Assembly: GCA_025928335.1 (NCBI GenBank)
Contig: JAICJQ010000022.1
Span: 1 to 36,012 of the forward strand
Direction: 5' to 3'
Source: Gemmatimonadaceae bacterium
GTDB taxonomy: Bacteria > Gemmatimonadota > Gemmatimonadetes > Gemmatimonadales > Gemmatimonadaceae
DNA length: 36,012 nt
The notes below the pieces were generated by a model. The model saw nothing but the letters and a program-made list of their open reading frames with translations. It was not told where the DNA came from and did no database searches. Positions 1 to 36,012 of the stretch are shown piece after piece. Numbering within the stretch: position 1 is the stretch's first letter; each line of letters starts with the position of its first letter. Position numbers and translations under genes: made by a program.

Positions 1-390
1 GGGAAGCACGCCTTCCAGGCGATAGCCGACGCTGACGTACACCTTGCGCAACGCCGGCGACCAAAGAAAAACGATCCCGTTGTTGCGATCGCGTTTGCCG
101 ACACCCCACCGTCGATGGAGCAGCAACGCCGCGTCGCTCGGCTCGAGTCCGTCGAGGGAATCGATGACGACGACCGCCATCTCGTCGGAGGTGGTGCGCT
201 CGAGGGCGAAGATCGTGCTGTCGATCCGTCGCACCGTTTCCGGCGATAGATGGTGCGCCGGATCGGACACCCAGCCGTGTGTCGTCTGCGTCGGATTCGG
301 CACCCAGCGAAGACGATCGGTCCGGGCCGGCGCCGACTGGTGCGGAGTCGCGCCGAGGAGAAAGGCGGCGAGCAGCGAGATGGAGATCAT
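1..390 (-). CDS. TPM-domain secreted protein, 3' end cut by window
   Basis: Reading the minus strand from ATG at 390 gives an open frame that continues off the left edge (130 codons seen). It starts with a short signal peptide (MISISLLAAFLLGATPHQSA) followed by a TPM-type fold: the segment WVSDPAHHLSPETVRRIDS, then an alpha/beta core with EMAVVVIDSLDG and the stretch GVGKRDRNNGIVFLWS, typical of the TPM (DUF477, YgcG-like) family. Such proteins are exported and often membrane anchored; some plant and bacterial members have phosphatase activity or serve as assembly factors, but no substrate can be read here. The C-terminal half, including any anchor helix, lies outside the window. It is divergent from the S9 peptidase gene, with 97 bases between the two starts. 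No strong ribosome binding site is visible. Confidence 0.8.
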   Translation of the reverse strand, partial: MISISLLAAFLLGATPHQSAPARTDRLRWVPNPTQTTHGWVSDPAHHLSPETVRRIDSTIFALERTTSDEMAVVVIDSLDGLEPSDAALLLHRRWGVGKRDRNNGIVFLWSPALRKVYVSVGYRLEGVLP

Positions 391-487
391 GCCGCGAGGC
401 TGGTCGGCGGGTGAAAGTCCGATGAAATCTACCGCCTTCGCGACGGCGGTAATTGAACCTTGGCGGCGCCCGACGTAGCGTTGCGGA

Positions 488-2635
488 ATGCACCCATCCC
501 GATTACTCGCGCTTCCCGCGCTGACACTGGTCGCCGGCACCGCCGCGCCGCAGGCGCCCAAGCCCCGATCATCGACGCCGTTGACGATCGATCAGCTCAT
601 TCAGATCAAGCACCCGTCGGGGCACCAGTGGACACCGGACGGCAGCCACGTCTGGTTCACCTACGACGACGGAGGCGTCAATAACGTGTGGGCCGCTCCG
701 GCCGATGGAAGCAGTCCGCCCGTCGCCTTGACGACGTATCCGGACGGGCAAAGCGGTGCCGGCGGTTTCTGGAGCCGAGATGGGCAGACCTTCTTCTTTC
801 CACGCAACGGCGGCCTGCTTGCCGTTTCCGTGAAAGGTGGCGCGCCGCACGGCGCGTGGGCGTCGGCCGCGCGCGGTCGCGGCTTTTCGCTCTCGCCCGA
901 CGGCGAGCGCGTGGCCTTCGTCGCGAACGCCGCAAGCGGGTTCGATCTGATCGTCCACACCATCGCGTCGAACACCGATAAAACGCTCGCGCACTCGGAC
1001 AGCGTCATGGGAACGCCGGCCTGGTCGCCTGACGGCGTGAACATCACGTACACGGTGGGCGGCGCTGGCGGGGGTCCGATTCAACACTACGCGTCGCCGC
1101 CGGAGATCGGGCCGAAGTTGATTTTCGTCGCGACCGAGGGTGGGCGAGGCGGCCGCGGCGGCACGACGTTCACGGTGTCGGCGGCCGGCAGCACGCCAGT
1201 GCAGCTCGCCGGTTCAGCAGGAGGCGGCTTTGGTCGGGGCGGCGCGCGCATCGATGCCACGCACACGCTCGTCACGCGAACCTCGAACAATGGGCTGACG
1301 CGCACCACCGAATCCGTCGATGCCGGCGGCGGTCCGCCCGTCATTCTTCACGTGGACACGGCCGTCAAGTTTTTCAGTTCTGTCAATACCACGAACAACG
1401 CCGTCTCGCCCGACCACCGCTGGTTGCTGTACACGAGCGACGTTACGGGCTGGGATCAGATCTACGTTGTGTCGACGACTGGCGGTATGCCCGTCCAGCT
1501 CACGAAAGCGCCAGCCGAGCATTGGCGCGCGGTCTGGTCGCACGACAGCAAGCATATTGCGTGGGACGCGAATACCGCCGCCAAACCCGGCACGCGCCAG
1601 ATCGAGGTCGCGACCATCGGCGAGGATCCCGCGAACGCGACAATCGTCACCGTCACTTCGGGCCGTGGAACCAACACCGCGCCGCAATGGTCGCCCGACG
1701 ACAAGCGTCTGCTCTTTCAGCACACCGACTACCAGAACTCCGCCGACCTCTACGTCGCCGACGCCGTGGCGAACGCCAAGGTGACTCGCCTGACCTCGTC
1801 GATGCCGTTGAGCATCGACAAGTCCCAGCTCGTCGCGCCGCAGCTCATCCACTATGCGGGGCCGGACGGCAAGCAGGTCCCGGCCTGGCTGTTCGTCCCG
1901 AAGAACCTCGATCGCGCCAGGAAGCACGCGGCGGTCGTGTGGATCCACCCCGATGGCGTGAACCAGAATTACGATGGTTGGCACACCGATCGCAACGAGG
2001 CCGTGTATTACGAGTTTCATCAATACTTACTCCAGCAGGGTTACGTCGTCATCGCCCCCGACTATCGCGGCAGCATCGGCTACGGCCGCGATTGGCGCAA
2101 CGACGTCTACATGGATGTCGGCGGGAACGACGCGAAAGACGCACGCATGGCCGCGAGGTATCTCAAATCACTCGGCTACGTCGACGCCGATCGCATCGGC
2201 GTCTGGGGGTTGAGCTACGGCGGCTTCTTCACGCTCCTCGCGATCACGCAGGAGCCGACGTGGTTCCGCGCGGCAGTCGACGTCGCGGGCGTCGCCGATT
2301 ACGCCCTCTACTACGACGATCCGTACCACGGCGGTTGGACCACAAGCCGCATCGGCACGCCGCAAGAACATCCCGAGGTCTACGCCAAAGCGGCGCCGAT
2401 GTCACACGTCGATCGAATCCAGCATCCGCTCCTGATCCTACACGGCACGGCGGACGTCAACGTGCCGTTTATTCACTCGGTCTTGCTGATGGACCATTTG
2501 CTCAAAGCGGGGAAGGGCGATCTCGCGAGCTTCATGGTCTATCCGGGCGAGTATCACTACTTCGACCGGAGCTTCGTCGTGCGCGACGCCTGGCAGCGCG
2601 TAGACGCGTTCTTCAAGCAGAATCTGCGGCCGTAG
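488..2635 (+). CDS. Secreted S9 family (prolyl oligopeptidase/DPP-IV type) serine peptidase
   Basis: This 715-residue protein has an N-terminal export signal (about residues 1-20), a TolB/WD40-like beta-propeller (about 35-430) with repeated SPDG/SxDG blades, and a C-terminal alpha/beta-hydrolase domain. The nucleophile elbow GLSYGG places the catalytic serine near residue 576; the acid is in HGTADVNVP (Asp about 656) and the histidine in GEYHYF (His about 690), the Ser-Asp-His order of family S9. Members cleave short peptides, often after proline, in the periplasm or outside the cell. A glycine/arginine-rich loop (GGRGGRGG, about 220) interrupts the propeller. The stop lies 29 bases from the convergent stop of the beta-lactamase fusion. 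Substrate specificity is not predictable. Confidence 0.93.
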   Translation: MHPSRLLALPALTLVAGTAAPQAPKPRSSTPLTIDQLIQIKHPSGHQWTPDGSHVWFTYDDGGVNNVWAAPADGSSPPVALTTYPDGQSGAGGFWSRDGQTFFFPRNGGLLAVSVKGGAPHGAWASAARGRGFSLSPDGERVAFVANAASGFDLIVHTIASNTDKTLAHSDSVMGTPAWSPDGVNITYTVGGAGGGPIQHYASPPEIGPKLIFVATEGGRGGRGGTTFTVSAAGSTPVQLAGSAGGGFGRGGARIDATHTLVTRTSNNGLTRTTESVDAGGGPPVILHVDTAVKFFSSVNTTNNAVSPDHRWLLYTSDVTGWDQIYVVSTTGGMPVQLTKAPAEHWRAVWSHDSKHIAWDANTAAKPGTRQIEVATIGEDPANATIVTVTSGRGTNTAPQWSPDDKRLLFQHTDYQNSADLYVADAVANAKVTRLTSSMPLSIDKSQLVAPQLIHYAGPDGKQVPAWLFVPKNLDRARKHAAVVWIHPDGVNQNYDGWHTDRNEAVYYEFHQYLLQQGYVVIAPDYRGSIGYGRDWRNDVYMDVGGNDAKDARMAARYLKSLGYVDADRIGVWGLSYGGFFTLLAITQEPTWFRAAVDVAGVADYALYYDDPYHGGWTTSRIGTPQEHPEVYAKAAPMSHVDRIQHPLLILHGTADVNVPFIHSVLLMDHLLKAGKGDLASFMVYPGEYHYFDRSFVVRDAWQRVDAFFKQNLRP

Positions 2636-2664
2636 GGGGCGGCGGGCGACGGGCGCCGAGTCGC

Positions 2665-5600
2665 CTATCGACACCCCGTCATCTTGAACGCGCCGATCTT
2701 CGTCGAATAGCTCGTCGCGTCTTTCTTGAAGTAGTCCCCGACGTACCACACCGTGCAGTCGTCGACCGGATCGAGCGCGGTCGTGGTATAGTCCTCCCAT
2801 CGCAATGTGTTCGTCTGCGCGCCCTCGCCCTCGGCCAGAACCGTCTCGGCGAACGTGAGCTGGCCGAGGGGATCGTTCGGCTGTCTGCCGGAGAAGCGCT
2901 GGCCGGCGAAGTGCGTCGGACCGCCGAATGAGTATCCGATGCCGATGTTGCCGAACTTGTCGATCGTGCCGCTGGCCATCCATCGATAATTGCCGTCGCC
3001 GAGGTACGTGCCCTGTTGATACAACAACACCGAGCGGCTCTTCTCGTTCACTCGAAACTCGTACCAGCGCACGCCGCCACCGCCGGCAGCCGTCGCGATC
3101 GAGTGCGTGGCCAGGATCGACTCGTGGTTGCCGAGTCGGCGGTAGACGAGTCGCGACATGATCTTGTCGCCCTGCGAGTCGAGGCGGCGTTCAACCCCAG
3201 GTTGCGGCACGCAGTTCGTCAGCTGTCCACCGCAGAGATACGAATACGGTGCGACCTTGATCGCCGTCGGTCCGTCGATCTTCGTCTTCGACGGATCTTT
3301 CCAGTCGACGTGAAACTGCCAGACATTGACCACGCTGTCCGCCAACAGCGTATCGAGCTGCCGGCCTCCGCCTGCGATCATGATGTTCGGCGCGCCTCTC
3401 GGTGGCAGCGTCTTTCCGTCGATGTCCGCGTTGTTGAAGAAATTCACATTCTCGACGATGACGCACTGCTCGGTCGCCGGTTTGCCGGCGAGCATCGCGA
3501 CACGATCGGCAACGCACGCGTGCTTCTGTGTGGCCACCGTCGGCGAAATGCGATTGTCGCTCGTGCTCGTCGGGATGTAGTAGCCATCGGGCCAGATCGC
3601 CGGCCGCGGATAATCCGGAAAGTACGGCCGCAGGAATTCGTAGCGGTAGTACGAGCCGAGTGGGTCCGAGGACGTACTCACCGCGTAGCACATCGAGTAC
3701 GGACCCACGGGACCCGCGGGTGTTCCTGCTCCACGTCCGCCGCGACCACGTCCACCGCGTCCGGCGGTGTCGGCTGGATTCGGTGGCGGAGGCGGTGGCG
3801 GTACGGACATCGTCTCCGCGTTGCCTGGCTGCCCGGACACACCGATCACGCTCGCCCGCGCCCCGTCCGCGGGGCTGAAGGGCTCGGGCTGGTCGGGTCG
3901 CTCCGGCCCGCGTGAGAATAGCGGGAGCACGATGAGCCAGCGATCCGCGAGCTGATCGTACCGGACGACGACGTCGCCCGAGTTTCGTGCTTCGCAGTTG
4001 CCCGTGAAGTTCTTGAAGACATTATTGGCCGGAACAGGTCCGAACAACACTTTCCCTGTCGTGTCGTACTGGGTGCCCTTCTTCGTGAAGATCGCGATGC
4101 CGCGACCGTTCACGATTTGCATGATGTGATTCGGGCCGACCGCCAGCGCGTTGTCCGACGGATTTCCCCCACGGCCAGTTCCGTTCGGCCCCTCGAAGCC
4201 AACGCCGAGTCCATCGAAGCTCGCGGCCAACCTGGCGGCCGGTTTCGTACCCGGTGCCATTTGTTCGACGCCGGCGCCGGTCCGAGACACCGCGATGCGA
4301 ATCGGCGCGTTCGATCGACCTTCGTCTTCCTCGTGATCTGGATTCGCCGCGTCGGCGTCGTTCTCGTGCGGAGGCGAAAGCGTCGACAGTGGCTTGGACG
4401 CGTCCGCCGCGACAGCAGCGTTTGTCGTAGCGCGTCCGAAAACCGGCCCTTGAGCGTGATGGACCGAGCTGGTTTCGCGGATATCCGGCCACCAACCATC
4501 CTGAAGTTCTGTGCGCAGACGCCACGGTGGCGTCAGGTCCTGCCCCGCATCGTTGATCGAAAGCGCCGCGAGGTCCACGATGTCCGCGCGCACATCGTGG
4601 AGAATGGCGACGGGTGCCACACTGCCCGACGCGCGCCCATAGACCCAGTTTGTGAGCACGATGACGAACAGATCGCGCTCGGGATCGATCCACATCGAGG
4701 TGCCGGTGAAGCCGGTGTGGCCAAAGGCGCGCGGCGAGAGATACTGTCCGCAACTCCCGTCACCCGGACAGGTCTGCCATCCGAGCCCGCGCCATCCTGG
4801 ACCCGGCCGCGTGAATTCTCGCGCGGTGTTCTCCGAGAACGGCTTGGTTCTCCGCGTGGGGCCGGTGTCGAGCATGGCTTGGGCAAAGACGGCCAAGTCG
4901 CTTGCGGTGGAGAACAATCCCGCGTGGCCCGCCACACCGCCCAGCGCACGGGCGTTGCCGTCATGCACCTCGCCGCGCGAATCGTTCCCGGTGGTCGGAG
5001 CGACGCGCGCTCTGAGCGCCGGCGGTGGCCGAAACATCGTCGATCGCATACCGAGCGGTCGGTACACCGTTCGCTGAACGAATTCATCGAGCGGCTCGCC
5101 CGTGATCCGCTCGATGACGAAGCCAAGCACGTCGGGTCCGAGGTCGGAGTATTCGGTCACCGAGCCCGGAGCGCGCTCGAGGCTTGTTGCCAACACCGCT
5201 CTCCGCGCTCCACCCGGTCCGTCTTTGTGCGGAAGGTCGCGACCAGATGGCAATCCGGATCGATGCGTCAGCAACTCGCGAATCGTGACGTCGCTCTTTT
5301 CGCCGCCGCTGAATGCCGGCAGATAGTGCGAGACGCGTTCGTCGAGCTTCAGCCTTCCGCGATCGACCAGGACCATTGCGGCGGCAGTGGTCGCGACAAC
5401 CTTCGTCAGCGACGCGACGTCGTACATGGTTCGCTCGGCGTTCACGGCGTTTCCCAGTCGCCAGTCGAGCGTGCCGTACCCGCGCTCCCAAACGATGGCG
5501 CCGTGCCTTGCGACAATCACGGCCGCGCCGGGGAAACCACCAGCGGTGATACCTCGTCGGACGGCTTCGTCGATGCCCGCCAGTCGCGACGAGGACATGC

Positions 5601-5748
5601 CGACCGACTCCGGCGCCACGTGGGGCAGGGGTGAGCCGCTCTCAGAGGATGGCCGCCGTGCGACCTTGGCCGAGTTCGGCGGCGCAACGGCTGCGCCGAG
5701 CAAAGCACCGGCGAAAGCCAACGGCTGAAAAACGCGAAGCATGGACAT
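2665..5748 (-). CDS. Secreted beta-lactamase-fold serine hydrolase fused to a large unknown domain
   Basis: The 1027-residue frame is continuous. Residues about 1-22 are a signal peptide. Residues about 45-400 form a class C beta-lactamase/penicillin-binding-like esterase domain: SLTK at 113-116 supplies the Ser/Lys pair, YSD at 200-202 is the YxN-equivalent (Asp replaces Asn), and HTG at 344-346 is the KTG-equivalent. Such domains hydrolyse esters, D-amino-acid peptides or lactams. After a low-complexity acidic linker (about 440-470), residues about 485-1027 form a second module that begins FDGLGVGFEGPNG and has a PPPPPPP then Gly/Arg-rich insert near 660. I do not recognise it; it resembles exported proteins of unknown function. 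The gene follows the YdeI-like gene by 18 bases on the same strand, so co-transcription is likely. ATGs at 5748 and 5742 are both possible starts. Confidence 0.85.
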   Translation of the reverse strand: MSMLRVFQPLAFAGALLGAAVAPPNSAKVARRPSSESGSPLPHVAPESVGMSSSRLAGIDEAVRRGITAGGFPGAAVIVARHGAIVWERGYGTLDWRLGNAVNAERTMYDVASLTKVVATTAAAMVLVDRGRLKLDERVSHYLPAFSGGEKSDVTIRELLTHRSGLPSGRDLPHKDGPGGARRAVLATSLERAPGSVTEYSDLGPDVLGFVIERITGEPLDEFVQRTVYRPLGMRSTMFRPPPALRARVAPTTGNDSRGEVHDGNARALGGVAGHAGLFSTASDLAVFAQAMLDTGPTRRTKPFSENTAREFTRPGPGWRGLGWQTCPGDGSCGQYLSPRAFGHTGFTGTSMWIDPERDLFVIVLTNWVYGRASGSVAPVAILHDVRADIVDLAALSINDAGQDLTPPWRLRTELQDGWWPDIRETSSVHHAQGPVFGRATTNAAVAADASKPLSTLSPPHENDADAANPDHEEDEGRSNAPIRIAVSRTGAGVEQMAPGTKPAARLAASFDGLGVGFEGPNGTGRGGNPSDNALAVGPNHIMQIVNGRGIAIFTKKGTQYDTTGKVLFGPVPANNVFKNFTGNCEARNSGDVVVRYDQLADRWLIVLPLFSRGPERPDQPEPFSPADGARASVIGVSGQPGNAETMSVPPPPPPPNPADTAGRGGRGRGGRGAGTPAGPVGPYSMCYAVSTSSDPLGSYYRYEFLRPYFPDYPRPAIWPDGYYIPTSTSDNRISPTVATQKHACVADRVAMLAGKPATEQCVIVENVNFFNNADIDGKTLPPRGAPNIMIAGGGRQLDTLLADSVVNVWQFHVDWKDPSKTKIDGPTAIKVAPYSYLCGGQLTNCVPQPGVERRLDSQGDKIMSRLVYRRLGNHESILATHSIATAAGGGGVRWYEFRVNEKSRSVLLYQQGTYLGDGNYRWMASGTIDKFGNIGIGYSFGGPTHFAGQRFSGRQPNDPLGQLTFAETVLAEGEGAQTNTLRWEDYTTTALDPVDDCTVWYVGDYFKKDATSYSTKIGAFKMTGCR

Positions 5749-5766
5749 TAGACGACCAAGGCTCCG

Positions 5767-6387
5767 CTACGGCCGTGAAGCACGCCGCGCCTCCGGCACG
5801 ATCGTCTCGCCGCGGGCGAGCATCGCCACGAGCTCGGCGATCTTTCTCGCCCGGCCGGCCGGCGTCTTCATGTTGTTCGTCCGAAAGGCGAGCGCAAAGA
5901 GATTCATCTTGCCAAGCGTTTGAAACGTCTTGCGCGCCCGCGCGTTCGCCTCGATCGCGGCGCGCAAGTCGGCGGGGACCGTTTCGATCGTTGCGCTCCG
6001 CATCGGCGCGTACGCGGCGTCCCAGCGGCCGTCGGCTTTCGCCGAGTCAACGTGCTTCTGGCCATGCGGCGTCATCCGACCCTCTGCCGTCAGACGAGCG
6101 ACGTGGTCCCGGTTGACCTGGCTCCAAATGCTTTTCGGTCGTCGCGGCGTGAAGCGCTGGAGAAACGACCGGTCGTCAAATGGCTTCCGAATCGCGTCGA
6201 TCCAGCCCCAACACAGCGCGATCTCGAGCGCCTGTGCATGCGTCACCGTCGGCAGGCCCGAGTCTTTCTTGTAGATCCTGATCCAAATCTCCGACGCGCG
6301 AGCGTGATTCACGCTCAGCCACTTCTCGAACGCGGCCGCGGTGCGGAAGGGTTTGATTTTCTTCGGGTCCGGCGTGACCGGGGCCAT
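5767..6387 (-). CDS. YdeI/OmpD-associated family protein
   Basis: The 206-residue product has the layout of the YdeI-like family: an opening helix (FRTAAAFEKWLSVNHA), the segment EIWIRIYKK, the conserved ALEIALCWGWIDAIRK block, FLQRFTPRRPKSIWSQVN, and a C-terminal helical region with a terminal 'thymidylate-like' lysine/arginine-rich tail. The family is linked by annotation to bacteriocin or antibiotic tolerance, but its biochemistry is not established. The reading frame is open further upstream (to 6495), but ATG at 6387 is preferred: it has a GAGG ribosome site seven bases upstream, begins the conserved sequence, and avoids overlap with ggt. It sits between ggt (52 bases upstream) and the beta-lactamase fusion (18 bases downstream) in a likely three-gene transcript. 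Confidence 0.85.
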   Translation of the reverse strand: MAPVTPDPKKIKPFRTAAAFEKWLSVNHARASEIWIRIYKKDSGLPTVTHAQALEIALCWGWIDAIRKPFDDRSFLQRFTPRRPKSIWSQVNRDHVARLTAEGRMTPHGQKHVDSAKADGRWDAAYAPMRSATIETVPADLRAAIEANARARKTFQTLGKMNLFALAFRTNNMKTPAGRARKIAELVAMLARGETIVPEARRASRP

Positions 6388-6439
6388 CGAATCCTCGGAG
6401 TGACGACCAAAGCGAATTGAGGTTCTTCTGGGGTCCGCT

Positions 6440-8221
6440 TCAATACCCCACCGCGACTCCACCCGAACGCGGCTCGCCGACTCCCTCGAGGCCATTGCCC
6501 ACGCGCATGATCGAATTGGCCGTCGCCAACCCTCGAGTACCCAGGGCGTGGCCCATCGCCTTGAGAGAATCCTGAACGGCTACCGTAAGACCGTTCGGCT
6601 CGTAGTCGAGACGATCGGGCAACCCTTGATGATGAAGCCGTGGCGCATGCATCGCGTCGGACACGCTCATGTGGAACTCGATCACGTTCAGGATCACCTG
6701 CATCGTCGTCGTGATGATCGTCGGCCCACCCGCCGCGCCGGTGACGAGTAACAGCTTGCCCTGCGGGTCGAGCACGATCGTCGGCGACATCGCCGAGAGC
6801 ATGCGCTTGCCCGGCTGCACCGAGTTCACTTCGCCCTGAACGAGGCCGTACATGTTCGGCGTCCCCGGCTGTGCGGCGAAGTCGTCCATCTCGTTGTTCA
6901 TGAAGAACCCGCCGCCGCGAATCCAAACGCCGGAGCCGTAGCCGCCGTTCAGCGTCGTCGTCGTCGCCACCGCGTTGCCCGCGGCATCCACGACCGAGTA
7001 ATGCGTGGTGTTCATCTCCTCGCCTCGCCCGTTGAACACCGGCGTTACGGATGCATGGTGCGGGTCGATCTGCGCGGCCAGCTTCTTGGCGTACGCTTTG
7101 TCCGTGAGCTGATCGAGTGGAACCTTCACGAACGCGGGATCGCCCAGCTTCTCGTTGCGGTCGGTGAACGAGCGCCGCAGTGATTCGGCGATGAGGTGCG
7201 AGTACTCGGCGCTTCCCGGCGGCGGCAGCGGCGCGAAGTTCTCGAGAATGTTGAGCGTCTCGCTGATCGTGATCCCGCCCGACGACGACGGCGGCATGGT
7301 GAGCAGGGTGTAGCCGCGATAGGTCGATTGAATTGGAGTGCGCCAGACCGGCGCGTACCGGCGCAGATCTTCCTTCGTGATGATCCCACCACCGCGCTTT
7401 TCGTCGGCCACGAGCGAGTCGGCGATCGCGCCCTCGTAGAACGCCTTGGGCCCCTGCGCGGCGATCAGCTCGAGCGTGCGCGCGAGATCAGGCTGCACCA
7501 AGCGGGTGTCGGGCGCGAGCGCGCGTCCGCCCGGACAGAAGAGATCCTTCCCCTCGAACCGGGCGATGAGCTGGTTGCAGTTTCTTTCGCCAGACGCCCC
7601 GCGGCGGCCACCTCCGCCGCCTTCCGGTGCGAAGACGAAACCTTCTTTCGCCAGTCGGATCGCCGGCGCCATCACCCTGTCCAACGGCATGGTGCCGTAC
7701 TTCCGCAGCGCTTCGGCCATGCCTGCCACCGACCCAGGCACACCCGATGCGAGATAGCCGATGCGGCTCTTGTCGGTGAGCTTGCCGTTCTCGACGTACA
7801 TGTCGTGCGTCGCGGCGAGCGGCGCGATTTCTCGATAGTCGAGCGTCGCCACGCGTCCGTCGGCCATGCGGATCGTCATGAAGCCGCCACCGCCGATATT
7901 GCCGGCCGTCGGATACGTCACGGCGAGCGCGAAGCCGGTCGCCACCGCGGCGTCCACGGCGTTGCCGCCCGCTTTGAGAATCTCGACGCCGGCCTCGCTC
8001 GCGTCGCGCGACATGCTGACCACCATGCCGTGTTCGGCGAAGGTGCCGGGGATCCCCGGCTTGAATCGCCAGTCCGGCGGGAACGCCGACTGAATGACGG
8101 CGGCCGGACTCGCGGCGACGGCCGCAGCAGGCGGGGACGTCGTGCCCGAGCGATAGCAGGCCGCAAATCCCGCGGCGGCGATGCACGCGGCGGCGAGCGA
8201 AAGACGATGGGGATGGCTCAT
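6440..8221 (-). CDS. ggt: Gamma-glutamyltransferase (glutathione hydrolase)
   Basis: This 593-residue precursor of an N-terminal nucleophile hydrolase transfers or hydrolyses gamma-glutamyl groups of glutathione and related peptides in the periplasm. The N-terminus carries a signal ending GFAAC, possibly a lipobox. Family signatures are MVVSMSRDASEAGVEILKAG, GNAVDAAVA, GGGGFMT and, at the autoprocessing point, NTTHYSVVD, where Thr about 405 becomes the new N-terminus and catalytic nucleophile of the small subunit. PSSSGG and the terminal RSGGVAVGY motif are also present. The length matches the family. The open frame reaches 8266, but ATG at 8221 has AGGA six bases upstream and starts the signal peptide. 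It is the first gene of a minus-strand block with the YdeI-like and fusion genes, and divergent from the gene at 8396. Confidence 0.95.
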   Translation of the reverse strand: MSHPHRLSLAAACIAAAGFAACYRSGTTSPPAAAVAASPAAVIQSAFPPDWRFKPGIPGTFAEHGMVVSMSRDASEAGVEILKAGGNAVDAAVATGFALAVTYPTAGNIGGGGFMTIRMADGRVATLDYREIAPLAATHDMYVENGKLTDKSRIGYLASGVPGSVAGMAEALRKYGTMPLDRVMAPAIRLAKEGFVFAPEGGGGGRRGASGERNCNQLIARFEGKDLFCPGGRALAPDTRLVQPDLARTLELIAAQGPKAFYEGAIADSLVADEKRGGGIITKEDLRRYAPVWRTPIQSTYRGYTLLTMPPSSSGGITISETLNILENFAPLPPPGSAEYSHLIAESLRRSFTDRNEKLGDPAFVKVPLDQLTDKAYAKKLAAQIDPHHASVTPVFNGRGEEMNTTHYSVVDAAGNAVATTTTLNGGYGSGVWIRGGGFFMNNEMDDFAAQPGTPNMYGLVQGEVNSVQPGKRMLSAMSPTIVLDPQGKLLLVTGAAGGPTIITTTMQVILNVIEFHMSVSDAMHAPRLHHQGLPDRLDYEPNGLTVAVQDSLKAMGHALGTRGLATANSIMRVGNGLEGVGEPRSGGVAVGY

Positions 8222-8395
8222 TCGTTCATCCTGACACGTCGAGCGCCACGTGTCCAGCCTCGCCAACGCCAGTTGTGAAATGAATCACCAATCTGGCGCC
8301 TGTTTCTTGCTGGCGAACCGGCCAACCAACCCTTGTTCGCTCCCGCGGGCCTCTCCTGAAGCGCGCGGCCATAAGGGCATACCCGGAGGGATCGT

Positions 8396-8800
8396 ATGAA
8401 GCTGCATCTCGGAAAGGTTGTGCTCACAACGATAACGGCGGCGATGGTTGCACTGGCGCCAACCACGTCGATAGCGCAAGGGATGCCGGCCGGCATCAAG
8501 ATCGACACGACGAGCTTGGGCCCCACGCTCGCGACAGCGGCGGGGATGACGCTGTACACCTACGGCAGCGACACCGTCGCGGGGAAGTCGGTATGTAACG
8601 GCCGATGCGCGACGACCTGGCCCGCGGTTGCGGCAGCAGCCGACGCCCAGCCGATGGGCGATTGGACGATCATCACGCGCGACGACGGCAGCAAGCAGTG
8701 GGCGTACAAGGGCCACCCGCTCTACACATTCATGAACGACGCGAAGGCGGGCGACGTCATGGGCAACGGCCGCGGCAAATGGACGGCGGCAAAGCCCTGA
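8396..8800 (+). CDS. Secreted COG4315/Lipoprotein_15-type protein
   Basis: This 134-residue exported protein has a signal peptide (about 1-25, ending TSIAQG) and two copies of the short repeat typical of COG4315 (Yx(F/W/Y)xxD-like) proteins: GMTLYTYGSDTVAGKSVCNG with CATTWPAV, then GHPLYTFMNDAKAGDVMGNG. The two cysteines in SVCNGRCATTW are the usual conserved pair. The function of the family is unknown; members are abundant periplasmic or surface proteins. GGAGGG about five bases upstream of the ATG is a strong ribosome site and decides the start. It is monocistronic, with a clear terminator after the stop. Confidence 0.88.
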   Translation: MKLHLGKVVLTTITAAMVALAPTTSIAQGMPAGIKIDTTSLGPTLATAAGMTLYTYGSDTVAGKSVCNGRCATTWPAVAAAADAQPMGDWTIITRDDGSKQWAYKGHPLYTFMNDAKAGDVMGNGRGKWTAAKP

Positions 8801-8838
8801 GTGGTTCAGCGCGCGACGCGCACGAATGAGAAGTTCTC

Positions 8839-8876
8839 GACGGCCCCTCATGAGCAAACGCTCATGAGGGGCCGTC
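8839..8876 (+). terminator. Strong stem-loop terminator after the COG4315 gene
   Basis: A perfect 16-bp stem (8839-8854 pairs with 8861-8876) closes a six-base loop (CAAACG). It is GC-rich at the base and followed by a short TTTA, so the T-tract is weak. Its place 38 bases after a stop codon fits intrinsic termination. Confidence 0.75.
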
Positions 8877-8980
8877 TTTACGCGTTCCAGAAAGCCGCGC
8901 TGGCCACTCTCATCGTCGAGCAGTCCCCCCCCGCCACAGCTCTAGCAGAGCTCCAGGCCGGGTTCCGAAAGCCCCCTGCC

Positions 8981-9154
8981 CGTTTCGCGGACCCGCCTTG
9001 GGTCGTCCAAACGACGCGATCATTGCGGGCGCCGGAGTTCCCGAGGCATCGCGTCGCATGGCAACGCACCGTCGCGCTGACCGTTCGACAGACAATGGCT
9101 TCGCACCGCCCCGGTTTGATGTATTGGTAGCGAAGCATTACGGCACGGGATGCC
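8981..9154 (+). repeat. Conserved upstream block, copy A
   Basis: The 174 bases before the first TPR-TonB gene are clearly related to the 175 bases (11466-11640) before the second copy. Shared stretches include CGTTTCGCGG, ACGACGCGATCATTGCG, CCCGAGGCATCGCGTC, GCGCTGACC, TTCGACAGACA and GATGTATTG, in the same order and spacing. The block was therefore duplicated with the gene and probably holds its promoter. I cannot place the -35 and -10 with confidence. Bases 8877-8980 hold nothing I recognise. Confidence 0.75.
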
Positions 9155-11122
9155 ATGGCCGACACGAAAGCGTTGTTTACCCAACGGTTCGACGCAGCGC
9201 GTACCGCATTCACCAAGGGAGACGAGCCCGCCGCCGCGGAGTCCCTGCATTCGGCAATCGTGATTGCGCGCAGCGATCCCAGTCTCCGACGGGAGCTCGC
9301 GTCCGCCCTTTTTCACCTCGGGAAACTGTCGCGGAAGTTCGGCCGCGCAGGGGAAGCCGAAGCGGAGACGCTTCTCACTGAAGCGCTTTCCATCAGCGAA
9401 GGGCTCTTCGGCAGGGAAAACGCCGCGCTCGCGCCGCTGCTAAATGAGTTGGGCCGGCTGCACATTCATCGGTCGCAATACGCGGGCGCCGAGGGCGTCC
9501 TCGAACGTTTGCTCGCGATCGCACGGGCGAAGGGTGAGGAGAACGCCGATGTCGCCACCGCCCTCGCCGGCCTCGGAGTGGTGAAACGCAAACTCGGCGA
9601 TGACGCCTCGGCGGAAGCGCTGTTCAGAGATGCACTGCGCATTCAAGAAAAGATGCTCGAGCCGAGTCACATGGCGACCGTCGTCACGCTGGAGCACCTC
9701 TCTGAAACGTGCGCGGCACGTGGCAACTTCGACGAAGCGTTGGCGATGCGACGGCGCGCCCTGGCAACGCGCGAAGTGGCGTTGGGTCCCGGTCATGCAA
9801 CAGTGCAGGCCGCGCGATCGCGCGTCGCCGAGCTCGAACTGCAGGCCGCCGTCGCGGCCGACACGGCGGCGGCTGCCGCGGCGAAGGCCGCCAGGGGTGC
9901 GATAGCCACTCCGGCCTGGTTGAAGCGCGTGCCGGCCCCCGCCGCCGTTACGCCATCGACGACTCTCCCATCACCGATCGACTCGAAGAAGCTGGACTTT
10001 CTCGATGAGCCTGAGCCGCGGGTGCTTCGCCCTGCGGCTCTTTCACGCGACCGCGCAATGACGCCGACCGTCACCGCCGCGGTGGCAGCCGCCTCGCTGA
10101 TGGCATCTTCGATACAGATGCCGTCTACATCGCAGATCGTCATCCCCCGACCCGAAAGCGCTCGTCCGTCCGAGAGCATCACCGCTCCCGAATCGGGCGT
10201 CGAGTCCGTTCTCGCGGCCGTCGCGCACAGCGATGTCGCGAGCGCCCCTGCTGCGCTTGACGACTCGCTATCCACACTCGCACCGGTCGAGGCGGATTGG
10301 CTCGCACCGACGGGCAATAAACGAACGACCATGTACGTATCCGCTGGAGTGGCCGCGGTCACGATCGCGATTGCGGCGCTGCTGGTGTTACGTCCGCGCG
10401 CCGGCAGCGGCGCGGATCCTGTGTCCGCAAAGAGTGGCGCCGCGCAGCGCACCACCGTCGCCGGCGCTCCGGTCGCCAAGGCGCCGGCGACCGTCACCGG
10501 ATCGACCCTAGCCGGCCCCGCCGCGGTGGTCGCCGCAGCCCGCCCTGACTCGGCCCACTCAGCGAATGCCACGCTGCCGCCTACCGCTTCCGCAGTTCAG
10601 CCAGAGGAGCATGCCTCGGAGGCCGCGTCGCCGGAGCTCCGCTTGCCCCGCGTCAATGTTCACGTCCGCCCGATAAATGTCCCGAGCATCACGGTCCCGA
10701 CGATCACGGTGACGCCGACCGGAGACTCGATCACGCGTTCGGCAACGGAGCGGTCGCGCACCGACACCGATCGAACTGGAACGCGGGAGAGAGGTTCACT
10801 CCCCATGTCGCTGGACCTCGGGACCGCGGTCACACCTGCCAGGATTGTCGGGCGCGCGCCGGAACCGGGCTTCCCCGACGCGCTGCTCCGCTCGGGTCGC
10901 AGCGATGGACAGGTCGTCGTGCGCTTTATCGTGAACGAGTTCGGGAGAGTCGACGTCGCGACCATGATCGTGGAGCGATCGGATGACGAACTGTTCACGG
11001 CTGCCGTGCGCGACATCCTGCCCGACTTCCGCTTTGAGCCGGCACGCACCCGCGCCCCGGAATCAAGGCCGGTCGCCTCGTGGGTGAGCGTGCCCTTTCG
11101 GTTTACGACGAAGAAGAAATGA
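9155..11122 (+). CDS. TPR protein with one membrane helix and TonB C-terminal domain, paralogue A
   Basis: The 655-residue protein has three parts. Residues about 1-230 are tetratricopeptide repeats of the kinesin-light-chain type (ALFHLGKLSRKFGRAGEAE, APLLNELGRLHIHRSQY, VATALAGLGVVKRKLGDD, LEHLSETCAARGNFDEALA), expected to bind protein partners. An Ala/Pro/Ser-rich linker leads to one membrane helix at about 393-415 (MYVSAGVAAVTIAIAALLVL). After a second disordered linker, residues about 565-655 form a TonB_C domain (PEPGFPDALL, GQVVVRFIVNEFGRVD, FRFEPARTR). This predicts a cytoplasmic TPR sensor or scaffold joined to a periplasmic TonB-like end. No exbB/exbD or receptor gene is nearby, so true energy transduction is unproven. 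The next gene is a full-length paralogue of the same length. Confidence 0.85.
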   Translation: MADTKALFTQRFDAARTAFTKGDEPAAAESLHSAIVIARSDPSLRRELASALFHLGKLSRKFGRAGEAEAETLLTEALSISEGLFGRENAALAPLLNELGRLHIHRSQYAGAEGVLERLLAIARAKGEENADVATALAGLGVVKRKLGDDASAEALFRDALRIQEKMLEPSHMATVVTLEHLSETCAARGNFDEALAMRRRALATREVALGPGHATVQAARSRVAELELQAAVAADTAAAAAAKAARGAIATPAWLKRVPAPAAVTPSTTLPSPIDSKKLDFLDEPEPRVLRPAALSRDRAMTPTVTAAVAAASLMASSIQMPSTSQIVIPRPESARPSESITAPESGVESVLAAVAHSDVASAPAALDDSLSTLAPVEADWLAPTGNKRTTMYVSAGVAAVTIAIAALLVLRPRAGSGADPVSAKSGAAQRTTVAGAPVAKAPATVTGSTLAGPAAVVAAARPDSAHSANATLPPTASAVQPEEHASEAASPELRLPRVNVHVRPINVPSITVPTITVTPTGDSITRSATERSRTDTDRTGTRERGSLPMSLDLGTAVTPARIVGRAPEPGFPDALLRSGRSDGQVVVRFIVNEFGRVDVATMIVERSDDELFTAAVRDILPDFRFEPARTRAPESRPVASWVSVPFRFTTKKK

Positions 11123-11199
11123 GATAGGTCGTGTGCGGGAAGGCAGACGGGCGTCGCAGGGGCGGTTGTACAGAGTCCCCTGCGAGAGTTCTCGGAGAG

Positions 11200-11222
11200 C
11201 GGCCGCCTTGAATGGGCGGCCG
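11200..11222 (+). terminator. Candidate terminator after TPR-TonB paralogue A
   Basis: An 8-bp GC-only stem (11200-11207 with 11215-11222) closes a seven-base loop (TTGAATG) and is followed within five bases by ATTTT. It lies 78 bases after the stop codon. Confidence 0.5.
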
Positions 11223-11231
11223 TCGCATTTT

Positions 11232-11258
11232 CCCGGGCGGGTTTCGAGCTCGCGACCT
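11232..11258. repeat. tRNA 3'-end-like relic, possible old attachment site
   Basis: These 27 bases match the T-arm/acceptor part of the tRNA-Lys gene at 15643-15669 in 24 positions and in the same orientation, starting CCCGGGCGGG and ending CGCGACCT. The rest of a tRNA is absent; the following bases form no seven-base anticodon loop. A tRNA-tail repeat 4.4 kb from the intact tRNA fits one end of a former integrated element, but other tRNA genes share this T-arm, so this is inference. The remaining intergenic bases 11259-11465 hold nothing I recognise. Confidence 0.4.
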
Positions 11259-11465
11259 GGAGTAAGAGATCGAATACTCATTTGAGTTCCACCATCAGTA
11301 AGTCATCGTCGATGTGTGTCCCGAGTGCTGTGTCGCACGCTGCGTTTGATCGGCAGGACTGATTGCCGTGGATTCGGCGCGGATCGCTGAAGTACCCTAA
11401 GCGAGCTCAGGAGTGGCGCTGTGCGCGCCGATGAGAGTGACCTTTCTCGTACAGCCCCGTCCGCT

Positions 11466-11640
11466 CGTTTCGCGGAATCGCCTTCGATCGTCCGAACGAC
11501 GCGATCATTGCGCTGCGCTCAATAGCCCGAGGCATCGCGTCACATGGCAACGCGCCATTTGCGCTGACCATTCGACAGACACGGCTTCGGACCGCCCGGC
11601 TCGATGTATTGCTGGCGACTCACTCCAAACCGGTATGCAC
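11466..11640 (+). repeat. Conserved upstream block, copy B
   Basis: This is the counterpart of 8981-9154: same order and nearly the same length (175 versus 174 bases), diverged by scattered substitutions. It ends directly at the aligned ATG of the second TPR-TonB gene. Conservation outside coding sequence suggests a shared promoter or regulatory region. Confidence 0.75.
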
Positions 11641-13608
11641 ATGGCTGACACCAAAGCGTTGTTTACCGAACGGTTCGATGCAGCGCGCACTGCATTCACC
11701 AAGGGGGATGAACCCGCCGCCGCCGAGTCCCTTCACGCCGCAATCGCTGTGGCGCGCACTGACCCCAGTCTCCGGCGCGAGCTCGCGTCCGCCCTTTTCC
11801 ATCTCGGGACGCTCTCGCGGAAGTTCGGCCGGGCGGGGGGAGCCGAAGCGGAGCCGCTCCTCACCGAAGCGCTTTCCATCAGCGAAGGGCTCTTCGGCCG
11901 GGAACACGCCGCACTCGCCCCGCTGCTGAACGAGTTGGGCCGGCTCCACATCCAACGGTCGCAATACGCGGGGGCCGCGGACGTCCTCGAACGTTTGCTC
12001 GCGATCGCACGGGCCAAAGGCGAAGAGACTGCCGATGTCGCCACGGCCCTTGCCGGCCTCGCCGTTGTGAAACGCAAACTCGGCGACGACGCCTCGGCGG
12101 AAGCGCTGTTCAGAGATGCATTGCGCCTTCGAGAGAAACTGCTCGAGCCGAATCACGCGGTGACGGTCGCCACGCTGGAGCACCTCGCTGATACGTGCGC
12201 GGCACGCGGCAACTTCGACGAAGCGTTGGCGCTGTTTCGACGCGCCCTGACGGCGCGCGAGGTAGCACTGGGTCCCGGCCATTCTACGGTGGAGGTCACG
12301 CGGTCGCGGGTGAACGAGCTCGAACTGCAGGCCGCCGTCGCCGACTACACGGCGGTGGCTGCTGCCGCGAAGGCCGCCAGGCCCGAGATGCCTACTCCGG
12401 CGGGGTTAAAGTCGGTGCCCGACTCGGCCGCCGCGTTCAAGCGGGTGCCGGACGTGCCCGTCGGTACGCTATCGGCGATTGTGCCATCGCCGATCAATTC
12501 GAAGAAGCTGGATTTCCTCGATGAGCCTGAGCCGCGGGTGCTTTTCCCAGCCGCGCTTGCACGTGCACGCGGGAAGACGCCGCCGGCCACCGCTGCGGTG
12601 GCGGCCGCCCCGGTGATCGCACCTTCGATAGAGATACCGTCTGCTTCCCACATCCCTATCTCGCCGTCCGAAAGCGCTCCTCCGTCCGAAGTCGTCTCCG
12701 GTCTCGAATCAAACGTCCCGCATCGCGACGCGGTGCTCGCGGATGTCGCGCACAGCAGCGTCGCCACTGACGACACTGCGCTTCGCGACTGGCGATCCAC
12801 GATCGAACCGGTCCAAGCCGATTTGACCGAGTTGGCGCGCAGGCAAAGCACGGTGTTCTATGCATCCGTTGGAGTGGCCGCGTTTGCGATCGTGGGGCTA
12901 CTGGTGTTGCGCCCACGCGCCGGCGTTGGCGCCCCCGCCTCCACAGCGATGGTGGTTGCGCAAGGCACCGCCGGCGGTCCCGTCGTGGCCCCCGCGCTCA
13001 CGAAGACTGGTTTCACGGCAACGGGCGGAGCGGCCATGGTGAACGCAACACTAGCCAACTCGCGCCGCTCCGCGAGCGCGAGTCCCGCCCCCGCCCAGCC
13101 AGAGAAGCATGCGCCGGAGAGCGCTCCATCAGCGCCCCGCCTGCCACGCATCGAAGTTCAGATGCGCCCCATAAAAATTCCGAACGTCGGGGTCCCGAGC
13201 ATATCAACGCCAAGCGTCGACGCGATCATGCAGTCGGCGACAGAGCGGCAGCGCGCGTCCGACAGTGGTCCGACAGTCCCGACGCCGTCAGCGGTGGAAA
13301 GACCGGAGGTCGAGAAACCAGTCATCCCTGCCAGGATCATCGGGCGCGTGCCGGAGCCAACGTTCCCCGAGGCGCTCCGCTCGAGAAAACGCGAAGGAGA
13401 AGTCGTCGTCCGTTTCATTGTGAACGAGCTCGGGACCGTCGACGTCGCGAGCATGATCGTGGAGCGATCGGATCACGATCTGTTCACGGAGGCCGTGCGC
13501 GAGATCCTACCGCGCTTCCGCTTCGAGCCCGCCCGCACGCAGCCACCGGAATCGAAGCCGGTTGCCAGGTGGGTGAGCATCCCGTTTCGGTTTGCGACCA
13601 AACAATAA
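11641..13608 (+). CDS. TPR protein with one membrane helix and TonB C-terminal domain, paralogue B
   Basis: From ATG at 11641 the product has 655 residues, exactly the length of paralogue A, and aligns with it from MADTKALFT onward. TPR repeats fill about 1-230, a membrane helix lies at about 405-425 (ASVGVAAFAIVGLLVLRPRA), and TonB_C covers about 565-655 (PEPTFPEALR, GEVVVRFIVNELGTVDVASM, FRFEPARTQ). The frame is open back to 11413, but that part corresponds to the non-coding upstream block of copy A, so it is excluded; ATG at 11635 (adding Met-His) is an alternative. The TPR and TonB parts are more alike than the linkers, as expected when both ends are under selection. The two genes are tandem, in the same direction, and each appears to have its own promoter region. 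Confidence 0.85.
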   Translation: MADTKALFTERFDAARTAFTKGDEPAAAESLHAAIAVARTDPSLRRELASALFHLGTLSRKFGRAGGAEAEPLLTEALSISEGLFGREHAALAPLLNELGRLHIQRSQYAGAADVLERLLAIARAKGEETADVATALAGLAVVKRKLGDDASAEALFRDALRLREKLLEPNHAVTVATLEHLADTCAARGNFDEALALFRRALTAREVALGPGHSTVEVTRSRVNELELQAAVADYTAVAAAAKAARPEMPTPAGLKSVPDSAAAFKRVPDVPVGTLSAIVPSPINSKKLDFLDEPEPRVLFPAALARARGKTPPATAAVAAAPVIAPSIEIPSASHIPISPSESAPPSEVVSGLESNVPHRDAVLADVAHSSVATDDTALRDWRSTIEPVQADLTELARRQSTVFYASVGVAAFAIVGLLVLRPRAGVGAPASTAMVVAQGTAGGPVVAPALTKTGFTATGGAAMVNATLANSRRSASASPAPAQPEKHAPESAPSAPRLPRIEVQMRPIKIPNVGVPSISTPSVDAIMQSATERQRASDSGPTVPTPSAVERPEVEKPVIPARIIGRVPEPTFPEALRSRKREGEVVVRFIVNELGTVDVASMIVERSDHDLFTEAVREILPRFRFEPARTQPPESKPVARWVSIPFRFATKQ

Positions 13609-13736
13609 GGAGAGGTCTGGACGGATGGCCACGTCGGGAGCACTGCCAGCAAGACCGCACCAAAAAACTGAGCGAGTGTCGAAAATGACGCGAACATCGA
13701 ACCTCCCGGCTGACGCGCAATCTGAGGCCAACCGTC

Positions 13737-14216
13737 CTACATCTTCTTCAACACTTCTAACGCGAGCGCCTTCTCGATCTCCATCTCCTGATCCTTCTTG
13801 AAGCCGCCAACGCGCACCTGAAACGCACCACCGCCCTTCTTGACGTTGAGCGCCGTCCCAAAGCCACCCGTCGTGATGTAGATCGCGTCGTCGCCGACAC
13901 CGCCGAGCGGAGTCTTCTCGATTCCCTCGGCTGGTTTCTTTCCAGTCTCGAACGATTGAAGCGTCATCAGCGTCAACGTTAGCTTCTTGCCGTCGATCTT
14001 GGGGCCTCCGGGCGGCGCCCAGCCACAGACTCGCGGGTTTGATGCGATGAGTGGCTTCCCCGGTTCGACGTTCGTTCCCAGCGCGGTCGTCACCTGCGCG
14101 GTGCTGAGCAGCGAGCACGCATCGCCCTGCTGCGTCGAGGGTGACGGCAGTGGGTTCCTCCACGTCGAAATGGCAACGACAGTGAGGAGGGGAACGAGTA
14201 CGTGTCTCGGATGCAT
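13737..14216 (-). CDS. Small secreted protein of unknown function
   Basis: The 159-residue product starts at ATG 14216, with GGGAGA about eight bases upstream; a longer frame (to 14243) lacks this. A signal peptide (HVLVPLLTVVAIST) precedes a mature part beginning ACSLLSTAQVTTALG, with a second cysteine in RVCGWAPPG. The pattern Cys-x-Leu-Leu-(S/T)...Gly...Cys-Gly-Trp recalls exported DUF3558-like proteins, though I cannot confirm membership. The C-terminus is Lys/Glu-rich (KKDQEMEIEKALALEVLKKM). It is convergent with TPR-TonB paralogue B; the 128 bases between the stops hold no clear terminator. Confidence 0.7.
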   Translation of the reverse strand: MHPRHVLVPLLTVVAISTWRNPLPSPSTQQGDACSLLSTAQVTTALGTNVEPGKPLIASNPRVCGWAPPGGPKIDGKKLTLTLMTLQSFETGKKPAEGIEKTPLGGVGDDAIYITTGGFGTALNVKKGGGAFQVRVGGFKKDQEMEIEKALALEVLKKM

Positions 14217-14532
14217 GCGGGTTCTCCCGTGAGGGACGGCCAATTATCCCGCCATCTCCATCACCCGGTCAAGCAAATTCTCTCAGAGCGACCTCGGCGG
14301 CTTTGACTGCTAGTGCCTGACGAACACGGGGAAGGCTTTCTCGCGGGAATGATCGACGAGAGCACGACGTTCGTGAGCACAGACTAACTGGCTTCAGTTA
14401 TGCGGTCCGCCTAACGGTGCGTCGTCACCCGCCTCATTCGACCCCACGAGGCTTGCGGCAATTGAATTGGAGAGATTGATGCCCAACACTCGAACAAGCA
14501 GCGACCGAGCACCTCGAGATGCTTAACAAAAG

Positions 14533-14676
14533 CGCAACGGATTCAAGGCCGCCTTCCACGGTGTTCGATACCAGGTCGCCGACGTCGCTCGGTCGGTGGA
14601 TTTTTACACCACCCATCTCGGCTTCACCCTCGAGCATGAACAACTGCCGGCATTCGGGTCCTTCCACGTAAAGACG
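14533..14676 (+). pseudogene. Truncated VOC/glyoxalase-fold fragment
   Basis: In one frame these bases encode VRYQVADVARSVDFYTTHLG followed by FTLEHEQLPAFGS, the first beta-alpha-beta unit of a vicinal-oxygen-chelate (glyoxalase/bleomycin-resistance) protein. After AFGS the expected sequence is lost and no second half of the fold is found in any frame. No start codon with a ribosome site precedes it. It is read as a broken gene. Bases 14217-14532 contain no gene I can support. Confidence 0.6.
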
Positions 14677-14879
14677 CTGCGATCGAGGTCGAGCGCGTTA
14701 CTGGTCCGCGTGACGCGCGCCGACCACCGCTTGCCGGAGCGCTTGCGACGTGAAGTCGATGCAGGCATGGGCTCGCCACTGACTGAAAAGTGAAATGAAC
14801 CACCGCACCTGCTTTCGACTGTCGTGCTCACGTCGCGGCGTTTCCACGTCGACACCGTTCTCGCGGCGCCGCCGAAGAG

Positions 14880-15006
14880 CGGCGTGCCGTTCGCAAGCTT
14901 GACATCGGCGAAGTGCCGCGACAGCGGCGAGCCCAAGGAACTTCTCGATCACTACGGCATCTCGGTGCCACACATCGTTGACGCCGTCAACTCGATGATC
15001 GCCCCT
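14880..15006 (+). pseudogene. Possible fragment of a transketolase-like C-terminus
   Basis: One frame reads RDSGEPKELLDHYGISVPHI then VDAVNSM, which has the look of the last residues of transketolase-type enzymes (Ser-Gly, Glu-Leu-Leu, His-Tyr-Gly, Ile-Val-x-Ala). No other part of such an enzyme is present, and nothing precedes it that could be a start. The identification rests on pattern alone. Confidence 0.3.
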
Positions 15007-15034
15007 CGCCGACGTCGCTACGCCAAGTCGCATA

Positions 15035-15409
15035 TCACGCACCGCGGCCACGACGCGCGCGGGTCCGGAGGTAGCCATATGCCGCGGCATTCACGACGAT
15101 GACGAACACGCCAAGTGCCCACTGGATCGCGGGCGTAAGGCCGGCCGGATACAACGCGCCCAGCACGTAGTGCTCGACGAATCCACCGGCGTAGCCGGCC
15201 TCGCCGGCTCGGCCACGGAGATAATTCTCGAGAGGCGTCAGCGGGCAAATCCAGCCGCCGAACTCGATCAGCGCACCCCAGAGCGCCGCCGGTAGGTGCA
15301 CGATCGCGAGACGCGGCCAGCGGATGACGAGCAGACCTCCGGCGACGACGAAGATCACGAACGCGCCGTGAAAGAGCGCGACGGCGTCGGCGAGGAGGCG
15401 GTACATCAT
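15035..15409 (-). CDS. DUF2784 family membrane protein
   Basis: The 124-residue protein has the DUF2784 arrangement: helix 1 (VALFHGAFVIFVVAGGLLVI), the conserved HLPAALWGALIEFGGWICPL segment with TPLENYLRGRAGEAGY directly after it, the FVEHYVLG motif, and a last helix (ALGVFVIVVNAAAYGYL). The family is small, integral to the inner membrane and of unknown function. Adjacent ATGs at 15409 and 15406 are equally possible starts; no good ribosome site is seen. It is intact, although surrounded by gene fragments, and its 5' end abuts a recombinase remnant on the other strand. Confidence 0.85.
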   Translation of the reverse strand: MMYRLLADAVALFHGAFVIFVVAGGLLVIRWPRLAIVHLPAALWGALIEFGGWICPLTPLENYLRGRAGEAGYAGGFVEHYVLGALYPAGLTPAIQWALGVFVIVVNAAAYGYLRTRARRGRGA

Positions 15410-15429
15410 TGAGCGGAGGCCCGCGTCAG

Positions 15430-15712
<283 letters not shown>

Positions 15713-15741
15713 GGCGTTGTATCAAACTTCACCTGCTGGAA

Positions 15742-15960
15742 CTACTTAGACAACTCGTTGCGCGATGCTCCGGTGCTGATTAACCGGCCGATTGTGCTCG
15801 AATGGTGCTTTTCCCGATCGGAGCGACGCTCGGCGAACTCTGCGTCGACACCATGGAGCACGGCGAGCTTCGCCACACCTTCAGCAAGATCGGCGGCAGA
15901 GGTAATCGCATAGCGGCGATACACGGACGATTTCACCTGGCTCCTCAGGGCATCGCTCAC
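15742..15960 (-). pseudogene. Second tyrosine-recombinase C-terminal remnant, opposite orientation
   Basis: The frame reads QVKSSVYRRYAITSAADLAE and then GVAKLAVLHG, matching the ends of phage-type integrases (HKTRSVYxRYxI, then a helix with a Leu-x-x-Ala-Val pattern). The Tyr in SVYRRYAI corresponds to the catalytic tyrosine. Upstream frames do not continue the domain. It ends 29 bases before the 5' end of tRNA-Lys, so two unrelated recombinase relics flank the same tRNA. Confidence 0.5.
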
Positions 15961-16852
15961 GGCCAGGGACGCACCTAGACGGAGGTACTTTCGCCTCGAT
16001 CACATGCTTCAGGTCTACATCCGTCGCCACGTGAAGCAGAATAGCGTGCTCACGCGACAACTCGGAACCGAGAAGCGTCTCAGCGTGTTCACGCCAACAT
16101 TGAATCATCGACCGCTCGCCTGATCTTTCCCTCATGGAAGGTCGCGCAGGCATACTACACGGTCTTCCACGCGTTGCGGCCCATGCCCGACGCGCGCGGC
16201 GTTTCGTATCGTCGCGAGGAGCACGCGGAGACCGCCCGCGCTTTCAAGAACTCGATGCTCGGCCCCGCATCGCGCTGTATTTTGGCCTTTCCGTTCACCT
16301 TGCAGGCGGCGGGGAGGGGATCTACGAGCACCTCGGGAGGCTCGACGGTCAAGTTTGGCGGCCCGCGACTCCGCCGCCACTCGCGCCACGGTTGGAGTTT
16401 TGTAAACCGGGATCGTCCCGCTTGTCGGCCCCAATGCGCGACTGGCCACTGAGACCTATTGTTCCCGAGACGAGCTGCGCTCACGCGTCGGGCTGACGGC
16501 GACGCATCCACGCCGATCCCGTTCATGGTGGAACAGCCAAAGAGTGCGCGGCCATGGTACGCCGCCAGGCGACAGCGCGCGCGCATTTCTACGACCGAAT
16601 CGCCGGTCAAGCATGTGCGCCACCCATGGGCGAGGCGATCCGACGCCGATTGGAACAACCAGGTGCTGAAATGCCCGTTTGTGGGACGACGTGTCCCGTA
16701 ACCGACCGTTGCCATCCGCGGCTCGGTCCCACTCGGTTCGCTGTAAGTGTATGGTGAACGGCGCATTGTGCCGTTTCGCGATTTGGCATATCCGGTGCGA
16801 ACGCGAGATCACGCTACGCGTCCGAGCGAGTCGCCTCTCGAAAGGGGAAACC
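15961..16852. other. Stretch without a supportable gene
   Basis: No frame here has both a convincing start and recognisable sequence. One short plus-strand stretch (about 16129-16270) reads WKVAQAYYTVFHALR, faintly like a HEPN-domain core, but without the expected continuation. Together with 14.2-15.0 kb this looks like decayed insert material. Confidence 0.5.
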
Positions 16853-17128
16853 ATGGCAATGACTATTCGAGACTACCTGGTTGTGATGGATCTCCTCCGG
16901 CCCCTACTTCCTTTTCTCATTTTGGGAACGACGGCTTATTTCGCGCGCCGCTACGTGCGCGCGTTAGAGCAGCGGTCGCATGCGCAGACGGAGTTGAGCG
17001 AGTTGCGCGCCCGCACCGCGCAACTGGAAGAGGGCCTGGAGACGACGGAACGCGATGTCATGCGCATCCAGGCGGCTCAGGAGTTCGCCGCCCAGCTACT
17101 CAGCAGCCGGATTGCGGACGCGAGTTGA
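16853..17128 (+). CDS. Small single-helix membrane protein with coiled coil
   Basis: ATG at 16853 follows AAAGGGG by six bases and gives 91 residues; the longer frame from 16679 enters the decayed region and is rejected. Residues about 6-30 are hydrophobic (LVVMDLLRPLLPFLILGTTA), followed by basic FARRYVR and a coiled coil (about 35-75: ELSELRARTAQLEEGLETTE). The product is expected to be an N-terminally anchored inner-membrane protein with a helical cytoplasmic tail. I recognise no family. It lies 60 bases upstream of the methyltransferase in the same direction. Confidence 0.65.
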   Translation: MAMTIRDYLVVMDLLRPLLPFLILGTTAYFARRYVRALEQRSHAQTELSELRARTAQLEEGLETTERDVMRIQAAQEFAAQLLSSRIADAS

Positions 17129-17188
17129 TGACCAACGCCCACGTCGTGGCAATGCTTCGAACGACCGTCAGCTTCAACAGGCTGTAGG

Positions 17189-18097
17189 ATGCAGGAGCGT
17201 TCAACCCCTGAGTCCAGCATGATGAATGATACGACGCGTGCCCCCAAGGGGCTCGTCCTGCACTCGATGGCGGGGTACTACGACCTGCTCGCGGGGCTTA
17301 TCACCCTCGGTCGCGAGCGCGAACTCCGTGAACGGCTCGGTCAACTGGCGACCGTGGCGTTGGGCGAGTCGGTGCTCGACGTAGGCTGTGGAACTGGAAG
17401 CCTTGCCATCGAAGCGAAGCGGCGCGTCGGGGAAAGCGGCGCGGTGCATGGCATCGATGCCTCGCCGGAAATGATCGCGCATGCGCGGCGAAAAGCAGCG
17501 AAGGCCGGTGTCGACATCGCGTTCGATGTTGCGTCTGCCGAGGCGCTCCCGTTTTCCGACGACACTTTCGACGTCGTGTTGACCACTCTCATGATGCACC
17601 ACCTTCCACGCGCAGTGCGCGAGCTCCTCGCGGCGGAGAGCCGACGGGTTCTTCGCCCGGGCGGTCGCGTGCTCGTTGTGGACTTCGAGAGGCCGGCGAA
17701 TAAACGCGGTGGGCTGTTGGCGCGCTTGCATCGCCACGGACACGTACCGCTTCGTGAAATTGTCGACCTGCTTGGCCGAGCAGATCTGCGTGTGACGGAG
17801 ATGGGTTCAGTTGGCGTGTCCGATCTCCAATTCGCTCTCGCGCGGAAACCTTCGAGCATCGACGACCGAAGCGAGCGTACGACGGCCATCCAGCGCGCGT
17901 TACCGCCTCTCCCTCGGCCACGGTGGGCGCTTCCAGCTGGCCTGGTCGCGCTCGTTGCGGTTCACCTCATCGTCTTGCGTAGCGCGTGGGCCGCACTCGC
18001 GCTCGGAACGTTCGCGTTGGTCGGCGTGGGGGTCGTCGTCGTTCGCCACGTAGGACTTGCCGGCGGCATCTCGGCGATCCTCAGGCGGCACCGATAG
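17189..18097 (+). CDS. Class I SAM-dependent methyltransferase with C-terminal membrane helices
   Basis: Of 302 residues, about 20-215 form a Rossmann-type methyltransferase: motif I VLDVGCGTGSLAIEA at 62-76, acidic motif II HGIDASPEMI, motif III ASAEALPFSDDTFDVVLTTL, and the post-motif RVLRPGGRVLVVDF, close to UbiE/arsenite-methyltransferase-like enzymes. The substrate cannot be inferred. Residues about 240-295 add two hydrophobic helices (ALPAGLVALVAVHLIVL and ALALGTFALVGVGVVVV), which should tether the enzyme to the membrane; this tail is not part of the standard domain. ATG 17189 is used; ATGs at 17219 and 17222 also fit, since the first residues are not conserved. Confidence 0.85.
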   Translation: MQERSTPESSMMNDTTRAPKGLVLHSMAGYYDLLAGLITLGRERELRERLGQLATVALGESVLDVGCGTGSLAIEAKRRVGESGAVHGIDASPEMIAHARRKAAKAGVDIAFDVASAEALPFSDDTFDVVLTTLMMHHLPRAVRELLAAESRRVLRPGGRVLVVDFERPANKRGGLLARLHRHGHVPLREIVDLLGRADLRVTEMGSVGVSDLQFALARKPSSIDDRSERTTAIQRALPPLPRPRWALPAGLVALVAVHLIVLRSAWAALALGTFALVGVGVVVVRHVGLAGGISAILRRHR

Positions 18098-18213
18098 CCG
18101 AACTTCGCGCCCGGGTACGACCTTTCGGTTCGGGATCTAGCGGTGCCGCCCTTGCGGGAACGATTAGCCTTCGCCGGGGTAATCGAAGAAACGCGCGCAT
18201 CGAGAATCGTCCT

Positions 18214-18561
18214 GTGAAACTGAGTCGCCCGGCTCCCGCTCGCGGCATCGTTGCCGCACTGCTCGCGCTCGTCGCGTTCTTCGCGACGAGCGCGGCCTCG
18301 GCCGTGGTGTCACCGGCGTCTCACGACGATTCCGCAGTCCACGCGGCGCCCGTTCTTCATGCACCGGCCGCGCAACGCGTCGTCGACGAACAGCGCTCGC
18401 AGCGTCGCGTTCCGCCGACCGTCCACCTTCCGTTTGTCGAGAATGCTCCGCGTGCGGTGGCGAACGCTCGTGCCGCCGCCACGCCCCCGCGCTTCGACCG
18501 AACGATCGTTGCGCGCGTCGTTCCGCGCGCCTATGACGCGACGGCGCCTCCCGTAAGCTGA
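18214..18561 (+). CDS. Small secreted Ala/Arg/Pro-rich protein of unknown function
   Basis: A GTG at 18214 opens a 115-residue frame with a clear signal peptide: basic VKLSRPAPARG, hydrophobic IVAALLALVAFFATSAASA, and a likely cleavage after SAASA. The mature part is Ala/Val/Pro/Arg-rich, without cysteines or a recognised motif. The same frame is open further upstream through the methyltransferase gene, which would bury the signal peptide, so the GTG start is inferred. There is no strong ribosome site. Confidence 0.5.
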   Translation: MKLSRPAPARGIVAALLALVAFFATSAASAVVSPASHDDSAVHAAPVLHAPAAQRVVDEQRSQRRVPPTVHLPFVENAPRAVANARAAATPPRFDRTIVARVVPRAYDATAPPVS

Positions 18562-18718
18562 TCGCACCGGCGCCGATCGCGGATCCGCGCCGAACAAGCC
18601 ACACATGAATCGTACGCCTGTCTCGCCGCGCACTCGGCGCGAGTAGACGCGTACCCACCGATCAGCAGCGACTCCGCAGGGACGCCTTTCGGCGCGTGTG
18701 GATCGCGGGAGCATATTC

Positions 18719-18937
18719 ATGTCCGACAATCAACAGCATGTCCAGCACGACGATGGTATCCCCACCTTCGAACCGTGGCTCGGTGTCGCGTCAGCCGCGC
18801 TCGTCCCGGCCGCGCTCTCCCTGTTTGTTCCGGCGACCTACCTCATTCCTCTCATCGTCACGACGGTCGCGCTCATTGCGACCAGCCTCGTGATGTGGCG
18901 TCGGCAGGACTCGCGGCGCCGAGGAGCCCGGCCATGA
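18719..18937 (+). CDS. Small two-helix membrane protein
   Basis: ATG 18719 has GGGAG seven bases upstream and gives 72 residues. A polar, histidine/acid-rich start (MSDNQQHVQHDDG) is followed by two hydrophobic segments (ASAALVPAALSLFVPATYLI and IVTTVALIATSLVMW) and a basic end. I recognise no family. Its TGA overlaps the ATG of the next gene (ATGA), which implies coupled translation. Confidence 0.65.
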   Translation: MSDNQQHVQHDDGIPTFEPWLGVASAALVPAALSLFVPATYLIPLIVTTVALIATSLVMWRRQDSRRRGARP

Positions 18938-19389
18938 GCATCCGCGTCCTTGCCGACGGCGCCGATGGATTCGCGCTTCTCACGCCGCGCGGCGAGTTGG
19001 TCGGATGGATCCGCGGCCGCGCAATCGGTGTTGCCGGGTTCGCCGACGAATCAGCGGCGATCGAAGCCGCGGTGCACGCCAACCGCTCCGTGAGCGAATG
19101 GCTCGAGCGAAATGCGCGCTCGTCACTCGCGCCGTTTGGCAACGCGAAGCCGCGCGTCGTCCATGATGGCGCGCACCGCTGGATCTTGTCGGGTACGGTG
19201 CCGATCGCGCGCCTTCCCGAGCCCGCTCCAACGACGGGTGACGATTCACTCACTCACGCGTTCGAGATCGTTCTGCGCGGAATCATCAACGAGGGTGTTG
19301 CGATCCATGCCGCGCTCATCGCCCTGCGCGCCGCGCGCGGCGACATCGATGCCAATCACATTCGATGGCCGATTCAACGCGCGTCGTGA
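18934..19389 (+). CDS. Hypothetical protein coupled to the small membrane protein
   Basis: The 151-residue product begins at the ATG of an ATGA overlap with the preceding gene. It opens with MSIRVLADGADGFALLTPRG and ELVGWIRGRAIGV, a beta-rich start, has a helix with AIEAAVHANRSVSEWLERNA, and then a second beta segment (RWILSGTVPIARLP). There is no signal peptide or membrane helix, so it is probably cytoplasmic. I do not recognise the family. A strong bidirectional terminator follows nine bases after the stop. Confidence 0.65.
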   Translation: MSIRVLADGADGFALLTPRGELVGWIRGRAIGVAGFADESAAIEAAVHANRSVSEWLERNARSSLAPFGNAKPRVVHDGAHRWILSGTVPIARLPEPAPTTGDDSLTHAFEIVLRGIINEGVAIHAALIALRAARGDIDANHIRWPIQRAS

Positions 19390-19397
19390 GAGAGAGA

Positions 19398-19431
19398 GCG
19401 GGTGGCGGAGGTCGATGCCTCCGCCACCCGC
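19398..19431. terminator. Bidirectional terminator between convergent genes
   Basis: A perfect 14-bp GC-rich stem (19398-19411 with 19418-19431) closes a six-base loop (TCGATG). It sits in the 46-base gap between the stop at 19389 and the convergent stop at 19436. There is no T-tract, but its place between converging genes fits shared termination. Confidence 0.7.
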
Positions 19432-19435
19432 AAGC

Positions 19436-20893
19436 TCATTGGTTCGTCACCGACGTCGCCGGCATCACCGCCGGCGGCTTCCATGTTCCATTGATCACCG
19501 CGTCGCCCGGCCAATACATCCGCAGCATCAGCACGAATGGCCCCGACGGCGATGGAAGCCAGTTCTTCTCTCTCGCCAACCCCGGACTGTTGCGCTGGAT
19601 GTAGAGGTCCAGCGAACCGTCTGGATTGTATGTCACCGGCGACTGGGTCGGACTGATCTGATACCGGTGGATCGGGTTCGAAACGAAGAAGAAGTGCTGG
19701 TCATACATCGTCACGGACCAGAATCCCTTCACCGGCGGCTGCTGGTCCTTCGGGAAGTGCAGCACATAGCTCTGCGACCCGTCGAGCGCCTCTCGCGACC
19801 CATCGGTCATCGTCACCGGATAGATCGCATCCTGTGGAAGGTTGGCCCCGAGGCCGAAGTACGCGGCATATGCGCGACGATCGTAGTCCGTTCCGTATTC
19901 GCCGAGGTCGGTGGAGTACTGCCACCCATTCACGTTGGGCACCAGCGTGCTGTACCCCACGACGCGTTGCAGCGCGCGGCGCGGCAGCGTTTGTAGAATG
20001 ACGCTCGCATCGGGGCCGAGCTTTCGCGCGTCGAATGTTCGGCCCGGCACGATCCCGATGCTCGCCATTCGGGCCACGATCGCTGAATCCGCCTCCGCCG
20101 GCGGATTCTCTTTCATCAGCATCGCGAGACGATTGAAGAACGTCGTCGCGTCGAGCCGATTGACCTGGTCGCGCACGCTCGTCTCCATATCGACCGCTGG
20201 GTCGACGCGGCCCGCCGGCGGCGCGTACTCCTTGCCGAATGCGCTGAGCGGCACCAGCGAGTACTGACGCTGCAGCTGATGCACGGCGTCCAGATCGTTG
20301 GGCGTTTCCTGCGCGAACGTGCGGCCGACGATCCAGACGAGGTTGGTCGGTGCCTTTATGACTTCTGCGTCGGGAACATCGACGGATCCATTCCAGTCGG
20401 GTCCAACGACCACGTAGCGCTGTACAGCCGTTCCGGTCGTGCGCGTGCCCGGCGACGCGAACACGTTCGTCCACGCGTCGAGCATCGGCATGAGATAGTA
20501 GCGTCCATGCTCATCCGGCAGCGACAACACATACGGCCCGGCGCTCAGGTCGAGCCAGGCCGCCGAGTACAACGTGTTCGCGTTCGGCGCCGTCACGTCT
20601 CGGAACGATGGGTCCGGGTACGACGGCATGTTGGCGAACTGGCCCATCGGAGCGTGCTTTGCTCCAGCGCGCGACGCATTCGTCGCCACTCGGCGCGTCT
20701 GGTCCATCGTGATGAGCGGATAAGCGTAGATGTATGCGTCCATTGCGACCGCGTCGGGGTCGAAGACGTTGCCGTCCGCTTCCGCCTTCGCCTTTCGGCA
20801 GCTCGCGACGGCGCTCAGCGAGGCCAACGCAACGGCGGCCGCGACGACTGTTCGTGCTCGAGCGCGCGATGAGCGCGGCTGTGTTCGTGGCAT
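19436..20893 (-). CDS. DUF1254/DUF1214 domain lipoprotein
   Basis: The 485-residue protein has a signal peptide ending SAVASC, a lipobox with Cys 32. DUF1254 follows (AMDAYIYAYPLITMDQTRRV, PNANTLYSAAWLDLSAGPYV, YYLMPMLDAWTNVFASPG), then a linker and DUF1214 (DGSREALDGSQSYVLHFPKD, GFWSVTMYDQHFFFV, LDLYIQRNSPG, NWLPSPSGPFVLMLRMYWP). The family is widespread in the periplasm of Gram-negative bacteria; no enzyme activity is established. It lies 94 bases downstream of qhpE on the same strand and could share its transcript or have its own promoter; no obvious terminator separates them. It is not a known part of qhp clusters. Confidence 0.88.
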   Translation of the reverse strand: MPRTQPRSSRARARTVVAAAVALASLSAVASCRKAKAEADGNVFDPDAVAMDAYIYAYPLITMDQTRRVATNASRAGAKHAPMGQFANMPSYPDPSFRDVTAPNANTLYSAAWLDLSAGPYVLSLPDEHGRYYLMPMLDAWTNVFASPGTRTTGTAVQRYVVVGPDWNGSVDVPDAEVIKAPTNLVWIVGRTFAQETPNDLDAVHQLQRQYSLVPLSAFGKEYAPPAGRVDPAVDMETSVRDQVNRLDATTFFNRLAMLMKENPPAEADSAIVARMASIGIVPGRTFDARKLGPDASVILQTLPRRALQRVVGYSTLVPNVNGWQYSTDLGEYGTDYDRRAYAAYFGLGANLPQDAIYPVTMTDGSREALDGSQSYVLHFPKDQQPPVKGFWSVTMYDQHFFFVSNPIHRYQISPTQSPVTYNPDGSLDLYIQRNSPGLAREKNWLPSPSGPFVLMLRMYWPGDAVINGTWKPPAVMPATSVTNQ

Positions 20894-20987
20894 CCCATCG
20901 TCCCCACGGTTGGTATCCAGAGCTTCGATTTCTAGATACCGTCGCCGCGCGTGACCGTGGATTGGTCGATGGTCGTAGCGTCCGCCT

Positions 20988-21671
20988 TCAACCGGCGAGC
21001 GAAGTTACGGAGACGCCGCTCTCGAGGGCGCGCGCGATAAATCCGCACACGTTTGCGACCGCGAACGAGATGCCGGACAGGTTGCGCTCTCGGGGTAGGT
21101 CGCCGATCGGTCGCGGAAAAATCGACGCGGTGGCGCACACGCCGCCGTGCTCGAGCCGCAACTCGAGTTCATCCCGCCCACATTGGGCGTCAGCGAGCAC
21201 GCCGAGCACACCGTCGAGCGAACCGGGCAAGAGCATGACACCCTCCGTCTCGCGCGGCGCCACGACGAGCACACGGCTTTCAGCGGCTGCGCGCGCGGCA
21301 GCGACGAGCCGTTCGCGATGCGCTGTATTCGCTGTGCCCAAGCTGAGATTGATAAGGTCGGCGCCGGCCGCGGCTGACCATTCGATCGCCTGCGCCAACA
21401 CCTCGGCGTTCGTCGTCAGATGGCGATGAAAGAGCTTCACGGGAATCAAGCGCGCATTGGGCGCCTTCTCGTGGATTGCCGCCGCCACCGCGGTGCCGTG
21501 ACCGATTCGATCGATCGCGTCGTCGCTCTCACTCGAGAACGAGCAGCCGGCGAGCACGGTCGCTCCGGCGAGATGCGGATGATCCGCGTGAATGCCGCTG
21601 TCGAGTACCGCGATGGTCACGCCGCGCCCGCTCCGATCGGCGAACGGTGCATCGCTCAATCGGAACCGCAC
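20988..21671 (-). CDS. qhpE: Subtilisin-like (S8) protease, predicted QhpC leader peptidase
   Basis: This 227-residue compact S8 protease has no signal peptide. The triad is Asp 24 in VTIAVLDSGIHADHP, His 58 in IGHGTAVAAA, and Ser 202 in SGISFAVANV. INLSLGTAN matches the substrate-binding strand. The segment where subtilisins carry the oxyanion-hole Asn (usually AAGN) reads VLVVAPRETEG, so that Asn appears to be replaced. In characterised qhp systems QhpE removes the N-terminal leader of the cross-linked gamma subunit; its small size, lack of export signal and place two bases after qhpF and within the cluster support the same role here. It is the last qhp gene of the run. Confidence 0.85.
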   Translation of the reverse strand: MRFRLSDAPFADRSGRGVTIAVLDSGIHADHPHLAGATVLAGCSFSSESDDAIDRIGHGTAVAAAIHEKAPNARLIPVKLFHRHLTTNAEVLAQAIEWSAAAGADLINLSLGTANTAHRERLVAAARAAAESRVLVVAPRETEGVMLLPGSLDGVLGVLADAQCGRDELELRLEHGGVCATASIFPRPIGDLPRERNLSGISFAVANVCGFIARALESGVSVTSLAG

Positions 21672-21673
21672 GG

Positions 21674-23416
21674 TCAGTGAACGATCTGCAGGCGTGTCGC
21701 GAACAGCTCAGCGAACGATGAATGCGTCCCGGCGAGCGTCGAGGCCGGCGCCGCGTGTTCCTTGATCCCGCCGTTCTCCAGGATGAGGATTCGGTCGGCG
21801 CGACGCGCCAGCTCCTGCCGGTGCGTGATGATGATCGTCGTTCGGCCGAACATGGCTGCCTCATATCCGGACGCGACCTGCGCTTCCGTCGCCGGATCGA
21901 GCGCTCCAGTTGCTTCGTCGAGCACGAGGACCGCCGGATTCGCCAACAATGCCCGCGCCACTGCGACGCGCTGCCGCTCGCCGGCCGACAAGCTGCGTCC
22001 ACGTTCCCCGGCGCTCGTCGCGAGTCCCTCGGGCAAGCGAGCGAGCAGCGATTGCAGCCCGGCGCGCTCCGCGGCCTCGTGGACTTCGGCGTCGGTCGCA
22101 TTCGGCCGCGCATAGCGAATGTTCTCGGCGATCGTCGCGTTGAACACGAATGGATCCTGATCGACGACCAACACCCAGTCGCGCAGCTCGCGAAGCCGAA
22201 GCGAGCGAACGTCGATACCGTCGAGCAGGACGCGGCCGCTCGCCGGATCGAGCTGACGGACCAGCAGCTCGGCGATCGTCGATTTGCCCTCGCCGCTCTT
22301 TCCGACGATCGCCACTCGCTCGCCGGGAGAGATGTCGACCGACACGCGATCGAGCACGCCGTCGCCGCGGCCGAACGAATAACTCACGTCGTCGAGCGTC
22401 ACGCGCCCGCGAACACTCTCGAGCGAGATCGGTGTCGGCGTCTCCACGACATCGGGCGTCGCGTCGAGAACTTCGCTCACTCGGCGGAGCGACACCCGCG
22501 CCGACGCGAAGCTGGCGTACAATCCCATCAGCGATTGGATCGGCCAGACGAGACGCATCTGGTACGCAATGAAGGCGACGAGCGTGCCCATCGTGATCGA
22601 ATGATCGATCACCCGCATGCCGCCGACGAAAAACACGGCGCCGCTTCCCGCGGCGAGAAGCAACCCCGGCACTCCACCGGAGAGATAGGTGAGCCGCCGC
22701 ATCTTCATCAAGGCGTCGATGAAGCGATCGTTGTGCTCCCGGAAATGCTGCGCCGCGCGATCCTGCGCGTTGAATCCGACGATCACGCGCATGCCGAGCA
22801 GCGACTCGATGAGAAAGCTTCCGACGTCCGCGCTGCGGTCGCGGACCCCGGTCATCGCGCCGTCGAGACGCGAACGATACCGCACGAGCGCCCACAACGC
22901 CGCCGGCAAGATCGCGAAGCTGACGAGAAAGAGCGCGCGGTCGAGTCGGAAGAGAATCACAATGCTCCCGACGAGGAACACCATGCTGCCGAGCCACGAC
23001 AGCGCGATCTCGGCGGCCACGCGCTGAATTTCGGCGATGTCCGAGTTGAGGCGCGCCGCGATCTGTCCGACCGGCATCGTCGCGTAGAATCGCGGTGACA
23101 GACGGTGCAGTTGGCGGAAGAGCGCCAGTCGCATGTCGAACAGGATGTCCGCCGACGCGCGCGTGTAGATCAAACCGCTCACGACATTGAGCACGAACGT
23201 GCCGATCGTGAGCACCGCGAACTGTCCGATGACGGCGACGAGTGCCGCGCGGTCCCGCCCGATCAGGGCGCGATCGATGATGATGCGCGACAGGTACGGG
23301 ATATAGAGCGCCGCCACCGTGCTGGCGAGCGCGAAGAGGACGACGATCGACAGCCGTCGCCACTGCGGCGCCACGTGCCCCAGCGCGCGGCGCAGATCCT
23401 TGTCCAACAGCGGCAC
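21674..23416 (-). CDS. qhpF: ABC exporter for the modified QHNDH gamma subunit
   Basis: The 580-residue half-transporter has about six membrane helices in residues 20-310 and an ATPase domain at about 335-560. Walker A is GKSGEGKST (372-380), the signature is LSAGERQRV (476 onward), Walker B is VLVLDE (496-501), and the H-loop His is in IIITHRQELA. It lacks an N-terminal C39 peptidase domain, consistent with leader cleavage by the separate QhpE. In studied systems QhpF carries cross-linked QhpC across the inner membrane. The start is seven bases after the qhpB stop, and qhpE starts two bases after this gene ends, so the genes are tightly co-transcribed. General lipid-exporter homologues look similar; context decides the name. 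Confidence 0.85.
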   Translation of the reverse strand: MPLLDKDLRRALGHVAPQWRRLSIVVLFALASTVAALYIPYLSRIIIDRALIGRDRAALVAVIGQFAVLTIGTFVLNVVSGLIYTRASADILFDMRLALFRQLHRLSPRFYATMPVGQIAARLNSDIAEIQRVAAEIALSWLGSMVFLVGSIVILFRLDRALFLVSFAILPAALWALVRYRSRLDGAMTGVRDRSADVGSFLIESLLGMRVIVGFNAQDRAAQHFREHNDRFIDALMKMRRLTYLSGGVPGLLLAAGSGAVFFVGGMRVIDHSITMGTLVAFIAYQMRLVWPIQSLMGLYASFASARVSLRRVSEVLDATPDVVETPTPISLESVRGRVTLDDVSYSFGRGDGVLDRVSVDISPGERVAIVGKSGEGKSTIAELLVRQLDPASGRVLLDGIDVRSLRLRELRDWVLVVDQDPFVFNATIAENIRYARPNATDAEVHEAAERAGLQSLLARLPEGLATSAGERGRSLSAGERQRVAVARALLANPAVLVLDEATGALDPATEAQVASGYEAAMFGRTTIIITHRQELARRADRILILENGGIKEHAAPASTLAGTHSSFAELFATRLQIVH

Positions 23417-23423
23417 GTTCCCT

Positions 23424-24515
23424 CTACGGACGCATGGCTGGCACGATGACCACGTTGGTCATGTCCGCGCCGAGATTGACTTGGCCGAGATGCTTGAAGT
23501 CGGTCGTCGAGTAGCGGTCGATCGTCGAGCCGGCGGTCGTGATATAGAGCTGCGTGCCGTTCGAGCTGACGACGAGCCCCATCCGCGGTCGGCCCGGAAA
23601 TTCGGTCTTGCCGACCACGCGTCGTGAATCGAGATCGAACGTCCAGAACTGGTAGTTGCCGACTTCGCTGTGGATGCCGTAGGCCTTCTTGCGGTCGGGT
23701 GACAGCCGGAAGCTCACGGCCTGGCTCGGGCCGAGCGAATAGAAGTCCAACTGGCGGTTCACGAGATCCATCCGTGCCACGCCCATCTGCGTGCGGTGGT
23801 TCACGGGATCATTCGTCCGGAACAGGCCAGTGTAGAACCCCGGCTCCTCGTACACGTCGTATGGCAAGCCAAAGTTGATGCGGCCGAGTCCCTCCTCGAA
23901 CAACGTCTTCGAGATCTCCCAGCGGTCGACTTCCTTCAGTGACACCGCGTCGTAAATCAGGACGTCGTCCTGCGTGAAGAAGTACATCAGCTTCCCATCG
24001 GGCGAGAAGACGATCTGCGCTCCCTCACGCTCCTCGCCGCGCGGCCACGGAATCGTGTCCGTCACGCGGCGCGTCGCGAGGTCGTAGCGCACCAGCGTCG
24101 GCCCCCGCACCTCGTAGCGATCGGCGTGCTCCTGATACGCCTTCACGAGCAGGATCGCGAACCGCTCCTTCGGATCGAGGCTGAACCCCCACATCCGAAC
24201 CTTCGTGCTGTCTGTCGACAGCGTGAACACGCCGCTCGACTTTTTCGTGGCGAGATCGACGATCTCGACCTTCTCGTTACCCGGGTCGGTGAGATAGAGA
24301 TGCTTGCGATCGAACGACAGCGAGATGTCGGGGATGCCGAGCTGCGACTTGATCGTGTCCTTCACCTTCATCGTCGCCTCGTCGATCACCAGCACCTGCC
24401 GCGCGTACGTGCCGACGTACAGCGTACCGGTGCCACCGGACGGGACACTCTGACCAGCCGCTACAGCGATTGGCCACGCTACCGCTGTCATTCTGAGCGA
24501 AGCGAAGAACCTCAT
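23424..24515 (-). CDS. qhpB: QHNDH beta subunit (seven-bladed beta-propeller)
   Basis: The 363-residue product contains repeated YVTN/WD40-like blades across residues 30-360 (GTLYVGTYARQVLVIDEAT, SLSFDRKHLYLTDPG, VFSPDGKLMYFFTQDDVLIY, LVVSSNGTQLYITTAG), the fold of the periplasmic QHNDH beta subunit, which packs on the gamma subunit next to the quinone. ATG 24515 forms an ATGA overlap with the qhpC stop; a longer open frame reaches 24995 but would run through qhpC and qhpD and is rejected. The first ten residues (MRFFASLRMT) are encoded by a dispersed repeat, yet together with AVAWPIAVAAG they make a plausible short signal peptide. The insertion seems to have replaced or rebuilt the original N-terminus. 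Confidence 0.88.
   Translation of the reverse strand: MRFFASLRMTAVAWPIAVAAGQSVPSGGTGTLYVGTYARQVLVIDEATMKVKDTIKSQLGIPDISLSFDRKHLYLTDPGNEKVEIVDLATKKSSGVFTLSTDSTKVRMWGFSLDPKERFAILLVKAYQEHADRYEVRGPTLVRYDLATRRVTDTIPWPRGEEREGAQIVFSPDGKLMYFFTQDDVLIYDAVSLKEVDRWEISKTLFEEGLGRINFGLPYDVYEEPGFYTGLFRTNDPVNHRTQMGVARMDLVNRQLDFYSLGPSQAVSFRLSPDRKKAYGIHSEVGNYQFWTFDLDSRRVVGKTEFPGRPRMGLVVSSNGTQLYITTAGSTIDRYSTTDFKHLGQVNLGADMTNVVIVPAMRP
24486..24515 (-). repeat. Dispersed repeat unit forming the start of qhpB
   Basis: The plus-strand sequence TTCTGAGCGAAGCGAAGAAC, with its flanks, is a version of a short motif I know as extremely common in intergenic DNA of many soil and environmental bacteria. Its other frames give the tell-tale peptides RFFASLRMT and LRFAQNDS. 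Here it contains the qhpB ATG and the first ten codons. Confidence 0.6.
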
Positions 24516-24844
24516 GGGAACACCAAGTCGATCTTCCGCCAGTCCTTCTGCGCCGAGGCGCACTTCGCGGTCCAATCGGGCGCGTGGTTGTAGAGATCGG
24601 GCACGTGGGCTGGCCAGAAGCACGTGATGTGGCAGTCGAACAGATCGCGCTCCACCGGTTGGCAAAGGCCGGCCGTGCCTCCGTTCGAATCCACCTCCCA
24701 TCCCGGCGAGAACACGAACGAGCAGCCGAGGGGGACGTGCGGTCCCGTGGGACCACCCGGGCCCTGTTGCAGCGCGACGACGTCGTTCTGCAGCACACCC
24801 TCGATCCGCTGCGCCTTCTGGTTGATCGATTTGAGATGTCTCAT
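24512..24844 (-). CDS. qhpC: QHNDH gamma subunit precursor with CTQ and thioether cross-link sites
   Basis: The 110-residue peptide is the substrate of the maturation machinery. An N-terminal leader without a Sec signal (MRHLKSINQKAQRIEGVLQN) is followed by a Cys-rich core. Against the published gamma-subunit numbering, a constant offset of 34 places every cross-link residue: Cys41-Glu50 (7-16), Cys61-Asp67 (27-33, Asp being the catalytic base), Cys75-Asp83 (41-49), and Cys71-Trp77 (37-43), which form cysteine tryptophylquinone. One further cysteine, Cys94, has no partner in that scheme. Catalysis occurs in the periplasm: the quinone oxidises primary amines and passes electrons to the alpha-subunit hemes. 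The gene overlaps qhpD upstream and qhpB downstream, each by ATGA. Confidence 0.95.
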   Translation of the reverse strand: MRHLKSINQKAQRIEGVLQNDVVALQQGPGGPTGPHVPLGCSFVFSPGWEVDSNGGTAGLCQPVERDLFDCHITCFWPAHVPDLYNHAPDWTAKCASAQKDWRKIDLVFP

Positions 24845-26256
24845 GACAGGTGGGTAAGGAAGTCAGGCCGCTTTGTCGCCAACGTTCCGTACACTTCCAG
24901 ACAGGTATTCGTCCACGCGCGGATCCACTCGCAGTAATGCAGGTTCGGCTGCGTCGTCGTGCCGTACCGCGTGTGCGCCTCGTGATAGCAGCCACCGGCG
25001 CAGAGCGGGCGCGCCCAACAGGTGGAGCAGTCCGTCTTGTTGTCGATGTGATGTGTCTCGAGGAACGTCGCCTGCGCGGCGTGATCGACGCCGCTGAACA
25101 CGCTGCCCAGCTTGTGGCTGTCCGATCCCGCGAACCGATGGCAGAGTGCCACGTCGCCGTCCGTTGCCACGCCGAGCAGACCGAAGCCCGCGCCGCACGG
25201 ATGCGACTTACTCATTCCTTTGTGAATTTCCTCGAGCGTGTCCCGCACATTCGAGAAGCCGTGGCGCCGGCCGGCGATCGCTTCACTCAGATACTCGGCG
25301 GCAAGCGTCTGGAAGCCGGCGAGGAGCTGCTGGAATCCCAGATCCTCGATCGCGTACTCGCGCTGCCACGACGTCGTCACCGGCGCGAAACCGACCTCCC
25401 AGAAGCCGATCTCCTCGAACAGGTGCCGGTAGATCGAGACGACATCCAGATTCTGGCCCGTCAGCGTCACGCGCGCGCCGACAGGCTTCCGCCGGTGCCG
25501 CGCCAGCAAATCCTTGATGCGGGGCAGGATGATGTCGTAGCTGCCCATGCCATTCGAGAACACGCGGAACTTGTCCTGCTGCTCGCGCGCTCCGTCGATC
25601 GACACCGTGACGCCGACGTCGTTCTCGATGAACCAGTCCACGATCTCCTCGCGCAGCAGCGTCGCGTTCGTCGTCAGACTCGCGTTCACCTGCTTGCCGA
25701 GCTCCGCGCCGCGTTGCTTCGCGTAGGCGAGCGCCGACTTCAACATCTTGAAGTTGAGCAGCGTCTCGCCGCCAAAGAACGTGAGATTCACACTCGGCGA
25801 ATCGCCCGCTTCGGCGAACATGAAATCCACCGACTGTTTCGCCGTCGCTTCGTCCATGAATCGCGGCTTGGTCCCGCTCTCGACGATCCGGTCCTCGCCG
25901 TACTCGTAGCAGTACCCGCACGACAGATTGCACTTGCTCGTCACGTTGAGCACGAGCGTCTGGAGCGGAATGCTGCGCTTCGACTTGACGGAGGGGGGCG
26001 CGACCGGCGGCGCGACGACGCTATGGATCGCGCGCACGCCGAGCAGCTCGTCGATCGACGAGCGTACTTCGTCGCCGCTCCACCGCGCGCCGAGCGACTC
26101 GGCGAGCTCATTCGCCGTGCGGTCGCCGGTAGCGAGCCGCTCGAGGACGGCGTGCGACACGTCGTCGAGCTCCACGACCGCGGCCGACGGGACGAGATAC
26201 AGGTATCTCGCGTCGCCGCCCGAAAACGAGTGATACTCACCGCGACGAAGCATCAT
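24841..26256 (-). CDS. qhpD: Radical SAM/SPASM thioether-forming enzyme for QhpC
   Basis: The 471-residue enzyme makes the Cys-to-Asp/Glu thioether bonds in QhpC. Residues about 8-80 resemble a PqqD-like peptide-recognition (RRE) domain. The radical SAM cluster motif is CNLSCGYC (Cys 109, 113, 116), followed by LTFFGGETLLNF and VTVSIDG of the TIM barrel. The C-terminal SPASM region has cysteines at 354, 372, 410, 413, 419, 423, 442 and 452 for auxiliary iron-sulfur clusters (CGAGFGLLGVATDGDVALC, CSTCWARPLCAGGC). Its ATG overlaps the qhpA stop and its TGA overlaps the qhpC start, tying enzyme and substrate synthesis together. The cytoplasmic location agrees with modification before export. Confidence 0.95.
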   Translation of the reverse strand: MMLRRGEYHSFSGGDARYLYLVPSAAVVELDDVSHAVLERLATGDRTANELAESLGARWSGDEVRSSIDELLGVRAIHSVVAPPVAPPSVKSKRSIPLQTLVLNVTSKCNLSCGYCYEYGEDRIVESGTKPRFMDEATAKQSVDFMFAEAGDSPSVNLTFFGGETLLNFKMLKSALAYAKQRGAELGKQVNASLTTNATLLREEIVDWFIENDVGVTVSIDGAREQQDKFRVFSNGMGSYDIILPRIKDLLARHRRKPVGARVTLTGQNLDVVSIYRHLFEEIGFWEVGFAPVTTSWQREYAIEDLGFQQLLAGFQTLAAEYLSEAIAGRRHGFSNVRDTLEEIHKGMSKSHPCGAGFGLLGVATDGDVALCHRFAGSDSHKLGSVFSGVDHAAQATFLETHHIDNKTDCSTCWARPLCAGGCYHEAHTRYGTTTQPNLHYCEWIRAWTNTCLEVYGTLATKRPDFLTHLS

Positions 26257-28028
26257 GGCTGCGTTTGCCAGGGGACGAAGCGCACGTACAGCGGCACCGT
26301 GACGACGAGCAACGCCCGCGCCTTGAGCATTTTCGCATTCTTGCCGGGCGGCGTGTACGAGGCCACCGCCCAGACGTCGCCGACATTGTTCCGGCTCGAG
26401 CTGCGCTTGGGATTCGGCCCGTCGAGGCTCGGCGTGAACAAGCCATTCTGGTCGAGCGCGCCGACGAACTTCACATCATCGTCGTCGTACGTCACACCGT
26501 ACTCCTCGAGGTTCCATTTTGCCGGTACGCGTCCGATCTCGAGATCGTCGTCCGTGTCCGATTTGCCGTCCGGACCATTCCAGTACGCCATCGCATCGAA
26601 TTGCTGGAGCTGTTTCGGGAACACGGCGCCGCCCACGCGCGCTAACCCGGCGAGCGGGACGACCTTGATGCGATCGATCTTGTCGAAGACCACCGCCGCG
26701 TCGCGGAGCGATGCGCCGGACGCGTAGAGATCGCGCTTCCCGACGGCCGCGGCCGAATCCACGCTCAGCCGCACGGTAATTGAATCCGCCGTCGCGCGGA
26801 CGACATTGTCCACCGTCACGCCAGGCCCGAAGTCGATCGCATTCGCCGCGGCGCTTGGCAGATTCGCGCCAAAGATCGTCACGTCCTGACTACGCGAACC
26901 AACGTGCAGTGCTCGTGGGGCGATGCCCGCGATCACCGGGCTGCCCGACACACGACGCGCCGTCACGTCCATGCCAATTTCATCATAGCCGCCCTGGAAC
27001 CAGCGGCCCGACATCTCGTCCCAACCAGGCTCGACGAACATCACTTCGCGTAAGCCGACGCTGTCGCGTGCGCGCTGCGCCGGATCGGTCGATCGGCCGC
27101 GCCATTGAAAACCGGTGTAGACGATCGATTTGCCGGTGCGGTGGACGACGGCGCCGCCGTCAGCGTATCGATAGGTCGTCTGCGTCGTGAATTCGCCGTC
27201 GCTCGCGCCTTTCGCGATCGTGACACGGCCGTAGAAGGCACCGCGCCCCGGCTCGTTGCCGCTCAGCAGCCACGTGCCCTCGAGGTGCGGCGTGCGCATC
27301 GTCGCCGACCACGCCGTCCATTCCGGCGTGCGGAGCGGGAAGACGCGGGACAGATGGTTGACCGCCAACTCCATCGGATGCAGTTGCGGAACACCGCTGT
27401 CGTTCACCGCGGGACCGAAGCGACGAAACGCCTGGAAGTCCGCGTCGGGATACAGCGCGCGATGCGTCGCGAGCAGAAGATTCCACTCGTCGCGTGTGCG
27501 CCGCTGCGAAATGACACGACCCATCGAGTGACAGGCGCGGCACGCCGTCTCGGTGCGCGCGTCCGCCGTGTAGCGGTAATCGATCATGCGACGTTCCGGC
27601 TCGAAGCGCGCGGGCTTCATCTCCGCCGGCGCCAAGCCTTGGTGGTCGCTCAAATATCGGACGATGGTCCGTGCGTCCTTCGGATCGAGGTCGAGATGGT
27701 GGAGCCCGACCATGCGACGCACCGACATCTCCCACCCTTCGGGCGTCTTCCGTTCGAATGAGATGCGCTGCACGACGCCGGCACTATCCTGCTTATGGCA
27801 CCCGATGCAGTTGGCTTTGATCGCGCGCTCGGCGATCGGAAATCCATGCGTCGTGTCGGGCGCCGCGCCTCCGGCACGACCGCCTCCCGCCCCGGCACCT
27901 CGGCCGCCGCCGCCGCGCTGGGCCTGCGCAGCAGCAAGTGGAAGCAGCGTCGACGCGAGCAGCACAACGCCGAGTGCAGCACGACTCCCCCTTCCGCCGC
28001 GGCCCTCTGCAAACCTTGCACGCGACAT
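26253..28028 (-). CDS. qhpA: QHNDH alpha subunit, di-heme cytochrome c
   Basis: The 591-residue protein has a signal peptide (ALGVVLLASTLLPLAAAQAQ), then a Gly/Arg-rich linker (about 38-55). Domain 1 is a di-heme cytochrome c with CIGCH (74-78) and CRACH (163-167). The rest (about 190-591) forms the beta-sheet domains of the QHNDH alpha subunit (FQWRGRSTDPAQRARDSVGL, IFGANLPSAAANAIDFGPGV, VTYDDDDVKFVGALDQNG). The hemes take electrons from the CTQ of the gamma subunit and pass them to a cytochrome or copper protein. GGAG lies ten bases before the ATG. Its stop overlaps the qhpD start. It begins 55 bases after qhpG ends. The Gly-rich N-terminal linker seems unusual for the family. Confidence 0.95.
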   Translation of the reverse strand: MSRARFAEGRGGRGSRAALGVVLLASTLLPLAAAQAQRGGGGRGAGAGGGRAGGAAPDTTHGFPIAERAIKANCIGCHKQDSAGVVQRISFERKTPEGWEMSVRRMVGLHHLDLDPKDARTIVRYLSDHQGLAPAEMKPARFEPERRMIDYRYTADARTETACRACHSMGRVISQRRTRDEWNLLLATHRALYPDADFQAFRRFGPAVNDSGVPQLHPMELAVNHLSRVFPLRTPEWTAWSATMRTPHLEGTWLLSGNEPGRGAFYGRVTIAKGASDGEFTTQTTYRYADGGAVVHRTGKSIVYTGFQWRGRSTDPAQRARDSVGLREVMFVEPGWDEMSGRWFQGGYDEIGMDVTARRVSGSPVIAGIAPRALHVGSRSQDVTIFGANLPSAAANAIDFGPGVTVDNVVRATADSITVRLSVDSAAAVGKRDLYASGASLRDAAVVFDKIDRIKVVPLAGLARVGGAVFPKQLQQFDAMAYWNGPDGKSDTDDDLEIGRVPAKWNLEEYGVTYDDDDVKFVGALDQNGLFTPSLDGPNPKRSSSRNNVGDVWAVASYTPPGKNAKMLKARALLVVTVPLYVRFVPWQTQP

Positions 28029-28083
28029 CAGTCGTTCGCTCCGGTGAGAGTGCGGAGACGAATACGGCGTCGGCGACTACCTG

Positions 28084-29550
28084 TCAAGCAAAACTGAGCA
28101 TCTCGAGGCCGACCAGCGCCGAGAGCGCCCCGAGAAAATCGGGGAGGGGAACGACGCTCGCCGCCCGCGAGTATGCGTCGTACAGGTCCGGCACCTGCTC
28201 GTGGTGGGGAGCGAGTCGGGTGATGGCCAGGAGGTCCACGTTGCGGCAGTAGCGAACACCTTGCGGAATCGCTGCCGATGCCAGGTGCTGCTCCAAAATC
28301 ACCCGATTGCCACGCACCACGGCCCGTTCGACGACGCGCAACGAATCGCCGATGCGGAGGTGCATGGCCGGCCGACGCTTCAATTCCTCGAATGCGTCGC
28401 GCACGCGGTGGTCGCCACGCACCACCGCGGCGTCGAGCTCGAAATCGGCGGCGGCGATTTCCTCCGTCCGGGCATGCCAGAACGCGCTGTCATGCGCCCC
28501 GGAGGCGTCTTGCGCTATCCGCGCCGCCTGAGTTTGCAGCTCCGCGTACATGCCATGCTCGCGCTCCTCGAACAGATCGCGCGCCGCGCCAGCCAACGAT
28601 CTCTCGTCCAGCGCCGTGTTCGCAACGACGGCCGCGAGCCACGCGGAGGCCAGAGCCTTCTTGACGCCGAACGACGACAGCGGATCGATGAACGACGCCG
28701 CGTCACCAACGAGGAGCAACCCGTCGTCGCTGACCCGATGCGACCGATACGGCGACGCGTCGCACCCCCAACACGGTTCGACCAACGTCGCGTCGCGCAC
28801 CAACTCGGCAATGAGTCTTGTTCGCGAAAGCTCCGCGCGATACGCGCGATCGAGTGCGTCGCGCGTTGGGACGTCGGTCTGACGCGGGTCGAGCATCACC
28901 GTGACGTATCGGCGGCTCAACGAGACCGGCACCGACCAGGCCCATCCATCGTCATAGCTCTCGACGAGGGTGTGCGTGGCGTATGCGTCGTCGGCCCACG
29001 CATCGTTTTCCCATACGCCGACGACGGCTGTCGTGCGTGCCGCTTGTTCCGGTCGGCGATACCCGCCTCGCGCAACGACGCCGGCGCGTCCGCTGCAATC
29101 AAGCACCCAACGCGCCTGGCACGTCGTTGGTCCGTCGTTCGAATCGTAGTTCACGACCCAGCTGTCGCCATGCCGCTTCGCTCCACGCACCGTCGCGCCG
29201 CGAACAACGAACGCGCCCGCTGCCTGCGCAGAATCGCCGAGCAACTCGTCGAATCGCGCACGGTCCACCTGGTACCCGGCGCCGCCGGCGAAGGGCTCTG
29301 ACCTCCGATCCTCGCGGCCCCACTGCACTGTGTTCCCGAGCGCGCGTACGAATCCGGCGGCGTCGATCACGCTGCGTACGCCAAGAGCGTCGAGCAGCTT
29401 TGTGCAGCTCGGCGGAAGCGATTCGGCGATCGAACGCTTCGAGGCTGCGCGGGCGATCAGCACGACGCTGCGATCCCACTGCGCGAGCAACCGCGCTGCG
29501 GCCGCGCCTGCTGGTCCACCACCGATGACGACGACGTCGGCCGAGAGCAT
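28084..29550 (-). CDS. qhpG: FAD-dependent monooxygenase for CTQ biogenesis
   Basis: The 488-residue flavoprotein has an N-terminal FAD-binding motif (VVVIGGGPAGAAAARLLA), the region QVDRARFDELL, and the second FAD motif LLLVGDAASFIDPLSSFGVK, a layout shared with tryptophan halogenases and group A hydroxylases. In the characterised system QhpG hydroxylates the tryptophan of QhpC that becomes the quinone, acting on the already thioether-linked peptide. The C-terminal part (about 380-488) is helical and less conserved. Unlike the arrangement I recall in Paracoccus (A-D-C-B-E-F-G), here qhpG comes first. A good promoter sits right before the ATG. Its location in the cluster distinguishes it from an ordinary halogenase-like enzyme. 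Confidence 0.88.
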   Translation of the reverse strand: MLSADVVVIGGGPAGAAAARLLAQWDRSVVLIARAASKRSIAESLPPSCTKLLDALGVRSVIDAAGFVRALGNTVQWGREDRRSEPFAGGAGYQVDRARFDELLGDSAQAAGAFVVRGATVRGAKRHGDSWVVNYDSNDGPTTCQARWVLDCSGRAGVVARGGYRRPEQAARTTAVVGVWENDAWADDAYATHTLVESYDDGWAWSVPVSLSRRYVTVMLDPRQTDVPTRDALDRAYRAELSRTRLIAELVRDATLVEPCWGCDASPYRSHRVSDDGLLLVGDAASFIDPLSSFGVKKALASAWLAAVVANTALDERSLAGAARDLFEEREHGMYAELQTQAARIAQDASGAHDSAFWHARTEEIAAADFELDAAVVRGDHRVRDAFEELKRRPAMHLRIGDSLRVVERAVVRGNRVILEQHLASAAIPQGVRYCRNVDLLAITRLAPHHEQVPDLYDAYSRAASVVPLPDFLGALSALVGLEMLSFA

Positions 29551-29558
29551 GCTCGCGC

Positions 29559-29588
29559 ATCATATCGCGTGCGCAACCAGTTCAGCAA
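29559..29588 (-). promoter_or_regulatory. Candidate sigma-70-like promoter of the qhp cluster
   Basis: On the minus strand TTGCTG (29588-29583) and TATGAT (29564-29559) are separated by 18 bases. TATGAT ends eight bases before the qhpG ATG, so transcription should begin within one to three bases of the start codon: the mRNA may be leaderless. There is no Shine-Dalgarno sequence. Confidence 0.5.
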
Positions 29589-29643
29589 TGAGCGGCGCGC
29601 TTCTTGTACCCGCTTCGGCCACCACCCATAGGAGAAGGCTCGG

Positions 29644-29889
29644 ATGACCACCAACGATTCACCGGACAAATCCCACCAGTCGGAGAACCAAGCCGACGGC
29701 TCGAAGACTGGTGCCGGCGCCGAAGCGGTGCAGGGCACTCCCGAGTCGTCGATTGGCTCGTCTGGTGCAGCCGGCGACAAACCCGCCCCCGGCGCCTCTC
29801 GCGATCGGCCTCACGAGAGTGGCTACGGCGGTCGCGGCGGCGAATCGAAATCGAGCTCCGAAACCCGCGAACCCAATCGTCCCGACTAA
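29644..29889 (+). CDS. Small disordered hydrophilic protein
   Basis: The 81-residue product is preceded by AGGAGAAGG about seven bases before the ATG, a strong ribosome site. It is composed almost entirely of Ser, Gly, Ala, Glu, Asp and Pro (MTTNDSPDKSHQSENQADGS), has no hydrophobic core, signal peptide or cysteine, and must be intrinsically disordered. I recognise no family; stress-related hydrophilins look similar. It is divergent from qhpG and ends just before a long hairpin. Confidence 0.6.
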   Translation: MTTNDSPDKSHQSENQADGSKTGAGAEAVQGTPESSIGSSGAAGDKPAPGASRDRPHESGYGGRGGESKSSSETREPNRPD

Positions 29890-29899
29890 CCGGCGACGA

Positions 29900-29944
29900 A
29901 ACGGGGTCAGACTCCGTTTTTTTTTTTCGGAGTCTGACCCCGTT
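29900..29944. terminator. 17-bp hairpin with T11 loop, dispersed-repeat derived
   Basis: Bases 29900-29916 and 29928-29944 are perfect inverted repeats containing ACGGGGTCAGACTCCG, separated by eleven T residues (29917-29927). The position between the convergent stops at 29889 and 29961 suits a bidirectional terminator. GGGGTCAGAC is the core of a dispersed repeat seen again at 33.8 kb. Confidence 0.65.
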
Positions 29945-29960
29945 CGCAGCGGTTTGAGTT

Positions 29961-30407
29961 CTATCGGCGCTCGAAGGATTCGACTTTGGCCAGGCGACGG
30001 CGGTGGCGCTCGGCGCCGGAGAACTCGGCGCGGAGAAAGGCGCCGACCAGCTCGACGGCCAGCGCCGGACCGATGACCCGTGCGCCGAGCGCGAGGACGT
30101 TCATCGCGTCGTCTTCCACACCCTGGCGCGCCGAGAAGGTGTCGTGGCAAAGCGCCGAGCGGATGCCGGTGAATTTGTTGGCGGCGACCGATGCCCCGAC
30201 ACCGCTGCCGCAGAGCAAGACGCCACGTTCGGCGCGACCATCGAGAACGGCTTGGGACACTGCCTCGGCGAAATCGGGGTAATCATCGCCCGGGTCCACC
30301 CGCATCGCGCCGCAATCGACAACGGTGTGACCGAGCGCCTCGATGGCCTCGACGATCGTCGCCTTGAGTACGAAGCCCGCGTGATCGGTGCCGATCGCCA
30401 CGTTCAT
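29961..30407 (-). CDS. rpiB: Ribose-5-phosphate isomerase B
   Basis: The 148-residue enzyme interconverts ribose 5-phosphate and ribulose 5-phosphate in the pentose phosphate pathway. The family pattern is complete: [15 protein letters not shown] at the start, [38 protein letters not shown] with the catalytic Cys, [15 protein letters not shown], and [15 protein letters not shown]. The C-terminal [15 protein letters not shown] helix is also typical. The open frame extends to 30680, but ATG 30407 starts the conserved sequence and overlaps the stop of the beta-lactamase-like gene (ATGA), so the two are translated together. Confidence 0.95.
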
Positions 30408-31324
30408 GGATTGTCCGCCAAGCGACCAGGTACGGCGTGCGACCACACGATGCGCGACACATCGGCAATCAAGCGACGCGCGACCTTGTCGTCCGGAATG
30501 TTCCTCGTCAGAACGACGAGCATATAGGGCTTTCTCCCCGGCGGGTAGACGGTCGCCGCGTCGTGCAGCACGCCGGTGATCCACCCGGTCTTGTGCGCAA
30601 CTCGGGTGCCCGGGGGCAGTCCGGCGGGAATCTCCTCGTTGAACTCCTGATGGAGCAGGATCTCGCGCATGGCGTCGCAACTCGATCGCGAGGCCGCACG
30701 TCCCGTTTCAATTGCCTCGAGCAAAACAGCGAGATCGCGCGCCGTGGTGGTGTTGTTCATGCCGGCCTGGAACGCCTTGTTGTCTTCCACGCCACGCAGC
30801 ACGCGGATGTTGCGCGCGCCGAGCATGTGCGCCGTTGCGTTCGCGTTCGACGCTCGCACGAGCTCGATCAACGCATTGGTCGCGAGGTTGCTCGACCGCG
30901 TGATCATGCGGTCAATGAGCTCCTTCAGCGGGACCCGCGTGCCCGCCAGCTTGTAGGCAGAGCTGTCGGAATCGTCGCCGGCATCGAGCGAATAAGGTGA
31001 CCCGTCAACAATGGACCCAAACTGATTGACCAGAAGGATTCCTTGGTCAAGTCGGAGCGCGCCCGCGTCGATACTTCGAAACAGCTGGATCATCACGGGC
31101 ACTTTCATCGTACTCGCCGCGTGGAAGCTGTCGTCCGCGTTCAGGTAAAGAGAATCACCCGTTTGCAAATCGTGGAAAGCTACACCGACGATCGCTCCAG
31201 GCTGGTCGGCGATCCGACGCTCGATCCTCACGCGCAATGAATCGATCGCCGCCTGATGGTCCGGGTGTGAAAAAATGTTCGCCGTTACGACGGCAAGAAG
31301 CCCTGCTGTAATCGAAAGTGACAT
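30404..31324 (-). CDS. Class A beta-lactamase-like serine hydrolase
   Basis: The 306-residue exported protein has a short signal peptide ([15 protein letters not shown]) and the class A layout: STMK at 71-74 (nucleophile and general base Lys), SSN at 144-146 (SDN-equivalent), [10 protein letters not shown] around 177-186 (the Glu here may stand in for Glu166), the TTTARDL helix, and KTG at 245-247. The omega-loop differs from true penicillinases (no ExxLN), so this may be a related peptidase or esterase; resistance is not demonstrated by sequence. It lies upstream of rpiB with an ATGA overlap, and is divergent from the gene at 31447. No good ribosome site precedes the ATG. Confidence 0.85.
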
Positions 31325-31446
31325 GGGGGCGAATATGGGTTTCCGTGATTGCCGTTACAAGCAACCTCGTGTTGCGTTCGCCATGATTCACTCGTTTAAG
31401 ACACGGGCGATGTCGCCCTAAAAGGTCAGCCGCGCGCATAGGACTC

Positions 31447-31908
31447 ATGACGTCACCCATCAACGAACAGGGCTCGCCGGATTCCAGCGTCATCATACCG
31501 GCTGGACCCCGTCGAGAACGACTGAAATTCGCGGACTTCGTTTTTGCCCGCACACCGTCAGGGCAGTGCACGGCGGAAGTCCATCTCGAGTTCGACGGAG
31601 TGCTCTACGTTGGTCGCGCCCTGGGGCAATCGAGCCTCCTGGGCGATTTTCGTGTCGCGTCTGAAGCGGCGCTGCACGCGCTCGCCGAGTACACCAAGGG
31701 TGCGATGCACTTCGATCTGCTCGGTGTGAAGCATCTCCGTGCGTTCGACGAAAACCTCATCATCGTTTCCATCTCCATGCGGGAGCCATCTCGCATGGTC
31801 AAGCTCGTCGGCTGCGCTCTCGCTGAAACTGACACCCGGCGATGCGCCGCGCTTGCCGTGCTCAACGCGACGAACCGCGTGTTGGGCAACTACATTGCGG
31901 CCCAGTAA
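31447..31908 (+). CDS. Unrecognised alpha/beta protein
   Basis: The 153-residue protein starts after an AGGA site. A polar N-terminus (about 1-27) leads to a compact domain with alternating strands and helices: CTAEVHLEFDGVLYVGRALG, EAALHALAEYTKG, FDLLGVKHLRAFDENLIIVS, RMVKLVGCALAETDTRRCAA, and the final helix ALAVLNATNRVLGNYI. The pattern suggests a small ligand-binding or regulatory domain similar in outline to the LeuA dimer/allosteric domain, but I cannot assign a family. There is no signal peptide. Neighbours give no hint. Confidence 0.65.
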   Translation: MTSPINEQGSPDSSVIIPAGPRRERLKFADFVFARTPSGQCTAEVHLEFDGVLYVGRALGQSSLLGDFRVASEAALHALAEYTKGAMHFDLLGVKHLRAFDENLIIVSISMREPSRMVKLVGCALAETDTRRCAALAVLNATNRVLGNYIAAQ

Positions 31909-31979
31909 GCCCGTTTGAATTCAGGGTCCTCGGCCCGCCGTTGGCAACCGAGATTCCCGTTAGCGTTGTCAGACTAGGT

Positions 31980-32008
31980 GAGAATCGCCGCACGGAGCGG
32001 CGATTCTC
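31980..32008 (+). terminator. Hairpin between the unknown gene and the lytic transglycosylase
   Basis: A perfect 12-bp stem (31980-31991 with 31997-32008) closes a five-base loop (ACGGA). There is no T-tract. It could terminate the gene ending at 31908 or lie in the leader of the gene at 32033. Confidence 0.45.
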
Positions 32009-32032
32009 GTTCACGGTGGGACGGATGGATAG

Positions 32033-33787
32033 ATGATTCGAAGAGCTCCGGCATACGTCCTAACGCTCCTCACGCTCGCTTGCGTCCCGTCGCAGCGCGG
32101 CGTCGGACCGACGGCTCCCACGACGAGCCCCGTCCCCGCGCCGCCGCCCACTGCGACCTCGACGCCGATCCCGACCCCGACTGTTTCGCCGGCGCCTGTC
32201 GCCCAGCAGGCCGCGGCGCTTTCGCCAAAGCCAAGTGCTGACTCGGCAAAACTCTCGAACACCGACGTTGGCAAGCGTATGACGGACCTCTTCGGCGACT
32301 CGTCGAAGACCGTGCCTGTGGCCGAGTCGACATCGGCGCCCATGTGGGACATCGAAGTTCATGCATACGAATCGACGTCCCAGGTCGAGCGATACCTGCG
32401 CATGTTCACCGGTCCTGCCAAGGAACGGATCGAATCGAGGCTCGAGCGCGGAACGCGCTATGAGCCGATGATCCGCGCCAAGCTCCGTGACGGCGGCCTG
32501 CCGGAAGACCTCTACTATCTTGCGCTGGTCGAGAGCGGGTTCGACCCCAACGCCTATTCCCGCGCCGCGGCAGTCGGCATGTGGCAGTTCATGACGTCCA
32601 CCGGCCGCGACATGGGACTTCGCGTCGATTGGTGGGTTGACGAGCGCCGCGATCCCGTGAAGTCCACGGGCGCCGCCATCCGGTTCATCAAGGGGTTGCG
32701 TGACCAATTCGGCTCGCTGTACCTCGCCGCCGCCGCGTACAACGGCGGGCCTGGTCGCATCGCGCGCGGTCTCACGCGGTACGCCGACGATCTCGAAGGG
32801 ACGAGCGGGGAAGACCTCTTCTTCGCACTCGCTGAGAAGGACTATCTCCGAAACGAGACGCGAGAGTACGTCCCGCAGTTGATCGCGGCCGCGCTCATTG
32901 GCAAAGAACCGGCGCGCTACGGGATGAAGATCGATCCTCAGCCGGCGTTCGTGTACGACTCGGTGCGCGTCGGCGCCGCGACGCCCCTGGCGGCGATCGC
33001 CCATGCGTCCGGCGCCACGGTTTCCCAGATTCAAGAGCTCAATCCGCAGATCCTTCGCGGAATGACACCGCCGCGCGACTCCGTGCTCGTCCGAATCCCC
33101 GACGGCGCCGCCGACCGTTTCGCCGCCGCCTTCGCGGCGCTGCCGAAAGAAGATCGCGTCGCGACGTCGACGGTCGAGTCGAAGAAGGGCCAGAGTCTCG
33201 AGTCGATCGCCCGCAAGAACGGCGTCTCGGTTCGGCAGCTCTCGGCGTTCAACCCCAAGCTGCGCACCCTGAAGAGTGGCAACCTCGCCCCTGGCCAAAC
33301 GGTGCTCGTCCCCACGGTCGCGGTGGCCAGCGCTGCTGCGATCGTTCCTGACCCGGCGATCGAGCGCTACTCATCGTCGAAGACGTCGGCCATCCACGTG
33401 GTCCGTTCGGGTGAGACACTCGGCGGCATCGCGAAAAAGTACAACACGACGACCGGCGCCCTCATGCGCGCGAACGGCCTGCGTCGCCCGCTCATCTTTC
33501 CGGGCCAGTCACTGGTCGTCCGAGGCGGAGCGCCCAAACCGGCGGCCAAGCAACTCGCGGCCAAATCCTCATCAAAGCACGAGACTTCCACTCCCGCGCT
33601 GATGACCGTGGTGGCGGTCAAGCCGTCAACCGCGGTCAAGACCGCGGGGACGTCGTCGCCGAAGAAGAGCACCGCCAAGAAATCCACCGCGAAGAAACCG
33701 ACGGCGGCCAAATCCACGCGGTCGACCAAACCGGCGACCAAGTCGTCGCCAAGCTCCAAGAAGAAGGTTTCAGCGCGCTCTAAGTAG
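32033..33787 (+). CDS. MltD-like lytic transglycosylase with LysM repeats
   Basis: The 584-residue envelope protein cuts peptidoglycan glycan strands. A signal peptide ends LTLAC (Cys 17, possibly lipidated). A Pro/Thr-rich linker precedes the SLT domain (about 140-300): DLYYLALVESGFDPNAYSRA with catalytic Glu 167, AAVGMWQFMTSTGRDMGL, and LAAAAYNGGPGRI, the family 1D pattern of MltD. Two LysM modules follow (SLESIARKNGVSVRQLSAFN and VRSGETLGGIAKKYNTTTGA), preceded by a weaker LysM-like segment near 320-360. The last 60 residues are Lys/Ser/Thr/Ala repeats (KKSTAKKSTAKKPTAAKSTR), a highly basic tail that could bind anionic cell-wall polymers. Repeats and hairpins follow the stop. Confidence 0.92.
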   Translation: MIRRAPAYVLTLLTLACVPSQRGVGPTAPTTSPVPAPPPTATSTPIPTPTVSPAPVAQQAAALSPKPSADSAKLSNTDVGKRMTDLFGDSSKTVPVAESTSAPMWDIEVHAYESTSQVERYLRMFTGPAKERIESRLERGTRYEPMIRAKLRDGGLPEDLYYLALVESGFDPNAYSRAAAVGMWQFMTSTGRDMGLRVDWWVDERRDPVKSTGAAIRFIKGLRDQFGSLYLAAAAYNGGPGRIARGLTRYADDLEGTSGEDLFFALAEKDYLRNETREYVPQLIAAALIGKEPARYGMKIDPQPAFVYDSVRVGAATPLAAIAHASGATVSQIQELNPQILRGMTPPRDSVLVRIPDGAADRFAAAFAALPKEDRVATSTVESKKGQSLESIARKNGVSVRQLSAFNPKLRTLKSGNLAPGQTVLVPTVAVASAAAIVPDPAIERYSSSKTSAIHVVRSGETLGGIAKKYNTTTGALMRANGLRRPLIFPGQSLVVRGGAPKPAAKQLAAKSSSKHETSTPALMTVVAVKPSTAVKTAGTSSPKKSTAKKSTAKKPTAAKSTRSTKPATKSSPSSKKKVSARSK

Positions 33788-33795
33788 CCAACTGA

Positions 33796-33869
33796 GCTAA
33801 AACGGTCCCACCGGGGTCAGACCCCGTTTACACAGGGCTAAAATGGTCCTACCGGGGTCAGACCCCGTT
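33796..33869 (+). repeat. Two 33-bp direct repeats with GGGGTCAGACCCC palindromes
   Basis: Units at 33796-33828 and 33837-33869 (period 41) differ at two positions. Each begins GCTAAAA and ends with the palindrome CGGGGTCAGACCCCG plus TT. The same GGGGTCAGAC core forms the hairpin at 29900. They look like intergenic dispersed repeats. Confidence 0.7.
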
Positions 33870-33870
33870 C

Positions 33871-33921
33871 GCGAAGTAAGGAGGGGCAGCGACCATCGGT
33901 CGCTGCCCCTCCTTACTTCGC
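33871..33921. terminator. Perfect 24-bp inverted repeat
   Basis: Bases 33871-33894 pair perfectly with 33898-33921, leaving a three-base loop (ATC). The stem includes GGAGGGGCAGCGACC. It lies between the convergent stops at 33787 and 33983 and probably stops transcription from both sides, though no T-tract follows on the plus strand. Confidence 0.65.
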
Positions 33922-33941
33922 TTATCGCTTTAGATATTAGC

Positions 33942-33960
33942 TGTTAGATCGCATCTAACA
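33942..33960. repeat. Short AT-rich inverted repeat
   Basis: TGTTAGAT (33942-33949) and ATCTAACA (33953-33960) pair around a three-base loop. The surrounding 60 bases are clearly more AT-rich than the rest of the window. Confidence 0.45.
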
Positions 33961-33982
33961 AAGCAGTTATACAGCAACACCT

Positions 33983-34684
33983 CTAGTCAATTCGACCCTT
34001 TCCCTTGTATCCCTGCATGACGCTCAGGTCGTATCCGTTGCCCGGATTGACGCCCGCTTTCACATCGTTCCACACCGCATCCTCGCCGCGATTGTAGGCG
34101 AGCAGGGCTAGCCGAACGTTGCCCTTGAACATGTCGAGCAGCGTCCGGAGGTACTTGAAGCCGACGCGCAGGTTCACCTCGGGCACGAACAACTTCTCGC
34201 GCGTGACCGTCTTGTCGTACAGCTTCGCGGTACTGGGCATGAGCTGAGTCAGGCCCAGAGCGCCGACCTTACTGACGGCCTTTGGGTTGAACTCACTCTC
34301 CAACCGAACCAGCCGGAACGCCAACTCCGGGTCCACCCCCTCGCGGACCGAGGCGTCGAACACCTTGGCCGCCAGGCCGGCATTGATGCCGTATCTGGTC
34401 GAGTACTCGATCACCTTGTCAGCCCGCTCGAACTGCGCCTTGACCAGGCTAAGCTCCCCCTGGGTAGACGCGAGCTGCGCGCGCAGCGTCCGATTGTCGC
34501 CGATCGAGAACAGGCCTCGGCTGTCGGTCACCGCGGGTTCGGCGTTCGCCGTGGAGGATCTGCGGCTGGCAATGACGATCACCGTCAGCACCACTGAGCC
34601 GGTAACGAAGACCGCTCTGTGGATGCGCTGCCGTCGCCGTACCGCGTCTCCCCGGTGGACGTACGTCCCACGTAGGTTGCGCAT
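33983..34684 (-). CDS. Membrane-anchored SLT-domain lytic transglycosylase
   Basis: From ATG 34684 the product has 233 residues: a basic cytoplasmic start, one membrane helix (about 24-40, AVFVTGSVVLTVIVIAS), a coiled-coil stem (about 65-92), and a compact SLT domain (about 100-233) with LVRLESEFNPKAVSKVGALG, catalytic Glu 129, LTQLMPSTAKLY, and LLAYNRGEDAVW. It should cut peptidoglycan while anchored in the inner membrane. The frame is open to 34774, overlapping moaC; the shorter start leaves a 37-base gap that holds a promoter-like sequence. It is convergent with the larger lytic transglycosylase, so two enzymes of the same fold face each other. Confidence 0.88.
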   Translation of the reverse strand: MRNLRGTYVHRGDAVRRRQRIHRAVFVTGSVVLTVIVIASRRSSTANAEPAVTDSRGLFSIGDNRTLRAQLASTQGELSLVKAQFERADKVIEYSTRYGINAGLAAKVFDASVREGVDPELAFRLVRLESEFNPKAVSKVGALGLTQLMPSTAKLYDKTVTREKLFVPEVNLRVGFKYLRTLLDMFKGNVRLALLAYNRGEDAVWNDVKAGVNPGNGYDLSVMQGYKGKGRID

Positions 34685-34687
34685 AAG

Positions 34688-34716
34688 TTTATAGGTGGCA
34701 ACAGTTTTTACAGCAA
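34688..34716 (-). promoter_or_regulatory. Candidate sigma-70-like promoter of the SLT gene
   Basis: On the minus strand TTGCTG (34716-34711) and TATAAA (34693-34688) are 17 bases apart, ideal spacing. TATAAA ends only three bases before the ATG at 34684, too close for an ordinary leader, so the transcript may start at or just after this ATG. Confidence 0.45.
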
Positions 34717-34721
34717 GGAGG

Positions 34722-35252
34722 CTAGTACGCCTTCGTACTGCCGGGCTCAGGATATGGGGCAGAACCGGTGCCATCCAGTCTTGAATATTTGCCCGAGACT
34801 CCTCCCGATTTCTCGGCTAACGATATATCGGAGATCTCCATCCCTCGATCCAGGGCCTTGGCCATGTCGTAGACCGTCAGCAGGGCGACGGACACGGCCA
34901 TCAATGCTTCCATCTCCACCCCGGTGCGCCCAAGGGTGCTTACTGTCGCCTCCGCCCGGACGCCGGGAATACCTTGGTCCGCGGTCAATTCCACGCCGAC
35001 GTGGGTCAGGCTCAGCGGATGACAGAGCGGGATCAAGTCCGCCGTCTTCTTCGCCGCCATGACGCCGGCGATCCGCGCCACTCCGAGGACGTCGCCCTTC
35101 TTGACCTGCGCCTTTACGATCGCGTCGAGGGTTTCCGGACGCATCCGGATGAACCCCGTCGCGCGCGCGGTGCGTGCGCTTTCCGCCTTCGCCGAAACGT
35201 CCACCATGCGGGCCTCGCCCGATTCGTCGACGTGCGAAAGCTCGTCGCTCAT
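34722..35252 (-). CDS. moaC: Cyclic pyranopterin monophosphate synthase
   Basis: The 176-residue enzyme makes cyclic pyranopterin monophosphate in molybdenum cofactor synthesis, acting after MoaA. Family signatures are complete: [90 protein letters not shown] and [10 protein letters not shown]. The frame extends to 35567 inside the upstream gene, but ATG 35252 begins the homologous part and overlaps the stop of the polymerase gene (ATGA). No other moa or moe gene is in the window. Confidence 0.95.
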
Positions 35253-36012
35253 GCGACGAGGGGGGCAATGCGCCGCAGCAGCGACGCCGTGAGGAGCTGC
35301 GGGTTCACGTTGCGCAGCGTTTGCTCCTTGACCTCTTCTACGATCTCCACGGCCCGTGCCGCGCCGCTCGCTCGACGACCGTCGCCGCCCGACGCCGCGT
35401 CGCGCGCACGGTCGTGAAGCAGGACCGTAAGCGCATCGAGGGTGTCGCTGAATCGGCCGCGGGCGCCGGCTCCGCTCTGCGTGAGGGCAACGCGCATTCG
35501 CTGGCCGCGATCGGGAGCCTTTGCCGCGTCGAGGAAGCGTTTTGCTTCGGCGAGCGCCACACGCCACGCGTCGCTGTCCATCAGACGCCCTGGTGCGCCC
35601 CCGGCGACTTCAATCAACTCGTCGCGCGTGCGCGCATCCGACGACGCGAGCTGCTTCGCCACGACGGGATCGGCGAGAAATTCGGATATCTCAGCGCGGG
35701 CCAGCGGCGGGATCCGGATCGCCACGACCCGGGACCGGATCGTCGGCAGCAGCGCGCCCGGCTCGCTCGACGTCAGAATGATGGTCGTGTCCTCCGGCGG
35801 CTCCTCGAGCAGTTTGAGAAACGCGTTCGCCGCCTGGTCGGACCCTTCCTGGGCGACCATTCGCTCGGCGTCGCCAATTACGAACACCTTGTGTCGAGCC
35901 AGCGCCGGCGAGATCGCGGCGATTTGGACGATGGCTCGAACGGTCGCCACGAAAATCGCTTCGTCGCCACCCGGCGGCTCGTATAGCCCACCACCGCCGA
36001 GCCGCTCCTCGA
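35249..36012 (-). CDS. holB: DNA polymerase III delta' subunit, 5' end outside window
   Basis: The frame is open to the right edge (254 codons seen). It has the clamp-loader AAA+ pattern of delta'/gamma subunits: [40 protein letters not shown], and the sensor [20 protein letters not shown]. The Walker A region lies beyond the window. The C-terminal helical collar follows (about 110-253 of the visible part). In the clamp loader delta' helps open and load the beta clamp. The N-terminus is missing, so start, length and zinc-binding cysteines cannot be judged. Its TGA overlaps the moaC ATG; holB-moaC-SLT is a likely transcript. Confidence 0.88.

Follow-up and report, generated by a model that had tools for sequence, protein, structure and literature searches.

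A contig from a Gemmatimonadaceae genome very probably carries a complete quinohemoprotein amine dehydrogenase operon

The window analyzed here, a stretch of 36,012 nucleotides from a Gemmatimonadaceae genome, very probably contains a quinohemoprotein amine dehydrogenase (QHNDH) operon that is complete. QHNDH is a periplasmic enzyme that converts primary amines to an aldehyde and ammonia, with electrons passing through two c-type hemes, and its cofactor, cysteine tryptophylquinone (CTQ), is made from the enzyme's own tryptophan. All seven qhp genes were found where the original prediction had placed them, together on the minus strand, where they form a compact operon from position 29550 to 20988 in the order qhpG-A-D-C-B-F-E. 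Genes overlap by 4 bp at A/D, D/C, and C/B, and the other qhp neighbors lie 2–55 bp apart, an arrangement as in one operon. The cluster was also found to be complete, with G, A, D, and C scoring above NCBIfam equivalog cut-offs and B identified by profile and fold, and every motif claimed as seen directly (the CxxCH pairs, CxxxCxxC, the SPASM cysteines, the D-H-S triad, and the ABC motifs) was located. Profile searches returned family matches with E values of 1e-145 for QhpA, 5e-163 for QhpD, and 4e-36 for QhpC, which exclude chance matches. What the analysis shows directly is that the genes are present, complete, and collinear, that the residues for cross-links, hemes, Fe-S binding, and proteolysis are conserved, and that the cluster groups with Gemmatimonadota relatives.

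The gene for the γ subunit precursor, qhpC (24512..24844), was identified with NCBIfam model NF037958 (123 bits against a cut-off of 50) and by matches to the PDB chains 1jmx_G and 1jju_C. Alignment with 1jju and 1jmx places the three thioether pairs at C41/E50, C61/D67, and C75/D83 and the CTQ pair at C71/W77, and these eight residues are invariant in every intact γ among the 126 loci aligned. Residues 1–24 (24844-24773) probably form the leader, with predicted cleavage after DVVA24. The maturase gene, qhpD (24841..26256), encodes a predicted radical SAM/SPASM thioether-forming enzyme of 471 amino acids that scores 543 bits against TIGR03906 (cut-off 453) and has a CNLSCGYC (CxxxCxxC) motif and seven SPASM cysteines, all conserved.

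Two further cysteines bear on how heavily the γ subunit may be cross-linked. A fifth γ cysteine, C95, is encoded at 24562-24560, and an extra cysteine in QhpD, Cys452, at 24903-24901. In classical mature numbering, C95 corresponds to position 61, residue 106 to position 72, and D101 to position 67. C95 occurs together with Asp or Glu at 106 in 122 of 122 loci of the Gemmatimonadota/Acidobacteriota branch; the four classical loci have A95 with Gln or Gly at 106, and the pair is also absent from further Paracoccus and Leisingera γ subunits, all classical γ subunits in the comparison coming from plasmids or from two PDB entries. It is conceivable, though unlikely, that the γ subunit of this branch belongs to a variant QHNDH in which QhpD installs a fourth Cys-Asp/Glu thioether from C95, its most plausible partner being residue 106 or D101, possibly with the involvement of Cys452. 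Consistent with this, the α and β subunits offer no conserved non-heme cysteine able to form a disulfide with C95, and Cys452 is found in QhpD of most of the branch, with Gly at this position in the classical branch. However, the appearance of the C95/D106 pair maps to one event on the QhpD tree, so that its strict pairing is not independent evidence, and the C95 and Cys452 changes each rest on a single evolutionary event. D101 is also present where C95 is absent, Cys452 is missing from the QhpD of some C95-bearing loci (L082 and L110), and the AF2 model of γ (pLDDT 43) is too poor for C95-Asp distances to be read from it. A free thiol at C95 is equally possible. If the additional thioether were formed, the enzyme would be more heavily cross-linked than both solved QHNDH structures.

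Genes for the other two subunits, α and β, were both identified. The α subunit gene, qhpA (26253..28028), encodes a di-heme protein of 591 amino acids with a signal peptide that scores 483 bits against TIGR03908 (cut-off 274), contains all four QHNDH α Pfam domains, and matches 1jmx_A with an E value of 2e-73 in a search of PDB sequences. Its heme sites, CIGCH and CRACH, are invariant in aligned relatives, and no further cysteine is conserved. The β-propeller subunit gene, qhpB (23424..24515), encodes 363 amino acids; an ATG at 24515 overlapping the qhpC stop fits as its start, the open reading frame from 24995 being over-long. QhpB is divergent, with a score of 54 bits against TIGR03907, far below the cut-off of 223. 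An unrelated propeller, as an unsuccessful phmmer search and this low score might imply, was ruled out by hhalign (99.9% over 312 columns with classical QhpB), by profile search matches to 1jju_B and 1jmx_B, and by an AF2 model (pLDDT 89.7) for which Foldseek ranked 1jju_B and 1jmx_B first and second. By sequence profile and modeled fold, QhpB is a divergent homologue of the β subunit in the solved QHNDH structures. The divergence of β, together with two Acidobacteriota loci (L112 and L137) in which qhpD-qhpC clusters lack α and β, could be taken to mean that the window encodes a drifted, γ-like cross-linked peptide system no longer engaged in amine dehydrogenation, but this is very improbable given an α subunit with four domains and both heme sites, the presence of β, and a γ subunit with all cofactor residues.

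The remaining three genes encode predicted maturation and export proteins. The qhpG gene (28084..29550) encodes a putative flavin-dependent peptidyl-tryptophan dihydroxylase of 488 amino acids that scores 251 bits against NCBIfam QhpG model NF049967 (cut-off 240) and conserves the GGGPAG and GDA motifs as well as the positions that align to Glu42 and GW.W of QhpG. The predicted S8 leader protease, QhpE (20988..21671, 227 amino acids), has a Peptidase_S8 domain with the catalytic triad D24/H59/S202 and scores 163.9 bits against NF049966, 1 bit short of the cut-off of 165; the Leisingera QhpE likewise falls just below it (162.7). QhpF (21674..23416, 580 amino acids), the putative ABC exporter for the processed γ subunit, gave no match to a dedicated QhpF family model and was assigned from its ABC_membrane and ABC_tran domains, its Walker A, LSAGE, and Walker B motifs, and a position syntenic with qhpF of other Gemmatimonadota and Acidobacteriota loci. 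The downstream DUF1254/DUF1214 gene was rejected as an operon member, as it is found in no related locus. Directly beside the operon, genes for an electron acceptor, an aldehyde dehydrogenase, or a regulator were not found. QhpR is an amine-responsive AraC-type regulator and is not part of the enzyme itself; no regulator-domain protein turned up among the window open reading frames scanned, which agrees, for those frames, with the predicted absence of qhpR, although the gene may lie elsewhere in the genome. The claim that qhpG is promoter-proximal gained no backing from a scan for sigma-70-type promoter sites, which scored none.

The products of the operon most likely act in the way known from Paracoccus and Pseudomonas, and the biochemical steps, substrate range, and periplasmic location are those that homology would predict. 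Following the maturation mechanism described in PMC7876137, QhpD would bind the QhpC precursor at its leader and form the three thioethers C41-E50, C61-D67, and C75-D83, after which QhpG would dihydroxylate W77 of γ. QhpE would then remove the leader, probably after DVVA24, and QhpF would export the γ subunit. Completion of CTQ (C71-W77) and association of γ with QhpA, carrying the hemes, and QhpB, the propeller, would yield the enzyme.

The Gemmatimonadota host that had been proposed was supported by a QhpD tree and by operons from the same genus. In the tree, the window groups with same-genus genomes inside a Gemmatimonadota group (support 99/96). Two genomes of the genus (G313 and G255) carry all seven genes in an identical order, with QhpD 78–81% identical to that of the window, and two same-genus genomes are without the γ gene. 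The source assembly, in 281 contigs and 79% complete, is fragmented enough for the contig to be suspected of contamination or mis-binning from Acidobacteriota or Proteobacteria. Such an origin is extremely improbable given these operons, the fully supported placement of the window QhpD inside Gemmatimonadota at both genus and family level, a same-family genome that is a named Gemmatimonadetes MAG, and contamination of just 1.31%.

QHNDH is a regular trait of Gemmatimonadota, present in about a fifth of the genomes sampled, and is apparently inherited within the phylum. The γ subunit was found in 75 of 395 public Gemmatimonadota genomes, spanning 20 of 138 genera, and the enzyme is thus already too widespread for its extension to a little-studied phylum to count as new. 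Nor is the gene order new: G-A-D-C-B-F-E is the usual order in Gemmatimonadota loci, is frequent in Acidobacteriota, and occurs exactly, on one strand, in the Leisingera plasmids NZ_CP081042, NZ_CP041161, and NZ_CP109791. Oozeki et al. 2021 (PMC7876137) already report that qhp occurs in over 1300 species and varies in gene order and strand. The Paracoccus order against which the window had been contrasted, A-D-C-B-E-F-G-R, does not match P. pantotrophus, in which a divergent upstream qhpG is followed by A-D-C-B-E-F and then an opposed AraC gene. An α-less QHNDH in genus g70, where several loci showed γ and β but no α, was considered and rejected; α and QhpD do occur in these genomes, in most cases no more than ~40 kb away on one contig, so the clusters are simply split. 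One genome (G227), with a truncated γ and a β and with neither α nor an above-cut-off QhpD, probably retains a remnant.

In five Acidobacteriota genomes, the qhp operon contains a pair of UbiU/UbiV-like U32 proteins that replaces the O2-dependent hydroxylase QhpG, which suggests O2-independent cofactor synthesis. This variant is more novel than the window operon itself. The Gemmatimonadota enzymes apparently group with their Acidobacteriota counterparts and not with the classical enzymes of Proteobacteria, and together they provide a deep sister branch for tracing the evolution of CTQ maturation. Comparison of the branches raises two testable questions, namely the role of the invariant fifth γ cysteine and, for the related Acidobacteriota, whether U32 proteins are able to hydroxylate the CTQ tryptophan in the absence of O2.

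Compared with the QHNDH systems of Paracoccus and Pseudomonas (1jju and 1jmx; PMC7876137), the window has all seven structural and maturation genes, α domains I–IV with both heme sites, and the residues for CTQ and the three thioethers, along with the radical SAM maturase, flavin-dependent tryptophan dihydroxylase, putative leader protease, and exporter. It differs in its G-A-D-C-B-F-E order on one strand, a β subunit only ~20% identical, the additional γ Cys95 with the acid at 106, the additional QhpD Cys452, Phe instead of Trp beside the CTQ tryptophan, Asp in place of the Gly that precedes the CTQ cysteine, a shorter predicted leader (24 residues against 28), and no qhpR alongside. The Leisingera plasmids, in contrast, have adjacent AraC-type/HTH and aldehyde dehydrogenase genes, a classical γ (Trp-Trp, no Cys95), and a classical QhpD. 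Other Gemmatimonadota and Acidobacteriota loci usually share the gene order of the window and its γ and QhpD signature, whereas some are split over tens of kilobases (genus g70) and some have a short QhpG-like protein or the U32 pair in place of QhpG. The window operon is a good additional member of a known system, with a few lineage-specific changes.

Gene identities were assigned using Pfam and NCBIfam models with curated cut-offs. All seven qhp open reading frames are carried on the minus strand of the window (29550–20988), and per-subunit searches bore out the original prediction of a quinohemoprotein amine dehydrogenase (QHNDH) cluster, with QhpG (251 bits; NCBIfam cut-off, 240), QhpA (483; 274), QhpD (543; 453), and QhpC (123; 50) scoring above threshold. 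QhpE reached 163.9 bits against a cut-off of 165 and QhpB 54 against 223, and QhpF, which has no dedicated family model, was recognized as an ABC exporter by its domains. Genes overlap by 4 bp at A/D, D/C, and C/B and are otherwise 2–55 bp apart. The qhpB reading frame from 24995 is over-long; the fitting start is the ATG at 24515, which overlaps the qhpC stop. A dispersed genome-wide repeat, TTCGCTTCGCTCAGgATGAC (24486–24509, minus strand), found at 40 places in the genome with up to two mismatches (control, 0), lies at the qhpB start and provides early codons of the signal peptide. At this junction, one same-genus relative (L048) has a related hairpin-like repeat and another (L049) has none.

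Because of its low QH_beta score and a single-sequence PDB search without a match, QhpB was suspected of being some other propeller. An unrelated propeller was ruled out by a profile from 32 relatives, which matched the classical structures 1jju_B and 1jmx_B across almost the full length, by hhalign against five classical-type beta subunits (99.9% over 312 columns), and by an AlphaFold2 model (pLDDT 89.7) whose best two PDB matches were the same chains. The gene encodes a divergent QhpB. When aligned with the two solved gamma chains, QhpC contained all three thioether pairs (precursor C41/E50, C61/D67, and C75/D83) and the residues of the cysteine tryptophylquinone (CTQ), C71/W77. In classical numbering these are Cys7–Glu16, Cys27–Asp33, Cys41–Asp49, and Cys37/Trp43. 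All eight residues are invariant in every intact gamma (126 loci, 88 distinct sequences). The Paracoccus pantotrophus QhpC leader has 28 residues ending EEVVA, and from its alignment QhpE would be expected to cut the window precursor after NDVVA, residue 24.

The window assembly (4.5 Mb, 281 contigs) is 79% complete. The cluster had been thought to extend QHNDH to a little-studied phylum if the host was Gemmatimonadota-like, but the family is more widespread than this, with gamma found in 75 of 395 Gemmatimonadota genomes and 28 of 396 Acidobacteriota genomes; a literature search covering few subscription papers found none describing QHNDH in Gemmatimonadota. In the QhpD tree, Gemmatimonadota fall together on one side of a branch supported at 99/96, next to Acidobacteriota, the window adjoins its two same-genus relatives, and classical proteobacterial sequences occupy a separate branch. 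One Novosphingobium plasmid sits among the Acidobacteriota, which suggests transfer.

Gene order, also proposed as novel, is not a finding, because Gemmatimonadota loci usually have G-A-D-C-B-F-E on a single strand, because this layout recurs in Acidobacteriota and is matched exactly on Leisingera plasmids (QhpG and QhpE confirmed by model scan in locus L081), and because variability in arrangement, order, and strands has been published for an operon present in >1300 species (Oozeki et al. 2021, PMC7876137). In P. pantotrophus, by contrast, G is divergent and followed by A-D-C-B-E-F. The window operon is ordinary in its kind. In four loci of genus g70 (L034, L041, L055, and L060), qhp genes are scattered across tens of kb and interspersed with unrelated genes, and alpha and QhpD are present on the same contigs. 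Genome G227 holds a gamma intact only in its C-terminal part plus a beta gene (L065:9828–11229), with no alpha and no QhpD above cut-off; this locus is probably a decaying remnant. Around the window operon, a terminator-like inverted repeat, ACGGGGTCAGACTCCG...CGGAGTCTGACCCCGT, encloses an A/T run in the gap separating rpiB from qhpG (29898–29940), and a DUF1254/DUF1214 protein gene (19436–20893, minus strand), absent from all related qhp loci compared, lies 94 bp downstream of qhpE.

In the window branch, gamma has a fifth cysteine (C95) that is always paired with Asp or Glu at 106 (122/122 loci). In four classical loci, position 95 is Ala and position 106 is Gln or Gly; none of six further classical gammas has Cys at 95. 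QhpD of this branch carries an additional cysteine, Cys452, at a position occupied by Gly in the classical enzyme; it accompanies a gamma subunit with Asp70 and a residue other than Trp at 76. A docking model of the classical system places the residue matching gamma 76 (Trp42) inside a hydrophobic pocket of QhpG; a substitution at this position would therefore affect the maturation enzymes. Neither alpha nor beta has a conserved cysteine outside the heme sites, so the complex offers C95 no conserved partner for a disulfide. A fourth thioether in gamma is a possible reading, but the evidence is suggestive at most, since the tree requires just one event for each change (C95/D106 and Cys452) and two Acidobacteriota gamma types (L082 and L110) have C95 without QhpD Cys452.

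Short QhpG-like flavoproteins (~335 amino acids; 64–69 bits to the QhpG model among those scanned) occur in Acidobacteriota and Novosphingobium, either adjoining qhpE or in the interval from qhpB to qhpF (L114:5060–6076, L115:13224–14228, L124:13175–14203, and L077:13601–14566). In Novosphingobium the short protein lies between B and F, the slot filled elsewhere by two U32-family proteins, U and V, which occupy the place of QhpG in five Acidobacteriota loci (L113:10639–12662, L112:9901–11888 and, with gamma set on the plus strand, L136:10610–12531, L137:9179–11163, and L140:10939–12892). The order is A-D-C-B-V-U-F-E in L136 and L140, A-D-C-B-V-U-E with F opposed in L113, and D-C-V-U-F-E, without alpha or beta, in L112 and L137. 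The genomes of the latter two (G775 and G804) carry A-D-C-B at a second locus (L111 and L138) with no adjoining G, E, or F, and the L112 cluster has genes for methylmalonyl-CoA mutase and acyl-CoA synthetase in its vicinity; these clusters apparently either share maturation genes with the A-D-C-B locus or serve a separate gamma product. Close U32 homologues (E < 1e-115) were found in 7 of 16 gamma-bearing genomes tested and were generally absent where QhpG or a short QhpG-like gene was present (G750, G641, G625, G774, G414, G000, and G255). Both types occur in G516, and G659 and G907 combine U32 with a weaker QhpG-like match elsewhere in the genome, the U32 gene of G907 lying 65 kb from gamma.

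This U32 variant is probably more novel than the window operon. UbiU and UbiV, which carry 4Fe-4S clusters, catalyze hydroxylation without O2 (PMC6747719). The U proteins are UbiU-like at 89–96 bits, far under the UbiU cut-off of 440, and match Pfam Peptidase_U32. Given the position of the pair in the place of QhpG and the cysteines kept in 5/5 loci, U and V could plausibly hydroxylate the CTQ tryptophan without O2, providing an O2-independent CTQ route. The V cysteines (64, 235, 254, and 258 in L113) have a spacing close to the C-Xn-C-X12-C-X3-C of UbiV, and of the U cysteines (190, 197, 209, and 254), the first two share the spacing of UbiU C169/C176.

Follow-up and report, generated by a model that had tools for sequence, protein, structure and literature searches.

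Known gamma subunits and the qhp locus

The described enzymes closest to the one studied here are the quinohemoprotein amine dehydrogenases (QHNDH) of Pseudomonas putida (1JMX, 1JMZ) and Paracoccus denitrificans (1JJU, 1PBY). In the available text of PMC7876137 and PMC8172795, the cross-linked pairs of their gamma subunit, QhpC, are given as C7/E16, C27/D33, C41/D49 and C37/W43, and QhpD is described as joining the Cys sulfur to a methylene in the side chain of an Asp or Glu further downstream. According to PMC7876137, QhpC with all its cross-links formed retains a single free Cys in the published system. A related radical SAM/SPASM enzyme likewise forms Cys-to-Asp thioethers in ranthipeptides such as freyrasin (PapA/PapB), with six Cys-Asp links according to the available part of PMC8172795. 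Unlike QhpC, ranthipeptides are natural-product peptides and not enzyme subunits, and they are without the CTQ.

The window, a stretch of 36,012 nucleotides from a Gemmatimonadaceae bacterium (contig JAICJQ010000022.1), contains an ORF that very likely encodes a standard gamma-subunit precursor. Profile searches with its product revealed matches to PF08992 (113.8 bits, cut-off 25, E 3.7e-33) and NF037958 (123.2 bits, cut-off 50, E 3.8e-36), and the source genome held one PF08992 match. The gene is encoded with qhpA, B, D, E, F and G in the minus-strand order qhpG, A, D, C, B, F, E, a complete set in which the assignments of qhpB, qhpF and qhpE are weaker (Table 1). Reading by eye revealed that the qhpC ATG overlaps the qhpD stop, and the qhpC stop overlaps the qhpB start, each within an ATGA. 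The beta subunit is divergent, with a partial TIGR03907 match of 54 bits below the cut-off of 223, whereas alpha, gamma, QhpD and QhpG all lie above their cut-offs. QhpE scored 163.9 bits against NF049966 as an ORF and 165.8 bits in the genome search (cut-off 165), and QhpD scored 279 bits against the PapB model, under the cut-off of 340.

Table 1. Features of the qhp locus and of the QhpC precursor in the window
Feature	Position	Strand	Basis
qhpE, subtilisin-like leader protease	20988..21671	-	NF049966 at cut-off
qhpF, ABC exporter	21674..23416	-	position and ABC domains
qhpB, Cys-free beta subunit, 363 aa counted from ATG	23424..24515	-	mainly position; partial TIGR03907 match
qhpC, gamma subunit precursor, 110 aa	24512..24844	-	profile matches, alignment to solved gamma chains
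qhpD, radical SAM/SPASM thioether maturase	24841..26256	-	TIGR03906, 543 bits, cut-off 453; carries additional Cys452
qhpA, alpha subunit	26253..28028	-	all Cys within two CXXCH haem motifs
qhpG, flavoprotein Trp hydroxylase	28084..29550	-	NF049967, 251 bits, cut-off 240
Predicted leader, residues 1-24 (MRHLKSINQKAQRIEGVLQNDVVA)	24773..24844	-	prediction from the motif VVA or VVG before L or M
Predicted N-terminal extension of mature chain, residues 25-34	24743..24772	-	prediction; between motif and equivalent of mature position 1
Cys41 ... Glu50, first thioether pair (known C7-E16)	24695..24724	-	alignment
Cys61 ... Asp67, second thioether pair (known C27-D33)	24644..24664	-	alignment
Cys71 ... 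Trp77, CTQ pair (known C37-W43)	24614..24634	-	alignment
Cys75 ... Asp83, third thioether pair (known C41-D49)	24596..24622	-	alignment
Cys95 (mature 61), extra cysteine	24560..24562	-	translation, family alignment
Asp101 (mature 67), second candidate to pair with Cys95	24542..24544	-	conservation
Asp106 (mature 72), to which Cys95 is predicted to link	24527..24529	-	co-occurrence in relatives

Cross-link register, relatives and the N-terminus

Alignment with phmmer placed QhpC residues 39-110 ungapped on positions 5-76 of both 1jmx_G (E 3.8e-22) and 1jju_C (E 1.3e-21), so that the eight known cross-link residues coincide at an offset of 34. The preliminary description had placed the residues of all four cross-links in exact spacing at this offset, and the alignment confirmed this register with no residue out of place. 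Mature numbering is used below for residues compared between relatives. Besides the shared cross-link residues, the ungapped core and the same maturation genes, the window protein differs from the solved gamma chains by a Cys at mature 61 (Ala61 in both), an Asp at 72 (Gly72 or Gln72 there), a Phe for Trp42, and a stretch from the cleavage motif to Cys7 that is longer by about ten residues.

A survey of relatives revealed a QhpC match in 75 of the 395 genomes drawn from the phylum of the window, in 29/396 genomes of the phylum of G395 (Acidobacteriota, going by the title of its locus), and in 5/200 genomes of the phylum of G397, which is Pseudomonadota-like by its sequences. Matches above the cut-off were found in 12/248 and 4/195 genomes of two orders; the order of G774 gave 2/10, and two classes gave 1/229 and 5/190. 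No relatives were found among viral contigs. The genome-contig set held the best 80 of 550 relatives and is biased to the window's type, and the plasmid set consisted of 26 records, four of which were read. The 210 homologous rows obtained overlap between collections and include many near-copies; they leave out L075, with a broken N-terminal half, and L209 and L213, which were below the cut-off with no QhpC found. Adding six later loci and the window to the 210-row data and collapsing the whole produced 126 distinct cores. The nearest named relatives are Gemmatimonadetes, and QhpC of Gemmatimonadota and Acidobacteriota share with the window protein Cys61 together with Asp or Glu at 72 and mostly the N-terminal insertion, with otherwise ordinary divergence; no characterised member was found among them.

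Several individual sequences of this collection can be mentioned. In L075 (G227:C10), QhpC is recognisable only from position 38, with an unrelated frame before it, and the part with Cys61 and Asp72 is kept. An acidobacterial-type QhpC with Cys61 and Asp72 is present on a sphingomonad replicon (L156, Novosphingobium sp. RL4 plasmid NZ_CP141945.1), where the PLSDB table lists no annotated features over the stretch concerned; this suggests transfer between phyla. Two contigs titled Bifidobacterium breve (L094) and Bordetella parapertussis (L154) carry acidobacterial-type qhp genes, and these titles are probably mislabelled bins, the L154 genome (G398) falling in the Acidobacteriota sample.

Among the known cross-link residues, C7, E16, D33, C37, C41, W43 and D49 were present in 210/210 rows and C27 in 209/210. 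The one loss, a Trp at Cys27 in L074 (G392:C605), is either a sequencing error or real. Position 42, adjoining the CTQ tryptophan, is Gly instead of Phe, Tyr or Trp in L186 (G686). Judged by alignment, the register match of the eight residues is homology, far above chance and usual for the QhpC family. The earlier expectation of an intact CTQ precursor with three thioethers is likewise supported by the register, by the conservation of the eight residues and by the adjacent qhpD, qhpG, qhpE and qhpF, and the protein is probably functional as an ordinary family member.

The position of the leader cleavage site could be assessed from a conserved motif. On the Pseudomonas-type precursor (L195), the PDB chains begin at residue 29, directly after DVVA, in agreement with the 28-residue leader given for Paracoccus and Pseudomonas in the available text of PMC7876137. 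In the window QhpC, DVVA occupies residues 21-24 and is followed by LQQG. The conserved motif is VVA↓L (↓, presumed cleavage), with VVA↓M in Pseudomonas; a simple motif search found VVA↓L or VVG↓L in 156 of the 187 rows with Cys at mature 61 (Cys61 rows) and close variants in nearly all others. The leader would thus probably end after Ala24, at about 24 residues, and the extra 10 residues would belong to the mature chain, since the insertion sits after the conserved motif. A leader of 34 residues cleaved just before Pro35, as given by the Cys7-based offset alone, is very unlikely, since Pro would follow the cut in 179/187 Cys61 rows with a start codon found, compared with Met in 18/22 of the other rows. 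The motif or a close variant also lies upstream of that site in nearly all Cys61 rows, and L166, one of the bridge sequences considered below, reads VVG↓MQQPLGC with no insertion. The preliminary description was right that 34 residues precede the equivalent of mature position 1 and that the Paracoccus leader has 28, but the longer leader it proposed is unsupported given the DVVA motif at 21-24. If the motif nearest upstream of Cys7 is used, leaders predicted for 185 Cys61 rows range from 20 to 64 residues (median 32), with the Cys7 equivalent at mature position 7 to 23 (median 17), and the 22 rows without Cys61 have predicted leaders of 25-28 and the Cys7 equivalent at 7-8, some leader values of 25 being artefacts of start codons picked too far in by the script. 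L002, whose contig begins within the gene and which has both residues 61 and 72, was left out of the leader and distinct-core counts.

The extra cysteine and a candidate fourth thioether

The fifth cysteine of the core, numbered 94 in the preliminary description, is Cys95, as WTAKC spans residues 91-95 and residue 94 is Lys. That description gave it no known partner; none could be found in the texts available, but the residue is conserved across relatives and is better read as half of a conserved Cys61 and Asp/Glu72 pair. Among the 210 rows, 188 have Cys61, and all 188 are acidic at position 72 (Asp 178, Glu 10), whereas the 22 rows without it (Ala 17, Val 4, Ser 1 at 61) have an acid at 72 in 0/22 (Gln 13, Gly 8, Asn 1). 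The distinct cores gave the same division, with an acid at 72 in 103/103 having Cys61 and in 0/23 lacking it; these 23 are of the Pseudomonadota type, like both solved structures, with Gln, Gly or Asn at 72. Glu replaces Asp in 2/103 Cys61 cores, so acidity is kept through the exchange. Among the columns with an acid in at least 90% of the Cys61 group, 72 alone combined a constant acid in this group with none in the other. Position 36 is nearly as discriminating, but the bridges have Gly or Ala there. The Cys/acid pair, specific to the clade and conserved, is what is new here, and on sequence grounds it yields a specific prediction.

A disulfide partner within the enzyme is unlikely, since no conserved spare Cys could be found in its subunits. 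Core cysteines occur only at 7, 27, 37, 41 and 61 (126 distinct cores), and no Cys was found in the QhpC leader or tail in 209 rows. In the window, QhpB has no Cys and QhpA has only the four haem Cys. Beyond these, no column of QhpA in the Cys61 group reaches 10% Cys (n=76), and the best QhpB column has 16 Cys (n=138). The gamma subunit is packed between alpha and beta, which speaks for an inter-chain link of Cys61, joining it to QhpA or QhpB by a disulfide or thioether, or to a second gamma chain by a disulfide. It is also described as one of three subunits of the heterotrimer in the available text of PMC7876137. The missing spare cysteines of QhpA and QhpB argue against such a link, an argument that leaves a gamma-gamma disulfide and a thioether to another subunit's acid unaffected; overall, an inter-chain link appears very improbable.

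The reading preferred here is that QhpD makes a fourth thioether in the Cys61 clade, predicted between Cys95 and Asp106 (mature 61-72), to which we assign a probability of about one half. It would match the chemistry and direction of QhpD, the acceptor lying downstream of the Cys in the three known pairs at +9, +6 and +8; the spacing from Cys95 is +11 to Asp106 and +6 to Asp101, and a Cys95-Asp101 link would match as well. Asp101 (mature 67) as the acceptor has the same spacing as the known C27-D33 and is slightly stricter in company with Cys61, being present in 103/103 Cys61 cores and replaced by Asn in 2/23 others. However, Asp67 is kept in 21/23 cores without Cys61, which points to another role, and a link to it leaves the always-acidic 72 unexplained. 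Asp106 is favored over Asp101 because position 72 loses its acid whenever Cys61 is absent and position 67 does not, and the link to Asp101 is considered improbable.

Structure prediction added a hint at most. An AlphaFold2 gamma model built from 36/40 selected locus sequences and the window was poor (mean pLDDT 55.5, pTM 0.42), as was a second from 17/66 distinct locus cores and the window (mean pLDDT 49.1, pTM 0.34). The first model has residue 61 in one helix, 72 in the next and 67 between them, just beyond the end of the first helix, a placement that would keep Cys61 and Asp67 apart; in the second model the first helix is present and the second absent. Foldseek/VIA-align matched no PDB chain to the first, poor model.

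Several points count against the Cys95-Asp106 link. Shared descent could account for the co-occurrence, since the Cys61 label switches only once on the QhpD tree, and nine positions in all separate the two clades. None of the three known acceptors shows an Asp/Glu exchange in the 210 rows, whereas 72 does, and the +11 spacing exceeds all three known ones. Literature on QHNDH, QhpD/QhpC, tryptophylquinone and ranthipeptides, represented mostly by papers outside subscription, contained no report of a fifth Cys of the gamma subunit in the parts available.

Bridge sequences, ancestry and significance

G774 and G1428, from the acidobacterial sample and its order, each carry two divergent qhpC copies (L166 and L193 in G774; L214 and L215 in G1428), which bridge the two groups. 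Nine positions have no residue common to the Cys61 and proteobacterial types. At these, L166 is of the proteobacterial type at 20, 32, 36, 38, 39, 42 and 73, which leaves 61 and 72 as its sole positions of the Cys61 type; L214 agrees with it at all nine, and L193 and L215 are mixed, both with Cys61 and an acid at 72. Positions 61 and 72 thus stay together while the other markers change. This bears on the reading that Cys61 is a conserved unmodified thiol, serving packing or a partner outside QhpA/B/C, with the acid at 72 a separately inherited clade marker. The further positions that divide the clades and the single change on the QhpD tree are in its favor, but the bridges retain only 61 and 72 among nine markers. 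Moreover, an invariant unpaired Cys in a periplasmic protein across two phyla would be unusual, and the unmodified thiol is regarded as unlikely, though less so than the alternatives above.

The bridges also disposed of two other candidates. Cys452 of QhpD, after the SPASM cysteines, is present in 134/136 of the Cys61 group and is Gly in 22/22 others and two bridges; it could be an extra cluster ligand. As a requirement for Cys61 it was ruled out, since the two exceptions are the bridges L166 and L193, which combine Cys61 and Asp72 with a Gly at this position of QhpD. A link of Phe42 (Trp in the solved enzymes) to Cys61 was ruled out because the bridges combine Trp42 with Cys61. A metal site of His72, His80 and His87 (window protein numbering) was ruled out, as these positions vary among relatives.

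On the QhpD tree, rooted at the midpoint, the Cys61 label switches once. L166/L214 are sister to the proteobacterial clade of 25, which has 100/100 support, and L193/L215 are sister to the remaining sequences. If the midpoint root holds, the ancestor already had the Cys61/acid72 pair, which then disappeared in a single loss on the branch to the Paracoccus and Pseudomonas enzymes; a root inside the proteobacterial clade would instead mean one gain. Since one joint change on the tree amounts to about one independent event, the co-occurrence percentages overstate the evidence. The independent strands are the strict conservation of 61 and 72 in the Cys61 group, the acidity kept through Asp/Glu exchange and the joint relaxation afterwards. 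A tentative extension, which we hold with somewhat less confidence than the fourth thioether itself, is that the three known thioethers are a reduced set. The ancestral gamma subunit would have had a fourth (Cys61-Asp/Glu72), kept in all sampled Gemmatimonadota and Acidobacteriota QhpC, and the studied lineage would have lost donor and acceptor jointly.

In the proposed maturation, QhpD would make the three standard Cys-to-Asp/Glu thioethers and, in the Cys61 clade, would add the fourth between Cys95 and the Asp106 side chain, so that the C-terminal segment is fastened to the helix before it. QhpG would next dihydroxylate Trp77, QhpE would cleave after Ala24, QhpF would export the product, and the exported gamma subunit would join QhpA and QhpB in the periplasm with its CTQ cofactor.

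Small as it is, QhpC is very heavily cross-linked, and it serves as a model for radical SAM enzymes acting on protein-sized, not short-peptide, substrates. A fourth thioether, if true, would give the ancestral-type gamma subunit five internal covalent links including the CTQ, and its restriction to one clade would mean that the target list of QhpD can expand or contract in evolution. It would also offer a natural pair, with and without the link, for the acceptor choice of QhpD, and the textbook enzyme would then be unrepresentative of most QhpC in this collection.
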